Positions 1 through 64,000 are shown, numbered from the stretch's first letter. The stretch is DNA of 64,000 nt from Bacteroidota bacterium (GCA_023957335.1 JAMLHC010000004.1:62001-126000), one strand, 5' to 3'. Translations and numbers: made by a program. The notes: generated by a model from the sequence alone, not told the origin.

Positions 1-2
1 TG

Positions 3-74
3 TATGCCAGAGTGATAGAAAAGGCTGAAAATGAAATGAATATCCCTATCTTAAAAAGTCAGACACCTAAGTAA
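3..74 (+). pseudogene. IS3-family OrfA, C-terminal end (runs off the left edge)
   Basis: The frame starting at base 3 reads YARVIEKAENEMNIPILK and stops with TAA at 72-74. The acidic segment ending in I-P-I-x-K resembles the C-terminus of IS3 OrfA proteins, the DNA-binding and coiled-coil subunit of the transposase. The rest lies upstream of the window, so I cannot say whether OrfA itself is intact. Confidence 0.6.
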
Positions 75-82
75 TCCTTGAG

Positions 83-982
83 ATGAAAATGACCTATTCG
101 CAACATAGCCTAAGCGATTATTGTCGGTTATTTGGTGTTCCAGGCAATCGTTCTATCAGCATTTTAGAAAAAAAGAACATAAAAGTTTCCACAACGAAAT
201 GATTCTACAACAAGTCAAAATGATTCGGGAAGAACATCCACGATTGGGTACCAGAAAACTCATGGTTTTGCTGTACCCTTTCCTCCATGAACATCAAATT
301 ACATTAGGCAGAGATGCTCTGTTTGACCTTCTGGGGCATCACAAAAATGCTTGTTAAAAAACGAAAAAGACAGGTACAAACAACCTTTTCTAAACACTGG
401 ATGCGCAAGTGGCCCAACCTTGTAAAAACTATGAGGCAGACACCATAAACCACCTTTGGGTTAGTGACATCACTTATTGGAAATCCGGCAACCACACCTT
501 TTACATTAGTTTGATAACCGATGTGCGTTCACGTAAAATCATCGGATACAGCCTGGATAATAACCTAAAAGCTCAATCAAGTCTGGAAGCCTTAAATATG
601 GCTATCTCCTACAAACCCCATCAAACCGCCCACATCATCCATCACTCAGACAGAGGCTCTCAATACTGCTCTGCCGAATATGTAGCCAAGCTCCTAGAAA
701 ACAACATCAAAATAAGCATGACCGAGTCAGGCGAACCCGACAGACAATGCCTACGCTGAAAGAGTAAATGGAATTTTAAAAGAAGAATACCTTTACCAAT
801 ACAACCCTAAAAACATGGCTCAAGCTAAAGCTATTTTGGCTCAAACTATTCAACTTTACAACCAAAAAAGACCTCATTTGAGTTTAGAAAATCAAACCCC
901 AAACCATGTTTTTAAAACCCATACACGAAAGTTTAATAGACTTTGGAAATCCTATCAAAAAACTAATTTTGTAAACCCATGA
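83..982 (+). pseudogene. IS3-family OrfB transposase, broken by several frameshifts
   Basis: Translated piecewise, this region recovers a full OrfB. The start MKMTYSQHSLSDYCRLFGV (ATG at 83) jumps frame near 143 to RQSFYQHFRKKE (HTH_21-like). It jumps again in a poly-A run near 345 and in another near 428. The integrase core then follows: WVSDITYW, then HHSDRG, the first and second acidic motifs of DDE. A fourth shift near 742 leads to DNAYAERVNGILKEEY, with the catalytic Glu, and an end at 982. At least four indels are needed, several in homopolymers. This is either a decayed gene or a cluster of read errors. Without repair no complete transposase is made. Confidence 0.85.
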
Positions 983-1059
983 CAGGATGTAAATATTATT
1001 GTAAACTTGTATCAGGATTTAGCAACACAAACTGTAAACTTTTTTTAGGACGAGACAAT

Positions 1060-1134
1060 ATGCAACTTTTCAAAAGAACAGGAAGAGGACTTTATTCAAT
1101 AACCGAAAAAGCAAAAAATTATGTTGGAAGATAG
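1060..1134 (+). pseudogene. Short C-terminal remnant of an unidentified protein
   Basis: A 24-codon frame reads MQLFKRTGRGLYSITEKAK and stops at 1132-1134. It is open upstream for only a few codons, into the IS flank. The pattern G-Y-S-I-T-E-K-A looks like the end of a winged-helix protein, but it is too short to assign. It overlaps the next gene start by 14 bases in another frame. It may be the tail of a gene cut by the IS element, or chance. Confidence 0.25.
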
Positions 1135-1354
1135 TAATGCACTTTACGAAGTTTTACAAAAACTTGGGGCTAAAAAACCTTATTTAGAATATGCAGGACT
1201 TTCAAAATCGGGAGAAAAATCATACAACAAATTGGTAAGTGTCATTTATTCTCTTGAAAAAATGGGATTTGCCGTAAATGCAAATGATATTATTGATAAA
1301 CTTGATAAATTCACAACAGAAGCCGAATTTAGCCCAACTTGGTTTGAAAAATAA
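1121..1354 (+). CDS. Hypothetical small protein (77 aa) upstream of Fic
   Basis: The 77-residue product is mostly helical in character, lysine- and glutamate-rich, with no signal peptide or membrane segment. I do not recognise a family. It ends 6 bp before the Fic start, so the two are probably co-transcribed. Small genes directly before Fic genes can encode antitoxins, but this one shows no S/T-x-x-x-E-G/N inhibitory motif, and the Fic protein downstream carries its own. The start could be a truncated form, because the IS remnant and a broken frame lie immediately upstream. Confidence 0.5.
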   Translation: MLEDSNALYEVLQKLGAKKPYLEYAGLSKSGEKSYNKLVSVIYSLEKMGFAVNANDIIDKLDKFTTEAEFSPTWFEK

Positions 1355-1360
1355 TTAGAA

Positions 1361-2137
1361 ATGAAAAAGAAGTTACAAATAATTCCAACAGATTTGCTTG
1401 ATACTTATTTTAAGCAAGTACCAAAAACTTTGAAAATAACTTTTGAAGCGTTGGAAGACGCAGAAATTTCAACTGACACATTTAGTTTTTATGTATCGGT
1501 TTCGTCAGTATATAGTAGTAAAATTGAAGGCGAAAAAATAGAATTGGACAGTTATATTAAACATAAAAAATTTGGTATTGAATTTATACCCGATTACACC
1601 CAAAAAATTGATGATTTATACAATGCTTATACTTTTGCTAAAAGCAATGAACTCAATCAAAAAAACATTGCAGAAGCACATAAGTTATTAAGTAAACATA
1701 TAGTAGCGACAAATTGGCAAGGAAAATTCCGAAATCAAAATATGTATGTTACTACATCAGACGGAAAAATTGAGTACGTTGCAGCTTCACCTTACGAAGT
1801 AGAAAGTGAAATGAAAAAATTTTACAACGATATTTCTGTTTTACTCAAAGAAGATTTAAGTATTGAAGAAGTATTTTATTTTGCTTCATTTATTCATCTG
1901 ATTTTTGTGAAAATCCATCCTTGGAATGACGGAAACGGAAGAACTGCAAGACTACTTGAAAAATGGTTTTTGGCTCAGAAATTAGGGCATAAAGCGTGGT
2001 TTATACAAAGTGAAAAAATGTATTATAATCAGCATAATGCGTATTACAAAAACATCCGTTTGTTAGGATTAGAATATCCTGAATTAGACTACAAACAAGC
2101 ACTATCATTTTTACTAATGTTGCCTATTTCAATATGA
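1361..2137 (+). CDS. Fic-domain protein, class II (N-terminal inhibitory motif)
   Basis: Fic enzymes usually transfer AMP from ATP to a target hydroxyl. The catalytic loop HPWNDGNGRTAR lies at residues 186-197. It matches H-x-F-x-D/E-G-N-G-R-x-x-R except that Trp replaces the usual Phe, a variant I believe occurs in Bacteroidota. The inhibitory motif SSKIEG sits at 52-57, which makes this a class II, self-inhibited Fic protein. The length (258 aa) is short for the family, with no added C-terminal DNA-binding domain. It follows the 77-aa gene by 6 bp and overlaps the next start by 4 bp (ATGA). The target cannot be told from sequence. Confidence 0.88.
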   Translation: MKKKLQIIPTDLLDTYFKQVPKTLKITFEALEDAEISTDTFSFYVSVSSVYSSKIEGEKIELDSYIKHKKFGIEFIPDYTQKIDDLYNAYTFAKSNELNQKNIAEAHKLLSKHIVATNWQGKFRNQNMYVTTSDGKIEYVAASPYEVESEMKKFYNDISVLLKEDLSIEEVFYFASFIHLIFVKIHPWNDGNGRTARLLEKWFLAQKLGHKAWFIQSEKMYYNQHNAYYKNIRLLGLEYPELDYKQALSFLLMLPISI

Positions 2138-2832
2138 ATTTTCAAACCGTACAAAGCGGAAAAATGGTAACTTGCGACAAAGGAGATTGGGATATTATTG
2201 ATGACATTCACGAGTTCAACGAAACTTGGGTAAAAGAATGTGTTAGAGTTTTAGCAGATGATGGAACAATTTGGATTTCAGGAACTTTGCACAACCACCC
2301 ATCAATCGGAGTTATTTTGAAAAAATTAAACTTATGGATTATCAATGAAGTAATTTGGTTTAAAAGAAATGCAGCGCCTTTATTATCCAAAAATCGTCTT
2401 GCACCATCAACAGAATTAATTTGGATTGCAAGTAAAACAAAAAAATACTTCTTTGATTACGACACTGCAAAAATGATAAATGGCGGAAAACAAATGCGAA
2501 ATCTTTGGGAAATAAATGCTGAAAGACACAAAACATCGCACCCGACAGAAAAACCCGAAACGCTTTTGGAAAGAATTATTTTGCTTGGAAGTAAACAAGG
2601 AGACACCATTCTTGACCCATTCACAGGAAGCGGAACGACAGGAGTTGTAGCAAAAAGATTGAAAAGAAACTTTATCGGTTTTGAAATAAGCCCTGAATAT
2701 TTTGAAATTGCTCAAAACAGAATTAACGGAACATCTGTAAACGGCAAAGCCGTTTATTCCGAAAAGTTGCTAAAACAAGATGAACAATTAAGATTCTTTT
2801 TAGAAGAAAAAGCTGAATATGGTTTAACTTAA
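2134..2832 (+). pseudogene. N6-adenine/N4-cytosine DNA methyltransferase, N-terminally truncated
   Basis: The 232-aa product has the second half of a beta-class DNA methyltransferase: a target-recognition region, HPTEKP at 136-141 and the SAM-binding motif I DPFTGSGTTG at 161-170. Beta-class enzymes carry catalytic motif IV (D-P-P-Y) about 10-15 residues before the QSGK segment seen here at residues 7-10, so it should lie just upstream of this ATG. It is absent, so the protein should be inactive. Read upstream of the ATG in the same frame, inside the Fic gene, the sequence gives IIFTNVAYF where a D-P-P-Y-F motif would fall. This is a striking echo, but possibly chance. A functional start elsewhere is not visible. 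Confidence 0.75.
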
Positions 2833-3112
2833 TCCAACGCTTTTGGTAGCACATTTGCATTTTTCCAATCGCACATAGCCAAACAAAAAATGTAAAAGAA
2901 CTACCAAGCAACCGCACGGGACAGCCCAAAGACAGTGCAAACTTGACAACAAACCAACTCGACTGAAATGAACCACTACCTGTAACAGCGGTTTGGCAAA
3001 CGTGGCCGGTGAAGTGCTTCTATTGAGCTTTTGTGCAAGGTTGAACAGTAGAAATTCTATTCAACTTTTGTGCTAAAATCGGCTCCATCGCCAATTTGCA
3101 AACCGTTAGCCA
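2833..3112 (+). repeat. Intergenic region with two imperfect long palindromes
   Basis: No gene is seen here. A first imperfect inverted repeat pairs GCTTTTGGTAGCACATTTGC (from 2840) with a segment ending near 2912 (ACTACCAAGC). A second pairs CGGTTTGGCAAA (2989-3000) with TTTGCAAACCG (3095-3105). Inside the second lie a smaller hairpin (GTTGAACAGTAGAA / ATTCTATTCAAC, about 3040-3065) and two copies of CTTTTGTGC flanking it. Large hairpins of this kind follow accessory genes in Bacteroidota and recall cassette recombination sites, but the ends do not fit the classical attC core. Confidence 0.5.
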
Positions 3113-3225
3113 GAATTTTAAAACCACACTATTGCTCTCCAATATGTTTTTAAATGCCTTATTAACTATCTATTAGTCTTGACAAATGTGAGTATTTCAA
3201 TGCAATGTTCCTCTTGCACACAAGA

Positions 3226-3282
3226 ATGACATTTGTCATGCTTCCACATGAGATATATCATTTTTTTGGGTGATATTTATCA
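3226..3282 (+). promoter_or_regulatory. Three phased dyad operators, 22 bp apart
   Basis: Three 12-bp dyads occur: TGACATTTGTCA (3227-3238), TGAGATATATCA (3249-3260) and TGATATTTATCA (3271-3282). Their starts are exactly 22 bp apart, close to two helical turns, so bound dimers would lie on one face of the DNA. Two of the three are followed by TGCTT. A weaker relative, TGACAAATGTGA, lies at 3180-3191. The array is just before the ModE-like regulator gene, so autoregulation is a natural reading. CRP/FNR-type factors also bind TGA-n6-TCA dyads and are the main alternative. Confidence 0.6.
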
Positions 3283-3334
3283 TGCTTTGGGATTTATACC
3301 CCTGACACATTTGCATTATGTTTTAAAAAGCATA

Positions 3335-3685
3335 GTGTTGGAAACAAGAAACAAATATACTATTCGGGTTCGCATTTGGATTGATGAAGATAATGGACCT
3401 TTTTTGGGAATCGGGCGTGTTATTCTTCTTGAAAAGATTAAGGAAACGGGATCAATAACTAATGCAGCCAAAGCAATCAAAATGTCATACAGACAAGCAT
3501 GGCAATTAGTTAACGATATGAATAAACGTTCAAATCTTCCTTTAGTCGAGAAAATATTAGGGGGAAATAAGGGTAGTAATTCAAGGCTAACCAAAGAAGG
3601 AGAAAGAGTGATAAACGAATTTTATAGGGTAGAGAGAGAGATTAAAGATGTTGTCAATTCAAAAACAAATGAACTAAGACTATGA
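3335..3685 (+). CDS. ModE-type winged-helix transcriptional regulator
   Basis: From GTG 3335 (or TTG 3338) the product has about 116 residues and matches the N-terminal DNA-binding domain of ModE: GRVILLEKIKETGSITNAAK, then MSYRQAWQLV (recognition helix) and RLTKEGERVI (wing). The molybdate-binding MOP/TOBE domains of full ModE are absent, as in many short homologues. The longer frame from 3233 would begin inside the operator array, so I reject that start. The next genes, a TonB receptor and a molybdopterin-fold lipoprotein, fit a metal or cofactor theme. It may bind the dyads at 3227-3282. Confidence 0.75.
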   Translation: MLETRNKYTIRVRIWIDEDNGPFLGIGRVILLEKIKETGSITNAAKAIKMSYRQAWQLVNDMNKRSNLPLVEKILGGNKGSNSRLTKEGERVINEFYRVEREIKDVVNSKTNELRL

Positions 3686-3804
3686 TCTTAAACAACTTGT
3701 ATAATGCACAACATGATTTAGAAGGAGAGATATTCAAGTTTTTTTTTATCTCTCACTATTCAATTTAAAGCATAGTGAAAAAAGTCTAAACTAAAAATTT
3801 TCAT

Positions 3805-5811
3805 ATGAAAAAGCAAGTACTACTCATAGTGTCAAGTATGATACCAATCATAGCCTATTCTCAAACCTCGGGAAAGTTCAACAGCAGTAAAACTGACAGT
3901 CTAATATTTCAACTTGGTGAAGTTTCTGTTTCAGCAAATCATAAAGACGACATAACGGGACGTATTACCAAGAAAGAAATGGAAAATCAAAATCGTATTG
4001 AAGTCTCACGTTCATTAAATATGCTGTCTGGGGTTGCGCTCACGGGTTCCGGTCAAAGAAATGAATCTATGGTTTCAATCAGAGGCTTTGATTTACGTGC
4101 TGTACCCGTTTATATGGATGGCATTCCTGTTTATGTGCCTTATGATGGTTATGTAGATTTAGCAAGGTTTACAACCTTCGATTTATCTGCTATTGATGTA
4201 TCTAAAGGATTTTCCTCCATGCTCTATGGACCTAATGCATTGGGAGGTGCAATCAATTTAATATCAATAAAGCCCATAAAAAAATTTGAATACAATGGGT
4301 CAATGGGAATAATAAACACTGATGGTTATAGGGGAAATATCAACATAGGTTCTAATCTTGGAAAATTCTACTTACAAGGAGGCTATTCATATTTGCACAG
4401 AAACTCATATAGGATGTCAGGGGCTTATAAACCACATGCACATGAAGATGGTGGAGATAGGGATAATTCATATAGAACCGATAAAAAGATAACTTTCAAA
4501 GTTGGATGGACTCCTAATAAAAAACAAGAATATGTATTAGGCTATATAAACCAACAGGGCGAAAAAGGCACTCCGGTTTATGCCGGGGATGACCAACAAA
4601 ATCCACTTTATTCAAAACCTCGATATTGGCAATGGCCTGAATGGAATAAAGAAACTTATTACTTTTTATCAAATACTAAGCTCAACGAAAAGAACTATTT
4701 TAAGAGCAGAATTTATTATGATAAGTTTAAAAATACAATAAACAGCTATGATGATTCAACCTATACCACGCAAACAAAACCTTATGCTTTTCAAAGTAGA
4801 TATAATGATTTATCGTACGGAGGAAGTATAGAGTATGGAACAACCATTATTCCCAAAAACGATATCAAGTTTACAGCACAATTCAAAGAAGACATACACA
4901 GAGAGAACAATCTAAATGAGCCGGTTAGGCGCTTTGAAGACAATACAATCTACCTGTCAGTTGAAGATGTTTATACAATTAACAATAAGATTGTGCTTAT
5001 CCCGGGTGCAAGCTATAATGTGCGTAAGAATATAAAGGCACAAGGTTATAATAGTCAAACAGAAACGATTTTTGATTTTGCTAAAGCAGATATAAGTGCA
5101 GCATTCAATGCTCAATTAGGTGTTTTCTATTATTTCAAAGTTAACCATAAAGTCAGTGCTACCGCATCCCAAAAAACTCGTTTTGCTACAATAAAAGATA
5201 GGTATTCATACAAAATGGGTACTGCTATACCTAATCCTGATTTAAAGCCGGAAACTTCTAATAATTATGAACTTACTTATACAGGTTCCTTCTCTAAGAA
5301 ACTTGTATTACAATCCTCCTTTTTCTATAGCCATATCACAGATGCTATACTCAGTGTAAGTAATGTTCAGCCGGGTAAGTCACAAATGCAGAACACCGGC
5401 AAAGCAGAATTTATGGGTGTTGAACTATGCGCAAAATATGACATTTCAAAGAATCTTGTACTTAGTACAAATTATACATATATAGAAAGACACAATCTGA
5501 CAAATCCGTCCATACTGTTCACCGATGTACCTTATACCAAAATTTTTTCCTATATCCATTACATACCAATAAAGCAAATCAGCTTAATGGCAAGTTCAGA
5601 ATATAATTCAGTACGATATAGTACAAGCTATGGTACAAAAGCACCGGAGTTTATCATTTTCAATTCGGTCGTATCAGGACAGATATATAAATTTCTTAGC
5701 ATTGAGGCAGGCGTCAATAATATCTTTGACAAAAACTATATGATTTCCGAAGGGTACCCCGAAGAAGGTAGAAACTTTTTTGTTACACTTAGATTCTATA
5801 ATTTCAATTAA
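3805..5811 (+). CDS. TonB-dependent outer-membrane receptor
   Basis: The 668-aa protein starts with a signal peptide (MKKQVLLIVSSMIPIIAYSQ). A plug domain follows, with SVSIRG-like MVSIRGFDLR and YGPNALGGAINLIS near residues 90-155, and then a beta-barrel ending in the aromatic-rich NFFVTLRFYNFN. Such receptors import scarce ligands (siderophores, cobalamin, metal chelates, glycans) across the outer membrane with energy from TonB-ExbBD. No SusD partner or carboxypeptidase-like N-terminal extension is present, which argues against a glycan PUL. The lipoprotein gene starts 6 bp after its stop. The ligand is unknown, and the neighbours suggest molybdenum, tungsten or a cofactor. Confidence 0.9.
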   Translation: MKKQVLLIVSSMIPIIAYSQTSGKFNSSKTDSLIFQLGEVSVSANHKDDITGRITKKEMENQNRIEVSRSLNMLSGVALTGSGQRNESMVSIRGFDLRAVPVYMDGIPVYVPYDGYVDLARFTTFDLSAIDVSKGFSSMLYGPNALGGAINLISIKPIKKFEYNGSMGIINTDGYRGNINIGSNLGKFYLQGGYSYLHRNSYRMSGAYKPHAHEDGGDRDNSYRTDKKITFKVGWTPNKKQEYVLGYINQQGEKGTPVYAGDDQQNPLYSKPRYWQWPEWNKETYYFLSNTKLNEKNYFKSRIYYDKFKNTINSYDDSTYTTQTKPYAFQSRYNDLSYGGSIEYGTTIIPKNDIKFTAQFKEDIHRENNLNEPVRRFEDNTIYLSVEDVYTINNKIVLIPGASYNVRKNIKAQGYNSQTETIFDFAKADISAAFNAQLGVFYYFKVNHKVSATASQKTRFATIKDRYSYKMGTAIPNPDLKPETSNNYELTYTGSFSKKLVLQSSFFYSHITDAILSVSNVQPGKSQMQNTGKAEFMGVELCAKYDISKNLVLSTNYTYIERHNLTNPSILFTDVPYTKIFSYIHYIPIKQISLMASSEYNSVRYSTSYGTKAPEFIIFNSVVSGQIYKFLSIEAGVNNIFDKNYMISEGYPEEGRNFFVTLRFYNFN

Positions 5812-5817
5812 ACATAT

Positions 5818-6447
5818 ATGAAAAAAATCACATTAACAATCACGGCTATTGCAACAATTCTATTCTTAGGAAGTTGTCATAATTTTAAATCTGAAAACAC
5901 AGCAAATTCAATTAAATCAACTAACAACGACACACTCAATATTTCAAAAGAACAAAATAACTCAGACGCATGCATGGCTCCAATTCCTGCTGCAGATAGT
6001 GCAAAATACATCAGTAATCGAGTGACAGTCATGGGAGAAGTAGAAAATGAGTTAATACTAACCGTAGATTCCCTTAAAAAAATGAATGTTGTTACAATTG
6101 AAAATTTTAATGTCGTTTGTCAGAACGGGTCAAACATGAAAGAGAATAAAAACTGCAAAGGGGTTCTCCTTAAAGATATATTAGATAAAGCAAAAATAAA
6201 ACAACACAATCATAAAGACCGCAATTTTTACATTGTTGCCCGTGCTACAGATAATTATAAAGCCACGTTTTCATGGGCTGAGCTGTTCAACAACCCCACA
6301 GGAGAAAATGTCTATGTATTATTTGAAGAAAATGGAATGCCCATAAAGGTACAAGGTGACATGATTTTGATTTGTAAAAATGATATTAAAACAGGACCGC
6401 GACATGTGTATTGGCTAAAGAGTATTGAAGTTAGAAGAGTTGATTGA
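5818..6447 (+). CDS. Lipoprotein with a molybdopterin-oxidoreductase-like fold
   Basis: The 209-aa protein has a lipoprotein signal peptide with lipobox LGSC (Cys20), so it is a lipid-anchored envelope protein. From about residue 68 it resembles a minimal sulfite-oxidase-type molybdopterin-binding domain: VTVMGEVENELILTVDSL, then FNVVCQNG with Cys101 where the Mo-ligating Cys lies in the family, then KGVLLKDILDKAKI, and a late PIKVQGDMILICKND. It is much shorter than true enzymes and has no dimerisation domain. It may bind the cofactor or a related ligand without catalysis. It forms an operon with the TonB receptor (6 bp gap). Confidence 0.6.
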   Translation: MKKITLTITAIATILFLGSCHNFKSENTANSIKSTNNDTLNISKEQNNSDACMAPIPAADSAKYISNRVTVMGEVENELILTVDSLKKMNVVTIENFNVVCQNGSNMKENKNCKGVLLKDILDKAKIKQHNHKDRNFYIVARATDNYKATFSWAELFNNPTGENVYVLFEENGMPIKVQGDMILICKNDIKTGPRHVYWLKSIEVRRVD

Positions 6448-6907
6448 TGCAGAGAATAGGTATCTTCAATTAAACAAAGTTTGAAAACAATATATCAACT
6501 CAAGTACGAACAAGTTTGTACTGCAATAATTTTGTTACTTATTTATGCTATTCTTAGGGCGGTATTTCAACATAAAAGATAGGGCAGTCCTCAGCTATAT
6601 TTACCCATTTATATTAGAATGAAAGCTTTCATATAGCCAGCAAGTTGATTGGGAAGGCACTTCACTTTGTACAACATGAGGTTTTTCCATTAAGCGATGG
6701 TGGGAAACCCTATAATGACCTGAATGAGTATTACAGCAAGATTCTTAAAAAGAAAAATAAGCGACTGACAAAACACAGTGCAACAATTCAACTTGTAAGT
6801 TCATTATCTTGTGCTATTTTTCCAATTTATTCATTACACCCTTGCACACAATAATGATGTTACCCATTTATATTACATTAGAATACTATTTTTGCCCCGC
6901 CTCATTT
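6448..6907. other. Gap with a direct repeat pair and a possible promoter
   Basis: The 16-mer TTACCCATTTATATTA occurs at 6601-6616 and 6860-6875, each followed shortly by TAGAAT, 259 bp apart. Between them a 69-codon frame (6645-6854) shows no family features, and I do not call it a gene. A Bacteroidota -7 box TATTTTTG is at 6887-6894, 13 nt before the ATG I chose for the next gene. The direct repeats could be the scar of an insertion or duplication. Confidence 0.4.
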
Positions 6908-8026
6908 ATGCTCATTCAGTTGATTACATGGTTTTTTATTGCAATTGCTATTGTGCATATTGCAGTACAGATAGTGGGTTATTATGCACTTATTAAGACA
7001 CCTGCAATTAAACAAGACAAGCAAACAGAAGACGATTTACCCTTTATTAGCCTATTGCTGGCAGTACGTAATGAAGAAAAAAATCTTGCCCGTTGTTTGT
7101 TAACTCTCACACAACTTGATTATCCCAAAGAGAAACTGGAAATATTAATTGGAAATGATTGTTCTGAGGACAAGACAGGAGAAATCGCAAACTCTTTTGC
7201 AGCCGAATTTTCACACATCCATGTATTCCATCTTGACGGAAGTGAATATGCACAGACAAAAGGAAAAGCAAGGGTATTGGCATTTCTGGCAAACCGGGCA
7301 AAGGGTAAATATTTCTTCATTACAGATGCAGATATCGAGATGAATCCTGCGTGGATGAAAGGGTTACTGACTGCATTCGATGACAAGACTGCCATTGTAT
7401 CAGGGATGACCATAAGCGCAAACGGGGGCTTTTTCCCCAACCTGCTTGCACTTGACTGGATGTATTTTATGAGTCTGAACAACAGTTTTTCCAACATAGG
7501 CACCAATGTTACTGCCGTTGGCAATAATATGGCGATTACCTCAGAAGCATACAAACGCTCCGGTGGTTATGAAAACCTGCCATTTTCAATAACAGAAGAC
7601 TATAAACTCTTTAAGATAATTCACGGTATAGGATACAAAATAAGGAACCCTATTAACCCACAAACCTTGTTGGTGTGCGACCCTATTCCCACTTTTTATG
7701 ATTGGCTGCATCAGCGCAAACGCTGGATGAGAGGAGGTATGGAATTGCCTTTGTTATGGAAATCCCTGATGTTAGTGCTGGCGGTTTACTATATGGCTAT
7801 GATTTGGATATTGATTTTTGCGCCCAAGATTTGGGTCGCTATTTGGTTTGCCAAATTCATTTTGCAAAGTCTGCAACTCATTTCAACGTGCAATTTGATA
7901 GGAAAAAAACCTCCATCATTTATGCGTCTATTCTTGTATGATTTGTATCTTTATTTTGCGATTCCTATTATGGCAGTATTCTATGTACTCCCCACTCAAA
8001 TAGATTGGAAAGGCAGGAAATATTAA
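6908..8026 (+). CDS. Membrane glycosyltransferase, family 2
   Basis: A GT-A glycosyltransferase that adds sugars to a lipid or glycan at the inner membrane. From ATG 6908 it begins with a membrane helix (MLIQLITWFFIAIAIVHIAV). The catalytic domain follows, with LLLAVRNEEKN, the metal-binding TDAD (about 139-142), ITEDYKL as the general-base ED motif and QRKRW (about 269-273). Two or three membrane spans sit at the C-terminus. D, DxD, ED and Q-x-x-R-W together are typical of processive GT2 enzymes. An open frame extends to 6809, but it would start before the -7 box. It has no glycan neighbours, so the product is unknown. Confidence 0.88.
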   Translation: MLIQLITWFFIAIAIVHIAVQIVGYYALIKTPAIKQDKQTEDDLPFISLLLAVRNEEKNLARCLLTLTQLDYPKEKLEILIGNDCSEDKTGEIANSFAAEFSHIHVFHLDGSEYAQTKGKARVLAFLANRAKGKYFFITDADIEMNPAWMKGLLTAFDDKTAIVSGMTISANGGFFPNLLALDWMYFMSLNNSFSNIGTNVTAVGNNMAITSEAYKRSGGYENLPFSITEDYKLFKIIHGIGYKIRNPINPQTLLVCDPIPTFYDWLHQRKRWMRGGMELPLLWKSLMLVLAVYYMAMIWILIFAPKIWVAIWFAKFILQSLQLISTCNLIGKKPPSFMRLFLYDLYLYFAIPIMAVFYVLPTQIDWKGRKY

Positions 8027-8115
8027 TGGATATATATTGTAAGTCCAAACTTAAACTGCCCATACTTTTTGATAAACAGTGAGTTAAAACTCAGATTATA
8101 TCACAGCTTGTTTTA

Positions 8116-8937
8116 CTATTTATAGGATGCCCCAATTCCACTCCCCGGATACCAATGTTCAAGAGGTTCTTCCTTGAAGAATAAAAACTTTCTGCCGGTT
8201 TCCTGTGAAAATAAAGCCAATTTATTGGAACATTCAGCATTGTCGCTTAACAATAGGGTTTGATCATTGATAAGAGGAGCAATGGTCTTATATTCCTCGT
8301 ATTCGTACTCCGCAGAGTGGTTACTGTCATTGATAAATAAATCAATAGATTGTTCAAAATTTTTCAGACTTTGAATGGAATCTCCATAGAGAATTTCACC
8401 CACTTCTTTGTATTTGCCGCTTAACAAATAACCTGCCTGAGGATTGATATCGGTTCCATAATACCTGCCGGAAAATCCTTCTTCTTTATTCTTGAGTAAT
8501 GCAGAACAAAGCAAAACAGAGCCTAAACCCTTGTCAATGCCTGTTTCAATAACAACTTTCGGTTTCAAAATTCGAACAAAAGCATACCATCCTAATCTTC
8601 TGCCAAAACGAACTTCTTTATCTGCAAACCTTGCCAAAGGTGATTGAGCAGTTTCTATTTGAATGTGCTTGACAAGCTCTGTATTATTATTAACTTCACT
8701 AAAATAACCTACAATTTCTGAGTGTGATTTTCCTGTAATTCCGGCAATAAAATGAGCCATATACATGAGGTTGTCGGATGTCAGATTATAAGTATAATTT
8801 GTATCTTCTTTGGATGTAAACCCCCATTTAATAACCTGTTTGAATTGTTTGCACGGAAATTTCATGGCATACGCAACTCTTCTGATAAAATTCAAGAATG
8901 GCACTCTTTTTAAAAATCCCAGGATTTTTTTCTTCAT
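8116..8937 (-). CDS. Class I SAM-dependent methyltransferase
   Basis: The 273-aa protein has a Methyltransf_24-like core: motif I VVIETGIDKGLGS (residues 128-140), YYGTDIN with the acidic ribose-binding residue, and LFINDSNHSAEYEYEEY in the motif IV area. The N-terminal 100 residues are basic and specific to a subset. Related enzymes methylate sugars or small molecules of surface glycans, but the substrate cannot be named. It is transcribed convergently with the glycosyltransferase. It has an unusually good ribosome site (aaggagcg) and a -7 box TAAGTTTG at 8965-8972. Confidence 0.78.
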   Translation of the reverse strand: MKKKILGFLKRVPFLNFIRRVAYAMKFPCKQFKQVIKWGFTSKEDTNYTYNLTSDNLMYMAHFIAGITGKSHSEIVGYFSEVNNNTELVKHIQIETAQSPLARFADKEVRFGRRLGWYAFVRILKPKVVIETGIDKGLGSVLLCSALLKNKEEGFSGRYYGTDINPQAGYLLSGKYKEVGEILYGDSIQSLKNFEQSIDLFINDSNHSAEYEYEEYKTIAPLINDQTLLLSDNAECSNKLALFSQETGRKFLFFKEEPLEHWYPGSGIGASYK

Positions 8938-9109
8938 GTCTTTCGCTCCTTAATAAACAAGCAACAAACTTATCTCAAATAACAAATACACCAAAAGTAT
9001 TTCTGTATTTTTCAATGATATCAGCACCGAACACAATCAATCGGCACATGAAACAAATGTGAGGATTTGAGTGAGGTTTTTTTAAAATGAGCAGAAAATA
9101 AGATTTGTC

Positions 9110-10225
9110 TTAGTACCTGCTATAAAACACATTGGTAGAATACCAATTACCTCCTACTTGAATTCCTTCCCAATCATTTTTAGCCGGATTGCTTGTACTA
9201 CCGTCACTATTGGTGTCTCCGCCACGGGTATCGTCTTTATATGAAGTAAAAGAAGAAGAAGGGTCTGCCGCAAACTGATTATTATTTTCAGCAATTATGC
9301 TACTGTTGTTGGTGAATTTGAAATTAATATTATGTCCAACTACCATCACTTCATTGCCTGTTATCTGAAGTACCCCGTCCATTACATAAGGTGCGTCTTT
9401 TGCACTAAATCCAACTACTTTACCATTCAAACCGTTGGGCATAAGATTTAGAAAGATGCCATTATATTTATTTGTCTGGCTTATATTATCCGGATTGTGA
9501 AACAAATTACTTGGGTCTAAAGTGTATTCAGCAGCAATATATATGGGGATAGTGTTATCATAAAAAACATTGGACAACAAGACACTGACATCAGCATTTT
9601 TCATATTACTGCCATTAAATGCAGCATCCGTTTTTGCAGACGAGTTTTTGAAAGCATTATGAGCAAACGTACAATGGTCAAAGGTAAAATCGTTCGCATT
9701 GCCTAAACCGGAATATACATTCACCACTCCGTTTCCATTACCTCCGCCATACAAGAATTTGCAAAATTTAAATGAAGAGCCATGCTGTTCTGCGCGCATT
9801 GTGATACCGCCCCAATCGCCTTTCTCCGGTTTGGAAGCATTGTAATCCCCGTTATTATCTCCACAATACTCATCATCTTTGAACGAGGTGAAAATAATCG
9901 GTTTACTTTCTAATCCCTCTGCAGTAACTTTTGCTAATATTTCCATCCCGCACTTTGAGTTCTGAAATTTGATGATAGCTCCTTCTTCTATTGTCAAAGG
10001 CGCATTCACATCAATCCAACTCCTTATCACATATACTTTGCCGCTTTTCCATGTGGTAGGTTCATTGATATCCCTGAAAATCTCAGTTGTATCACAAGAA
10101 GGTTTTGTGCCGGTGTTGTTGTGTTTGTTGTTATCATCTTTTTTGTCCTTTTTGCAAGCAGAAATTATGCTTGTTAATGCAAACAAAACACAAATTACTG
10201 TAGTGAACGTGATTTTTCTTTTCAT
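9110..10225 (-). CDS. Parallel beta-helix lipoprotein
   Basis: The 371-aa product begins with a signal peptide and lipobox ISAC (Cys24) followed by a lysine- and asparagine-rich linker, so it is probably an envelope or surface lipoprotein. The body (about 60-360) has the short repeated strands of right-handed beta-helix proteins. The segment FTSFKDDEYCGDNNGDYNA (with GDWGGI after it) recurs near the C-terminus as FTSYKDDTRGGDTNSDGSTS (with NDWEGI). These Asp/Asn loops look calcium-binding. No catalytic residues can be named. A -7 box TAGATTTG lies at 10265-10272 on the minus strand. Confidence 0.65.
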   Translation of the reverse strand: MKRKITFTTVICVLFALTSIISACKKDKKDDNNKHNNTGTKPSCDTTEIFRDINEPTTWKSGKVYVIRSWIDVNAPLTIEEGAIIKFQNSKCGMEILAKVTAEGLESKPIIFTSFKDDEYCGDNNGDYNASKPEKGDWGGITMRAEQHGSSFKFCKFLYGGGNGNGVVNVYSGLGNANDFTFDHCTFAHNAFKNSSAKTDAAFNGSNMKNADVSVLLSNVFYDNTIPIYIAAEYTLDPSNLFHNPDNISQTNKYNGIFLNLMPNGLNGKVVGFSAKDAPYVMDGVLQITGNEVMVVGHNINFKFTNNSSIIAENNNQFAADPSSSFTSYKDDTRGGDTNSDGSTSNPAKNDWEGIQVGGNWYSTNVFYSRY

Positions 10226-10572
10226 ACTTTTGATTTATTACTATGGTGCAATAATTTTCGGCTGCAAATCTATGTGAAAACTGTTTTGCGAATAAACAAA
10301 TTATTATTTTTATTTATATTTTGGCAAAAGAAGAAAAATCTTGTTTTTGATTAGCACTTACACCTGTCCAATATAAATTTCAATAAAAAGGGCATGACAT
10401 GTTTTCCCAAAAGGTTTATTTTGAGGATTTCAACAAAACAACACCATGCTTATTGCAAAGGCAAAAGCATTTTCCAATACGTTAAGCTTAATAAACAGAG
10501 ATAACGTCAGTCTGTCTAATAACTCAATTTTCTCATTAATCCTTTCGCAATACTATGCAAATAAATCCAATT
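10226..10572. other. Gap holding repeat copy 1 and the promoter of the beta-helix gene
   Basis: The right-hand promoter element TAGATTTG (minus strand, 10265-10272) belongs to the lipoprotein gene. The stretch 10364-10503 is copy 1 of an intergenic repeat whose second copy is at 11160-11259. No open frame of interest is seen. The sequence is AT-rich and looks non-coding on both strands. Confidence 0.45.
10364..10503 (+). repeat. Intergenic repeat, copy 1 (about 140 bp)
   Basis: It begins CTGTCCAATATAAATTTCAA and ends CTTAATAAACAGAGATA. It matches 11160-11259 in the same orientation at roughly 80 percent identity by eye. Copy 1 carries 39 extra bases (10448-10486) bounded by GCTTA at both ends, which suggests that copy 2 lost them by slippage. 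The two copies flank the 10573-10959 gene. Confidence 0.6.
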
Positions 10573-10959
10573 TCAGGAACTTAAAATTAGATTTATTTTA
10601 GAATATGAATCCCACTTTCTGAAAAAGAAAGTTTCGTAAAACGCCTTAAAATAGCTTTTCACAACCCAAAAATAAAGGACAAGTTCTTTGAGGAACTTTT
10701 TTTGGAGTGCTTGGTGACAACACCAACCACGGCTGGAAATAAGTAAAGAATTGTTGCCTAGATATTCCCATTTTACTTTTTCTACCTTACCATTTTGAGA
10801 AATCAACAAATCATTGTTTGTCCGAAAAATATAAACATTTTTATTATTGCTAATATCATCTATAACAACCCAGTGTTGATCGGTTAGTAGAGTGAGATTA
10901 TCCAGTTTTTGAGAATATCTTTGGAGTTTGGGAATTAAGTCTGAAATAAAAGTCTTCAT
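10573..10959 (-). CDS. Hypothetical protein (128 aa), possibly C-terminally frameshifted
   Basis: The first 85 residues read like a small conserved Bacteroidota protein, with LDNLTLLTDQHWVVIDD, VYIFRTNNDLLISQNGKVEK and WEYLGNNSLLIS as beta-strand-rich blocks. I know no function for it. After about residue 75 the composition shifts to aromatic and basic residues (WCCHQALQKKFLKE, FYETFFFRKW). That is unlike the start and suggests a frameshift or a fused non-coding tail. It lies between two copies of an intergenic repeat, in an AT-rich island without close neighbours. Confidence 0.5.
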   Translation of the reverse strand: MKTFISDLIPKLQRYSQKLDNLTLLTDQHWVVIDDISNNKNVYIFRTNNDLLISQNGKVEKVKWEYLGNNSLLISSRGWCCHQALQKKFLKELVLYFWVVKSYFKAFYETFFFRKWDSYSKINLILSS

Positions 10960-11417
10960 TTAATATCTCTATTTTGCTTGAACACAATCTGCAAATATAA
11001 ATAACAACCTATTTATCCAAAGTTTAATTTTTAAATTAGATTTGTTACCTATGAATTGTGTCTATCTATATATCTATTACCTAAAGTTTTCTTTTCCCTT
11101 TTTTTATGTATTATCACTTTGAGTACTCTTAGAGTTTTTTCATATATAAAGATTCATATCTGTCCAATATAACTTTCAATAAAAATGGCATGTTATAGTT
11201 TTCCCCAAGAGGTTATTTTAGGGCTCTAACAAAACACACCATCTTAATAAACAGAGATAGCTATATAATATGGGTACAAGCATGGATATTCATATTGCTA
11301 AAAATTAAACTATTCATAATCAGCTATGTGACAATAGATAAAACTAAAAATCAATTTAAACGATTCTCACCGAGTTTGCCATAATGATGCACACCATTAA
11401 TTTCATACCTTTGTGTC
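10960..11417. other. Gap holding repeat copy 2 and a promoter box
   Basis: AT-rich and non-coding. It contains repeat copy 2 (11160-11259). At its right end is the -7 box TACCTTTG (11406-11413), five nt before the ATG at 11418, implying a very short leader for the CoA-binding protein. No hairpin terminator with a T-run was found. Confidence 0.45.
11160..11259 (+). repeat. Intergenic repeat, copy 2 (about 100 bp)
   Basis: The sequence from CTGTCCAATATAACTTTCAA to CTTAATAAACAGAGATA parallels 10364-10503 but lacks the 39-bp inner segment. The sequences beyond both ends do not match, so the unit is bounded. Neither strand gives a coding frame. It may be a small non-autonomous element or a residue of a local duplication. 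Confidence 0.6.
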
Positions 11418-11783
11418 ATGAAAGAAAAGAAAACTTTGGTGTTGGGAGCCAGCACAAAAGAAGACCGCTACTCTAACAAGGCTGTTCGCTTGTTGCAACA
11501 ACACAATGTACCTATTGTAGCTGTCGGCAATCAAGAAGGAGAAATTAATGGTGTGCAAATCCAACGCAATTTCCCCGAACATGAGTCTATACACACTGTA
11601 ACACTTTATCTGTCACCCAAAAACCAGGAACCTTATTACGATAAAATTCTTAATTTAAAGCCGGAGCGAATTATTTTTAATCCGGGTACTGAAAATCCTG
11701 AATTTGAAAAGAAATTGGCATCAAACGGAATCCAAACCGATGAAGCCTGCACATTGGTTCTGCTCCACACAAATGCTTTTTGA
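11418..11783 (+). CDS. CoA-binding domain protein (YccU-like)
   Basis: The 121-aa protein is a single Rossmann-like CoA_binding_2 domain: TLVLGASTKEDRYSNKAV at the N-terminus (nucleotide loop G-A-S), PIVAVGNQEGEINGV, TVTLYLSP and IIFNPGTENPEFEKK. Family members bind CoA in crystal structures, but their cellular role is unsettled. The length is normal for the family. hflX follows 80 bp later on the same strand. Confidence 0.85.
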   Translation: MKEKKTLVLGASTKEDRYSNKAVRLLQQHNVPIVAVGNQEGEINGVQIQRNFPEHESIHTVTLYLSPKNQEPYYDKILNLKPERIIFNPGTENPEFEKKLASNGIQTDEACTLVLLHTNAF

Positions 11784-11863
11784 CCATGAACATTATTTTG
11801 CAATATGATTTCAACTGAAAATCAAGCATATTTTTCTGACTTTTGCACCCATCATTCTAAGCA

Positions 11864-13048
11864 TTGAATACTAAAACATTTTCCACTGCAATAAGGCAAG
11901 AGACCGCAATACTGGTAGGGGTTTCATACAAAATCCCTAGCAGATTGGGAGACAAAATACAATATAGCGACAACTATTTGGACGAACTTGAATCATTGGT
12001 AATCACTGCCGGAGCCAAAACAATAGGCAGAATTCAACAAAGACTCGAGTATCCCGACCCAAGAACTTTTTTAGGCAAAGGTAAACTGGAAGAACTCAGA
12101 ACTCTTAAAGAAATCCATGAACCGGATATGATTGTTTTTGATGAAGAATTAACACCTTCGCAGATTCGCAACTTGGGTGATGAGCTGCAAGATGTCAAAA
12201 TCATCGACCGCAGTGCACTCATCCTTGATATTTTTGCGCGAAATGCCAAAACCTCTCAATCCAAACTGCAAGTTGAGTTGGCTCAGTGCAAGTACCTTCT
12301 TCCGCGATTGACAAGGATGTGGACTCACTTGCAGAAACAGAAAGGCGGTGTGGGGATGAGAGGTCCCGGAGAAAAAGAGATTGAAACTGACCGAAGGGTA
12401 ATCAGGGACAATATCACCAGACTCACTGCTAAACTTAAGGAAATTGAAAAGCAAGGAATCACACAAAGGAAAAACCGGATTAATCTCAAGAGGTTTGCGC
12501 TGGTGGGTTATACCAATGCAGGCAAATCTACTGTTATGAACCTATTGTCAGGTGAAAAACTCTTGGCAGAGGACAAACTCTTTGCCACATTAGATGCAAC
12601 TGTTCGCAAAGTATATCTGCCTAATCCCGATGAAACCCAACCGGGTACAACTTTTTTGTTATCTGACACAGTTGGATTTATTCGCAAACTCCCTACCCTG
12701 CTTATAGAAAGCTTCAAATCTACACTGGCAGAAGCAATGGAAGCAGATGTGCTGATTCATGTCGCAGATTTTTCAAGCCCTCAATTGACAGAGCATATTC
12801 AGATTGTAAAAAACACTTTGCATGAAATTGGGATGGGAAATAAGCCCGTAATCTTGGTGTTTAACAAAGTCGATAAATTTCTGCAAGAGTATGAAACTCA
12901 TCGAGATAAGAATTTTGATCCACCGATGGATTTGGAAATGCTTAAGAAAACTTGGATTGCCAAGGAGAATACACCTATAGTATTGATTTCTGCTACCGAA
13001 AAAGAGAATATTGAAGAGCTGAAAAACTTGATTTACTCCTTTCTGTAA
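11864..13048 (+). CDS. hflX: GTPase HflX, ribosome-associated
   Basis: HflX is a GTPase that binds the 50S subunit and splits stalled or heat-damaged ribosomes. The 394-aa product has the N-terminal HflX domain with DPRTFLGKGK and DEELTPSQIRNL, the glycine-rich linker motif GPGEKEIETDRR (167-178), and a G domain with GYTNAGKST (215-223, P-loop), DTVGFIRKLP (G3) and NKVD (G4). The start is TTG at 11864, and no ATG gives the conserved N-terminus. It follows the CoA-binding gene, perhaps in one transcript. Confidence 0.95.
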   Translation: MNTKTFSTAIRQETAILVGVSYKIPSRLGDKIQYSDNYLDELESLVITAGAKTIGRIQQRLEYPDPRTFLGKGKLEELRTLKEIHEPDMIVFDEELTPSQIRNLGDELQDVKIIDRSALILDIFARNAKTSQSKLQVELAQCKYLLPRLTRMWTHLQKQKGGVGMRGPGEKEIETDRRVIRDNITRLTAKLKEIEKQGITQRKNRINLKRFALVGYTNAGKSTVMNLLSGEKLLAEDKLFATLDATVRKVYLPNPDETQPGTTFLLSDTVGFIRKLPTLLIESFKSTLAEAMEADVLIHVADFSSPQLTEHIQIVKNTLHEIGMGNKPVILVFNKVDKFLQEYETHRDKNFDPPMDLEMLKKTWIAKENTPIVLISATEKENIEELKNLIYSFL

Positions 13049-13247
13049 GCCAAGTTTTACAATACAAAAACTCTGACTGTATGGTTTATCATACATTGAA
13101 AATAATTGTAACTTATTGTTTTTGAGGGAGTAATATATTTTTAGATTATCGCTTAATTACTATAAACATAACAATCATCACAACTACACTGTATGGGTGG
13201 AAACTATTGACGCATATCCATACTACTTTCGCTAGCTGAAATTTTTT

Positions 13248-14453
13248 ATGTCAGACTTGGCACAAGTATCACAAATACATAATGAACTCAACAAACAATT
13301 TGCTTATCTAAAGCTATTGTATGAAAACCTACCTCTGAGCGAAAAAGAGAAAACAAAATGGGTTGAACTCAGGCGTGGCAAGAAAATCCTATCTCTGATA
13401 GCATTGCACAATCCGGGACTAAGAGAAAGTCTTCAGAAATATACTTTTAGCACTACTCAAGAAGAAACCCTGCCGGTGAGCAGAGAAAGCCAGTCTTTTG
13501 AAACATTATTGAGCAATCTAAATACATTTATCAATCAGAATCGGAAATCAAGCTTTGTGGACTTTTTGAATCTTGGCAAAAAAAGCGATACAGTCTCCAC
13601 ACTCAATCTATTTACCCTTACACAAGAAAACAATTTGGATTGCTTTCTTGAAGAGCAAGACGCTACTTTTATCAAGGATATTGAAAATAAAATAGAAGAA
13701 CAACAAGACATTGCAAACAAACTATGGCTGTCATTTCTGGTGTTTCGACAACTGACAGAAAGCAAGTCAGGCTTGAAAAAACACGGTTGTTTATTTGCAG
13801 AATACAGTCTTCCGGGCAATGAGAAAAATCTGTTCAACTTTCCGCTATTAGTTTGGGAAGCATATAATCATACAAAAACTCATAAAGAAAGAACATATTC
13901 AGGAAAACGCACACCTGTTACCGGTTTTGAAGAAATTACCCGAGAAATCTTTATTGAAACAGCCCTCAAACTCGTAGAAGGTAATACCAAAAATTTGATT
14001 GCCTTCTTTAGAAAGCAAGCAAAGTTTGACACACTCAATATTGAATCAAAAATCAGAATTAACTACCTGGTTGACAAAGCATTCGTATTGCCAAATAAGA
14101 TTTACGAAAACGGATTTTCTAAAAATCATGCTTTACTCAAAACCCTGTGTTTGCATGGTGGTTTGAGAAAAGAAGATATGAAGAAAGATGGCAGTTTACT
14201 TTTGGCAGAACTTCTCGAATCTGAATCATTCTTAACAAAATTACAAGACAATTCAATGGAATGGGTTGTCAATATTTCTGCAAATTCTAAACCTTGCAAA
14301 TTCAGTCAATTCAATAATTTGGATATAGTGCTGAAAGCTGAAAAATCAAGTGATTCCGAACTGATTGCAGAAGAAAACCACACTGAAGGTTTATGGGTTG
14401 AAACCATGATAGAAAATATAACTTCTGAAACCCAGCGATTTTTATCTATCTGA
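13248..14453 (+). CDS. Hypothetical protein (401 aa)
   Basis: No family is recognised. The protein is soluble, has no signal peptide, and is rich in predicted helices, Asn, Lys and Leu. It starts MSDLAQVSQIHNELNKQFAY and ends TSETQRFLSI. Residues around 190-290 (FPLLVWEAYNHTKTH, IFIETALKLVEG) look like a helical bundle. It stands alone, with no operon partner within 200 bp. Upstream (13178-13245) is a dyad GTATGG / CCATAC of unknown use. The consistent frame and codon use support a real gene. Confidence 0.75.
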   Translation: MSDLAQVSQIHNELNKQFAYLKLLYENLPLSEKEKTKWVELRRGKKILSLIALHNPGLRESLQKYTFSTTQEETLPVSRESQSFETLLSNLNTFINQNRKSSFVDFLNLGKKSDTVSTLNLFTLTQENNLDCFLEEQDATFIKDIENKIEEQQDIANKLWLSFLVFRQLTESKSGLKKHGCLFAEYSLPGNEKNLFNFPLLVWEAYNHTKTHKERTYSGKRTPVTGFEEITREIFIETALKLVEGNTKNLIAFFRKQAKFDTLNIESKIRINYLVDKAFVLPNKIYENGFSKNHALLKTLCLHGGLRKEDMKKDGSLLLAELLESESFLTKLQDNSMEWVVNISANSKPCKFSQFNNLDIVLKAEKSSDSELIAEENHTEGLWVETMIENITSETQRFLSI

Positions 14454-14537
14454 TTTGGTCTTAATTAAAATCAAAGTTCAATAGTGGCGCGATGTCGCGC
14501 AATGCTTTGCTGCATAAATGACTTAACTGTAAACTGA

Positions 14538-14759
14538 TTACAGTTCATCTTCATTAAAGAAATAATCATCTTGAGTGGGGTAATCACTCCATATTTCTTC
14601 AATACTTTCATACGGTTCGCCATCATCCTCAAGTTCTTGCAGGTTCTCAACAACTTCTAAAGGAGCTCCTGAACGAATTGTGTAGTCAATCAACTCATCC
14701 TTGGTAGCAGGCCATGGCGCATCATCTAAATATGAAACCAATTCTAATGTCCAATACAT
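14538..14759 (-). CDS. DUF2795 family small acidic protein
   Basis: The 73-aa, very acidic product starts MYWTLELVSYLDDAPWPATK and continues DELIDYTIRSGAPLEVVENL, a pattern of the DUF2795 family that is strongly conserved among Bacteroidota. The function is unknown. The fold may be a small helical domain. The -7 box CAAAAGTA (TACTTTTG on the minus strand) at 14786-14793 lies about 27 nt before the ATG. It is monocistronic and divergent from zapA. Confidence 0.85.
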   Translation of the reverse strand: MYWTLELVSYLDDAPWPATKDELIDYTIRSGAPLEVVENLQELEDDGEPYESIEEIWSDYPTQDDYFFNEDEL

Positions 14760-14982
14760 AATTTTATCCCTCGTTTTTGGTTTCGCAAAAGTAATAAAAT
14801 AATTCAGAAAAAAAAGTCCTGTTTTTTCATCAGGTTAAACACATTTTCAAGAATACATGTAATTCAAATCAAATAAATATCACCACAAATTCTTTTTAAT
14901 GTTTCTACAACAGCGATTGACCGGCTGTTTATCGACTCAATAACTTCCATTTTTCTTGTAACTAAGCATAGCATTTTTTAAT

Positions 14983-14990
14983 TACTTTTG
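14983..14990 (+). promoter_or_regulatory. -7 promoter box before zapA
   Basis: TACTTTTG fits the Bacteroidota -7 consensus TAnnTTTG, 29 nt upstream of the zapA ATG. A CTTG at 14955-14958 could be the -33 element, but the spacing is 24 nt, longer than the usual 19-21. I therefore call only the -7 box. Confidence 0.5.
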
Positions 14991-15019
14991 CAGACATAGA
15001 AAATAAGTTTAAAAGCCAA

Positions 15020-15334
15020 ATGGCGAATCACTTAGGAAATATCAAAATAAAAGTTCAGATAGCTGACCGCACGTATCCTCTAACCGTTGACAGCAAAGAC
15101 GAAGCGATTGTGCGCAAAGCTGCTAAAGAGATATCAGAAAAAGTAAATAACGTTATCAATACTATTTCTGTCCGAGACAATCAAGATTCAATTTCGGTTG
15201 TGGCTTTGGAATATGCCACTTTATATCTGAAACAAATGTATGCAGTCCAAGGAGAAAATAAGACAGACCAAGAAGTTGAACAATTGTTAAACCAACTTTC
15301 CTCTGAAATTTCTCTGTTAGAAAAAGCACTTTGA
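15020..15334 (+). CDS. zapA: Cell division protein ZapA
   Basis: ZapA binds FtsZ protofilaments and promotes Z-ring bundling. The 104-aa protein has the N-terminal beta-strand module IKIKVQIADRTYPLTVDSKD, followed by AIVRKAAKEISEKVN and a C-terminal coiled coil from about residue 60, the family layout and length. It is followed 67 bp later by rny, an order common in Bacteroidota. Confidence is high because both the globular and coiled-coil parts fit. Confidence 0.88.
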   Translation: MANHLGNIKIKVQIADRTYPLTVDSKDEAIVRKAAKEISEKVNNVINTISVRDNQDSISVVALEYATLYLKQMYAVQGENKTDQEVEQLLNQLSSEISLLEKAL

Positions 15335-15401
15335 ATTTATCCTAAAAGCATTTAGTTTTAAGACTTCTTTTCTCATTTATAAAATATAAAAAGAAAAAGA
15401 A

Positions 15402-16943
15402 ATGGAAGTATTATTAATCGTGGTAGGAATAGTTGTCGGTTTGGTCGGTGGCTATTTTGTAGCGCAAAATGTGTTAAAAAAAGCCACCCAAAAAGAATCT
15501 GACAAGATTCTGGAAGAAGCCAAAAACAAAGGAGAATCAATCAAACAACAAAGAATTTTAGAAGCCAAAGAAAAATTTCTACAACTCAAATCAGAACACG
15601 ACAGAGAAGTATCCAAGAGAAATCAGGAAATCGCTCAAAATGAAAACCGTTTGAAACAGAAAGAACAATCATTAGACTCCAAAATCGGTAACAACAATCG
15701 CAAAGAAGAAGAAGTAAATCGCACCAAAGCCGAACTCGAAGAGCAGATTGAAGCTGTTAAGGTTAAAAATCAAGAAATTGAGAAGCTAAGAAAGACCCAA
15801 CTAAAACAGCTGGAGACTATTGCGGGACTTAGCATTAACGATGCAAAAGCCCAAATGCTTGAAGCGGTAAAAGCAGAAGCACACACAGACGCTATTGCAC
15901 AAAGTCGTATCATTGTAGAAGAAGCTAAACTCAATGCGAGCAAAGAAGCCAAGCGGATTGTGCTGCAAACGATTCAGCGAACCGCTGCCGAACAAGCCAT
16001 CGAAAATACCATCACAGTCTTTAACCTCGAAAATGACGAAGTAAAAGGTAGAATTATAGGCAGAGAAGGTAGAAATATCCGTGCACTTGAGGCTGCAACA
16101 GGAATTGAAATCATTGTGGACGACACCCCGGAAGCGGTTATATTGTCCGGATTTGACCCTATCCGCAGAGAGATTGCACGTCTGGCTTTGCACAGATTAG
16201 TAGCAGACGGAAGGATGCACCCTGCAAGAATAGAAGAGGTTGTAGAAAAAACTCGCAAAGACATTGAACAGGAGGTAATTGAAATTGGACAAAGAACGGT
16301 TGTAGATCTTGGAATCAGCGGTTTACATCCTGAACTAGTACGTATGGTGGGAAGAATGAGATATCGCTCTTCTTATGGTCAAAATCTTTTGAAACACTCA
16401 CGTGAGGTAGCAAACCTTTGTGCAACAATGGCTGCCGAAATGGGATTGAATGTTAAACTTGCCAAACGAGCAGGTCTTTTACACGACATAGGCAAAGTTC
16501 CGGAAGACGATGCCGAAACACCGCACGCTTTGTTGGGTATGAAATTAGCCGAAAAATTCGGAGAGCATCCTGATGTATGCAACGCCATTGGTGCTCACCA
16601 CGATGAGATTGAAATGACCTGCATGATTGCTCCCGTCATTCAAGCTTGCGATGCTATTTCAGGTTCCAGACCTGGCGCACGCAGAGAAGACACAGAATCT
16701 TATATCAAGAGACTCAAAGACCTCGAAAATCTCGCTATCAGTTTTGATGGTGTTGAAAAAGCATTTGCTATTCAAGCCGGCAGGGAGTTAAGAGTAATGG
16801 TAGAAAGTGAAAAAGTTTCTGACCAGCAAGCAGATGAACTTTCATTCGAAATAAGCCAGAAAATCATGAAAGAAATGATTTACCCCGGCCAAATAAAAAT
16901 CACGGTTATCAGAGAAAGACGTGCTGTGAACTACGCTAAATAA
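15402..16943 (+). CDS. rny: Ribonuclease Y
   Basis: RNase Y is a membrane-anchored endoribonuclease that starts mRNA decay. The 513-aa product shows every expected part: an N-terminal membrane helix (residues 1-24), a long charged coiled coil (about 30-160), a KH RNA-binding domain with [12 protein letters not shown] (about 214), and an HD metal-dependent phosphohydrolase domain with HDIGK (about 361) and HHDEIE. The length is standard. It lies between zapA and gcvT on the same strand, with 25 bp to gcvT. Confidence 0.96.
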
Positions 16944-16968
16944 TATTTACTAAACCATATCAAACAAA

Positions 16969-18063
16969 ATGTCAGAAACAAATGCATTAAAGTCAGTTGC
17001 ACTCAACGAAGTGCACATTGCATTGGGTGCTAAAATGGTGCCTTTTGCGGGTTATTCAATGCCTTTACAATACAGCAACCTTATTCAGGAGCACAACGCA
17101 GTCAGAAACAGTGTGGGAGTGTTTGACGTCAGCCACATGGGTGAGTTTGTAATCAGCGGAGACAAAGCTATTGACCTGCTCCAATGGGTTACATCCAACG
17201 ATGTGTCAAAGTTGGAAGATGGCAAAATACAATATAGTTGTCTGCCCAATGAACAAGGTGGAATCGTAGATGATTTGTTGATTTATCGCATCAACCCAAA
17301 AGTGTATTTACTGGTTGTCAATGCATCCAACATGGAAAAGGATTGGAACTGGATAAAAAACCACAACAAATTTGGAGCAGAAATGCTGGACATTTCTGAA
17401 CAGACAAGTTTACTTGCCATTCAAGGTCCAAACGCTGCAACAGTGGTTCAGAAATTAACTGATGTGAATTTGGCTGAAATTCCTTATTACAGTTTTGTAT
17501 ATGGAAAAGTTGCCGGAATTGACAATGTATTAATCAGTTGCACAGGATATACCGGAGCAGGTGGCTTTGAGCTTTATGTTCAAAATCAAGATGTCAAAAT
17601 ACTATGGGATGCTGTGTTTGAAGCCGGAAAAGAATTTGGAATCCTGCCTTGCGGCTTGGGAGCCAGAGACACCTTACGTTTAGAAAAAGGCTTTTGCTTG
17701 TATGGAAATGATATTAATGACACAACTTCGCCTATTGAGGCTGGTTTGGGATGGATTACCAAATTCAACAAAGACTTTGTGCATAAAGCCTATCACGAGA
17801 AACTCAAAACCGAAGGTATAAATGAAAAATTAGTAGGCTTTGAAATGATTGACAAAGGTATTCCGCGTCATGACTATTTGATAAAAAATGCCAACAATGA
17901 AGAAATCGGCAGGGTTACGTCAGGAACTCAATCTCCTTCTCTGGGCAAAGCCATTGGTTTGGGTTATGTCAAGAAGGCTTATTCTGCTGTAGGCAGTGAG
18001 ATTTTTGTGGATATTAGAGGTAAACTTATCAAGGCTCAGGTAGTTAAGATTCCTTTTCTATAA
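16969..18063 (+). CDS. gcvT: Glycine cleavage system T protein (aminomethyltransferase)
   Basis: GcvT moves the methylene group from aminomethylated lipoyl-H protein to tetrahydrofolate and frees ammonia. The 364-aa protein contains [13 protein letters not shown] near residue 22, [23 protein letters not shown] and [18 protein letters not shown], which are signatures of the folate-binding T protein, plus a C-terminal GCV_T barrel domain. No glycine riboswitch tandem is visible upstream, and gcvH and gcvP are not in the window. It probably shares a transcript with rny. Confidence 0.95.
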
Positions 18064-18357
18064 AGGATTGATAACATGAGCTAAAGAAAGGGAGAGAATT
18101 ATAAACACAAATTTATTGTGCAGATATGCCAATAATAAGCGTCTTCAATTGTTAAGTTCCGATTGTCAATTCACGTTAAATTGTTTAACGCTTACGGCTA
18201 CATTCAATCACAGTAGTCACAACTATCAAAACTCTATACCTTTCAACCCAAAGATTAGGTATTTTTGTTATTCAAATTAATTTTTACCAAGTTATGAGAT
18301 TTTGATTGATATTCGCACATTAATATCCCGAATCAAAACCACTAAAATAATTATATT

Positions 18358-19032
18358 ATGAAAATTAGATTTGTAATCACCGCTCTTGTAACAAGTTTAT
18401 TTATTGCACACAATGCACATGCTTACGAGATAAGTCCTCTCACTAAAAGTGTATTTTCAAAAACCGTTACTTCAAACGAATTAAAACCCGTTAAGCAAGA
18501 ATTAGTCTTTTATCCACTTTCCTTTGTTTTGAGTGGTTTTGAGCTTGGAACTGAGATTTTGACCAAACCAAACAATACGTTAAGAATTTCTGCCGGTTAT
18601 TTTATGAGTAATAGTGCCAATTCATACAATACTTTTGGGAGTGAATCATTTTTTTACAACAGTATGGAAGGATTTAGATCAGAGTTACAGTATCGTTTTT
18701 ACAGTCGTGATTTTTCAGCTCCTGACAATTTCTTCTTAGGCATATATGGAGTTTACAAGCATATCACACTAAAAGGAGAGCAAGAAACATATAATAATAT
18801 GACCGGTGTTTATACTACTACACCTATTAACCATATATCGGATGCTGTTAGCATGGGCACAGTGTTAGGTTACAGAACCAGATTTTATGATATTTTTAGT
18901 ATGGATTTCTTTTTTGGAGGCGGATTCACACCTACCAATATCAAAAATGCGAATGAAGTACATACATTTATGTTACCCTTCAGAAAGTCCATCAACCTAA
19001 GAGCGGGACTTACTTTGGGAATTAAGATTTAA
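18358..19032 (+). CDS. Hypothetical outer-membrane beta-barrel-like protein
   Basis: The 224-aa protein has a signal peptide (MKIRFVITALVTSLFIAHNAHA) and then alternating aromatic and polar strands with turns rich in Gly, Asn and Ser. Examples are NTLRISAGYFMSNSA, GFRSELQYRFYSR and FFLGIYGVYKHI. It ends NLRAGLTLGIKI, consistent with an outer-membrane barrel of 8-10 strands. No specific family is recognised. The 294-bp region before it has no further gene. Confidence 0.6.
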   Translation: MKIRFVITALVTSLFIAHNAHAYEISPLTKSVFSKTVTSNELKPVKQELVFYPLSFVLSGFELGTEILTKPNNTLRISAGYFMSNSANSYNTFGSESFFYNSMEGFRSELQYRFYSRDFSAPDNFFLGIYGVYKHITLKGEQETYNNMTGVYTTTPINHISDAVSMGTVLGYRTRFYDIFSMDFFFGGGFTPTNIKNANEVHTFMLPFRKSINLRAGLTLGIKI

Positions 19033-19043
19033 TACCTCTTTTT

Positions 19044-20201
19044 TTAGTTTTTTAACAAACTACTTTCCAGAATAAATTTAGTTACTTCTCTGAAAGGCAG
19101 TTTGTCTTTGGCAGAAAAATAACACGTTCCTATCACTTGTTTGGTTTGATTGGTTTGATTGGCAATCATTACAAATCTTTGGAACTCTGAGACCTTTCTG
19201 ATTGCAGGTACAATTTGTTTTGCTTGAATATTCAACTCTTTTAAATCAAACAGAAAGAGAAAGCCTTTTTCATCAATATTAAACTCGGATAATATTTCAG
19301 GGCTGTTGGTATAAGGAACTATTTGTGTGCGAGCACTTGCTGAATGTGTTGGATAATAAAAACCCAAGCTATTCAACTTGTCAGGTAGGTTTATTGAGGG
19401 TAATAGAGCCGCATTTGCAGGTTGTTTTAGAAAATGGGCACTTAGCACAATCACCGAAGTATCAGACTCCTTGTTTTCATTCAACTTAGCATTTGAAAAA
19501 GGTTTGAAAGTTTTTTGAGCTTGTAAGTATTCATTCCACTCATATCGCACCTTGCCCGGTAATAATTTCAAAGCAAGTGATTGATTTTTTTTCAAATCAT
19601 AATAGACAAGATCGGGAGCAGTTTTTTCATACACACGGTCAAGTATGGAATTATATGCATTGGGTTTCAACACTTGTTCAGCTTGTGAATATGAGAGCTG
19701 TTCTGCGCTTGTGTCATCAAACAACAAGGCTAAGTGTTTGCCACGCCACGCCAACACTGCATTATAGTTTTGCAAGCGTGTGTAGCTGATATCGTCAGTT
19801 TGCTCTATTGCTTGACAATGAATTTTGTCTCTATGTTGTGTAAGAAAATCACTCCATTTATCTACATTGGCAAGGCGGACAAACAAACAACTATATCCTT
19901 CATTGTGTTGAAACCACACCAACTCGCTAAATAAGTTTATACCCGGTTCTTTGGGGTTTTCTACAAAAGAAAATAAGTCCATTAATACCGCAGGATAAGG
20001 TAACTCGTGCAAATCAGTTGCTCCAGCGGAATATGCCTTTTTTAACACATTGCGCACATCAATAAATCCTGCTTTTTGAATGTCTTTTGGAATAAGTCCC
20101 AGCAGAGCAGGCGGTTGAGAAGAGCGATACCAAATAAATACCAACACTCCTAGTATCATCACAATCACAAGTGCAATCAGCCTTTTAGCAATCTTAAGCA
20201 T
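19044..20201 (-). CDS. Membrane-anchored hypothetical protein (385 aa)
   Basis: An N-terminal signal anchor (about residues 8-27) is followed by a large soluble domain facing the periplasm. The start of the domain (PPALLGLIPKDIQKAGFIDV) and the pattern of repeated beta-alpha units resemble DUF3352/DUF4836-type proteins, which model self and ligand interactions poorly. The assignment is tentative. The -7 box TATCTTTG (minus strand, 20206-20213) lies only a few bases before the ATG, so the mRNA may be almost leaderless. Confidence 0.55.
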   Translation of the reverse strand: MLKIAKRLIALVIVMILGVLVFIWYRSSQPPALLGLIPKDIQKAGFIDVRNVLKKAYSAGATDLHELPYPAVLMDLFSFVENPKEPGINLFSELVWFQHNEGYSCLFVRLANVDKWSDFLTQHRDKIHCQAIEQTDDISYTRLQNYNAVLAWRGKHLALLFDDTSAEQLSYSQAEQVLKPNAYNSILDRVYEKTAPDLVYYDLKKNQSLALKLLPGKVRYEWNEYLQAQKTFKPFSNAKLNENKESDTSVIVLSAHFLKQPANAALLPSINLPDKLNSLGFYYPTHSASARTQIVPYTNSPEILSEFNIDEKGFLFLFDLKELNIQAKQIVPAIRKVSEFQRFVMIANQTNQTKQVIGTCYFSAKDKLPFREVTKFILESSLLKN

Positions 20202-20229
20202 GGCGCAAAGATAAATTGAAAAATACTCA

Positions 20230-21216
20230 TTACTCGTTTGGTTCCGGGCGACCTAAAATTATACCTTCCCTAACTTTTTTATCAATCTCCTGCATTTCTT
20301 TTTTGTCTTGTTCACTCCATTGTATTTGCTGCTGAGTACCTTTAAAGTCCGGTTGGCCTGCATTAACCCATGCAGTAAACCAAAGGTCTGCAAGCATTTT
20401 TACAGCCCGTCTCATCTGGTCTTCCACCATGGCACCTAACTCTTTGTGATATGCTTTGCTAAACTCCTGTGAGTAAACCTTCACAGTGCTTGAGCCTCTT
20501 TGTTCAAAACTATATTTCTTCTCTTCGCTAAATTGCGTTGATATTCTCCTTTCAACATTCAACACGCTATCCACCAAAGAATGGCTATATTCTAAGTGTT
20601 GCCAAATGTGCGTATTAATATTTTCAACATAAGCTGCCTTTCCTATCATAAAATCATAACCCGATGCAAACAACTCTGGCAAACGACTTTCCCAAAGTGC
20701 ATGAATCCCATGCTGATTAGTAAATTGCCCATTGTAATTAGCTGTTGTATGTAGCGGAACATTCAAATCGCCTACATAATGTCCAATGTCTGCTGAATAG
20801 CGAAAGATTTTATATAGGTCTTTTTCTTTAAAAGCATAGGTAAGGCGCTTTATCATCAACTCCAAATGCCACGGAACAATACCATGTTTTTGGAGTGTGT
20901 CTTCGCTGTACTTCATTACTGCTTCTTCCCACTGACGAGGGATAGTATCAAACGGCAAAGCACCTTCATATCGGTCTGCATCTAAAAAGTGACGTGCGCC
21001 TTCTTCCGGTACGGCATAGCGTCTGCTATCAGGGTCGGGTGCATGGTCAGACAAAAATGAGAGGTTCAGCTTATAGAGTCCAAAGATTTCAGGAGGGAGC
21101 GCGAAGACTGCAAGTTCATTGATTTTCTTATGTGCATAGAATCCCCATGCAAAAGTTTGGGTGGACAACAATAACAACCCAAGCAAAATCAATATTCTTG
21201 CCTTGCTTGTCCTCAT
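20230..21216 (-). CDS. Zinc-dependent phospholipase C / S1-P1 nuclease-like secreted protein
   Basis: The 328-aa protein has a signal peptide ending at TFAWG, so Trp would be the new N-terminal residue, as in S1/P1 nucleases and zinc phospholipases C, where that Trp ligates zinc. Zinc-binding His and Asp residues follow: YAHKKINELA, DHAPDPD, HFLDADRY, DIGHYVGDLNVPLHTTANYN and HALWESRLPE. It probably hydrolyses phosphodiesters outside the cytoplasm. The start overlaps the pdxJ stop by 4 bp (ATGA), so it shares the pdxJ transcript. The metal pattern is clear, but the substrate is not. Confidence 0.78.
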   Translation of the reverse strand: MRTSKARILILLGLLLLSTQTFAWGFYAHKKINELAVFALPPEIFGLYKLNLSFLSDHAPDPDSRRYAVPEEGARHFLDADRYEGALPFDTIPRQWEEAVMKYSEDTLQKHGIVPWHLELMIKRLTYAFKEKDLYKIFRYSADIGHYVGDLNVPLHTTANYNGQFTNQHGIHALWESRLPELFASGYDFMIGKAAYVENINTHIWQHLEYSHSLVDSVLNVERRISTQFSEEKKYSFEQRGSSTVKVYSQEFSKAYHKELGAMVEDQMRRAVKMLADLWFTAWVNAGQPDFKGTQQQIQWSEQDKKEMQEIDKKVREGIILGRPEPNE

Positions 21217-21953
21217 TTCAATTCAAAAGTCGGATTTAATCGGTTCAGATATAATTTGATTGTATTTTCCAAACCAAGATAAAGAGCATCACAAATAAGT
21301 GCATGACCTATACTCACTTCAAGCAATCCCGGAATATTGGAATAGAAATAATGTAGATTTTTTAAATCGAGGTCATGTCCTGCATTGAGTCCAAGCCCAA
21401 CTTGTTGCGCAGCTTTTGCAACTTCAATATAGGGCAAAATGGCTTTCTCCCTGTTTTGATGATATCCCCAAGCATAAGGACCGGTGTATAGTTCAATTCT
21501 ATCTGTTCCTGTTTGTTGAGCAGCTTCTATCAGTTTAGGTTCTGCATTCAGAAAGATAGACACCCTGATTCCCGCTTCTTTGTATGGAGCAATCAAATCC
21601 CTTAATCTGCTTTTGTCTTTTACGGTGTCCCAACCGTGATCGCTGGTCAACTGGTTTTCTGCATCCGGTACGAGAGTAACCTGTGCAGGTCTTATTTCTA
21701 ACACCTTTCGGGTAAACTCTTTTGTTGGATTTCCTTCAATATTAAACTCAGTTGTAACAATTTTAGAAAGCGGTTCCAAGTCATCATATCTCACATGTCG
21801 TTGATCGGGGCGAGGGTGCACCGTTATTCCTTGTGCTCCGAATCGTTCACAATCTTGTGCAACAGTTATCAGATGAGGGTTGTTAGTTCCTCTACTGTTG
21901 CGGATAAGCGCAATTTTATTGATGTTTACACTGAGTTTGGTGTGATTTGTCAT
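21213..21953 (-). CDS. pdxJ: Pyridoxine 5'-phosphate synthase
   Basis: PdxJ condenses 1-deoxy-D-xylulose 5-phosphate with 3-amino-2-oxopropyl phosphate to make pyridoxine 5'-phosphate, the last step of the DXP-dependent vitamin B6 route. The 246-aa protein shows the family blocks: LSVNINKIALIRNSRG, GITVHPRPDQRHVR, EFNIEGNPTKEF, QVTLVPDAENQLTSDHGWD, RIELYTGPYA and LGLNAGHDLD. The length is normal. The phospholipase-like gene overlaps its end. Confidence 0.96.
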   Translation of the reverse strand: MTNHTKLSVNINKIALIRNSRGTNNPHLITVAQDCERFGAQGITVHPRPDQRHVRYDDLEPLSKIVTTEFNIEGNPTKEFTRKVLEIRPAQVTLVPDAENQLTSDHGWDTVKDKSRLRDLIAPYKEAGIRVSIFLNAEPKLIEAAQQTGTDRIELYTGPYAWGYHQNREKAILPYIEVAKAAQQVGLGLNAGHDLDLKNLHYFYSNIPGLLEVSIGHALICDALYLGLENTIKLYLNRLNPTFELK

Positions 21954-21960
21954 AGGATTG

Positions 21961-21992
21961 CAAAGCTAAATTATAAAACCTTAAGGTTACAA
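21961..21992 (-). promoter_or_regulatory. Promoter for the pdxJ operon
   Basis: On the minus strand, TTGT (21989-21992) and TAGCTTTG (21961-21968) are separated by 20 nt. This fits the Bacteroidota -33 and -7 pattern (TTG, 19-21 nt, TAnnTTTG). The -7 box ends 7 nt before the pdxJ ATG, so the leader would be very short. Confidence 0.65.
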
Positions 21993-22132
21993 TCACTCCA
22001 AACTTTGCCGGAAAGCTTGGTGCAGACATTATCCGTATTATAAGTCTTGAAAAAGCATTGGACAAAAGGCTCTTAAGAATTTAATGCTCAAAAAATTTGT
22101 TATTCAAGCAATAAATCGGACTTTTGTCTGCA

Positions 22133-23593
22133 ATGTCAGCGCATAGACATTTTCTAAGAGATTCCATATTTTTTCAGAGCCTAAATTGGTTGGTCAAGCC
22201 CTTGTGGATATTCCTAATTGACAGAGAGGTTCAAAACCATTTGGGGTTGGAGGTGTATGGTAAATACTTGATACACTTCAACTTTACTTTTTTGTTTATT
22301 GTGTTGCTGGATATTGGCATGCATAATTACCAGACCCGAAAGATTGCTGAGAACAGAGGGTTTTTGCAAACAGGCACACCGGGTTTGTTATGGATAAAGT
22401 TATTGTTGAGTTTTATATATATGGTTTTTGTGTGGCAAGCAGGGTTGCTCAATGGATTGGGCACATTTTGGTTGCTTGCAATCGGGTTGAATCAAGTCTT
22501 AAACTCTTGGATTCTATTTTTTAGAACTCCACTGGCAGGATTACATTTATTCCGAATTGAAGCCGTTGTTTCTGTTTTAGATAGAACATTAGCCGGTATA
22601 GGTTGCGGAATATTCTTGTTTTCCGGTAGTTTACAACAATACTTCGGTCTGAAAGAGTTTGTGTTGTTTCAAACAGCCGCACTTTCCATTGGCTTATTGT
22701 TTGTGATAGGAGTCTGCATCCAAAAGAAGGCTATTGTTACCATTGCATTACCGGATTTTTCTAAATTCAAATCCTTGTTTTTAGCTAACCTGCCTTTTGC
22801 TATATTGACACTCATTATGAACTTTTATACCCGTTTAGATGTAATTTTTATAAGCCATCTGTATCCTCACAACGCTAATTATGAAGCCGGTATCTATGCT
22901 CATAGCTATCGCTTTTTGGATGCAGCCGGAATGTATGCTATGTTGTTTACAGGAATGTTACTGCCCATATTCTCCCGACAATTAGCCCGTAAAGAAGATT
23001 TCAGTTCTATCTTAAAATTAGTCTTAAAATTTGTATTGATACCGGGAATGTGGTTGGTGGTGCTTGCACTGCAGAAGGGTGTTGAAATCATGGATGTGCT
23101 TTATTCAACGGATAGTATCAATGAAACTTTGCGTTCTTCTTCTGTATTTACGTGGTTGATGATATCTTACCTTCCTATGTCTATTTCTTTGGTGTTAGGC
23201 TCTTTGCTTACTGCCGGCAACTATATCAAAAATTTAATTTATGCAACCTCAACTGCACTACTGATTCTAACAGTTGCTTGCTTTGTATTGGTGCCTGAAC
23301 AAGGTGCATTAGGTGCTGCCAAGGCAGTATTTATTACCCAGACTTCAGTAATGATTTTTTCATTGATACTTGCCAAGAAATTTTTTCCAAAACCGGATGC
23401 TGCCAATCTTAAGTTAATCGGAAAATTATTATTGGTAGGTGTGTTGATTTGGTTGGTCGGTTGGGTGTTAGACAATGTGCTGCACGCCACTTTAATGTGG
23501 TTCAGTATTGGAACTCTATTTACTACTGCTGTGCTTGTTTTGGTATTTAAACTATTCAATTTTACACAACTAAAAATTTTAAGAAGAGGCTAA
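22133..23593 (+). CDS. Polysaccharide flippase (Wzx/MATE-like)
   Basis: The protein has 12-14 predicted membrane spans through about 486 residues from ATG 22133 and fits the oligosaccharide flippase/polysaccharide biosynthesis family. That family moves undecaprenyl-linked repeat units across the inner membrane. Examples are FSKFKSLFLANLPFAILTLI and ANYEAGIYAHSYRFLDAAGM, with MLLPIFSRQLAR after it. A TTG at 22124 would add three residues. It heads a chain-length and O-antigen ligase set that continues on the same strand to 26163, without glycosyltransferases in between. Confidence 0.82.
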   Translation: MSAHRHFLRDSIFFQSLNWLVKPLWIFLIDREVQNHLGLEVYGKYLIHFNFTFLFIVLLDIGMHNYQTRKIAENRGFLQTGTPGLLWIKLLLSFIYMVFVWQAGLLNGLGTFWLLAIGLNQVLNSWILFFRTPLAGLHLFRIEAVVSVLDRTLAGIGCGIFLFSGSLQQYFGLKEFVLFQTAALSIGLLFVIGVCIQKKAIVTIALPDFSKFKSLFLANLPFAILTLIMNFYTRLDVIFISHLYPHNANYEAGIYAHSYRFLDAAGMYAMLFTGMLLPIFSRQLARKEDFSSILKLVLKFVLIPGMWLVVLALQKGVEIMDVLYSTDSINETLRSSSVFTWLMISYLPMSISLVLGSLLTAGNYIKNLIYATSTALLILTVACFVLVPEQGALGAAKAVFITQTSVMIFSLILAKKFFPKPDAANLKLIGKLLLVGVLIWLVGWVLDNVLHATLMWFSIGTLFTTAVLVLVFKLFNFTQLKILRRG

Positions 23594-23635
23594 ATATAAA
23601 AACTATTTTCGCGTTCTGCTTTTCAAACCTTGAAT

Positions 23636-24703
23636 ATGAGTAATAAAGAAAATAATATACTTACATTAAGCGAAATCATTGATTTCATTTGGCGTTGGAA
23701 AAAACCCCTGATTATCATTTCGATTATCACAATTGTCATGGCAGCTATTTTTTCAAGCCCTGCTTTTATCACACCAAAATTTGAGTCAACCGTTGTTTTT
23801 TATCCTGCGACAACAAACTCAATTTCAAAATCATTATTACCTGAGAGAGGTGAAAGAGCACAAGATGCCCTCGAGTTTGGAGCCGAAGAAGAAGCCGAAA
23901 AAGCTTTGCAGATTTTGCAATCCAGTAAATTGCGCGACAAGCTGGTTTCACATTTTGATTTGATGAAACATTATAAGATTGACCCATCCAAAGACAAATA
24001 CCCTTATACCAAACTTGAGAAAGAATTGGATGCGAATATCAAAGTGAGCAGAACTCGCTATTTGTCCATTCGTATTGATGTACTTGATGAAAACCCTCAA
24101 ATGGCTGCCAACATAGCTACAGTAATGGCAAACCTATATGACACCATTCGCTCTCAAATTAATCTTGAGCGTGCAGTTCCGGCTTTGCATATCATTGAAA
24201 AAGCGTATCAGGAAAAACAAACCATGATTGACGGACTGCACAAACAGATGCAGGAGCTTGGTCATCAAGGGGTGGTAAACTATGAAGAACAATCCAAATC
24301 TATCCAAGAAGCTTTAATTATAGCGGGTGGTGGAGCTTTAAAAGGAGATAGTAAGATGAAAACCGGACAAAAAGTGGTCGATGACCTTTTGGACAGACAA
24401 TCTAAATTGGTTGAATTCGGAGGGATGTATCTTTCTATTGTAGAAAAAATCAAATTAGAGGAGGAAAAACTCAGTGATATCAAAGCTAAGTTAGACCGTG
24501 CCAAAGTAGATGTAGATGAAACCATGACCAACCAGTTCAGAGTGAGTGACGCAACTCCTGCTGAGAAAAAATCTTATCCCGTACGCTGGCTCATTGTGGT
24601 GATAAGTTTGATGGTTGCCTTGACCGGCTCTACTATTGTTTTTGCATTTGTTGAAAAGGTACGCAACAATAAAAAAGAAAAGGTTCACACTCAGGTTTCC
24701 TAA
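23636..24703 (+). CDS. Wzz-type polysaccharide chain-length regulator
   Basis: The protein (about 355 aa from ATG 23636) has two membrane helices near residues 28-48 and 320-345, bracketing a large periplasmic helical domain with a coiled coil. This is the Wzz/PCP topology that sets the modal length of O-antigen or capsule chains. The N-terminal LSEIIDFIWRWKKPLIIIS matches the Wzz domain start. No C-terminal tyrosine kinase is fused. The position between a flippase and an O-antigen polymerase/ligase supports the call. Confidence 0.82.
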   Translation: MSNKENNILTLSEIIDFIWRWKKPLIIISIITIVMAAIFSSPAFITPKFESTVVFYPATTNSISKSLLPERGERAQDALEFGAEEEAEKALQILQSSKLRDKLVSHFDLMKHYKIDPSKDKYPYTKLEKELDANIKVSRTRYLSIRIDVLDENPQMAANIATVMANLYDTIRSQINLERAVPALHIIEKAYQEKQTMIDGLHKQMQELGHQGVVNYEEQSKSIQEALIIAGGGALKGDSKMKTGQKVVDDLLDRQSKLVEFGGMYLSIVEKIKLEEEKLSDIKAKLDRAKVDVDETMTNQFRVSDATPAEKKSYPVRWLIVVISLMVALTGSTIVFAFVEKVRNNKKEKVHTQVS

Positions 24704-24708
24704 CACTA

Positions 24709-26163
24709 TTGGAAAAACTCCGATCAAATATCAACCCTATTTGGCTTGTAACAATCGGTTCGATGATGGGACTGATTCCGGTAGTAGGGTTTATATTCGG
24801 CTTTCCTGAGATTTCTGTTTTTCCACTCGTTTTAATTGTCATTTGGTTGGCTTTTGCTTATCCTATTGCATTTACCATATTAATAGCGGGATTGGTCCCT
24901 TTGTCTATTCAATTTAATGATATTGGTGACGGACTGGGTTTGGCACTACCTACCGAACCCATGATGATACTTTTTTTTGGTTTGCTCTTCTTCCGATTTT
25001 GGATCAAAGGAGAACTGAATCTGAAATTAATCAAACACCCTATTATCCTCATAGCGCTCCTTTATCTTACTTGGTATTTTATCACAAGCCTGACAAGTAC
25101 CATGCTTTTTGTTTCCATCAAGTCATTTACTGCAAAATTGTGGTTCATTGCAATTTTTCTACTCTTTTTGGCACCTCATCTGACCAGTCAACGAGTGATA
25201 AAACAACTTCTATATGCCATGATAGCAGGAGGAACCATCATGGTTTGTTATACCTTGATACGCCATGCAGGAGAAGGATTTGTAAGAATACATTCCTACA
25301 CCATCATGCGTCCGTTTTTTAGCGACCATGGCAGTTATGCAGCTTTCTTAGCCATGTTTACTCCAATTTTGTTTGCATTTTCTGTGTTTGGCAAGAAGTT
25401 TAATATTTCTATTTGGGGTAGGATAATTTTGGGCATTCTGTGCATTATTTTCTTAATGGGAATTTTGTTTTCTTACACACGGGCGACCTGGATGAGTATT
25501 GTTGCTATGCTTGGGTTTGCAGTATTAGTGCATTACAAAATGACATTCAAACAAATGCTGTTTGGAGTGGTAATTTCTATTGGCTTTATTTTATGGAATC
25601 AGAACTCTATTTTGGATGAATTGTCGCGCAATAAACAAGATTCCGCAGAGAACATTGAAGATAACATGAAATCGGTTTCCAATATCTCTACCGACCCATC
25701 TAATCTCGAAAGAATTAACCGTTGGAAATGCGCAATCGCAATGGTCAAAGACAAACCTATTTTTGGCTTTGGACCCTATACCTACACTTTTCAATATGCA
25801 CCTTATCAACGACCGGAAGATTTAACAGTTATCAGCACCAATGCCGGCACACTCGGAAATGCACATAGCGAATATTTTATGGCTTTGTCAGAAATGGGAT
25901 ACATAGGCGCCATTCTCGTATTGGGGTTATTCCTGTCATCGCTGTATATTGGTATGAAACTTTACCAAAAAGCACAAAAAGATTGGATTAGAATTTTGGC
26001 GATTGCAATTACCATGGGCTTGTTTACATACTACATCCACGGGCTGATTAACAATTATTCCGAATACGATAAAATTAGCGTTCCATTGTGGAGTTTCCTT
26101 GCCATTTTGACCGCTTTGGATTTATATCACACAAAATACGAGGCTAATCCCAAACCCCAATAG
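24709..26163 (+). CDS. O-antigen ligase/polymerase (Wzy_C family)
   Basis: The 484-aa polytopic membrane protein has about 12 spans and a large periplasmic loop (about 320-395) containing NLERINRWKCAIAMVKDKPIFG and GNAHSEYF, marks of the Wzy_C O-antigen ligase superfamily. Such proteins join undecaprenyl-linked glycans to an acceptor or polymerise repeat units. The start is TTG at 24709, 5 bp after the Wzz stop, indicating an operon. Ligase (WaaL) and polymerase (Wzy) roles cannot be separated by sequence alone. Confidence 0.82.
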   Translation: MEKLRSNINPIWLVTIGSMMGLIPVVGFIFGFPEISVFPLVLIVIWLAFAYPIAFTILIAGLVPLSIQFNDIGDGLGLALPTEPMMILFFGLLFFRFWIKGELNLKLIKHPIILIALLYLTWYFITSLTSTMLFVSIKSFTAKLWFIAIFLLFLAPHLTSQRVIKQLLYAMIAGGTIMVCYTLIRHAGEGFVRIHSYTIMRPFFSDHGSYAAFLAMFTPILFAFSVFGKKFNISIWGRIILGILCIIFLMGILFSYTRATWMSIVAMLGFAVLVHYKMTFKQMLFGVVISIGFILWNQNSILDELSRNKQDSAENIEDNMKSVSNISTDPSNLERINRWKCAIAMVKDKPIFGFGPYTYTFQYAPYQRPEDLTVISTNAGTLGNAHSEYFMALSEMGYIGAILVLGLFLSSLYIGMKLYQKAQKDWIRILAIAITMGLFTYYIHGLINNYSEYDKISVPLWSFLAILTALDLYHTKYEANPKPQ

Positions 26164-26164
26164 T

Positions 26165-27238
26165 ATGTCAAGTCAGGAACAAAATAACAAGAGTATTTTC
26201 AGACAGCTACTCTCCCATCGACTTGGGTTATTTGGTATTATATGGGTATCACTCTGTTTAATCATCGCCCTGCTCGGTTATATTATCACACCCGATAATT
26301 CTCCACTTGCCAATAGAATCAACCTGCATGCTGCTTTTCTTACACCTATGAGCAAAGTCATGCTTTATAAACCTTCTCAAACACAGGATCAGAAGACATC
26401 ATTTTTTTCAAAATTACTATCCGGCAACCCTCAATCTGCCAATTACAAAGTCTATAATCGCAGAGAAGTAAAATCAGATTCATTTTTTTTATGGTTTGAC
26501 AAACCGGATGCTGCTTCTTTTCCGGTTGCCGATGGTTTGATAAACACTGATTCAAAGTCTTTTCATCAACCCTTTACGTTCTATCTCGGCTCAGACAATT
26601 ATGGCAGAGATGTATTCAGCCGTCTTTTATTAGGCGCACGTATTTCATTTTCAGTGGGACTGATTGCAGTTTTGATTTCGCTCGTGATGGGTGTTTCATT
26701 GGGTTTATTGGCCGGCTATTATGGAAGATGGGTTGATAAAGTCATTATGTGGTTTGCAAGCGTGTTGTGGTCTCTACCAACATTATTATTAGTGCTTGCT
26801 ATTAGTTTCGCTTTGGGCAAAGGTTTCTGGCAAATTTTTGTAGCCATTGGATTGAGCAGTTGGGTCGAGCTCACAAGGGTGGTACGTGGAGAAGTGATGA
26901 GTATCAAAGAAAAAGAGTATATAAAAGCAGCCAAATTATTGGGAGTCAAGGATTTTAGTATTCTATTCAGACACATATTACCCAATGTTGCCGGCTCTGT
27001 GATTGTGATATGCGCTGCCAACTTTGCTTCAGCCATTTTACTGGAAGCGGGTTTGAGTTTTTTGGGTTTGGGTGTCAAACCGCCCACACCGAGTTGGGGA
27101 ATTATGATTAATGATTATTACGGATTCATCCTTTTGGGCAAAGCCTATTTGGCACTTGTTCCGGGTTTTGCTATTATGATGCTGGTGGTTGCGCTCAATT
27201 TTATTGGTATTGCCTTAAGAGACGTGCTGAACCGGTGA
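26165..27238 (+). CDS. ABC transporter permease, OppC/DppC-like
   Basis: The 357-aa protein has an N-terminal OppC domain with one membrane helix (LGLFGIIWVSLCLIIALLGY). An unusually long extracytoplasmic stretch of about 110 residues follows, then the BPD permease core with five helices and the EAA-type loop VVRGEVMSIKEKEYIKAAKL. YLGSDNYGRDVFSRLLLGAR is typical of peptide/nickel permeases. The start is 1 bp after the O-antigen gene stop. OppB, the ATPases and a binding protein are missing nearby, so the partners must lie elsewhere. Confidence 0.88.
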   Translation: MSSQEQNNKSIFRQLLSHRLGLFGIIWVSLCLIIALLGYIITPDNSPLANRINLHAAFLTPMSKVMLYKPSQTQDQKTSFFSKLLSGNPQSANYKVYNRREVKSDSFFLWFDKPDAASFPVADGLINTDSKSFHQPFTFYLGSDNYGRDVFSRLLLGARISFSVGLIAVLISLVMGVSLGLLAGYYGRWVDKVIMWFASVLWSLPTLLLVLAISFALGKGFWQIFVAIGLSSWVELTRVVRGEVMSIKEKEYIKAAKLLGVKDFSILFRHILPNVAGSVIVICAANFASAILLEAGLSFLGLGVKPPTPSWGIMINDYYGFILLGKAYLALVPGFAIMMLVVALNFIGIALRDVLNR

Positions 27239-27335
27239 AACCAAGTCGATATTTAATACTTATAAAATCAAAATAGAAATATCCGCATGCAATTAAAAAA
27301 AACCTTTTAATTCGCAGTTCATAAAACGTATCATT

Positions 27336-27497
27336 ATGTCAGCGGAAAAAACAGCAAAAAGCAAAGGAATTTATTGGGTATTATTTCTTGCATCACTCTC
27401 AGTTTTGGTTTTACTCTTGATGTTCCTTCCCGAAGTTTTTTGGATGGCATTGCCCTCCACAGTAACATGCTTTGCTTTGGGAATGGATTGGATTTAG
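27336..27497 (+). CDS. Small conserved membrane protein (53 aa)
   Basis: The ATG at 27336 opens a 53-codon frame. It gives MSAEKTAKSKGIYWVLFLAS, then a strongly hydrophobic helix (SVLVLLLMFLPEVFWMALPS) and a second short helix. The K-x-K-G-I-Y-W start and the F-L-P-x-x-F-W-x-A-L-P pattern resemble small membrane proteins I associate with Bacteroidota. The function is unknown. It lies 97 bp after the permease and 28 bp before corA, on the same strand. Confidence 0.6.
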   Translation: MSAEKTAKSKGIYWVLFLASLSVLVLLLMFLPEVFWMALPSTVTCFALGMDWI

Positions 27498-27525
27498 TTT
27501 TTGTGACTTTGTCTAAAAATCATTT

Positions 27526-28608
27526 ATGCGCAAGCGTGTAATCAGACATAAGTCCATTAAGAAAACCCGCAAAAGAAAACCCGGCTTGCCTCCGGGAACC
27601 TTAATTCGTCAAAGCGAAGATGCACAAACCGAATCTAAACTCGGTTATTTCCTCTACAATCAAGATTTTGTTGAAGAAAAACACATTCAATCCTTAGCCG
27701 AACTTCCTCAAAAATCAAAAGATAAATTCTTTTGGCTGAATGTTACCGGTTTAAACAATATAGAACTTCTTAAGGAAATCGGAAAAGTTTTTAACCTTCA
27801 TCCGCTTTTGTTGGAAGATATAATCAATACAGACCAAAGACCCAAGTTTGATGATTTTGAAAATCGAATTTCGCTCACTTTAAGACTCTATAATTCCGAA
27901 AACACAGAACTAAATTTAGAAGGGGAACAAGTAACACTTGTGATGGGAGACAACTTCATCATATCTTTTCTGGAAAAGCCTACCGACATCTTCGAACCTA
28001 TTTATGAAAGACTGAGAAAAACCAGAAGTGGAGTGCGTTCATATAAATCGGACTTCCTTTTGTATGCATTGGCAGACCTTATTGTTGACCATTATTTTGT
28101 ATTCATTGAAAACTTAGGCGATAGAATTGTGGACTTAGAAGACTCTCTTTTTGATGAGGCAAATGATAAAAATCTGGAAAGAATCCACACAATGAAAACA
28201 GAGCTATTGACATTCAGACGCAACGTTTTTCCGCTTCGTGAAGCCATCAGTCAGATTCAAAGAAGCAATTCAAAATTGATATTGGTTGAGACTCAGAGAT
28301 TTTGGACAGATGCTTACGACCATGTCATCAGAATTATTGACTTACTGGAAAACTACCGAGAACTCAACAGCGGACTACGTGATATTTATCTGTCAGGATT
28401 AAGCATTAAAATGAACAAAATCATGCAATTACTGACCATTATTTCTACTATCTTCATTCCTCTCACGTTCATTGTTGGAGTATATGGCATGAACTTCAAC
28501 AATATGCCTGAACTTACTTGGCATAATGGCTATTATGGCGTATGGCTTATCATGATTCTGATTGTACTCGGAATGCTGATTTTCTTCAAAAGAAGAAAGT
28601 GGTTGTAG
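27526..28608 (+). CDS. corA: Magnesium/cobalt transporter CorA
   Basis: CorA forms a pentameric channel for Mg2+ (and Co2+) uptake in the inner membrane. The 360-aa protein has a basic N-terminus, an alpha/beta cytoplasmic domain, a long stalk helix, and two C-terminal membrane helices. The signature YGMNFNNMPEL (family motif GMN) lies between them at about 323-333. The C-terminus FFKRRKWL is the usual basic tail. The length is normal. Confidence 0.95.
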   Translation: MRKRVIRHKSIKKTRKRKPGLPPGTLIRQSEDAQTESKLGYFLYNQDFVEEKHIQSLAELPQKSKDKFFWLNVTGLNNIELLKEIGKVFNLHPLLLEDIINTDQRPKFDDFENRISLTLRLYNSENTELNLEGEQVTLVMGDNFIISFLEKPTDIFEPIYERLRKTRSGVRSYKSDFLLYALADLIVDHYFVFIENLGDRIVDLEDSLFDEANDKNLERIHTMKTELLTFRRNVFPLREAISQIQRSNSKLILVETQRFWTDAYDHVIRIIDLLENYRELNSGLRDIYLSGLSIKMNKIMQLLTIISTIFIPLTFIVGVYGMNFNNMPELTWHNGYYGVWLIMILIVLGMLIFFKRRKWL

Positions 28609-29038
28609 TATTTTTTATACACTTTTGAATATGGAAAAATGTGGCTCTGAGATGGATTAAGGGACACGAACTTCTATATAAGTTATTCTAATTTACTACA
28701 TATAAATAATTTACATAAGTTTAAAGATTGATTTTCTAGCCTGACCGGCAGAACATTTCATTCATATTGAAAATGAACAGTTGTGTATTTGTTTACTATC
28801 AATCGTTTGTTTTTATATAACAACTTTGTTCTTGCTTAATTGTTCAAGTATTTGCAAAGGATTTCATGATTAATGGATCTGAAGCATTGCAGCGTAAGTT
28901 TCTATATCTCAAAATGTCATTCATATTACTTGAGATATTTGGAGAGTAATACTTAAAACTGCTGATAGTCAGATGAAAATAGAACAAGAGAGCAATAACT
29001 TATTAAGAGCAAAACTATTAACTAAATAAATAACAATT
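28609..29038. other. Long AT-rich gap with inverted repeats
   Basis: No gene is seen in 430 bp. ATATCTCAA (28904-28912) and TTGAGATAT (28930-28938) form a perfect 9-bp dyad around a 17-nt loop. A shorter dyad TTCATT / AATGAA lies near 28757-28777. These could be an operator or leader structure for the secreted peptidase downstream. No clear terminator for corA is present. Confidence 0.4.
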
Positions 29039-31099
29039 ATGAAACACTTAAAATTACTATTTACCCTATTTGCTCTCATTCTCATGGGAGGCAAACTCCA
29101 ATCGCAAGGTAATCCTCGGCTTTACGATTTAAACAATCAGGTGATTGCTGCCAGAAGCTCAGATATGAAGGACGGTTTTCTGTATTGGTTGTGCGACACA
29201 CTCCAAAGATATACATTGTTTACTGATTATAAGTCGGCTACGGGATTAGGCGATAATGATACTATGGTTGAAATAGAGTCTTGGAAGGATTCTTTTACCG
29301 TTGTATTACATACAAAATATTACCAATACAATAAAGGCTACTTAGTGGAAGATGTTCAATTTGTAGAACATTCTGTCAATAATTATGTATGGCTCTCTAA
29401 TGGATTTTTGCTTGAAGGTTTAGACAAACCTGTCAATATTGTTATTTCAGAAGATTCTGCGTTACAAAAAGCCATCAATTTTATGGGACCTGAGAGATTG
29501 TATGCATGGCAAGATGATTCGGTCGAATATTATCTTGCTAATGATTCTGATATGTTGGGTGCGACCTACTACCCAAGTGGAACACTACTATGGGCGCATA
29601 TAGGCGATAGCATCAGTCCCGAAAACTATAAACTCGCATGGAAGTTTTGTATATATGCCATTGACTCTCCGCCAGTTCAAAAATATATTTATGTGGACGC
29701 AACTGACGGCAGTATTATCAAAGAACAAGAAACAAAATTTGAAGGCTATTTTAATCACATTTACTACGGTAGTCGATACATTGACACAAAATGGATTGGT
29801 GGCGCCATCAGTACCCATTACCTTGAAGCAGATGATAATATCAGTATTAAAACAAGAGACTCACGAAGAGAATTAAATTCCAAGTATTGGAAGACTAAGC
29901 AATTAGTATATAAAGACAATGATCAATGGAACAATTATCAATGGGCTGCTACTGCTTCGCATTGGGCTGCTACGGTCTCTGCCGATTATTGGAGAACTGT
30001 CTGGAAGCGCAAGGGAACTGATAACAAAAATAAACCTATTAGAGTATATGCCGATTCTAAATATTGTACAAGCGCAGAATACAACAGTGAAGCTTTTCCA
30101 GACATCGATCTTATTATAGTTGGAAGAATGGATAAAGGGCTCGCTGCAACCCCTGATATCATTGGTCATGAGTTTGCTCATGGTGTTGTTAAAAGCACTT
30201 GTAATTTGGGTAATAAAGGAGAAGGAGGTTCGCTTAATGAAAGCTATTGTGATATATTTGGTTTTTTGACAGAAAGGTATGTTTTTGGCACAGTACGTAA
30301 TTGGACTGTGGGTGAAGATGCTACTGCTTTGCGTGCAAGAAATTTTCAAAACCCAAAGGCAAATCCTCCACACCCACTTACTTATACTCCGCAACGACCC
30401 AATTATCCAAACTATTATCAGGAATTTGGGTATTGGTATGAACATGATTTAAATAATGAAGTACATCATAATGCATCCGTTCAGAATCACTGCTTTTATC
30501 TTTTGGCAATGGGGGGCAATCAATTAGGTATTACTGTTCAGGGTATTGGTATTGACAAAGCCGCACAAATAGTTAATAATGTAATTGTAACCGCAAAAAC
30601 GGCACCCAGTTTTGGTTTCAAAGAGAATAGGGAAGCTTGGGTTGCCGCAGCTATTGAGCTATTTGGCAAATGCTCTCATGAATACTTGCAGACCTGTGCT
30701 GCATGGGCGGCTTGTAATGTTGGCAACCAATGTAATTGCTTAGTTCCGACTGAAGGTGGAAATCCTTGCTGGCGTATTAAAGATAGTATAATCATACCTA
30801 ATACACCGCTAACTAATAGTATTGACAATACCACAATGGAAGATAATGCAATAGACCTATATCCTAACCCTGCTTATGATATTTTAACACTCAATTTTGC
30901 AGTATTACAATATCCGTTGTTGAATTCAAGTAAAAGCGTCATTATTAACAACATCCAAGGTGCGACAATATCTCAATTTGAAATCACCGGAAATGACCTC
31001 TCTTATCAAGTTAACATCCAAGACTTCAAACCGGGCGTCTATTATGTTATCATAAAGATAGAGGGCAAACAATATACACTCAAATTCCTGAAGATTTAA
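29039..31099 (+). CDS. Secreted M4 (thermolysin-type) metallopeptidase with T9SS sorting-like C-terminus
   Basis: The 686-aa protein has a signal peptide, a propeptide (about 25-240) and an M4 catalytic domain. Zinc motif HEFAH is at 377-381, and the third ligand Glu is in NESYCDIFG (E401). EVHHNASVQNHCFYLLAMGG carries the catalytic-domain C-terminal half with the expected His. The C-terminal 80 residues (YPNPAYDILTLNF, then GVYYVIIKIEGKQYTLKFLKI) match the Por secretion system sorting domain, so the enzyme should be exported by the type IX system. It is a neutral protease for extracellular protein digestion. Confidence 0.92.
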   Translation: MKHLKLLFTLFALILMGGKLQSQGNPRLYDLNNQVIAARSSDMKDGFLYWLCDTLQRYTLFTDYKSATGLGDNDTMVEIESWKDSFTVVLHTKYYQYNKGYLVEDVQFVEHSVNNYVWLSNGFLLEGLDKPVNIVISEDSALQKAINFMGPERLYAWQDDSVEYYLANDSDMLGATYYPSGTLLWAHIGDSISPENYKLAWKFCIYAIDSPPVQKYIYVDATDGSIIKEQETKFEGYFNHIYYGSRYIDTKWIGGAISTHYLEADDNISIKTRDSRRELNSKYWKTKQLVYKDNDQWNNYQWAATASHWAATVSADYWRTVWKRKGTDNKNKPIRVYADSKYCTSAEYNSEAFPDIDLIIVGRMDKGLAATPDIIGHEFAHGVVKSTCNLGNKGEGGSLNESYCDIFGFLTERYVFGTVRNWTVGEDATALRARNFQNPKANPPHPLTYTPQRPNYPNYYQEFGYWYEHDLNNEVHHNASVQNHCFYLLAMGGNQLGITVQGIGIDKAAQIVNNVIVTAKTAPSFGFKENREAWVAAAIELFGKCSHEYLQTCAAWAACNVGNQCNCLVPTEGGNPCWRIKDSIIIPNTPLTNSIDNTTMEDNAIDLYPNPAYDILTLNFAVLQYPLLNSSKSVIINNIQGATISQFEITGNDLSYQVNIQDFKPGVYYVIIKIEGKQYTLKFLKI

Positions 31100-31138
31100 A
31101 ATGAGATTGTAAACTCTCAGTCTTTCATATATGAATTT

Positions 31139-31174
31139 AACTAAAAGAGGTGGCATCTGCCACCTCTTTTAGTT
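31139..31174 (+). terminator. Strong hairpin terminator after the M4 peptidase
   Basis: A perfect 17-bp stem AACTAAAAGAGGTGGCA / TGCCACCTCTTTTAGTT surrounds a 2-nt loop. The descending arm carries TTTT and is followed by ATTTCT. Because the arms hold A- and T-runs on both sides, the structure can end transcripts from either strand. Confidence 0.85.
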
Positions 31175-31363
31175 ATTTCTAATTCTGTTTGAGTACAAAT
31201 TTTGCCAATGACTCCTTTATCTACTTTTTAAATATCTATTAACAGAATGTTTAACATACAAGAGACATTAAATGAGCTGCGACTTTAAAATAATAATCCA
31301 ATAAAAACTCTTTCAGCTCATTTGGATGAGTCGAGAAACACGATTGTCGTCAACGATTGTTTG

Positions 31364-31597
31364 TTAAGACATTTCGAGTGAAGAAGAGTTTGCTTCTTCA
31401 TTGAGAATTTTCAGGATTGTCTCATTTGGCTCATATTTTAACTCATTGAGCAATTCAATGGTATTGAGCAATTCTGAAAGTTCATCTCGTAATTCTTTGT
31501 CTGATTCAAGAGTGTGCAGAATACGCAAATTCTCTTCTTGTGTGGTCTCTTGATAAACGAATCTTATTAAATCTTCTTGAGTAATTTTTGAATCCAT
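31364..31597 (-). CDS. Small acidic protein paired with an ECF sigma factor
   Basis: The 77-residue product starts MDSKITQEDLIRFVYQETTQ and continues with a helical, acidic ELRDELSELLNTIELLNEL segment. It has no membrane span, unlike typical FecR or RseA anti-sigma factors. Its zinc-free helical character and position 93 bp downstream of the sigma gene suggest a cytoplasmic anti-sigma or co-factor. The pairing appears frequent in Bacteroidota as I recall it. The function is inferred from context only. Confidence 0.6.
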   Translation of the reverse strand: MDSKITQEDLIRFVYQETTQEENLRILHTLESDKELRDELSELLNTIELLNELKYEPNETILKILNEEANSSSLEMS

Positions 31598-31690
31598 AGC
31601 GTCAGTTTTAATACATAAACATTTTCAGAACGAAAACGTTTTACGTTTTATTGCACAGATTTAAAATAAAATAAAGAGTAATGTTAACCC

Positions 31691-32275
31691 TTAATTATTA
31701 AGGTCAGGAGCGTGTGTATTAATCATTTTTCGAAGATTAATAAGCGCATAACGCATTCTTCCCAAAGCAGTATTAATACTAATACCGGTTAACTCAGAAA
31801 TCTCTTTAAAACTTAAATCTCCATAGTGTCTGAGAATAAGCACTTCCTTTTGTTCTTCCGGTAATTCTTTTACAAAACGTCTGATTACTCTTTCGCGCTC
31901 ATTTTGAACAATCCTATCTTCAATATTGGATTCAAAAAAATTAAGTGTTTCAAAAACATCACTGCCGTCATCACGCGTGATTTTTGGCATTTTCTTAACT
32001 TTGCGGTAATAATCAATCGCGAGGTTGCGAGCGATGCGCATAATCCACTGTTTAAACTTGTCATTCTCTTCATACTTACCGGACTTGAAAGTTCTGATAA
32101 CCTTAATAAAGGTTTCTTGAAAGATGTCCTCGGCAATATATGTATCTTGTACAACAAGATAGATTGTAGTGTAAAGCTTCGATTTATAACGCTTAACGAG
32201 CATTTCCATACAAGCTTCATTGCCGGCAATAAAATTGCGAATTAAATCTCTGTCTGAAATTTGTTGTCTATTCAT
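31691..32275 (-). CDS. ECF-type RNA polymerase sigma factor
   Basis: The 194-aa protein has sigma region 2 (NEACMEMLVKRYKSKLYTTI, AEDIFQETFIKVIRTF, then KFKQWIMRIARNLAIDYYR) and region 4 (LPEEQKEVLILRHYGDLSFK, ISELTGISINTALGRMRYAL) with the usual helix-turn-helix. Region 3 is missing, as in all ECF sigma factors. It would direct RNA polymerase to a specific regulon. Its likely regulator is the small protein encoded next. The upstream gap to uvrA is 155 bp, divergent. Confidence 0.92.
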   Translation of the reverse strand: MNRQQISDRDLIRNFIAGNEACMEMLVKRYKSKLYTTIYLVVQDTYIAEDIFQETFIKVIRTFKSGKYEENDKFKQWIMRIARNLAIDYYRKVKKMPKITRDDGSDVFETLNFFESNIEDRIVQNERERVIRRFVKELPEEQKEVLILRHYGDLSFKEISELTGISINTALGRMRYALINLRKMINTHAPDLNN

Positions 32276-32430
32276 AATAAAACCTCCTATTTTGCAGGGC
32301 GAAAATTTGGTGTAAGCAGTTGATTAATTTGGCTTTTGTAGAGGTTCTTCTTATAGACTTATACATTAATTGAGCCGACTAAATTAAATCATTGGTTTGG
32401 TTTCACCAAATTTTTTGTTGAAAATTTTTT

Positions 32431-35283
32431 ATGAATAAAAAAATAGAAAAATATAATGCATTGATAATCAAAGGTGCAAGGCAGCATAATTTAAAGTCTA
32501 TTTCGGCAGAAATTCCACATGGTTCTTTTACCGTGGTTACGGGCGTATCCGGTTCGGGTAAAACATCCTTGGTTTTTGACACCATCTTTGCTGAAGGACA
32601 ACGCAGATATGTTGAAAGTCTATCGTCTTATGCACGACAATTTATGGGCAGAATGCCCAAACCGGAGGTAGATTCCATTGACGGGCTTGCACCGGCAATT
32701 GCCATTGAACAAAAAATTATTACTCGTAACCCGCGCTCCACAGTTGCCACTGCAACAGAAATTTATGATTATCTAAAACTCCTTTTTACCCGATTGGGCG
32801 ATATTTACAGCCCTGTTTCCGGTGAAAGAGTAAAAAGACAAAGACCGGAAGATGTATGGAATTTTGTTGAAAAACTTAAACCCAACACATCTGTTACCAT
32901 TTTGGCTAAACCAAAATCATGGAACAAAGTTGATATTAATGTAAAAAAAGAGATTGCTTCTGTCGTTCAAAGAGGAATGATCAGGCTTTATCATCAAAAA
33001 GAAGGTATAGTTCGCTTAGATAAAATAGAGGATAAACATATCGAAAGCCTTGCCGGTTATTATATCATTATCGACAGACTTAACTACCAAGAAGACGATG
33101 ACGAAATGAGGACTCGTTTTTTTGATTCAGTGGAAAATGCATTTTGGGAAGGGGCGGGCAAATGCTCACTATTAATTGAGAATGAGGATGGAACATCAAA
33201 AATTCAATCTTTTGCTGATATTTTAGAAAAAGATGGTTTAACCTTTATGGAGCCCGATTTGAATAACATGAGTTTTAACAATCCTGCGGGCGCTTGCCAA
33301 AGGTGTGAAGGTTTGGGCGAAATCAATGATATTGACCCCGATTTGGTCATTGCAGACGTGTCATTATCTGTGTATGACAATTGTGTTGTACCCTGGAAAG
33401 GTGAAGTGATGAGTACTTGGAAAGAGCATTTTATCAAGCAAGCTGTTTTGGACAACTTTCCCATTCATAGAGCTTACAAAGACCTCACACAAGAACAAAA
33501 AGACTATCTGTGGAACGGCAACAAAAAAAACAAGGGTATTTTGGATTTTTTTGCGCATCTGGAAGAAAAATCATACAAAATTCAGTATCGGGTTATGTTA
33601 TCACGGTATAGGGGTAGAACAATCTGTCCTGAATGCAAAGGAACTAAACTACGAAAAGAGGCTACATACGTAAAACTTGTACCTAAGCAAAAGTTTGAGG
33701 ATTTGCCTATCCAAGTCTCCCTAATGGACATCCTTTTACTTCCGGTTGAAAAGGCATATTCATTTTTCAAAAATGTAGAATTTGAGGGAGTGCAGAATAA
33801 ATCTGTTGAAAGAGTCATCACAGAAATCAGAAATAGACTTGAGTTCTTGTATAAAACAGGATTAGGTTATCTTACCCTGCACAGAATGTCAAACACATTG
33901 AGCGGTGGAGAGTCACAAAGAGTAAGACTTGCCACCTCATTGGGCAGCTCTTTGTCCGGCTCTATCTATGTTTTGGACGAACCCAGTATTGGACTTCATC
34001 CGCGTGACACATTGCAATTAATAGAAGTTTTAAAAGATTTGCAACAAAAAGGAAACACGGTTATTGTAGTCGAACATGAAGAAGAAATGATGAGAGCAGC
34101 AGATTACATCATTGACATTGGTCCTCGTGCGGGGGTTCATGGCGGAGAGGTTGTATTTGCAGGTGGTTACAAAGATTTGGTTCATGCAAAAAACTCGCTC
34201 ACAGCAGATTATCTCACCGGAAAAATAACTACGCCTATTCCTTCTCACAGAAGAAAACCGGTAAACATGATTACCATAAAAGGCGCTCGGGAAAATAACC
34301 TCAAAGATATTGATGTTGCTTTTCCGTTGGAAACCCTCACTGTAGTAACAGGTGTCAGCGGAAGCGGAAAAACTACATTGATAAAAAAGATTTTATATCC
34401 TGCATTACAAAAGAAACTGGGTCTTTATGCCGGCATCAAAACAGGCAAGTTTTCTGAGCTGACCGGCAAAACAGAGTTAATCAAAAATGTCGAATTGATA
34501 GACCAAAATCCCTTGGGGCGATCTTCACGCAGCAACCCCGTTACCTATGTAAAAGCTTGGGATGCAATTAGAGATTTGTTCTCAGAACAAAGTGTTTCTA
34601 AAGCCAGAAGATATAAACCTGCTTTCTTTTCTTTCAATGTAGAAGGCGGCAGATGCGAACACTGCAAAGGTGATGGTGTACAAACCATTGAAATGCAATT
34701 TATGGCGGATATCATCCTACCATGCGAGTTTTGCAATGGTTCACGCTTTAAGGATGAAGTTCTCGAAGTTGAAGTCAAAGGCAAGAATGTGGCGCAGGTG
34801 TTGGATTTGACAGTAGATGAAGCCCTGATTTTCTTTGAGGACAACAAAATCATTTCTGAAAGATTATTGCCCTTACAAAAAGTAGGTTTGGGATATATTA
34901 AACTCGGACAATCTTCTAACACCCTGAGTGGCGGTGAAGCACAAAGGGTTAAACTCGCTTCATTCTTGGGCAAAGGACATAGTCATGACCCCATTATGTT
35001 CATTTTTGACGAACCTACAACAGGTTTACATTTTCATGATATTGCCAAACTGCTCGACTCTCTCAATGCGCTGATAGACAAAGGACATTCTGTCATTGTA
35101 ATAGAACACAATATGGATGTAATCAAATCTGCTGATTACGTCATTGATTTGGGTCCGGAGGGCGGTGACTTGGGAGGCAAACTCATTTTTGCCGGCACTC
35201 CCGAAGCATTGATTAGCTGCCAAGCATCCTATACAGGAAAATATTTGTCTAAAACTATGAAAAGCATGAAAGCTTCTATGTAA
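32431..35283 (+). CDS. uvrA: Excinuclease ABC subunit A
   Basis: UvrA is the damage-recognition ATPase of nucleotide excision repair. It loads UvrB at lesions. The 950-aa protein has two ABC modules with Walker A GVSGSGKTSL (38-47) and GVSGSGKTTL (about 640), two ABC signatures in LSGGESQRVRLA and LSGGEAQRVKLA, and zinc-finger pairs (CPECKG, CEHCKG, CEFCNG). The length is normal. The only candidate terminator after it is weak (35329-35347). uvrB is not in the window. Confidence 0.97.
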   Translation: MNKKIEKYNALIIKGARQHNLKSISAEIPHGSFTVVTGVSGSGKTSLVFDTIFAEGQRRYVESLSSYARQFMGRMPKPEVDSIDGLAPAIAIEQKIITRNPRSTVATATEIYDYLKLLFTRLGDIYSPVSGERVKRQRPEDVWNFVEKLKPNTSVTILAKPKSWNKVDINVKKEIASVVQRGMIRLYHQKEGIVRLDKIEDKHIESLAGYYIIIDRLNYQEDDDEMRTRFFDSVENAFWEGAGKCSLLIENEDGTSKIQSFADILEKDGLTFMEPDLNNMSFNNPAGACQRCEGLGEINDIDPDLVIADVSLSVYDNCVVPWKGEVMSTWKEHFIKQAVLDNFPIHRAYKDLTQEQKDYLWNGNKKNKGILDFFAHLEEKSYKIQYRVMLSRYRGRTICPECKGTKLRKEATYVKLVPKQKFEDLPIQVSLMDILLLPVEKAYSFFKNVEFEGVQNKSVERVITEIRNRLEFLYKTGLGYLTLHRMSNTLSGGESQRVRLATSLGSSLSGSIYVLDEPSIGLHPRDTLQLIEVLKDLQQKGNTVIVVEHEEEMMRAADYIIDIGPRAGVHGGEVVFAGGYKDLVHAKNSLTADYLTGKITTPIPSHRRKPVNMITIKGARENNLKDIDVAFPLETLTVVTGVSGSGKTTLIKKILYPALQKKLGLYAGIKTGKFSELTGKTELIKNVELIDQNPLGRSSRSNPVTYVKAWDAIRDLFSEQSVSKARRYKPAFFSFNVEGGRCEHCKGDGVQTIEMQFMADIILPCEFCNGSRFKDEVLEVEVKGKNVAQVLDLTVDEALIFFEDNKIISERLLPLQKVGLGYIKLGQSSNTLSGGEAQRVKLASFLGKGHSHDPIMFIFDEPTTGLHFHDIAKLLDSLNALIDKGHSVIVIEHNMDVIKSADYVIDLGPEGGDLGGKLIFAGTPEALISCQASYTGKYLSKTMKSMKASM

Positions 35284-35328
35284 ATAAAGCCTAATGAAAA
35301 TAATACCCTAACTTCGCACTCACGAAAT

Positions 35329-35347
35329 AAGGCACAAAGCCTTTTTA
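35329..35347 (+). terminator. Weak hairpin after uvrA
   Basis: AAGGC and GCCTT form a 5-bp stem around a 5-nt loop (ACAAA), followed by TTTTT at 35342-35346. The stem is short, so termination may be partial and the DUF2249 gene may be reached by read-through. Confidence 0.45.
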
Positions 35348-35373
35348 TAAGTCTAACATAATTAATTATATTC

Positions 35374-36129
35374 ATGAGTAATACTTCAGAACCAATAAAA
35401 GAGTACGATGTACGCGAACTGATTCCAATTGACAGACACACCATGCTATTGGATGTTTTTAAAAATTTGCCGACAGGTTATAGTTTCACCTTTATCAACG
35501 ACCACGACCCACTGCCCCTATTCTATGAATTTCGCTCTATTCACGGAGATGTTGTAGGCTGGGACTATCTGAACCGAGGCGGAAGAGAATGGAAAGTTAA
35601 GGTTACACGCTTGGAGGATTCGATAGGCAGAGAGTTTACCGAAATCTCCACCATGATGGACCTGCGCAAGGTTGAAAAGAAAGACTGGAAACACGTGATT
35701 TTTCACCGATATGGGATGATGAAAGAAGGTGATGTAATGGAAATTGTGGCAGCAGAAAATCCCGAAGAAATTTACGGCACATTCATCATGAAATTTGAAG
35801 GACAATTTAGATGGGTATTCAAAAAGAAAGAGCCCGGGGAGTTTATCATCCACCTTACTAAAACCGTCAAAAGCGGATTGGGAGATGACGGATTCATGGT
35901 GGTTAATGAATTTGATGTACGTCCATACACACCCACAGAAAGACACGAGATTTTCTATAAAGCTTTTGCCGATATCAAAGCGGGCGAAGCATTCATTCTG
36001 ATTAACGACCACGACCCAAAACCCCTTTATTATCAAATGGAAGCCGAGAGCAAAGAACCATTTCGTTGGGAATACCTCGAAGAGGGTCCCGAAGTGTGGA
36101 AAGTTCGGGTAATCAAAGTAAAAGAATAA
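35374..36129 (+). CDS. Triple DUF2249-domain protein
   Basis: The 251-aa protein repeats one small domain three times. Domain 1 (about 8-80) has VRELIPIDRHTMLLDVFKNL and NDHDPLPLFYEF. Domain 3 (about 180-251) has VRPYTPTERHEIFYKAFADI and NDHDPKPLYYQM. Domain 2 (about 92-165) keeps the frame (DLRKVEKKDW, FRWVFKKKEPGEF) but has AAENPEEIYGTF where N-D-H-D-P should stand, so its likely metal site is lost. DUF2249 is linked by context in many genomes to respiratory and redox proteins. The function is unproven. Confidence 0.8.
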   Translation: MSNTSEPIKEYDVRELIPIDRHTMLLDVFKNLPTGYSFTFINDHDPLPLFYEFRSIHGDVVGWDYLNRGGREWKVKVTRLEDSIGREFTEISTMMDLRKVEKKDWKHVIFHRYGMMKEGDVMEIVAAENPEEIYGTFIMKFEGQFRWVFKKKEPGEFIIHLTKTVKSGLGDDGFMVVNEFDVRPYTPTERHEIFYKAFADIKAGEAFILINDHDPKPLYYQMEAESKEPFRWEYLEEGPEVWKVRVIKVKE

Positions 36130-36146
36130 ACAATGTAAATCCTCAT

Positions 36147-36184
36147 AAAAAAACGCTGTTGCAGGCTTGCAACAGCGTTTTTTG
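36147..36184. terminator. Bidirectional hairpin terminator
   Basis: AAACGCTGTTGCA (36151-36163) pairs with TGCAACAGCGTTT (36168-36180) around a GGCT loop. A-runs precede and T-runs follow, so it can stop transcription of both the DUF2249 gene on the plus strand and the DoxX gene on the minus strand, which meet here. Confidence 0.85.
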
Positions 36185-36207
36185 TTTTATAATGATGCTA
36201 ATTGACT

Positions 36208-36639
36208 TTATTTTTTCTTACTAAACAATGTATAGTCCAAAGAAAATTTGCCCGCTCCCGAAAAAAACAAAGCTACAAAAGCTACAAAGTAAAAAATAAT
36301 GTGCTCAATATCTCCAATAGGACTTTGTGACACAAACATCTTCAGATATACAATCACAGCAAAGTTGATTATAAGAATGAAACTTGCAAAACGAGTAAAC
36401 AAACCTAACATTAAAAACAAAGCCACCACAGTTTCGGCAAACAAAGCAAGATAAAACGAACTATGCATCCCGATACCGATGGGATCTAAAAACTGGATTT
36501 CATCACCCGAAAAAGCCTTGCTTAGCTTAGGCAGACCGTGTTCAAGAATTAACAGACAAGCAAAAATAAACCTGAATAACAACAAAGCGATGTCGGTGCC
36601 TTTGTTCCACTCTTTTGCATAGTTTTGTATAATACCCAT
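36208..36639 (-). CDS. DoxX family membrane protein
   Basis: The protein has about 143 residues from the ATG at 36639, with four membrane helices. An N-terminal segment ALLLFRFIFACLLILEHGLP carries the typical R-x-x-x-A-x-L-I-x-E/H-G pattern of DoxX, and GLFTRFASFILIINF matches the third helix. DoxX proteins are small quinone- or redox-linked membrane proteins with varied roles. The longer frame start at 36678 lies over the promoter, so I prefer 36639. Confidence 0.82.
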   Translation of the reverse strand: MGIIQNYAKEWNKGTDIALLLFRFIFACLLILEHGLPKLSKAFSGDEIQFLDPIGIGMHSSFYLALFAETVVALFLMLGLFTRFASFILIINFAVIVYLKMFVSQSPIGDIEHIIFYFVAFVALFFSGAGKFSLDYTLFSKKK

Positions 36640-36660
36640 AATGTATATTTTCGTTTTGGG

Positions 36661-36692
36661 CAAAGATAGGGATATCAATTTCCAAAATCCAA
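36661..36692 (-). promoter_or_regulatory. Promoter for the DoxX gene
   Basis: On the minus strand, TTTG (36689-36692) and TATCTTTG (36661-36668) are separated by 20 nt, a good Bacteroidota -33/-7 pair. The ATG at 36639 lies 21 nt downstream. Confidence 0.65.
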
Positions 36693-36737
36693 AAATCGTC
36701 CAACAATAAGAATCTTAGTTTTGTTATTTTCGCAACC

Positions 36738-37265
36738 ATGAAACTTCGTCATTTTGCAAGTATTTTCTCAATCACAGCCATAGCACTATTAAGCGCTTGC
36801 AGTACACAGTCAAAAGAAGAAAAATCACTCGCATTAATTGCTGAACAAGAGGGTGAAAACGGGAGCAAAGATTCTCTGTATTCGCTCTATATTCACTTTG
36901 CAGAGAGCTACCCACAACATGCAAAGTCAGCCGCATTTCTTTACAAAACTGCCGACTACTACAAAATGACTAAACCTGAGCAATCTGCCATGTTGTTTAA
37001 AGAATATTTTGACAAATACCCCGACAGTGCACAAGCTGCCAACAGTTTGTTCAATGCTGCTTTTATGCTTGAAAATATCAACGCAGATTTGTCCATAGAG
37101 CTTTACAAAAAATTTATTGGCAAATACCCCAAAGACGAACGCACCGAATCCGCCATTCAAAACCTGAAATTTGTGGGCAAACCTGCCGAATTTATTATGG
37201 AGAACCTCAAACAAAGCGGAATGATTCAGGAAGAAATTGACTCTCTCTCAAAGCAAATTAAATAA
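36738..37265 (+). CDS. TPR-like lipoprotein
   Basis: The 175-aa protein has a lipoprotein signal peptide with lipobox LSAC (Cys21) and a helical body. The body has tetratricopeptide-style repeats: SLYSLYIHFAESYPQHAKSA, LFKEYFDKYPDSAQAANSLF and LYKKFIGKYPKDERTESAIQ. The F-x-x-x-Y-P spacing matches the short TPR/YbgF-like helical repeats. It is probably a periplasmic or outer-membrane scaffold. It precedes fabI by 39 bp, perhaps in one operon. Confidence 0.75.
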   Translation: MKLRHFASIFSITAIALLSACSTQSKEEKSLALIAEQEGENGSKDSLYSLYIHFAESYPQHAKSAAFLYKTADYYKMTKPEQSAMLFKEYFDKYPDSAQAANSLFNAAFMLENINADLSIELYKKFIGKYPKDERTESAIQNLKFVGKPAEFIMENLKQSGMIQEEIDSLSKQIK

Positions 37266-37304
37266 TTATTCTAATTTTACCCACTGAAAAACAATAGAAA
37301 TTTT

Positions 37305-38123
37305 ATGTCAGCAAAATTATTATCAGGAAAAAAAGGCATCATTTTTGGCGCGCTTGACCCCAAATCAATAGCGTGGAAAGTAGCAGAAAAATGCCATGAA
37401 GAAGGCGCAGAATTCATTCTGACAAATGCACCCATCGCTTTGAGAATGGGAACTATCAACGAACTTGCACAAAAAACCGGTGCAGAGGTTGTCGGTTGCG
37501 ATGTTACACTCGAAAGTGATATGGAAGCTTTGGTAGATGCGGCTATTGCCAAATATGGAAAAATTGATTTTGTTCTTCATTCTGTTGGTATGTCTTTGAA
37601 CATTCGCAAAGGCAGAGCATATACAGACCTTGATTATGAATTCATGCACAAAACCTTCGATATTTCTGCAATTTCTTTTCACAGATTGATGCAAACTCTT
37701 TGGAAAAAAGATGCCATGAACGATTGGGGTTCCATTATAGCACTGACCTATATTGCAGCACAACGCGTATTCCCCGATTACAACGAAATGGCAGAAAGCA
37801 AAGCTCTGCTTGAGTCTTTTGCCAGAAGTTTCGGATACCGTTTCGGAAAGACAAAACACGTACGCGTTAACACAATTTCTCAGTCTCCCACCCCGACTAC
37901 AGCGGGTAGTGGTGTCAGCGGATTTGACTCTTTTTATGAATATGCAGACAAAATAAGCCCACTGGGTAATGCGTCCGCAGAGGATTGTGCAAGCTATTGC
38001 GTAAGCCTCTTTAGCGATTTGACCAGGATGGTTACCATGCAAAATCTCTTTCATGATGGAGGTTTTTCTTATACCGGTCTTAGCGAAGAAGTAATGGAGG
38101 CATTTAAACACAAGCATTCATGA
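37305..38123 (+). CDS. fabI: Enoyl-[acyl-carrier-protein] reductase (NADH), FabI type
   Basis: FabI performs the last reduction of each fatty-acid elongation cycle. The 272-aa protein shows the divergent short-chain dehydrogenase features of FabI: GIIFGALDPKSIAWKVAEKC near the N-terminus (family pattern G-x-x-x-x-x-S-I-A-W), the SVGMSLN region, and a catalytic Tyr-x6-Lys in YNEMAESKALLESFAR (family Y-x6-K). The end overlaps the purB start by 4 bp (ATGA), so the two are co-transcribed. Confidence 0.93.
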   Translation: MSAKLLSGKKGIIFGALDPKSIAWKVAEKCHEEGAEFILTNAPIALRMGTINELAQKTGAEVVGCDVTLESDMEALVDAAIAKYGKIDFVLHSVGMSLNIRKGRAYTDLDYEFMHKTFDISAISFHRLMQTLWKKDAMNDWGSIIALTYIAAQRVFPDYNEMAESKALLESFARSFGYRFGKTKHVRVNTISQSPTPTTAGSGVSGFDSFYEYADKISPLGNASAEDCASYCVSLFSDLTRMVTMQNLFHDGGFSYTGLSEEVMEAFKHKHS

Positions 38124-39469
38124 ATATTAATGCCCTCAATGCCATAAGCCCTATTGACGGCAGATATTGGGATAAATGTAATGAAATTGCCCCCTATTTT
38201 TCTGAGTTTGCACTGATAAAATACCGCGTTAGAGTTGAAATTGAATATTTTATCAAACTTTCTGATTTTATTCCCGAACATTTTGCTTCCAAAATAACTC
38301 TTGAACAAAGAACCACTTTGCGAAAGATTTATGAAGATTTTTCCGAATCGGATGCCTTATCCGTCAAAGAAATTGAGAAAACTACAAATCACGATGTAAA
38401 AGCGGTTGAGTATTTTATCAAAAACAAGATTTCCGGAACTGCACTCGAAACCCACAAAGAATGGATTCATTTCGGATTAACATCACAAGACATCAACAAC
38501 ACCGCCATTCCATTGGCAACCAAAGAAGCTTGGGAAAATGTGGTTTTGCCCGAAATGAATGCAGTCATACACAACCTGGACGCACTTGCAAAAGAGTGGT
38601 CTGACATACCCATGCTTGCCAAGACCCACGGACAACCTGCTTCTCCCACACTTCTGGGCAAAGAAATCAAAGTTTTTGTGGAAAGAGTGAAAGGACAAAT
38701 AGCATTGTGTCAACAAATCCCATTCTCCGCTAAGTTTGGTGGTGCTACAGGAAATTTGAATGCACATTTTGTAACATTTCCCGACAAGGATTGGATTTCA
38801 TTTGCAAAAGATTTTACCGAAAACACACTCGGACTGAGTCGTACACGCTACACCACTCAAATCGAGCCCTACGACAACGCTGCCGCTTTTTTTGATGCTA
38901 ATAAACGGATTAATAACATTTTTATAGACCTGAGCCGAGATTTCTGGACCTATATCTCGATGCATTATTTTACCCAAAAAATCAAAGCAGGCGAAATAGG
39001 CTCAAGCGCTATGCCTCACAAGGTTAACCCCATTGATTTTGAGAATGCCGAAGGCAATCTGGGTATGGCAAATGCAATATTGGAACATTTGGCTGCCAAA
39101 CTTCCCATCAGCCGTCTGCAAAGGGATTTGACAGATTCAACCGTACTAAGAAACGTGGGAGTTCCTCTGGCTCATGGAATCATAGCATATAAATCTCTGT
39201 TGAAAGGCTTAGATAAGCTGCAATTGCATCGCCAAACCATTGACAATGATTTGGAAGATAATCTGGTGGTGGTAGCAGAAGCGATTCAAAATATTTTAAG
39301 GGTTATTGGATATCCTAATCCTTATGAAACACTCAAAGAACTGACCCGCAATAATGAAAAGCTAACCCGTGAGAAATTGGATATTTTCATTGATGGTCTT
39401 GATGTTAGCGCAGATATCAAAACACGTCTAAAAAAGATTACCCCTTTTAATTATACCGGCAATAACTGA
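38120..39469 (+). CDS. purB: Adenylosuccinate lyase
   Basis: PurB splits SAICAR to AICAR and adenylosuccinate to AMP in purine synthesis. The 449-aa protein starts MNINALNAISPIDGRY, has THGQPASPTLLGKEI and the fumarase/lyase signature GSSAMPHKVNPIDFENAEGN (about 294-313). It is of the PurB type found in gamma-proteobacteria and Bacteroidota. Translational coupling with fabI is indicated by the ATGA overlap. Confidence 0.95.
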   Translation: MNINALNAISPIDGRYWDKCNEIAPYFSEFALIKYRVRVEIEYFIKLSDFIPEHFASKITLEQRTTLRKIYEDFSESDALSVKEIEKTTNHDVKAVEYFIKNKISGTALETHKEWIHFGLTSQDINNTAIPLATKEAWENVVLPEMNAVIHNLDALAKEWSDIPMLAKTHGQPASPTLLGKEIKVFVERVKGQIALCQQIPFSAKFGGATGNLNAHFVTFPDKDWISFAKDFTENTLGLSRTRYTTQIEPYDNAAAFFDANKRINNIFIDLSRDFWTYISMHYFTQKIKAGEIGSSAMPHKVNPIDFENAEGNLGMANAILEHLAAKLPISRLQRDLTDSTVLRNVGVPLAHGIIAYKSLLKGLDKLQLHRQTIDNDLEDNLVVVAEAIQNILRVIGYPNPYETLKELTRNNEKLTREKLDIFIDGLDVSADIKTRLKKITPFNYTGNN

Positions 39470-39526
39470 GTTGGGTATGCTCTCATATTGAATTTATTGG
39501 TCGAGGTAATTATAAAAAAGTAAAAT

Positions 39527-39625
39527 ATGGAAACATTTATAATTGAAGTGAAAGAAACGCTTTCAAGGATAATCCAAATTGAAGCCAATTCAAATGAAGA
39601 AGCACTTTTAAAAATTGAAGATTAA
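39527..39625 (+). CDS. Short DpnD/PcfM-like protein, probably truncated (32 aa)
   Basis: The frame METFIIEVKETLSRIIQIEA, followed by NSNEEALLKIED, matches the start of the small DpnD/PcfM-like family (pattern F-x-V-x-x-x-E-T-L-S-R-x-x-x-V-x-A-x-s-x-E-E-A). The usual C-terminal half with the Y-x-x-x-E-I-V-L segment is missing. Family members occur beside DpnII-type restriction systems and plasmid transfer genes. It ends 2 bp before the RhuM gene, suggesting co-translation. The call is low because of its size. Confidence 0.5.
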   Translation: METFIIEVKETLSRIIQIEANSNEEALLKIED

Positions 39626-39627
39626 CT

Positions 39628-40638
39628 ATGTCAGAGCTTATTCCAAATAACTCCGATTTTATTCTATACACTTCTCTAGATGGTGAAGTACGAGTAGATG
39701 TTTTTGTTCACAATGAATCTGTTTGGCTTACCCAAAAAGCAATGCAAGATTTATTTGATAGATCAAAATCAACAGTAAGTGAACACATTAGCAATGTTTT
39801 TAAAGAAGGGGAATTGGACGAAAATCAAGTTGTTCGGAAATTCCGAACAACTGCAGATGATGGAAAAGATTATGAGGTTTCCTATTATAATCTTGATGTA
39901 ATTATTTCAGTTGGATACAGAATTAAATCTCAAAGAGGAACACAGTTTCGTATTTGGGCTACTAAAACACTCAAAGAATTTATTATTAAAGGATTTGTTT
40001 TAGATGAAAAGCGATTAAAGCAAGGAGGTCATGTTTTTGGGAAAGATTATTTTGAGGAATTACTCGAAAGAATTCGGGAAATTCGAGCTTCAGAGAGGCG
40101 ATTTTATCAGAAAATCACTGATATCTATGCTCAATGCAGTATTGATTATGATGCAAATTCTGAAATAACTCAAAATTTTTACAAAACAGTTCAAAACAAA
40201 CTTCATTGGGCAATTACTGGAAATACGGCAGCTGAAATTATTCATGAAAGAGTGGATTCTCAAAAGCCAAATATGGGTTTAACAACTTGGAAAAACTCAC
40301 CTGATGGTAAAGTATTAAAATCAGATATAGGAACTGCAAAAAATTATTTAGAAGAAAAAGAAATTAAAGAGCTAAATCGTTTGGTAGAATTATATTTAAA
40401 CTTTGCTGAACTGCAAGCCGAAAGAAATATACCAATGAAAATGTCGGAATGGATTGAAGTTTTAGATGGTTTTCTAAAAATCAATCGATATGAATTATTG
40501 GATAATGCAGGCAAAATATCGAATGAACAAGCAATCGCAAAGGCGAGTCAAGAATTTGAAAAATTCATAATTATTCAAGACAAAAAATATCTTTCTGATT
40601 TTGACAAGGAATTAAATAAAATCAAAAAAAGAAAATAA
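39628..40638 (+). CDS. RhuM family protein
   Basis: The 336-aa product matches the RhuM (virulence RhuM, PF13310-like) family. The start FILYTSLDGEVRVDVFVHNE, then SVWLTQKAMQDLFDRSKSTV with a helix-turn-helix-like segment, and YNLDVIISVGYRIKSQRGTQ and FRIWATKTLKEFIIKGF are its strongest marks. The middle and C-terminal helical parts follow. RhuM genes occur in pathogenicity, plasmid and defence islands. The biochemical role is unproven, though KilA-N/ANT-like DNA-binding is suspected. It lies between purB and methyltransferase debris. Confidence 0.88.
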   Translation: MSELIPNNSDFILYTSLDGEVRVDVFVHNESVWLTQKAMQDLFDRSKSTVSEHISNVFKEGELDENQVVRKFRTTADDGKDYEVSYYNLDVIISVGYRIKSQRGTQFRIWATKTLKEFIIKGFVLDEKRLKQGGHVFGKDYFEELLERIREIRASERRFYQKITDIYAQCSIDYDANSEITQNFYKTVQNKLHWAITGNTAAEIIHERVDSQKPNMGLTTWKNSPDGKVLKSDIGTAKNYLEEKEIKELNRLVELYLNFAELQAERNIPMKMSEWIEVLDGFLKINRYELLDNAGKISNEQAIAKASQEFEKFIIIQDKKYLSDFDKELNKIKKRK

Positions 40639-40639
40639 C

Positions 40640-40828
40640 TATCTCCTAAAAAGAGATACAAAGAAGCTTTTGCCGGAATTTGAACATAAGTTTGATATGG
40701 TTTTTGCTGACCCTCCCTACTTTTTATCAAACAATGGTCTATCAATTCAAAATGGTCAAATCGTTAGTGTAAACAAAGGGAAATGGGATAAATCAGAGGG
40801 TTTTGAATTTATCATTACTAACCTTTGA
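40640..40828 (+). pseudogene. N-terminal fragment of a beta-class DNA methyltransferase
   Basis: After the RhuM stop, another frame reads YLLKRDTKKLLPEFEHKFDM, VFADPPYFLSNNG (motif IV D-P-P-Y) and SIQNGQIVSVNKGKWDKSEG, then ends early at TGA 40826-40828. The rest of the enzyme, including the SAM-binding F-x-G-x-G motif, is missing. Its end overlaps in homology with the start of the truncated methyltransferase at 2134 but differs clearly there, so the two are debris of different enzymes. Nothing else is seen in 40829-40960. Confidence 0.7.
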
Positions 40829-40960
40829 CTCAAAACAGTGCGCTCTGCCAATACGTGCTTAGAACACAAGCAGAAGTTAAATGCCAAGCCTTCGCTAAAT
40901 CACAAAATCTTTAGCAGAAACTCTCTATGCTCAAAACCCGGTAATTCGCCCTTAACCCTC

Positions 40961-42151
40961 TTAATCTTTATAAACCTTCAACGCTTCTTGCAGGCAATCC
41001 ATGGCTGCGTTGATACTTTCTTCATTGAGCACATACGCCATTCTCACCTCAGACTGACCCAAACCCGATGTGGAATAAAAGCCACTTGCGGGAGCCATCA
41101 TCAGTGTGACACCTTTGTAACTAAACGAAGAAAGTAGCCATTGACAAAAATCTTCACTGCTTTTGACCGGAAGTTTGGCAATGATATAAAATGCGCCTTT
41201 GGGGTTTGGACAAACCACGTTTGGCATGGCTTGCAACCGTTTTACAAGTATGTTTCTGCGGCTCTGATATTCGTGCAATACTTCATCAAAATAATCATCC
41301 GGCAGGCTGCATGCTGCTTCTCCTAAAATCTGCGCTAATGTGGGCGGAGAAAGTCGGGCTTGCGCAAATTTCAATGCGGTTTGAAGCACTTCTTTATTAT
41401 GTGTAACCAAAGAGCCGATTCTGGCTCCACAAGCACTATATCTTTTGGAAATTGTATCCAACAAGATGGCGTGATTCTCCAAGCCTTCCAAACTCATAAC
41501 CGAAATATGTTTGGCTCCATCATAACAAAACTCTCTGTATGCCTCATCACTAAACAGAAATAAATCATGTTTCAGACATAGGTCGCGCAGTGTCTGCAAC
41601 TCTTTCAAACTATAAAGATAACCGGTAGGGTTATTGGGATTGCATATCATGATTGCCTTGGTCTTGGCTGTGATGGAAAGTTCAAATTCTTCAATCTTAG
41701 GTAGTGCAAAACCATCTTCAATATTGGATTTGATGGGAACTACTTTAACTCCCGCCACCTGTGCAAAACCGTTGTAATTAGCATAAAAAGGCTCAGGGAT
41801 GATGATTTCATCTCCGGGATTCAGGCAAGAAAGCATGGCAAATGAAATAGCTTCTGACCCTCCGGTGGTAATGATAATCTCTTCGGATGAAATACTAATT
41901 GCATTTTTTTGATAGTACTTTGCCAAGGCTTCCCTATAGCTTTGGAAACCTTCACTGGGGCTGTATGCAAGCACCTTCAAATCTGTATGCTTCACTGCAT
42001 CTAAGATTGTTTGTGGTGTTTCAATATCGGGTTGACCAATGTTCAGATGATATACTTTAATTCCTTTTGCCTTAGCGACATTGGCATAAGGTGTCAATTT
42101 GCGAATGGGTGATGGCGGCATGGCTTGACCGCGTTCAGAGATCTTTGGCAT
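40961..42151 (-). CDS. PLP-dependent aminotransferase, class I (aspartate-type)
   Basis: The 396-aa fold-type I aminotransferase has NPNNPTG (171-177), SDEAYREFCYDG and the PLP lysine in DTISKRYSACGARIGSL (K236), with the substrate-carboxylate Arg near the C-terminus in LGQSEVRMAYVL. The ranking is with bacterial aspartate/aromatic aminotransferases of the Bacteroidota kind. A -7 box TAATTTTG lies at 42159-42166 on the minus strand. It is divergent from comB, which raises sulfopyruvate as a possible substrate besides oxaloacetate. Confidence 0.92.
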   Translation of the reverse strand: MPKISERGQAMPPSPIRKLTPYANVAKAKGIKVYHLNIGQPDIETPQTILDAVKHTDLKVLAYSPSEGFQSYREALAKYYQKNAISISSEEIIITTGGSEAISFAMLSCLNPGDEIIIPEPFYANYNGFAQVAGVKVVPIKSNIEDGFALPKIEEFELSITAKTKAIMICNPNNPTGYLYSLKELQTLRDLCLKHDLFLFSDEAYREFCYDGAKHISVMSLEGLENHAILLDTISKRYSACGARIGSLVTHNKEVLQTALKFAQARLSPPTLAQILGEAACSLPDDYFDEVLHEYQSRRNILVKRLQAMPNVVCPNPKGAFYIIAKLPVKSSEDFCQWLLSSFSYKGVTLMMAPASGFYSTSGLGQSEVRMAYVLNEESINAAMDCLQEALKVYKD

Positions 42152-42293
42152 AGGTGCACAAAATTAGATAAGTCAATGACATCTATGGCAATTCTTATGA
42201 ATTAATTTGAAGAAATGCGGGAAACAATACTTGAATAAACAAAAACTAAAAACCATCCTCAACGCTTCAGTTTTTTAAAATAATATTGCAGCA

Positions 42294-43019
42294 ATGTCAA
42301 AGCATCTTGAAGTTATTTTAACTCCTGTTATTTCATCTCAATTCTCATTTGAAAACAAAGCAGTTGTTATTATTGATGTATTGCGGGCAACATCCACCAT
42401 TGCCATTGCACTCAATACAGGATTTCGGTCTGTCAAAACATGTGGGAATGTGGAACTGGCACGAAGTCTCAAAGATGAGTACTCGCTTGTGGCAGGAGAA
42501 AGAAACGGAGACAAGGTGTCCGGATTTGATTTGGGCAACTCTCCACACGAAATCAGTCGTCTAGAATCCATCCCGCAAAATTTGGTTTTGACCAGCACCA
42601 ATGGAACAAAATGTGTGGAAATAGCCGTTCATAAAAATGCGGCAGAAGTCCTTTGCGGTGCTTTGGTGAATGTGCAATCTCTGGCGGATTATCTAAACCG
42701 TGGACACCGCGATGTCGTGCTGTTTTGTGCCGGTTGGAAAGACCACGAAAACATAGAAGATACATACATGGCAGGCTGTCTGATTGCCAAACTAAATAAT
42801 TTTTTCGCTGCTAATGACAGTGTAGATTTAGCTGCTGCTGTTTACCAAAATCATCATCCCAATCCCCTTGCCTTTTTGCAAAGAGCCAATCACTATCAAC
42901 GTCTTCTCAAAAAAGGAAACCATGAAGATTTAGCATTATGTTTACAAGAATCAACTGTTTCCATTGTCCCAAAGTTGGAAGTCTGTCAAAACGGTATTTC
43001 TGTTTTTACCCAAGCCTGA
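42294..43019 (+). CDS. comB: 2-phosphosulfolactate phosphatase
   Basis: ComB hydrolyses 2-phosphosulfolactate to sulfolactate. It was described for coenzyme M synthesis in methanogens and is also widespread in bacteria that make no coenzyme M. The 241-aa protein has VIDVLRATSTIAIALNTG, VAGERNGDKVSGFDLGNSPH and TSTNGTKCVEIA, the conserved blocks of the family, with normal length. ComA and ComC homologues are not in the window. In a Bacteroidota host it could serve sulfonate or sulfonolipid metabolism. Confidence 0.9.
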   Translation: MSKHLEVILTPVISSQFSFENKAVVIIDVLRATSTIAIALNTGFRSVKTCGNVELARSLKDEYSLVAGERNGDKVSGFDLGNSPHEISRLESIPQNLVLTSTNGTKCVEIAVHKNAAEVLCGALVNVQSLADYLNRGHRDVVLFCAGWKDHENIEDTYMAGCLIAKLNNFFAANDSVDLAAAVYQNHHPNPLAFLQRANHYQRLLKKGNHEDLALCLQESTVSIVPKLEVCQNGISVFTQA

Positions 43020-43112
43020 TAACAACACTGCTTAACATGGTAATCTACGATTAAATATTTTAAGCACCATGCAAATTGGATTTAATATGAGATTTAATAT
43101 TAATTTGCCTAT

Positions 43113-43481
43113 GTGAAATCACCCAATCAGCAGACGGGACTTGAGGGAGAAATGCAGGCTCTTGCATTTTTGCAAAAGAAGGGTTTTGTTTTGCTGCACA
43201 AAAACTGGCGTCATAGCTATCACGAGGTGGATTTGATCATGAGTCACGGTAATTATGTGGTTTTTGTTGAGGTAAAAACAAGGATGAGCAATCAATTTGG
43301 ATTTCCCGAAGCTGCTGTAAATACTGCCAAACAAAAGGCTTTGACAAAGGCGGCTATTGCTTATTTAGAACAATTTGCACCCGACAATCGCCTGCGTTTT
43401 GATATAGTTGCTGTTACACGACTGCCGAACAACTGGGAAATAGAACATTTTGAGGATGCTTTCTACCCTTATGACCTTTAA
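43113..43481 (+). CDS. YraN family protein (UPF0102), nuclease-like
   Basis: The 122-aa protein of the UPF0102/YraN family has a restriction-endonuclease-like fold: GLEGEMQALAFLQKKGFVLL, NWRHSYHEVDLIMS (the Asp of the metal site) and VVFVEVKTRMS (E-x-K catalytic pair). The start is GTG at 43113, because no ATG would keep the conserved N-terminus. Substrates and role are unclear, and some members have nuclease activity on branched DNA. It is 93 bp after comB. Confidence 0.88.
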   Translation: MKSPNQQTGLEGEMQALAFLQKKGFVLLHKNWRHSYHEVDLIMSHGNYVVFVEVKTRMSNQFGFPEAAVNTAKQKALTKAAIAYLEQFAPDNRLRFDIVAVTRLPNNWEIEHFEDAFYPYDL

Positions 43482-43554
43482 ATATTTAACAATAATAATC
43501 CGTCTCATTGTTACAACTTACCTAACTTGCACCCAAGTTTAATATCATACAAAA

Positions 43555-45615
43555 ATGATAACAAATCAACTGCTTGACCCTGGGAGTATAGTGGTTGTGG
43601 GAGCATCCAATGACACTTCCAAACCGGGGGGAAAGGTTTTACAAAATATCATCAAACACAGCTATCAAGGTAATTTGTATGCTGTCAACCCCAAAGAACA
43701 AATAGTTCAAGGTGTAACTTGTTTTGAAACAGTTGAACAAATGCCGGAGGTTGACTTAGCAATTATTGCCGTTGCCGCCCAATATGTTGAAGCTACCATG
43801 CAAGTATTGGCTGAACACAAAAACTGCAAGGCATTTATACTGTTTTCGGCAGGTTTTAGTGAAACCGGAGCAGAAGGCAAGGTCTTGGAAGAAAGGTGTG
43901 CTGCCATTGCAAGCAAAGCCGGAGCCTCCTTAATAGGACCCAACTGTATTGGCGTAATTACCGGATATTATAAAGGGGTTTTTGCAGGACCTATTCCCGA
44001 ATACGACCCTATGGGATGTGATTGCGTGTCTGCATCAGGTGCTACCATGGTTTACATTTTGGAGATAGCCATCCCAAGGGGTTTAAAGTTCAGAAATATT
44101 TATTCCATAGGTAACAGTGCACAGATTGGAGTTGAAGATGTACTCGAATATTGGGACAATACTTTTGACCCAAAAACAAGTTCCAAAATTAAGCTTCTGT
44201 ATATGGAACAGATTGCTGACCCTGAGAGGTTTTTGAAACACACCCGTTCATTGACGCAAAAGGGCTGCAGGATTGCAGCCATCAAAGCAGGTTCTACCGA
44301 AGCCGGCTCTCGTGCGGTTTCTTCACACACCGGAGCATTGGCAGGTTCTAATAGTGCGGTCAATGCATTGTTCAGGAAAGCAGGTATAATACGTTGTTAC
44401 AGTAGGGTTGAATTGGTGTATGTGGCCGCTATTTTTACCATTACAAAATTAGTGGGAAACCGTATAGCCATTATCACACATGCAGGTGGACCCGGTGTGA
44501 TGCTTACGGACGTGCTTACCCGAAATGGAATGTCGGTTCCTCCCATCACGGGACCCAAAGCGGATGAGCTTTTGAGCAAACTGCACCCAGGTTCTTCTGT
44601 TTCCAATCCTATTGACTTTTTGGCTACCGGAACTGCAGAACAATTAGAGACTATTCTTGATTATGTTGAAAATGAATTTGACGAAATTGACGGTGCTGTA
44701 GTGGTGTTTGGCACCACCGGAATGTGGCGTGTAGATGATGTCTATGAGGTATTGCACAAAAAAATTAAAACGTGTAAAAAACCCATCTTTCCTATTCTAC
44801 CCTCAGTAATGCAGGCTTCGGAGGAAGTCAGTCATTTCCATGCAAAAGGGCACGTGAATTTTTTGGATGAAACGAGTTTCGGCTATGTATTGTCAAGAGT
44901 TATCCGAACTGCAGACCCCTATCCTGATGCGGCTCTCCCCAAAATTGACCATACAAAAATCAGGGCTATCATCGACAGCTCAAAAGACGGTTATATGCCT
45001 GCCGATAAGGTTTTTGAACTGTTTGATGCTGCAGGAATCAGCAGGGTTAAACAATCTACACTAAATACAAAAGAGGGCGTAGAAAAGTCAGTCAAAGAGA
45101 TAGGGTTTCCATTGGTAATGAAAGTATCCGGTCCTGTTCATAAATCCGACATCGGAGGGGTAGTTTTAGGTATTAACGGAATTGATGAAGCAATTTACAC
45201 TTTTAATAAACTCATGCAAATTGAGGGTGCGGACGGAGTTTTGATGCAACAGCAGTTAACCGGAATAGAAATCTATATGGGTGTCAAACGTGAACCCGCA
45301 TTTGGTCATCAGATTTTGGTTGGTTTGGGAGGAATTTTTGTAGAAGTACTCAAAGACATTGCTTCCGGTCTATCTCCTTTGAGCAGAGAAGAAGCACACG
45401 CGATGCTTAAACATCTAAAATCTTACCCTATCATTCAAGGTGTGAGAGGAAAACAAGGTATAAATGAGAATTTAATATTGGATACCATGCTCAATATTTC
45501 TGCTTTGGTTGAAATTGCTCCGGAAATCAGCGAAATGGATATCAACCCTTTTCTGGGAAATGCACAGCACTTGATAGCAGTAGATGCCAGAATTTGCCTT
45601 GATTTTAATTCATAA
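43555..45615 (+). CDS. ADP-forming acyl-CoA (acetyl-CoA) synthetase, fused alpha and beta
   Basis: The 686-aa protein joins a CoA-binding domain (VVVGASNDTSKPGGKVLQNI), a ligase CoA domain with the phosphorylated His in SSHTGALAGS (about H258), and an ATP-grasp domain (FPLVMKVSGPVHKSDIGGVV). This is the ADP-forming type that makes ATP from acetyl- or acyl-CoA plus ADP and phosphate. The full alpha-beta fusion is common in bacteria. A hairpin terminator follows. With the KOR genes near 59-64 kb it forms a plausible energy route. Confidence 0.92.
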   Translation: MITNQLLDPGSIVVVGASNDTSKPGGKVLQNIIKHSYQGNLYAVNPKEQIVQGVTCFETVEQMPEVDLAIIAVAAQYVEATMQVLAEHKNCKAFILFSAGFSETGAEGKVLEERCAAIASKAGASLIGPNCIGVITGYYKGVFAGPIPEYDPMGCDCVSASGATMVYILEIAIPRGLKFRNIYSIGNSAQIGVEDVLEYWDNTFDPKTSSKIKLLYMEQIADPERFLKHTRSLTQKGCRIAAIKAGSTEAGSRAVSSHTGALAGSNSAVNALFRKAGIIRCYSRVELVYVAAIFTITKLVGNRIAIITHAGGPGVMLTDVLTRNGMSVPPITGPKADELLSKLHPGSSVSNPIDFLATGTAEQLETILDYVENEFDEIDGAVVVFGTTGMWRVDDVYEVLHKKIKTCKKPIFPILPSVMQASEEVSHFHAKGHVNFLDETSFGYVLSRVIRTADPYPDAALPKIDHTKIRAIIDSSKDGYMPADKVFELFDAAGISRVKQSTLNTKEGVEKSVKEIGFPLVMKVSGPVHKSDIGGVVLGINGIDEAIYTFNKLMQIEGADGVLMQQQLTGIEIYMGVKREPAFGHQILVGLGGIFVEVLKDIASGLSPLSREEAHAMLKHLKSYPIIQGVRGKQGINENLILDTMLNISALVEIAPEISEMDINPFLGNAQHLIAVDARICLDFNS

Positions 45616-45616
45616 A

Positions 45617-45651
45617 AAAAGCCTTTGAGCATTATCCCAAAGGCTAAAAAA
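45617..45651 (+). terminator. Hairpin terminator after the acyl-CoA synthetase
   Basis: AGCCTTTG (45620-45627) pairs with CAAAGGCT (45638-45645) around a 10-nt loop. A-runs lie before and after, so the reverse strand offers the T-run and the hairpin may serve the minus-strand gene better. Confidence 0.6.
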
Positions 45652-45796
45652 TCTGACAACTGACGATTGAGATTTTTTGAGACTACAACTAATTATAAAT
45701 ACACGTTGGCAAAGATTAGTCAGCGCATACATGTTGACAATACGAAATTCTGCGTATTATGTGTTCCGGTGCCTTATTGGAATTATGTAAATTTTC

Positions 45797-47821
45797 CTAC
45801 CTAATTAATTGCAAGGTAGTTTTGTATTGGAAGGATTTACCGGGTTCGGCTTTAGTTCCGTAATTTATAATTACCATATAAACTCCGGTCTTGCACTTGC
45901 GATTTTCATACGTGCCATCCCATTGTGTATTGGGCTTGTCGGTTCGGAATACTAATTCCCCCCATTGATTAAAGATTTGCAAATCGAAAGGTTCCAAATA
46001 AAATGCACTGACTTTATAGGTATCATTCAGCCCGTCATCGTTGGGCGAAAATGCGTCCGGCACGTATAGATAAAAACTACATTGATCGCGCAAATCTTGT
46101 ATGGTTGCTGTGTTATCACTCTCGCAACCGTGACTGTCGCTAACCTTAATATTGTATTGACCATTTTGGAGTCCGGTTATCATAGAATCCGTTGAACCGT
46201 TACTCCATTGGTATGTAAAAGGAAAGCTTCCAACTGTATTTATGACGGAGGCAATACCTGTATTTTTTCCGCAACTGTCATGAACCAAGGAAAATGAGAA
46301 TTGTGGTTTGGGATAAATAGTCAAAATGCTTATGATGGTATCACATTCACTGAGCAAATCCTTGTAAACACCGGTTTTGTCATAGGTGTTGGAACCAACT
46401 TGCACGCTATATCCTTCACATCCCGAATATACATTCGTAGTTACATTCGCTTTATTTAACACCACAGATTGTTTTGCAGCATATCGTTTTCCGCCCGACC
46501 ACCGTGCAATGGTAATTTCATAAGTTCCTTCCGTTTCAAAATGATGTTTAATTTCATTTGTGTATATGCACTGAGAGCTTGTGCCATCGCCAAAATCCCA
46601 AACAAGACTGTCATAGTTGGCAGTGCCGGTAAACTCAAAGAGATTACTGTCGGCAAGACAATTATTTTTTTGTTCAAAAGTAACTTCATACAAGGTTCTG
46701 AAAAATCCTGTAACAAAGTTTGGTAGTCCGTACCAGCTTACATTACTCATCAGGTTCATACCAAATGCATCATAATTTGCAAGTGCTCCCGGCTGATTGG
46801 GTGATTGAATAACTCCCAAATACAAGCTATTATGTCTTGCCACATAGATTTTTTTGTCCGCACCTAATTGAAGCGAGCCGAATCCACGCGGTGATTGTAA
46901 GTCTATTTGCATTTTGCTATTTGCGATGCTTGAGCTGTCAGTAGCGGTGATATCAAACTGCAAGAGTTCATAACTGCTGATGTTAAAAGTATTGAATTGG
47001 GAAATATATAGTTTGGTTTCGTCAGGTGAGAACTCACAACCAAAGGCTATAGAGACAGGAACCCTAATTAAATTAGAAACCTTGCCGCTTTGATTGTCAA
47101 AGTCAAAAAGTTCTGAAAAGTTAGACAAAGAATTGCAGCAAACGAGCTTTTTGCCTTCGGGCGACACCTTCAACTGCCCTTTAAATCTATCATATCGGTT
47201 GTATTTTGTCCCGATGTTTGAAACAACCGGAGTTGGGTCAATCCCTGCCGGAGTAATCAAATATGCATAGAAAGACGCATCCTCTTGACCATGAACAATT
47301 ACCCAAATATCTCTGCCATTGGCATGGTGAGTAGCGGTTATTTTTTCGCTCACAGGAGTTTGCACCAATACATTTTTGTTATCCGTTTCAATATCACCAA
47401 GACCACCATTCAAATCCATATTTACCACAGAGTATCTAAAACCTTTGGAGTACTCACTTCCTTCTACTGTAAACAAAAAATACTTTCGGGGATTCTTAGG
47501 CATGGGGACTATAAGCGCAGACTGAGTAACATCATAGCCTCCCATTAATCCGAGGCTGTTGTTCATCACCTTGTGGTTTTTATTCCAAGCTTTGATGCCG
47601 TCAGTATAGAATACAAGATTGCCGTTAGAATCTGCAATACTTGAACAACCCTCCAAAGTAAACATTGCACCGTTGGTAAGTGTAGTGGGGGGGGCAGTAT
47701 TGAAATCTATCCCCGCACCATTTCCAAAATACCAAATATGGGTTTGTTTTTGACCTAATGCCACACAACTCATGAGAAAGAGAATCTGAAAAATCAGGAT
47801 GTGTCGCAAGGTGAAGTTCAT
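45797..47821 (-). CDS. Large secreted protein with PKD domain and gliding-motility-type C-terminus
   Basis: From the ATG at 47821 the protein has about 674 residues: a signal peptide (MNFTLRHILIFQILFLMSC), a beta-propeller-like N-terminal half (SSIADSNGNLVFYTDG), a PKD domain near 430-490 (YDSLVWDFGDGTSS), and a C-terminal type B CTD starting YVPDAFSPNDDGLNDTYKV and ending KSFQYKTTLQLIR. The last part is the gliding-motility-associated C-terminal domain, exported by the type IX system. It is probably an adhesin or surface protein. A start at 47848 would add nine residues before the signal peptide. Confidence 0.88.
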   Translation of the reverse strand: MNFTLRHILIFQILFLMSCVALGQKQTHIWYFGNGAGIDFNTAPPTTLTNGAMFTLEGCSSIADSNGNLVFYTDGIKAWNKNHKVMNNSLGLMGGYDVTQSALIVPMPKNPRKYFLFTVEGSEYSKGFRYSVVNMDLNGGLGDIETDNKNVLVQTPVSEKITATHHANGRDIWVIVHGQEDASFYAYLITPAGIDPTPVVSNIGTKYNRYDRFKGQLKVSPEGKKLVCCNSLSNFSELFDFDNQSGKVSNLIRVPVSIAFGCEFSPDETKLYISQFNTFNISSYELLQFDITATDSSSIANSKMQIDLQSPRGFGSLQLGADKKIYVARHNSLYLGVIQSPNQPGALANYDAFGMNLMSNVSWYGLPNFVTGFFRTLYEVTFEQKNNCLADSNLFEFTGTANYDSLVWDFGDGTSSQCIYTNEIKHHFETEGTYEITIARWSGGKRYAAKQSVVLNKANVTTNVYSGCEGYSVQVGSNTYDKTGVYKDLLSECDTIISILTIYPKPQFSFSLVHDSCGKNTGIASVINTVGSFPFTYQWSNGSTDSMITGLQNGQYNIKVSDSHGCESDNTATIQDLRDQCSFYLYVPDAFSPNDDGLNDTYKVSAFYLEPFDLQIFNQWGELVFRTDKPNTQWDGTYENRKCKTGVYMVIINYGTKAEPGKSFQYKTTLQLIR

Positions 47822-47877
47822 ATAGACAAAAAAGTCGATGCATCTCATACATCGACTTATGTATGTAATTATTAATT

Positions 47878-48507
47878 TTAATTGTTTGAAAGGTAGTCAG
47901 CCACTCCGTCAAAAGAAGCTTTCATGGCGCTTTTACCTTCTGACCAGTTGGCGGGACAAACTTCTCCGTATTGCTCAAAGTGAATCAAAGAATCCAACAT
48001 TCTCAATGTTTCATCTACGTTTCTTCCCAAAGGCATATTGTTCACGGTTTCGTGGTGAATCATTCCTTTTTTATCAATCAAAAATAGACCTCTATATGCA
48101 ACCATTGGACCTTTGGCAACTAAGTTACCGTTGTCGTCATATTCATAATCTCCTGCAAGAACTCCGTAGTTTGTAGAGATTGTTTTGGCAGTGTCTGCCA
48201 CAACCGGATATTTAACTCCTTCTATTCCGCCTTTATTTTTGGGCATTTGCAACCAGCTCCAATGGCTTTCTTCGGTGTCTGTGCTGCATGCAACAACTTC
48301 GCATCCACGTTTTTTGAACTCATCTAATTTTGCTTGGAAAGCATGGAGCTCGGTAGGACAAACAAAGGTGAAATCTTTGGGATAGAAGAAAAAGACAACA
48401 TAGTTCTTTCCTTCGTATTGACTTAGTGAAAATTCTTTTACAATTTCGTTTCCGTTAAGTACTGCCGGTGCTTTGAAAACCGGTGCTTTTTTTCCTACTA
48501 ATGACAT
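47878..48507 (-). CDS. Typical 2-Cys peroxiredoxin (AhpC-type)
   Basis: This enzyme reduces hydrogen peroxide and organic peroxides using a thiol reductant. The 209-aa protein has peroxidatic Cys50 in FTFVCPTELHAF and resolving Cys184 in GEVCPANWSEG. It is of the AhpC/Prx1 kind, and GGIEG (93-97) stands near the structural GGLG position. The length is normal. Its promoter lies about 30 nt upstream. No ahpF is adjacent, so thioredoxin is a likely donor. Confidence 0.94.
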   Translation of the reverse strand: MSLVGKKAPVFKAPAVLNGNEIVKEFSLSQYEGKNYVVFFFYPKDFTFVCPTELHAFQAKLDEFKKRGCEVVACSTDTEESHWSWLQMPKNKGGIEGVKYPVVADTAKTISTNYGVLAGDYEYDDNGNLVAKGPMVAYRGLFLIDKKGMIHHETVNNMPLGRNVDETLRMLDSLIHFEQYGEVCPANWSEGKSAMKASFDGVADYLSNN

Positions 48508-48534
48508 AATATTTTCTTTTTAATTTTGAGACTG

Positions 48535-48566
48535 CAAAGATACGTTGTTAAGGTCTTTTTGACAAC
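48535..48566 (-). promoter_or_regulatory. Promoter for the peroxiredoxin gene
   Basis: On the minus strand, GTTGTC (48561-48566) and TATCTTTG (48535-48542) are separated by about 18-19 nt, matching the Bacteroidota -33/-7 pattern. The ATG at 48507 is 27 nt downstream of the -7 box. Confidence 0.65.
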
Positions 48567-48662
48567 AGTGTCTGTCAGCAAGTCTATTGGGTTTACAGAA
48601 TAAAAAAGAATAGGCTTAATAGTTTAGTCTAAGATTTTAAAAGTGTGGTTCGATTGCACCCC

Positions 48663-48741
48663 TATATTTGACATAGCTATTTAGGTAATTTAAAATGTAT
48701 TTTTATAGTATTGTTTAAAATACATGCTTAGGTTTGCCTGA
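48663..48741 (+). promoter_or_regulatory. -7 box and DtxR/MntR-like operator before the NRAMP gene
   Basis: TATATTTG at 48663-48670 is a -7 box. Around the expected transcript start lies TTTAGGTAATTTAAA (48680-48694), one good half-site plus a poor second half. Just before the ATG is TTAGGTTTGCCTGA (48728-48741), a near-perfect dyad (TTAGG-4-CCTgA) of the DtxR/IdeR/MntR type. This fits repression of a metal importer when Mn2+ or Fe2+ is sufficient. The regulator is not in the window. Confidence 0.55.
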
Positions 48742-48744
48742 TTT

Positions 48745-50604
48745 ATGGATAAAGAGTCCTTAGAAGAGGTACACGGCAGCATAGACACCACACAGGCAAA
48801 GACATGGAGACGCAGACTCTTCTTATTTATTGGTCCTGCATTTATGGTCGCAGTGGGTTATATGGACCCGGGTAATTGGGCAACTGATATTGCGGGTGGG
48901 AGCAAATACGGCTATTCACTTTTATGGGTGCTTTTGCTCAGTAATTTGATTGCGCTTTTATTACAAAGTTTTGCTGCACGACTGGGTGTTGTGCGGGGCA
49001 AAGATTTAGCACAAGTAAGCAGAGAAACCTACCCTCACAATGTTAATATTGCCCTATTCGGATTGGCAGAAATTGCCATTGTGGCTTGTGACTTAGCAGA
49101 AGTGTTAGGAATGGCAATAGGTTTAAACTTGTTGTTTGGCATACCCATGATTTGGGGTGTTTGCCTGGCGGTATTGGATACTGTGATTATTTTATTCTTA
49201 CAAAGTAAAGGTATGCGCTATTTGGAAGCTTTTATTTTCGCGCTGGTTGCCATCATCGGTATTTCATTTTTTATTGAAATTTGGTTTGCTCAACCGGCTT
49301 GGCACGAAGTGGCTACCGGCTTTATCCCTCAACTGAAAGATACCGGTGCGTTGTATATTGCCATTGGAATCATAGGCGCAACAGTGATGCCACACAACCT
49401 TTATCTCCACTCTGCGCTGGTACAAACGCGCAAGAACAGAAAGGACGAAAGTGGCATACGCCAAGCCTTGCGTTTTAACTTTATTGACTCTTCTATTGCA
49501 CTCAATGCAGCATTTTTCGTGAATGCAGGTATATTGATTTTGGCAGCCTCGGTATTTCACAAGAACGGTTATCGTGAAATTGTTGAAATTCAAGATGCAT
49601 TTTACATGCTCGAACCAGTTTTGGGCGAAAAATTGGCTCCTATTCTTTTTGCTGTGGCGCTAATTGCCGCAGGTCAGAGTTCAACCGTAACAGGAACTTT
49701 GGCGGGGCAAATTGTTATGGAGGGATACCTCAACTTGCGTATGTCAGCATGGGCACGCAGATTAATAACCCGATTGCTCGCAGTAGTTCCGGCAATGATT
49801 GTAATCTATATTTGGGGGGATGGTGAAGTTGGCGATATGCTTGTCTTTTCTCAAGTGGTGCTGAGTTTGCAATTAGGGTTTGCTGTTATTCCATTGATAC
49901 ATTTTGTAAGCAAAAGAAAACAGATGGGACTATTTGCTATACCCACATGGCAAAAGTTTGCCGGTTGGTTAAGTGCCCTTTTTATAGTACTCCTTAACTT
50001 GAAATTAGTCATTGACTTTTTAATTGAATGGAAAACACAATCAAACAATATTGCATTCGCAACAGTAGGTTTGCTCTTAATTGCAGCATTGGCATTGTTA
50101 CTACAGATTTCGATTTACCCTCTTTTAAAAACAAAAGAAAAAACGCCCAAACTTATTCCACACGGTGCTGCTATTACCTTGCCCGAGCTGAATCACAAAA
50201 TGTATCAGAAAATTGGCATCTGCGTTGATTTCAGCACTTCGGATCTTAAGGCAATAGAACATGGTATTACACATGGTTCAGCAAATACGGTGTTTTATTT
50301 ACTGCATATTACTGAAAGTACAGGAGCAAAAATTTCGGGAAAAGCAAGCAGTGATATAGAGGTACAACACGATGAAACTCAATTAACCGAATACACTAAT
50401 CAACTGCTAAAACAAAACATAAAAGCTGAATGGAAAATTGGCTTTGGTTCTCCCAAAAAAGCTGTTCCTGAATTAGTAAAAGAGTTAGAGTTAGATCTTT
50501 TGATAATGGGAAGCCACGGTCATAATACATTCTTTGATTTCATTTATGGTGAAACTATTAGCACTGTCAGGCATCGTGTCAAATGTCCGGTTTTGGTAGT
50601 TTAA
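48745..50604 (+). CDS. NRAMP divalent-metal transporter fused to a USP domain
   Basis: Residues 1-450 are an NRAMP (MntH-like) Mn2+/Fe2+:H+ symporter with DPGNW (41-45) in helix 1 and MPHNLYLH (about 215) in helix 6, both metal-site motifs. From about 485 a universal stress protein domain follows (KIGICVDFSTSDLKAIEHG). Its ATP-loop MGSHGHNTFFDFIYGET fits G-x2-G-x9-G-S/T, so it should bind ATP. The USP part probably senses energy or nucleotide state. A DtxR-like site precedes the gene. Confidence 0.92.
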   Translation: MDKESLEEVHGSIDTTQAKTWRRRLFLFIGPAFMVAVGYMDPGNWATDIAGGSKYGYSLLWVLLLSNLIALLLQSFAARLGVVRGKDLAQVSRETYPHNVNIALFGLAEIAIVACDLAEVLGMAIGLNLLFGIPMIWGVCLAVLDTVIILFLQSKGMRYLEAFIFALVAIIGISFFIEIWFAQPAWHEVATGFIPQLKDTGALYIAIGIIGATVMPHNLYLHSALVQTRKNRKDESGIRQALRFNFIDSSIALNAAFFVNAGILILAASVFHKNGYREIVEIQDAFYMLEPVLGEKLAPILFAVALIAAGQSSTVTGTLAGQIVMEGYLNLRMSAWARRLITRLLAVVPAMIVIYIWGDGEVGDMLVFSQVVLSLQLGFAVIPLIHFVSKRKQMGLFAIPTWQKFAGWLSALFIVLLNLKLVIDFLIEWKTQSNNIAFATVGLLLIAALALLLQISIYPLLKTKEKTPKLIPHGAAITLPELNHKMYQKIGICVDFSTSDLKAIEHGITHGSANTVFYLLHITESTGAKISGKASSDIEVQHDETQLTEYTNQLLKQNIKAEWKIGFGSPKKAVPELVKELELDLLIMGSHGHNTFFDFIYGETISTVRHRVKCPVLVV

Positions 50605-50645
50605 AAAAACGGGAAAGTTTTTTACAATCGAGGACGGTGTAGCAT

Positions 50646-52559
50646 CTATAACACCGCAATTTTCAAGATACTGCCAAAGGTATCTCTGAGCCTGTTGAGT
50701 TCAATGATTTGTTGCACAATCAGCCGTTTGTCGTCTGCATCATCAGTTTCCTTCATACTTTCCAGACATTGTTGTGAGAGAATTTTGAGTCGCATGATTT
50801 TTAGGTGCATCGCAGATTCAAAAGCTGCCAGCTTATACTTTTCATCTTCTTTCGGCACATATATTTCCTCTTCTGCCCATTTTACACTCAGCGTATATCG
50901 GTCTTGCATACTGTCCGCAATAAAGCCGGACAAATCCGGAGTTGATTTGTGCATGAGTTCGCCAAAATTAAATGCTTCTCCTGTTTCGATACAATCTAAC
51001 ACATAGTCATAGATGGATTTGTACTTGGGAATCTGAAAGGGAAATTCGTCTTTTTCTAATTGTTCAATGATAAATTCTGCAACCGTTTTTGTGTCTTTGT
51101 ATGGCAAAGCACCATATTTTATCAGCATTTGGGCAACACCCTCTTCTTTGAACTCAGTACTTAATTGGATTTTGCCTTGCTGAATATGAGGCACCTGCTT
51201 TTGCAACATCGCTAGTTCCTCACTGATGTCTTTGAGTTCTTTGCCTACTTCCTGATTGCGGGCTTTGATTACCTCAGCTTGAATAATGTCATCGTGCAAG
51301 CCGGAAATTTTGGCAAACTCTTGTACAAATTGTGCACGTTTGAGTGGGTCGGGCACTATGGCTATAGACCTGATAATCTCAGCATTTGCTTCAGCTTTGC
51401 GAATGGGGTCTTCTCCGGCATCCTGATAAAGCAGTTGTGCTTTGAACTTGATAAAGTCCTTGGTGTTGTCTTTTAAATACGCATTGATGGTGTCAAAATC
51501 ATGTTTGCGTGCAAATGAATCCGGGTCTTCTCCCTCGTCCAGTGTTACTACTCGTACATTTAACCCTTGTTCAAGCAGAATATTGATTCCACGCAATGAA
51601 GCCTTAATGCCGGCTGAATCACCGTCATACAGTATAATCACATTTTGCGTAAATCTTGCAATTAACCTTGCTTGCTCGAGAGTAAGTGAAGTTCCGGATG
51701 ATGCAACTACGTTTTCTATTCCGGCTTGACTCATGGAAATCACATCTGCATATCCTTCCACCAATATGCAAGAATCTGTTCGTTTGATAGCATTTTTTGC
51801 CTGAAATATCCCATAGAGAATATTGGATTTGATGTAAACCAAAGATTCGGGACTGTTCAGGTATTTGGGTTTTTGTTCACTTGACAGCACCCTGCCACCA
51901 AATGCAATGGTTTTGCCCGCCACATTATGAAAAGGAAACATGACACGTTCTCTGAAAAAGTCATAATGACCGCCTTTGTCGGAGGTTTTTAGCAAACCCA
52001 CATCCTTTAACACATCTTCTTTGAAGCCCATTTTAAGTGCCAAGTTACAAAAGGTATTAAATCCTTTGGGTGCATATCCAAGTCCAAATTTTTCAATGGT
52101 TTCAGTGGTAAAACCTCTTTCTTTAAGGTAGCTTAATCCTATAATTTTACCTTCTTCTGTTTGCAGGTTGTCTTTGAAAAACTGTTGCGCAAATTCAATG
52201 GCAGCATACAAAGATTCTTTTCTTCGGCTGATTTCATCATACTCTTCACTCTTTTGTGATTTGTCTTCTATGACAGGAATACCGTATTTCTTGGCTAAAT
52301 AACTAATAGCATCGGGGTAAGTCATCCCTTCATGTTCCATCACAAACTGAATTGCACCGCCAGCCTTCCCACATCCGAAACATTTGTAGAGTCCTTTGAC
52401 CGGATTGACTTTAAACGAAGGTGTTTTTTCGTTGTGAAAAGGACATAAACCTTCATAGTTAGCTCCCTTCTTTTTTAAGGTCATAAAATCCGAAATCACT
52501 TCGTCAACCTGAGCGGTTGCAAACACTTCATCAATCGTTTTTCTGGAAATAATTGCCAT
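50646..52559 (-). CDS. dnaG: DNA primase
   Basis: DnaG makes RNA primers for replication. The 637-aa protein has the CHC2 zinc finger (C39, H42, C60, C63), the TOPRIM core with CILVEGYADVISM and LYDGDSAGIKA, and a C-terminal helicase-interaction domain. The zinc-finger spacing is normal. It converges with the NRAMP gene. The -7 box TATATTTG at 52591-52598 lies 31 nt upstream of the ATG on the minus strand. Confidence 0.96.
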   Translation of the reverse strand: MAIISRKTIDEVFATAQVDEVISDFMTLKKKGANYEGLCPFHNEKTPSFKVNPVKGLYKCFGCGKAGGAIQFVMEHEGMTYPDAISYLAKKYGIPVIEDKSQKSEEYDEISRRKESLYAAIEFAQQFFKDNLQTEEGKIIGLSYLKERGFTTETIEKFGLGYAPKGFNTFCNLALKMGFKEDVLKDVGLLKTSDKGGHYDFFRERVMFPFHNVAGKTIAFGGRVLSSEQKPKYLNSPESLVYIKSNILYGIFQAKNAIKRTDSCILVEGYADVISMSQAGIENVVASSGTSLTLEQARLIARFTQNVIILYDGDSAGIKASLRGINILLEQGLNVRVVTLDEGEDPDSFARKHDFDTINAYLKDNTKDFIKFKAQLLYQDAGEDPIRKAEANAEIIRSIAIVPDPLKRAQFVQEFAKISGLHDDIIQAEVIKARNQEVGKELKDISEELAMLQKQVPHIQQGKIQLSTEFKEEGVAQMLIKYGALPYKDTKTVAEFIIEQLEKDEFPFQIPKYKSIYDYVLDCIETGEAFNFGELMHKSTPDLSGFIADSMQDRYTLSVKWAEEEIYVPKEDEKYKLAAFESAMHLKIMRLKILSQQCLESMKETDDADDKRLIVQQIIELNRLRDTFGSILKIAVL

Positions 52560-52590
52560 TTATGCAACTTGCTTGTCTTGGAAAGAGGTG

Positions 52591-52598
52591 CAAATATA
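52591..52598 (-). promoter_or_regulatory. -7 promoter box for dnaG
   Basis: CAAATATA on the plus strand reads TATATTTG on the minus strand, a match to TAnnTTTG placed 31 nt before the dnaG ATG. No convincing -33 element was found at 19-21 nt. Confidence 0.5.
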
Positions 52599-52755
52599 GG
52601 CGTTATGAGTGACGAATGGAGGGTGTCTTAATGTACTGTCATTCAGCGATGTTTATCATTCAATAAGAATCAAGATGCAAGAATGGCGAACTCAATACTC
52701 TATCAAACCTTTGGATATTCTTACCTTTATTCTCGCCATACAAACATCCGATTGG

Positions 52756-52786
52756 TTCGGAATTAACAAAACCAAATGTAGTTTTG
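52756..52786 (+). promoter_or_regulatory. Promoter for the RND efflux operon
   Basis: TTCG (52756-52759) and TAGTTTTG (52779-52786) are separated by 19 nt, fitting the Bacteroidota -33/-7 arrangement with one mismatch in the -33 element. The regulator gene starts at TTG 52811. Confidence 0.55.
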
Positions 52787-52810
52787 CAGCAGTTTTAACC
52801 CTATATTAAA

Positions 52811-53293
52811 TTGGACAACAAAAAATTGCAAGAAGAGAAGAAAAGACTTGTCGAGTTGTTGGGTGTTTATTTTGAACATGACAGACAAACACCACCTCTG
52901 GCAGGGCGAATCAAATCTATCTTAATTATTAATGGAGAACAGGGTACCACTTTTGATGAGATTATGAGTGATTTGGGTGCAAGCAAAAGCACTGTTTCAA
53001 CCCACTTGCAAAGTTTGATTGCACAAGGAGATGTGTCCTATTTTACGAAAAGCGGTGATCGCAAACGCTATTTTACTATGTCTCCGGGTTATATTTCACG
53101 CAAAATACATTCTTTCATCAGCTTATGGAAGAATGAAATTGAGATTCACAAGCAAATTTTGGACTACAAGACACAATTTAACAAAGCCAATCCTAAGCAA
53201 TTTATCAGCCTTGCAAAACATGAGCAATCAGTAATATTTCTGAGCAAATCCATTGCCTTTTTTGAACAAGAAAACAATAAATACACAGAATAG
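52811..53293 (+). CDS. GbsR/MarR-family transcriptional regulator
   Basis: The 160-aa protein has a winged-helix domain, with GRIKSILIINGEQGTTFDEI, then SDLGASKSTVSTHLQSLIAQ as the recognition helix and RKRYFTMSPGYI as the wing, plus a C-terminal dimerisation helix region. It belongs to the GbsR-like branch of MarR-type regulators. The start is TTG at 52811. It leads the RND operon, with the adaptor gene 12 bp later, so it is probably its local repressor. Confidence 0.85.
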   Translation: MDNKKLQEEKKRLVELLGVYFEHDRQTPPLAGRIKSILIINGEQGTTFDEIMSDLGASKSTVSTHLQSLIAQGDVSYFTKSGDRKRYFTMSPGYISRKIHSFISLWKNEIEIHKQILDYKTQFNKANPKQFISLAKHEQSVIFLSKSIAFFEQENNKYTE

Positions 53294-53305
53294 AAAAATA
53301 TAGAA

Positions 53306-54424
53306 ATGAGAATAATATATATAGCAGCCATATCCACAGGGATACTATTTGCATCCTGCTCCAACAAAAATAACAATCAACAAACCAAAGGAGCGCAAAC
53401 TCCTACCTTGCCGGTCATTCAAATTCCGAGCAAATCAATAACCGGGCTTAGTTCATACCCGGTGAGTTTGGAAGGCATTGTCAATGCAGAAGTCAGAGCC
53501 AAAATTGCCGGATATGTTACTGCTGTCTTAGTGGACGAAGGGCAGTATGTTAGTCAAGGACAGCCTTTATTCCGTTTGGAGACAGACGCTTTGACCGAAG
53601 ATGCAGAGGCAGCCAAAGCCAATGTAGAAGCTGCCCAAGTGGGTGTTGACCAACTCAGACCACTTGTAGAACAAAAGATTGTAAGCCCCATTCAGCTTCA
53701 GACTGCCGAGGCAAAACTTGCCCAAGCAAAAGCGGCTTACAAAAGTATCACTGCAAATATTGGCTATGCTAATATAAGCAGTCCGGTTGCAGGTTATGTA
53801 GGCAGGATTACTTATCGTCAAGGCTCTCTTGTCAACCCTTCTAACCCTTTACCACTTACAATTGTTTCCAATACCAATGAGATATTTGCCTATTTTGCTA
53901 TGAACGAAGCCAATTATCTTGACTTTCTACAAAAATCTGAAGGTGCCACCTTGCAGGAAAAAATCAAACATTTTCCCAAAGTGCAACTAAAAATGGCAAA
54001 TGGAGAAATATATGAACACGAAGGAACAATTCAAACCGTTACAGCACAAGTTGACCCGGGGACGGGTTCGGTAAATTTCAGGGCAGTTTTTCCAAATCCA
54101 GCACATCTTTTGGCAAACGGAAGCAGCGGAACGATACTGATTCCTAAAACCTATACGAATGCTGTTTTGGTACCGGAGGAAGCAACTTTTGAGATGCAGG
54201 GCAAAGTGTATATTTTCATAGTAAAAGATGACAACAAAGTTGAACAACACGTGATAGAAGTACAAGAGCGGATTGGCAATATTTTGGTGGTCAAATCGGG
54301 TGTGAAAGCCGGGGATAAGATTGTGGGTCAAGGTGCTTCTAAGTTGCAGAATGGCACACTCATCAACCCCGTTGCCAAATCTTTTGAAGCACTGATTGAG
54401 GAACTTAAACCTGCTTTTAAATAG
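53306..54424 (+). CDS. RND efflux periplasmic adaptor (membrane fusion protein)
   Basis: The 372-aa lipoprotein (lipobox FASC, Cys18) has the adaptor layout: a lipoyl-like half-motif VRAKIAGYVTAVLVDEGQYV, an alpha-helical hairpin (about 95-150), the second lipoyl half SSPVAGYVGRITYRQGSLV, and a beta-barrel plus membrane-proximal domain. It links the inner-membrane pump to the outer-membrane channel. The pump gene follows by 18 bp. Confidence 0.93.
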   Translation: MRIIYIAAISTGILFASCSNKNNNQQTKGAQTPTLPVIQIPSKSITGLSSYPVSLEGIVNAEVRAKIAGYVTAVLVDEGQYVSQGQPLFRLETDALTEDAEAAKANVEAAQVGVDQLRPLVEQKIVSPIQLQTAEAKLAQAKAAYKSITANIGYANISSPVAGYVGRITYRQGSLVNPSNPLPLTIVSNTNEIFAYFAMNEANYLDFLQKSEGATLQEKIKHFPKVQLKMANGEIYEHEGTIQTVTAQVDPGTGSVNFRAVFPNPAHLLANGSSGTILIPKTYTNAVLVPEEATFEMQGKVYIFIVKDDNKVEQHVIEVQERIGNILVVKSGVKAGDKIVGQGASKLQNGTLINPVAKSFEALIEELKPAFK

Positions 54425-54442
54425 TCATTTAACAGAAAAGAG

Positions 54443-57400
54443 ATGTTTAAGATATTTATTGAACGACCTGTATTATCAACGGTTATATCCATTATAATCA
54501 CCATACTCGGTATTCTGGGAATTTATGTGCTTCCTATTGCACAATACCCTGACATTGCCCCTCCTACGGTTCAGATTTCAGCCAACTTTCCGGGCGCCAA
54601 TGCCCAAACGGTTTTGGAGAGTGTCATTATCCCTATAGAAGAACAAGTCAACGGGGTAGAACACATGAAATACATTACCTCAACAGCCAGCAACAACGGA
54701 AGTGCTTCTATACAAGTGTTCTTTGAACAAGGTGTGGACCCGGATATTGCAGCCGTTCACGTGCAAAATCGGGTATCACGCGCGCTTCCATTGCTTCCGG
54801 CAGATGTTACTCGTTCAGGAGTTACCACCCAAAAGCAATCTACCGATGCATTGATGTGGATTTCGTTTTATTCTACCAATCCGGAGTATGATGCTACATT
54901 TATCCAAAACTATCTGAACATTAATATTATTCCTGAGATTAAAAGAATTTCCGGTGTCAGTGATGTAAACTCCGCAGCCATTAGGAACTATGCCATGCGT
55001 ATTTGGCTGGACCCCGTTAAACTGGCTTCTTATAAATTAGTTCCTGCGGATGTGGTTCAGGCAATTAATGAACAAAGTCAAGAGGCTGCTGCCGGAACAC
55101 TCGGACAAAATGATGCCAATGCTTTTGAATATGTTATCAGATACAGCGGGCGTTTCAGAAGTCCTGAGCAATACAAAGCCATTGTCATCAAAGCATTGGG
55201 TAATGGTCAGTTTCTAAAATTAGAAGATGTTGCCAAAGTTGAATTAGATGCTCAAGGATACAATGTAGTTTCTACTGCCAATGGCAACCCTGCCGTGAGC
55301 ATGGGTATTTTTCAAACTCCCGGCTCTAATGCACAAGAAATTATTAAGAATATCCATAAGAGCCTTAAAGAGCTCAAAACCTCATTTCCTCCCGGCATTG
55401 ACTATCTTGTTAATTATGACACTAACTTGTTTTTGGAAGCATCAATTGCCAAGGTAATCAAAACACTGATTGAAGCTTTTGTATTAGTGTTTATTGTGGT
55501 TTTTATTTTTCTTCAAGATTTTCGTTCTACGCTAATTCCGGCTATTGCAGTTCCGGTTTCTATTATAGGCACATTCTTCTTTATCAGTCTGTTTGGTTTT
55601 TCTATCAACTTATTGACCTTGTTTGCGCTGGTGCTTGCAATAGGAATAGTGGTGGACGATGCCATTGTGGTGGTCGAAGCGGTGCATGCTAAATTGGAAG
55701 GTGGTGCAAAATCAGGCATTGAAGCTAGTTATGCTGCTATGAGCGAAATCACAGGAGCTATTATTTCTATCACACTTGTGATGGCTTCTGTGTTTATTCC
55801 TATTACTTTTATTTCCGGTCCTGCGGGTGTGTTCTACAAGCAGTTTGGTGTTACATTGATTGTGGCTATTGCAATTTCTGCCTTAAATGCGCTTACCCTC
55901 AGCCCCGCTCTGTGTGCTTTGGTACTGAAACCACATGAAGAAAACGGCAAGAAAAAGAACATCGTTCAAAGGTTCTATGCAGCATTTAACGTGGGTTTTA
56001 CCCATACTACACACAAATATACAGCCGGTTTGAAGTTTTTGTTAAAACACAAATGGATTACAGCTGCTATTCTCATTGTGTCAACAGGTTTAATTCTTTG
56101 GTCTGCAAATACAACTTCCAAAGGGTTTGTACCCAAAGAAGACCGCGCAGTTATTATGACCAATATTGAATTGCCCGCGGGCGCTTCGCTTGACAGAACT
56201 ACAGCCATCATATCCAAACTCAGTGCTGAAGTTAAAAAAATCAAAGGAATCAGGGGTATGTCATTTACCGCAGGTTCCAGCTTGTTGGGTGGTGCAGGCA
56301 GTAATTTTGGACTTGGTTTTATTATCCTTGACAAGTGGGACGACCGCAAGGCGGATTCTCTTTCTTCCGGTGCAATCATTGGCAAACTTTTTAGAGTTGC
56401 TTCCACAATTCCAGGTGCGCAAATGTTGTTTTTTGAACCGCCAAGCATACGGGGCTACGGGGTAGCAGAGGGATTTCAGCTTGAACTGTTGGATAAGTTC
56501 GGAGGAGATTTCAAAGACTTGGATGCACAAGCCAAAGAATATCTAAAAGAGCTTTCAGAAAGACCTGAAATTCTTTATGCACAAACTTCTTTCAACACGG
56601 GATATCCTCAATATCAATTAGACATAAATGTTCCAAGAGCAAAAGAAGCAGGAGTTTCAATCAACAGTATTTTCAATACCCTGCAAGGTTATATCGGAGG
56701 TATCTATGCGGCTGATTTTTCACGTTTTGGGAAGCAATACAGGGTATATGTTCAATCTTTACCTAATACAAGAGCAAGTACAGATGATTTGAACTCTATT
56801 TATGTCAAAAACAATAATGGCGAAATGGCACCCATCACAGAGTTTATTAAATTAGAGAGAATTTATGGGCCTCAGTCAGTTACCCGTTTTAATTTGTTTA
56901 ATGCGGTTCACGTTACGGGCGCTACCAACCCCGGATACTCTTCCGGAGATGCTATCAAAGCGGTTTTAGAAGTAACCAAAAACCTGCCTGCTAATTATGA
57001 TATTGCTTTTTCGGGTTTGACCAAGGAGGAAATTGAATCCGGAAATCAGACTCTGTTTATCCTTTTGCTTGTTATTCTTTTTGTGTATTTTATTCTGTCA
57101 GGACAGTATGAGAGTTACCTTCTTCCGCTTGCGGTAATGCTTTCATTGCCTGTAGGCATGATGGGAGCCTATTTGACTACCAAGCTGATGGGATTGGAAA
57201 TCAATATCTATTTTCAGATTGCATTGATTATGCTCATTGGATTGCTGGCAAAGAATGCTATTTTGATTGTGGAATTATCTATACAAAAACGCAAAGCCGG
57301 AGAATCACTGCTGATGGCTGCCATTGACGGTGCCAAAGTGCGTTTCAGGCCCATTCTGATGACCTCTTTTGCCTTTATATTCGGACTGCTTCCACTTGTG

Positions 57401-57577
57401 TTTTCAAGAGGCGTAGGGGCTGTGGGAGACCGTTCTATCGGAACAGCGGCAGTGGGTGGACTTTTGGTTGGAACAGTCATCGGAGTGTTTGTTGTTCCGC
57501 CATTGTTTATGTTTTTCCAATGGCTACAGGAAAAAGTTACCAGAAAAGCTCCAATTGTAGAAGTTGAACAAAATTGA
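54443..57577 (+). CDS. RND-type drug efflux permease (AcrB/HAE1)
   Basis: The 1044-aa inner-membrane pump has 12 membrane spans and two large periplasmic porter domains. The start MFKIFIERPVLSTVISIIIT and the family motif VVDDAIVVVEAV with the proton-relay Asp pair in helix 4 are clear. GLLAKNAILIVE (helix 10) carries the Lys. It is of the HAE1 multidrug type and expels amphiphiles to the TolC partner. The outer-membrane factor gene overlaps its end in the long frame. Confidence 0.95.
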   Translation: MFKIFIERPVLSTVISIIITILGILGIYVLPIAQYPDIAPPTVQISANFPGANAQTVLESVIIPIEEQVNGVEHMKYITSTASNNGSASIQVFFEQGVDPDIAAVHVQNRVSRALPLLPADVTRSGVTTQKQSTDALMWISFYSTNPEYDATFIQNYLNINIIPEIKRISGVSDVNSAAIRNYAMRIWLDPVKLASYKLVPADVVQAINEQSQEAAAGTLGQNDANAFEYVIRYSGRFRSPEQYKAIVIKALGNGQFLKLEDVAKVELDAQGYNVVSTANGNPAVSMGIFQTPGSNAQEIIKNIHKSLKELKTSFPPGIDYLVNYDTNLFLEASIAKVIKTLIEAFVLVFIVVFIFLQDFRSTLIPAIAVPVSIIGTFFFISLFGFSINLLTLFALVLAIGIVVDDAIVVVEAVHAKLEGGAKSGIEASYAAMSEITGAIISITLVMASVFIPITFISGPAGVFYKQFGVTLIVAIAISALNALTLSPALCALVLKPHEENGKKKNIVQRFYAAFNVGFTHTTHKYTAGLKFLLKHKWITAAILIVSTGLILWSANTTSKGFVPKEDRAVIMTNIELPAGASLDRTTAIISKLSAEVKKIKGIRGMSFTAGSSLLGGAGSNFGLGFIILDKWDDRKADSLSSGAIIGKLFRVASTIPGAQMLFFEPPSIRGYGVAEGFQLELLDKFGGDFKDLDAQAKEYLKELSERPEILYAQTSFNTGYPQYQLDINVPRAKEAGVSINSIFNTLQGYIGGIYAADFSRFGKQYRVYVQSLPNTRASTDDLNSIYVKNNNGEMAPITEFIKLERIYGPQSVTRFNLFNAVHVTGATNPGYSSGDAIKAVLEVTKNLPANYDIAFSGLTKEEIESGNQTLFILLLVILFVYFILSGQYESYLLPLAVMLSLPVGMMGAYLTTKLMGLEINIYFQIALIMLIGLLAKNAILIVELSIQKRKAGESLLMAAIDGAKVRFRPILMTSFAFIFGLLPLVFSRGVGAVGDRSIGTAAVGGLLVGTVIGVFVVPPLFMFFQWLQEKVTRKAPIVEVEQN

Positions 57578-57596
57578 TTTGAAAAAAGTGAAAGTG

Positions 57597-59015
57597 ATGC
57601 ATAAAATTAAAAATAGAAACATTGTACGTATATGGGGAATAATGGGGCTAATGCTCTTCTTGTCTTCTTGTCTTGCAATCAAAAAGTATGAGAAACCCTC
57701 AGTTAATACAGAACATCTTTTTAGGACGGATTATATTCATGACAATGCGTTTGATGGGATGGACACCGGTTCCATTGCAGACATTTCATGGAAAAATATG
57801 TTTTCGGATGAACTGCTCAAAAGCTATATACAAAAAGCCTTAGACAATAATTTGGATATTCGTATAGCGGTTGCAAACATTGAAGCTGCCGAATCTTATG
57901 TAAAGCAAAGCAAAGCGGGTTTTCTACCATCAGTAAATGCAGATTTGGATTATAGTATTACCAAAACATCCAGCAGCAGCAGGTTTGGCGCATTTACATT
58001 CAACCAATTTCAAATCGGGGCAAGCGCAGGCTGGGAAGCGGATATCTGGGGCAAAATTAAAAGCCGCCAGAGAGCTGCACAAGCCGTTTATTTGCAAAGT
58101 GTAGAAGCACACAAAGCCGTCAAAACAAGTCTTATTGCTGCCGTTGCAAACACCTATTATCAACTTGCTGCCATCAGTGCTCAGATTAAAATTGCCCAAA
58201 GAAGTGTTGCAACACGTGATAGCAGTGTTAAGACAACTCAAGCACTCAAAGATGCCGGACAACTCACCGAAGTTGCTGTCAAACAGTCCGAGTCTCAATT
58301 ATATGATGCTAAATTGATTCTTTTGAATCTCCAAAAACAGGAAAAGTTTCTTGAAAACACCTTTTGTCTGCTTCTCAATGAAGCTCCTCACTCCATTGAA
58401 CGAAACGCTATTGATGAGCAGCATTTTGATTCCAAATTGAGTATAGGTGTACCGGCAAAATTGTTGGCAAATCGCCCTGATGTGCTTCAAGCTGAATACA
58501 TTTTCAGACAAACATTCGAACTGACAAACCTTGCCAGAAGTAATTTCTATCCCTCATTCAATATAACTGCCTCCGGTGGACTGCAAAGCATGGAGCTCGC
58601 CAAATGGCTTGATCCAAGTTCTTTGTTTGCAAACCTTGCTGCAGGCTTTATCCAGCCGATTTTCAACCAAAGACAAATACAAACTGCTTATGAAGTGGCT
58701 AAAACCCAACAAGAAAAAGCTTATTTGGGTTATCAGTTGGCTATACTGAACGCGGGAATTGATGTTTCAAACGCCCTAATTGAATATCAGACTCAAACAG
58801 AGTCAATCGCACTTAATCAAAGCAAATTTGAAGCTAACCAAATTGCGGTTACCATGTCAAACCGACTGCTTCAAAATGGTCTGGCAACTTATTTGGAAGT
58901 ACTTACCGCACAGCAAAATATGCTCAATGCCGAGTTGAATTTGGTAAGTGCAAAATTAGGTAAACTCAATGCAGTTGTCAATCTGTATTGTTCATTGGGT
59001 GGAGGTTGGCAATAA
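57597..59015 (+). CDS. TolC-like outer-membrane efflux lipoprotein (NodT/OprM family)
   Basis: The protein has about 472 residues from the ATG at 57597. An N-terminal lipobox LSSC (Cys25) gives an outer-membrane lipoprotein of the NodT/OprM kind. Two repeats of helical hairpins and strands form the TolC barrel (ADISWKNMFSDELLKSYIQ, LLANRPDVLQAEYIFR). LLANRPDV is a typical mark of the family. A TTG at 57564, inside the pump gene, would add eleven charged residues, so I prefer 57597. It completes the tripartite pump. Confidence 0.92.
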   Translation: MHKIKNRNIVRIWGIMGLMLFLSSCLAIKKYEKPSVNTEHLFRTDYIHDNAFDGMDTGSIADISWKNMFSDELLKSYIQKALDNNLDIRIAVANIEAAESYVKQSKAGFLPSVNADLDYSITKTSSSSRFGAFTFNQFQIGASAGWEADIWGKIKSRQRAAQAVYLQSVEAHKAVKTSLIAAVANTYYQLAAISAQIKIAQRSVATRDSSVKTTQALKDAGQLTEVAVKQSESQLYDAKLILLNLQKQEKFLENTFCLLLNEAPHSIERNAIDEQHFDSKLSIGVPAKLLANRPDVLQAEYIFRQTFELTNLARSNFYPSFNITASGGLQSMELAKWLDPSSLFANLAAGFIQPIFNQRQIQTAYEVAKTQQEKAYLGYQLAILNAGIDVSNALIEYQTQTESIALNQSKFEANQIAVTMSNRLLQNGLATYLEVLTAQQNMLNAELNLVSAKLGKLNAVVNLYCSLGGGWQ

Positions 59016-59132
59016 AAAGGCTGTATTGTCATTTGTTTCCTCGCATTAAACTCAAAGTCAATATTGACATAGCAGAATCAACCGTACAAGGTCATTTTCA
59101 AGGCAAGGTTGCAGGTTAAATTTCATTGCAAA

Positions 59133-60185
59133 TTACCTAAACCCCTCATTGATATCCCGCAAAATATCATTGCCCGGACATAGCGCCCCCTCATTGAGAC
59201 GGTTGAGCGGGGTGTCGGAGGTATTCAAAATTTGGTGCAGTTCTTTGGGGTTGCGATTAATGTACAACAATCCTGTCAGTACCTCTTGCTTTGCCTCTGC
59301 TTTTTTGAGTGCTGCAATGGCAGATAGGCGGTCTTCGGGATTCCAGTCATTATCCAATTTGTGAAACTGCAATACACTTCCGTCATGCAATTCTATGGAA
59401 GTCAACTCTCCCTCAGCATAAGACTTAGTAATTGTGTCCATCACAGGCACATAATCGGTTCTGCCCGTGCAGGCAGCATGTTCGCGCACAAACTGATAGG
59501 ATTTTGTGGAGCCCGGATTATTATTAAAAGTAACACAAGGCGATACAATATTCAAAAATGCAAATCCGGGGTGGTTAATAGCTGCTTTGAGCAAAGGATT
59601 CAACTGGTCCTTGTCGCCCGAGAAACTTTGTGCTACAAATGAAGCTCCTAATTCAATGGCAAGACTCGCCAAATCTATTGGCGGATAAGGGTTCACACTT
59701 CCTGCTTTACTGATGGAGCCAACATCGGCTGTGGCTGAATCTTGTCCTTTGGTCAAACCGTACACTCCGTTGTTCATACAGATATAAACCATGTTTAGGT
59801 TCTTGCGTATTACATGAACAAATTGTCCCATTCCAATTGAAGCAGAATCTCCGTCTCCCGAAACTCCTATATACAACAAATCTTTGTTGGCAAGGTTTGC
59901 ACCTGTAGCCACTGCCGGCATACGCCCGTGAACAGAATTAAACCCATGAGAGTTACTTAAAAAATAAGCCGGAGTCTTGGAAGAACATCCAATGCCCGAT
60001 AGTTTTGCCACTTTATGAGGCTCAATATCAAGCTCAAAACAAGCCTGTACAATAGCTGTACTAATAGAGTCATGTCCACAACCGGCACAAAGTGTAGAAA
60101 TTGTTCCTTCGTATTCAGCAGAAGTGTAGCCCAACTTATTTTTGGGGAGTTCAGGATGTCGAAAAACGGGTTTATAAAAAGTCAT
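59133..60185 (-). CDS. korB: 2-oxoacid:ferredoxin oxidoreductase, beta subunit
   Basis: The 350-aa subunit binds thiamine diphosphate and a 4Fe-4S cluster. Cys33 and Cys36 (LCAGCGH), Cys67 (GIGCSSK) and a late Cys in SPCVTFN are the ligands. GDGDS at 110-114 and NNGVYGLTKGQ form the ThDP-Mg site. The family decarboxylates 2-oxoglutarate or pyruvate to the acyl-CoA and reduces ferredoxin. The 2-oxoglutarate (Kor) type is favoured, but the substrate is not proven. It is 22 bp after the alpha gene. Confidence 0.92.
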   Translation of the reverse strand: MTFYKPVFRHPELPKNKLGYTSAEYEGTISTLCAGCGHDSISTAIVQACFELDIEPHKVAKLSGIGCSSKTPAYFLSNSHGFNSVHGRMPAVATGANLANKDLLYIGVSGDGDSASIGMGQFVHVIRKNLNMVYICMNNGVYGLTKGQDSATADVGSISKAGSVNPYPPIDLASLAIELGASFVAQSFSGDKDQLNPLLKAAINHPGFAFLNIVSPCVTFNNNPGSTKSYQFVREHAACTGRTDYVPVMDTITKSYAEGELTSIELHDGSVLQFHKLDNDWNPEDRLSAIAALKKAEAKQEVLTGLLYINRNPKELHQILNTSDTPLNRLNEGALCPGNDILRDINEGFR

Positions 60186-60207
60186 TTTAGGTACGATTCT
60201 TTAAGGG

Positions 60208-62028
60208 TTATTTAATCTGTGAAATAATGTCATCGGCTGTGATAGGCATACCGCTATAATTCAAAACAGGAATCAATTTGGCAGGATTAATTCCCATTTC
60301 AATCATCATCAAGCTACGGAGTTGTGCATCTCTGTTTTGTTCAACCACATATATTTTGTCGTGTGAAGAAACAAAATCATAAACCGCTTGGCTAAAAGGG
60401 AATGCCTTGATACGCATAGCATCCATTTTGAGTCCTTGTTGTTTCAAAGTATGCATGGCTTCTTCTGCTGCATAGATTGAGGTACCATAAAAAATTATAC
60501 CCAACTCATTTTCTTTGTTTGCTTGATAGAAGTGTGGTGCAGGCACCATTTCTTTGGCAGTATTGAATTTGTGCAGCAATCTGTCCATATTTCTTTTATA
60601 GGCATCACTGTCTTCGGTATATTTTGCATATTCATCTTTGGATGTACCTCTGGTAAAGTATGAGCCTTTGCTTGGGTGTGTTCCGGGATAGGTTCTATAT
60701 GGAATTCCATCACCGTCAATATCGAGATAACGTCCAAAATTTTCAATTTTTTCAAGGTCTTCCGTAGAAAGGACTTTCCCGCGTTTGTATGTTTTTTTAT
60801 CATCCCAAGTGAGAGGGGCAGACATGTGGTCATTCATGCCCAAATCAAGGTCAGAGAGCAAAAGCACGGGAGTTTGCAGCTGCTCCGCAAGGTCAAAAGC
60901 TTCGGCAGTCAGTTCAAAGCACTCAACGGGAGTGGACGGAAACAGTACTATCTGTTTGGTATCTCCATGAGAAGCATAAGCGGCTTCCATCACATCACTT
61001 TGCTGTGTGCGTGTTGGCATTCCTGTGGAGGGTCCTGTGCGTTGAATATCAATCAAAACAACCGGAATTTCTGCAAAATAAGCTAAACCCAAAAATTCGT
61101 TCATCAATGACACACCCGGTCCGCTGGTGGCGGTAAAAGAGCGTGCACCGTTCCAACCCGCACCTATTGCCATACCAATTGCCGCAAGTTCATCTTCGGA
61201 TTGTACAAAAGCATAGTTTTTCTTGCCGGTAATGGGGTCTATACGGAATTTTAATCCATATTCATTAAAAGCCTCCGGCACAGATGTGGAAGGCGTAATG
61301 GGATACCAAGCACAAACGGTTGCCCCGCCATACACAGCACCGATTCCGCACGCTGTATTGCCGTCTATCATGATGGAATCTTTGACCAAATCCCTGCGTT
61401 CTACACGCATTTCCAAAGGATAGCTAAAATGTTCTTTTACATAATCTACACCCATTTGCAATGCCTTGACATTGGGAGCAATCAACTTCTCTTTTCCTTT
61501 GAACTGAGACTGCAAGACATCTTCGAGTGCACTAAATTCAATACTCAATAGAGCAGATAGAGCGCCTACATAAATCACGTTTTTGAATAATTGTCTCTGG
61601 CGTGGGTCTGCAAAAGCCGCATTGGACATATCCATCAATGGAATGCCCAAATAGGTAATATCTTCGCGTATGAATTCTTCATGCAAATACTTAGAACTGT
61701 CATAGAGAAAATAGCCGCCAGGTTTTACACAAGCCACATCTTGTGGCATGCTTTGAGGGTTCATACAAACCATAAAATCAACGCCTTCGCGTCTGCCTAA
61801 CCATCCGTTTTCGTTCACTCTTACCTCGTACCAAGTGGGTAAGCCTTGAATATTTGACGGGAAAATATTTTTGGGAGTAACCGGCACTCCCATTCTGAAA
61901 ATTGCCTTGGCAAAAAGAAAATTTGCACTCGCAGAGCCTGTTCCGTTCACATTGGCAAAACGGATTACAAAGTCATTTACTTTGTTGGTGTGTGTCTTTT
62001 CTGCTGTTAGGGCTTGAGGGTCGAGCAT
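60208..62028 (-). CDS. korA: 2-oxoacid:ferredoxin oxidoreductase, alpha subunit (gamma-alpha fusion)
   Basis: The 606-aa protein joins the gamma domain (about 15-190, with VNGTGSASANFLFAKAIFRM) to the alpha domain (about 215-600). The alpha part has YPITPSTSVPEAFNEYG and TATSGPGVSLMNEFLGLAYF, the CoA-binding and active-site segments of the pyruvate/2-oxoglutarate ferredoxin oxidoreductases. It lacks the extra ferredoxin domain of large PFORs, which instead may be supplied by the GltD-like protein encoded upstream. Confidence 0.93.
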   Translation of the reverse strand: MLDPQALTAEKTHTNKVNDFVIRFANVNGTGSASANFLFAKAIFRMGVPVTPKNIFPSNIQGLPTWYEVRVNENGWLGRREGVDFMVCMNPQSMPQDVACVKPGGYFLYDSSKYLHEEFIREDITYLGIPLMDMSNAAFADPRQRQLFKNVIYVGALSALLSIEFSALEDVLQSQFKGKEKLIAPNVKALQMGVDYVKEHFSYPLEMRVERRDLVKDSIMIDGNTACGIGAVYGGATVCAWYPITPSTSVPEAFNEYGLKFRIDPITGKKNYAFVQSEDELAAIGMAIGAGWNGARSFTATSGPGVSLMNEFLGLAYFAEIPVVLIDIQRTGPSTGMPTRTQQSDVMEAAYASHGDTKQIVLFPSTPVECFELTAEAFDLAEQLQTPVLLLSDLDLGMNDHMSAPLTWDDKKTYKRGKVLSTEDLEKIENFGRYLDIDGDGIPYRTYPGTHPSKGSYFTRGTSKDEYAKYTEDSDAYKRNMDRLLHKFNTAKEMVPAPHFYQANKENELGIIFYGTSIYAAEEAMHTLKQQGLKMDAMRIKAFPFSQAVYDFVSSHDKIYVVEQNRDAQLRSLMMIEMGINPAKLIPVLNYSGMPITADDIISQIK

Positions 62029-62081
62029 ATATTGTCTTAAAAAAATTGGGTTTCTAAAAAATGAGTTTAATCGTGTGGAAA

Positions 62082-63899
62082 TTAATAAATTATAGTAGGC
62101 GGAAGTCCATTTTCTCCGGTATTAAGTGCTTTTGTGATATTGTAATAAAATTGCTGCATATCCCAAGCAGATGTAGGACAGCGCTCTGCACACAATCCAC
62201 AATGCAAACACACATTTTCATCTTTTACCATGATTCTGCCTGTTTTGACTTTGTCTGATACATACAAGCTTTGCTCTGTATTGTGAGCAGGCATAATGAG
62301 TTTTGCACGCAAATCGGTTTCATCTTCTTCATTAAAAGTGAATGTAATACAATCCGTTGGGCAAACATCCACACAAGCATCACATTCTATACATTTATTT
62401 TCTTCGAAAACGGTTTGCATATCGCAGTTGAGACAACGTTGGGCTTCGTTGAATGCTTCCAATTCTTCAAAACCGAGTTCCACTTCTTTTTTGATATTGT
62501 GCAAGGTTTCAGATTTGTCAGCTTGTGGTACAAGATGTCGTTTGAAATTTTCTACCTTGCTGTCATATCCCCACTCATGTATGCCCATCTTCATACTGTG
62601 AAGGTTTACAAAAGGAGAAGGACGGTCTTGTTTTATATCTTGTCCTTCGCACAACAAATGTATGGATATGGCAGCCTGATGACCTTGTGCTACAGATGTA
62701 ATAATGTTTTTTGGACCCAAAGATGCATCACCGCCAAAAAACACCTTGGGGTGCGTTGAAGCAAATATTTTTGCATCTAAAATCGGCATCCCCCATTGAT
62801 CAAATTCAATTCCCAAATCTCTTTCTATCCAAGGAAAACTATTTTCCTGACCAATGGCAACAATGACATCATCTGCTTCCATAAACACATCCGGCTCGCC
62901 TGTCGGAACAAGTTTTCTTTTGCCTGAATCATCGTACACCGCTTTCACTTTCTCGAACATCATACCCGTCAGCTTGCCTTCTTTTGTAACAAAGGATTTA
63001 GGAACATGATTGTCAAAAATCGGAATATCTTCATGTAGTGCATCTTCTATCTCCCATTCGGATGCTTTCATTTCAGCTTGAGGGCTTCTTACCACCACCC
63101 TTACTTCTGTTCCACCCAATCTTCTTGAAGTCCTGCAACAATCCATGGCGGTATTTCCTCCGCCCAATACCAGAACTTTTTTCCCGATTGATTTAATATG
63201 CTCAAAAGCTACGCTTGCCAACCAGTTAATACCAACGTGAATATTGTCTTTGGCATCCCATCTTCCCGGTAAATCGGGTAAATCACGCCCTCTGGGCGCA
63301 CCAGTTCCTACATAAATAGCATCATAATCCTTTTCCAATACCTCTTTCAAAGAAGCAACATATTGGTTGAAATGGGTGTGAATCCCCAAATCAAGGATAT
63401 ATCCCACCTCTTCATCCAGCACTTCATCGGGTAGTCTGAAAGAAGGAATCTGACTGCGCATGAAACCTCCGGCTTTGGATTGGTCATCAAATAAATGTAT
63501 TTCATAACCTATGGGGGCAAGGTCTCTGGCAACAGTCAAAGACGAAGGTCCGCCTCCAATAAGGGCAATTTTTTTCCCATTGGGAGGAAAGGGTCCCTGT
63601 GGCATCATTCTTTTCACGTCATCTTTGTGGTCTGCCGCTACTCTTTTGAGACGACAAATGGCAACCGGCTTTTCTTCCACACGTCCACGTCTGCACGCAG
63701 GTTCACAAGGGCGGTCGCAGGTTCGCCCTAAAATTCCGGGAAATACATTGGAATCCCAATTTACCATATATGATTCACTGTATCTGCCTTGTGCAATCAG
63801 CCGCAAGTATTGAGGGACCGGTGTATGCGAAGGACAAGCATACTGACAGTCAACTACTTTATGGAAATATTCAGGATTCTTAATATCTGTCGGTTTCAT
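62082..63899 (-). CDS. GltD-like FAD/NAD(P) oxidoreductase with extra 4Fe-4S clusters
   Basis: The 605-aa flavoprotein has a GltD-type N-terminal cluster (CQYACPSHTPVPQYL, CDRPCEPACRRG), FAD- and NAD(P)-binding Rossmann folds (IALIGGGPSSLTVAR, VLVLGGGNTAMDCCR), and a C-terminal bacterial ferredoxin domain with two 4Fe-4S motifs (CIECDACVDVCPTDC and CLHCGLCAERCP). It probably passes electrons between ferredoxin and NAD(P)H. It heads the operon with korA and korB, which suggests that it is their dedicated electron partner. Confidence 0.9.
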   Translation of the reverse strand: MKPTDIKNPEYFHKVVDCQYACPSHTPVPQYLRLIAQGRYSESYMVNWDSNVFPGILGRTCDRPCEPACRRGRVEEKPVAICRLKRVAADHKDDVKRMMPQGPFPPNGKKIALIGGGPSSLTVARDLAPIGYEIHLFDDQSKAGGFMRSQIPSFRLPDEVLDEEVGYILDLGIHTHFNQYVASLKEVLEKDYDAIYVGTGAPRGRDLPDLPGRWDAKDNIHVGINWLASVAFEHIKSIGKKVLVLGGGNTAMDCCRTSRRLGGTEVRVVVRSPQAEMKASEWEIEDALHEDIPIFDNHVPKSFVTKEGKLTGMMFEKVKAVYDDSGKRKLVPTGEPDVFMEADDVIVAIGQENSFPWIERDLGIEFDQWGMPILDAKIFASTHPKVFFGGDASLGPKNIITSVAQGHQAAISIHLLCEGQDIKQDRPSPFVNLHSMKMGIHEWGYDSKVENFKRHLVPQADKSETLHNIKKEVELGFEELEAFNEAQRCLNCDMQTVFEENKCIECDACVDVCPTDCITFTFNEEDETDLRAKLIMPAHNTEQSLYVSDKVKTGRIMVKDENVCLHCGLCAERCPTSAWDMQQFYYNITKALNTGENGLPPTIIY

Positions 63900-63958
63900 G
63901 GATATAGATTGTTATGTTTAAAGAGAATTTCTTCTCATGAATGTTTGTTTTCAAATGG

Positions 63959-63966
63959 CAAATATA
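63959..63966 (-). promoter_or_regulatory. -7 promoter box for the KOR operon
   Basis: CAAATATA on the plus strand reads TATATTTG on the minus strand, about 60 nt before the ATG at 63899. The -33 element is not clear. The window ends 34 bp further upstream. Confidence 0.45.
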
Positions 63967-64000
63967 TCAATATAACTAAGCTGCAATAAATGCGGACTAA

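What the first reader, a model, noticed from the sequence alone, without database searches (positions are those of the whole stretch)
3335..6447. A ModE-like regulator, TonB receptor and molybdopterin-fold lipoprotein in one locus
The regulator has the ModE DNA-binding fold without the molybdate-binding part. The receptor lacks SusD or siderophore-synthesis partners. The lipoprotein has a Cys in the position of the Mo ligand and a tiny version of the sulfite-oxidase fold. This points to outer-membrane uptake or sensing of molybdenum, tungsten or the pterin cofactor, with a lipid-anchored binding protein. I know of no described TonB-dependent system of this composition.
Basis: partly seen in the sequence, partly recalled or inferred. 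Interest (0 to 1): 0.62.

Follow-up and report, generated by a model that had tools for sequence, protein, structure and literature searches.

The report
ModE-controlled TonB operon for molybdenum uptake
A three-gene operon in a Bacteroidota genome, with relatives as far away as Pseudomonas and E. coli, looks like a dedicated outer-membrane import system for molybdenum, a metal that no TonB-dependent receptor in the literature I could search is described as importing.

Summary
The trio is real. It comprises a stand-alone ModE-type DNA-binding protein, a TonB-dependent receptor (TBDR) and a lipoprotein of the sulfite-oxidase family (PF00174, above cut-off). In a sample of 396 Bacteroidia, close lipoproteins occur in 16 genomes of 13 families. 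In 12 of these, regulator, receptor and lipoprotein lie together. The molybdenum link is strong. (1) In two genomes the trio sits inside the molybdenum-cofactor (Moco) biosynthesis operon. (2) 14 of the 16 genomes make Moco, against 193 of 396 overall. (3) A 24-bp palindrome with the published E. coli ModE-box geometry precedes the receptor and the regulator; it has only these two exact matches in the 2.77-Mb genome. The same box precedes modA in a relative. (4) Homologous receptors in Pseudomonas aeruginosa, E. coli, Paracoccus and Bartonella are also preceded by ModE boxes; the Pseudomonas one pairs with a PF00174 protein beside moaA and narGHJI, the E. coli one with ModD and a FecCD-type ABC transporter. 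Only 1 of the 16 genomes has ModA, and none has WtpA. Best explanation: TonB-dependent uptake of molybdate or a molybdate chelate. The lipoprotein's role is unproven, and structure prediction failed. The literature search found no described TonB-dependent molybdenum system.

The parts
3227..3238 (.). FNR/CRP-like inverted repeat TGACATTTGTCA upstream of the regulator
   Evidence: TGAY-N4-RTCA within 200 bp of modE in 9 of 11 other loci, expected about 0.1 in total by shuffling. Regulator identity inferred.
3271..3282 (.). second FNR/CRP-like repeat TGATATTTATCA
3314..3337 (.). ModE box 1, CATTATGTTTTAAAAAGCATAGTG, overlapping the start of the regulator gene (autoregulation, inferred)
   Evidence: one of only two exact matches to CRNTATKY-N6-AARCATANYG in the 2.77-Mb genome
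3335..3685 (+). stand-alone ModE-type winged-helix regulator without TOBE/Mop domain (start codon uncertain; ORF open from 3233)
   Evidence: homologue 59% identical sits directly after modABC in G476 (L100)
3754..3777 (.). ModE box 2, CACTATTCAATTTAAAGCATAGTG, 27 bp before the receptor start
3805..5811 (+). TonB-dependent receptor (Plug + barrel), putative molybdenum importer
   Evidence: ModE-box-preceded homologues in Pseudomonas, E. coli, Paracoccus, Bartonella
5818..6447 (+). lipoprotein with a minimal sulfite-oxidase-family (PF00174) domain; starts 6 bp after the receptor stop
6118..6120 (+). codon of Cys101, aligned with the MsrP Cys that ligates Mo in sulfite-oxidase-family enzymes; invariant in the close tier
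   Evidence: Mo-ligand assignment of the MsrP Cys is from general knowledge

Best explanation
The operon is a TonB-dependent molybdenum acquisition system. SHOWN by sequence: (a) a stand-alone ModE-type regulator, a TBDR and a PF00174 lipoprotein form a conserved unit; (b) palindromes with the ModE-box geometry precede the regulator and the receptor. INFERRED: (c) the regulator binds these boxes and represses the operon when molybdenum is sufficient, with an FNR/CRP-type factor adding control by oxygen or nitrogen oxides; (d) when molybdenum is scarce, the receptor imports molybdate or, more likely, a molybdate-ligand complex using TonB energy; (e) the lipoprotein, anchored by its N-terminal lipid, takes over the molybdenum on the periplasmic side, using a sulfite-oxidase-type pocket (thiolate Cys101 and the conserved KTGPRHVxWL loop) as a binding or release site rather than as a full enzyme; (f) an inner-membrane permease completes import: a TauE-type permease in some Moco operons, a FecCD-type ABC transporter in E. 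coli, Paracoccus, Bartonella and G175; none identified in the window's genome. Steps a-b are close to certain, c-d likely, e-f tentative.
For: Unit conserved: 12 of 16 genomes hold all three genes together; 13 of 15 genomes with a close TBDR have the PF00174-type partner beside it; TBDR and lipoprotein divergence correlate, r=0.82-0.94, Mantel p=0.0002. Moco context: trio inside moeA-...-mobA-moeB-moaE-moaCB operons in G201 and G133; TBDR in a Moco operon with moaA, TauE, moeB, moaE in G453 and directly after nar genes in G403; MoaC in 14/16 (close tier) and 33/35 (both tiers) versus 193/396 overall, Fisher p=0.0016 and 3e-9. ModE boxes: exact pattern 24 rows in 16 genomes versus 2 for the reversed control, mostly at trio promoters; same box 33 bp before modA in G139; E. 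coli modA operator CGTTATATTGTCGCCTACATAACG and published consensus ATCGNTATATA-N6-TATATANCGAT share the geometry (PMC545781); boxes before TBDR operons of P. aeruginosa (perfect palindrome), E. coli, Paracoccus, Bartonella and G175. Neighbours: TBDR + PF00174 beside moaA-narGHJI; PF00174 + NifQ + ModE-HTH; ModD (TIGR01334, 502 bits) + FecCD ABC + TBDR. No ModA in 15/16 and no WtpA in 16/16 genomes.
Against: No experiment. Ligand not identified; molybdate normally passes porins, so the need for TonB implies a chelate or extreme scarcity. Absence of ModA is also common in other Moco-making Bacteroidia (154 of 193), so it does not single out the trio (p=0.31). TBDR homologues in Azospirillum and Methylorubrum, and those in G403, G453 and two of the trio loci (L053, L054), show no box. 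Three lipoproteins stand alone without a close TBDR. The E. coli homologue cluster was proposed to import iron (PMC1890555). Fold not confirmed by a model.
Confidence: 0.75

Rival explanations
1. The lipoprotein is an active Moco enzyme (a minimal sulfite-oxidase-type reductase), for example one that reduces or breaks an imported molybdenum complex or handles an unrelated substrate.
For: Cys at the Mo-ligand position and KTGPRHVxWL loop kept; the Pseudomonas homologue aligns with plant sulfite oxidase at GxRxVKWL; 14/16 genomes make Moco.
Against: Domain reduced to about 145 residues; the distant tier, also in Moco or modABC neighbourhoods, lacks the Cys; no Tat signal, although periplasmic Moco enzymes usually need one (general knowledge).
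Confidence: 0.3
2. The receptor imports iron (siderophore or haem), and ModE control only coordinates iron with molybdoenzyme demand.
For: Weak matches to TonB-siderophore and TonB-haem models, all far below cut-offs; FecCD-type partners in E. coli, Paracoccus and Bartonella; the E. coli prrA-modD cluster was proposed for iron uptake (PMC1890555).
Against: ModE boxes, Moco operons, NifQ, ModD and nar neighbours; H. influenzae MolBC-A is a molybdate ABC transporter (PMC4031551) and, from general knowledge, of the FecCD/BtuC type, so a FecCD permease does not imply iron.
Confidence: 0.12
3. The receptor imports the pterin cofactor or its precursors (Moco salvage) rather than molybdenum.
For: The partner is of a pterin-binding family; two lipoprotein-bearing genomes lack MoaC.
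Against: 14/16 close-tier genomes encode MoaC; one of the two exceptions (G252) keeps only a receptor remnant; PqqU, the known cofactor-importing TBDR, matches over only 98 residues.
Confidence: 0.06
4. The system is for tungsten, or for telling tungstate from molybdate.
For: Mo and W are chemically alike; nothing separates them.
Against: Neighbours are Mo systems (nar, NifQ, modABC); the molybdoenzyme seen in the window's genome is of the Mo hydroxylase (xanthine dehydrogenase) family.
Confidence: 0.05

Closest known systems
ModE-ModABC molybdate system (E. coli)
   Same: ModE-type HTH and operator geometry CGNTAT-N12-ATANCG; in G139 the same box precedes modA
   Different: No ModA in 15/16 genomes, no TOBE-domain protein in 15/16; adds an outer-membrane TBDR and a lipoprotein
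E. coli prrA-modD-yc73-fepC cluster (ECs1693-1699 / Z1961-Z1966)
   Same: Homologous TBDR (34% over 621 aa) behind a ModE box; carried by 2122 of 5426 complete E. coli genomes
   Different: Has SBP, FecCD permease, ATPase, methyltransferase and ModD; no PF00174 lipoprotein in the stretch seen; proposed in the literature to import iron
Sulfite-oxidase family (E. coli MsrP/YedY, sulfite oxidase)
   Same: PF00174 core, Cys at the Mo-ligand position, GxR loop
   Different: Lipid-anchored, about 145-residue domain, no dimerisation domain or Tat signal seen; no model obtained
TonB-dependent metal and cofactor receptors (siderophore, B12, Cu, PqqU)
   Same: Plug and barrel architecture
   Different: Below the cut-off of every named receptor model; distinct ModE-box-linked lineage
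Stand-alone ModE domains of Desulfovibrio (Rodionov 2004)
   Same: DNA-binding domain only, sensing mechanism unknown (PMC545781)
   Different: There the box differs (CGGTCACG-N14-CGTGACCG) and modABC is present

Membership tests
ModE regulators | ModE-type N-terminal winged HTH | tested here: met
   TIGR00637 81 bits, E 4e-23 (below the 98.5 cut-off); 2ijl E 7.5e-13, 1b9m E 3.7e-10
ModE regulators | Di-Mop/TOBE molybdate-binding domain | tested here: not met
   Protein has at most 150 aa; no TOBE match in the window's genome. Not a full ModE; it is a stand-alone ModE HTH
ModE regulators | ModE-box operator at its target genes | tested here: met
TonB-dependent receptors | Plug plus barrel domains | tested here: met
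   PF07715 71 bits, PF00593 81 bits
TonB-dependent receptors | TonB/ExbBD-powered import of a defined ligand | not testable with these tools
   needs transport assays
Sulfite-oxidase (PF00174) family | PF00174 profile above gathering score | tested here: met
   34.3 bits vs 24; four further Bacteroidia members, the Pseudomonas and the Caballeronia proteins also pass
Sulfite-oxidase (PF00174) family | Cys ligand of Mo | tested here: met
   Cys101 aligned with the MsrP Cys, invariant in 16 close homologues; coordination itself not testable
Sulfite-oxidase (PF00174) family | Predicted SUOX fold | tested here: inconclusive
   AlphaFold pLDDT 33-38 with three sequences; Foldseek meaningless
ModABC transporter | ModA binding protein in the genome | tested here: not met
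   0 in the window's genome, 1 of 16 trio/lipoprotein genomes
PqqU (PQQ receptor) | Full-length homology to PqqU | tested here: not met
   32% over 98 aa only

The most novel reading that the evidence does not exclude
A TonB-dependent molybdenum importer family, ModE-controlled and shared by Bacteroidota and Pseudomonadota (including E. coli PrrA, until now proposed as an iron receptor). In the Bacteroidota/Pseudomonas branch a shrunken sulfite-oxidase-fold protein has become a periplasmic molybdenum acceptor that stands in for ModA.
Probability: 0.5. Interest if true: 0.85.

Novelty: new variant of a known kind. Interest (0 to 1): 0.74.

Why it matters
A survey of Mo use lists only the ABC systems ModABC, WtpABC and TupABC for bacteria and counts 278 Mo-using bacteria with no known transporter (PMC6147048). 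In our sample 154 of 193 Moco-making Bacteroidia lack ModA. A TonB-dependent route would fill part of that gap, add molybdenum to the list of TonB substrates, suggest a molybdenum-chelating ligand in nature, reassign an E. coli receptor present in 39% of complete genomes, and show a molybdoenzyme fold turned into a transport partner. It makes the open question of how Mo crosses the outer membrane at trace levels directly testable.

Tried and rejected
PDB sequence search with the lipoprotein and a 23-row profile: no sulfite-oxidase hit; the Pseudomonas homologue hits 1ogp only at E 0.011. Genome-contig scan returned two loci, with few patterns usable; viral-contig scans found no relative. Rfam (Moco riboswitch): no match in 1-14000. 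Anticorrelation of trio and ModA: not significant. PQQ receptor hypothesis: rejected. Copper/methanobactin idea from an MbnP gene near a solitary lipoprotein (L049): no further support, dropped. Literature searches found no TonB-dependent molybdenum system; the key ModE-box paper (Studholme and Pau 2003) and most subscription literature are not held, so prior prediction elsewhere cannot be excluded.

Full report
WHAT IS THERE. The window lies at G000:C4:62001-126000 of a 2.77-Mb Bacteroidia genome. On the + strand, in tandem, are a ModE-type regulator (3335-3685, ORF open from 3233), a TBDR (3805-5811) and a lipoprotein (5818-6447), the last starting 6 bp after the TBDR stop. The regulator matches only the DNA-binding half of ModE (TIGR00637 81 bits, below its cut-off; PDB 2ijl, 1b9m). 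The TBDR has Plug and barrel domains and is below the cut-off of every named receptor family. The lipoprotein passes PF00174 (34.3 vs 24 bits) and is the only PF00174 protein in the genome.

CONSERVATION. Searching 396 Bacteroidia genomes with the lipoprotein gave two tiers: 16 genomes in 13 families at 255-455 bits, and 19 genomes at 50-95 bits. Flanking DNA and tblastn show regulator-TBDR-lipoprotein together in G000, G002, G392, G172, G133, G109, G471, G115, G311 and G168 (receptor broken by stops, a second TBDR inserted), TBDR-lipoprotein-regulator in G201, and a different TBDR plus lipoprotein plus regulator in G139. G434 is cut by a contig end, and G199, G252 and G332 hold solitary lipoproteins. 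Searching with the TBDR instead gave 15 genomes; 13 have a PF00174-type partner beside it. In only 5 of 108 genomes of the same order was any relative found, one 80% identical in another family, and a genome of the same genus lacks the system, so it is patchily distributed. TBDR and lipoprotein distances correlate (r=0.94 over 11 loci, 0.82 without Pseudomonas, Mantel p=0.0002), so the pair is inherited together.

MOLYBDENUM CONTEXT. In G201 the trio sits between moeA and TauE-mobA-moeB-moaE-moaCB; in G133 it follows moaCB-moaE-moeB-mobA-TauE-moeA genes on the same strand. In G453 the TBDR lies between moaA and TauE with moeB and moaE beyond, and in G403 directly after nitrate-reductase genes. 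Lipoproteins of the distant tier lie beside moaE-moaA-TauE (L059) or modABC (L057, L058). MoaC is present in 14 of 16 close-tier and 19 of 19 distant-tier genomes but in 193 of 396 overall (Fisher p=0.0016 and 3e-9; shared ancestry inflates this). The window's genome has its Moco gene moaCB beside a xanthine-dehydrogenase-family Mo hydroxylase with XdhC and a MobA-like transferase. Only 1 of the 16 genomes has ModA and none WtpA; ModA is rare in the class (43 of 396), so this is not specific to the trio (p=0.31). TupA was not tested.

THE OPERATOR. Upstream regions share a 24-bp inverted repeat. The exact pattern CRNTATKY-N6-AARCATANYG has two places in the window's 2.77-Mb genome, 3314-3337 (overlapping the regulator start) and 3754-3777 (before the TBDR), and 24 rows in 16 genomes against 2 for the reversed control. 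Most are at trio promoters; one lies 33 bp before modA-TOBE-modB-modC in G139, one at a second regulator-TBDR copy in G392, one before the operon holding the divergent TBDR in G139. Across 108 genomes of the order, the matches outside the trio include another ModE-HTH followed by a different TBDR in G007. The E. coli modA operator CGTTATATTGTCGCCTACATAACG and the published consensus ATCGNTATATA-N6-TATATANCGAT (PMC545781) have the same CGNTAT-N12-ATANCG geometry. With a pattern of that geometry, 17 of 24 tested upstream regions have a box against 0.1 expected by shuffling (the Bacteroidia part is not independent, because the motif was found there; the Pseudomonadota part is). An FNR/CRP-like TGAY-N4-RTCA precedes the regulator in 9 of 11 other loci and twice in the window. 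E. coli moa is likewise controlled by FNR and ModE (PMC2408646).

ACROSS PHYLA. A P. aeruginosa plasmid has a TBDR (33% over 675 aa) overlapping a PF00174 protein (VCQSG motif kept), beside moaA and narGHJI, with a perfect palindromic ModE box CGTTATGTAAAAAAATACATAACG just before the TBDR. Burkholderiales plasmids: Caballeronia has PF00174 + NifQ + stand-alone ModE-HTH, and Burkholderia a PF00174 relative beside a ModE-HTH. In E. coli, a TBDR 47% identical to the Pseudomonas one ends an operon SBP-FecCD-ATPase-methyltransferase-ModD-TBDR headed by CGCTATATGTGTAAGTATATAGCG; it is in 2122 of 5426 complete E. coli genomes and corresponds to prrA-modD-yc73-fepC, once proposed for iron (PMC1890555). 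Paracoccus and Bartonella homologues have boxes and FecCD-type transporters nearby; Azospirillum and Methylorubrum have no box. The PQQ receptor PqqU is not a close relative.

THE LIPOPROTEIN. Close-tier proteins share VCQSG, CKGVLLKDIL, HKDRNFYIVARA and KTGPRHVYWLKSIEV. Cys101 aligns with the MsrP Cys by profile comparison (E 5e-5 for a single comparison) and is invariant in the close tier; the distant tier has Asp/Asn or another residue there but keeps the K-[TP]-[GS]-x-R loop. The Pseudomonas homologue aligns with plant sulfite oxidase through GxRxVKWL. This fits a pocket kept for molybdenum or pterin, but an enzyme cannot be excluded. Structure prediction was not informative.

MECHANISM. 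Shown: composition, conservation, boxes, neighbours. Inferred: ModE-type repression, TonB import of molybdate or a chelate, lipoprotein as periplasmic acceptor. Unknown: how a regulator without TOBE domain, in genomes without any TOBE protein (15 of 16), senses molybdenum; the natural ligand; the inner-membrane step in the window's genome.

NOVELTY. TonB-dependent receptors and ModE regulation are known kinds; their combination, with a sulfite-oxidase-fold lipoprotein and a molybdenum ligand, was not found in the literature searched. A survey of Mo use names ABC systems only for bacteria and points to missing transporters (PMC6147048). Hence a new variant of a known kind.

Noticed in passing
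window 121-756, 1361-2137, 2134-2832: Integrase-core (rve) transposase fragments, a Fic protein and a DNA methylase apparently lacking its N-terminal part lie just upstream of the trio; a same-genus genome (G064) lacks the lipoprotein, suggesting acquisition by transfer.
   Followed up: partly
L111 (E. coli CP088398, 353-6827): The E. coli prrA-modD-FecCD cluster, present in 39% of complete E. coli genomes and proposed for iron uptake, carries a perfect ModE box and is probably for molybdenum.
   Followed up: partly
15 of 16 trio/lipoprotein genomes: No TOBE-domain protein at all, although a ModE-type regulator with ModE boxes is present in most: the molybdenum sensor is unknown.
   Followed up: no
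L104 (G007), L103 (G003), L055:2787-5345 (G168): A second TBDR type occurs next to a ModE-HTH and/or ModE box, so more than one receptor lineage may be under ModE control.
   Followed up: no
L057, L058, L059 and 16 further distant-tier genomes: A Cys-less, secreted relative of the lipoprotein; several of those inspected lie beside modABC or Moco genes; below the Pfam cut-off, function unknown.
   Followed up: partly
L050:7041-7214: In G252, which lacks MoaC, only a C-terminal TBDR remnant remains before the intact lipoprotein gene: apparent decay of the system after loss of Moco synthesis.
   Followed up: no
L044:10204-10602, L049:6566-6958, L052:8271-8666: A similar small uncharacterised lipoprotein (about 130 aa, no Pfam match) lies near the trio or the solitary lipoprotein in three genomes.
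   Followed up: no
class sample of 396 Bacteroidia: 154 of 193 Moco-making genomes have no ModA, so most molybdenum uptake in this class is unexplained.
   Followed up: partly
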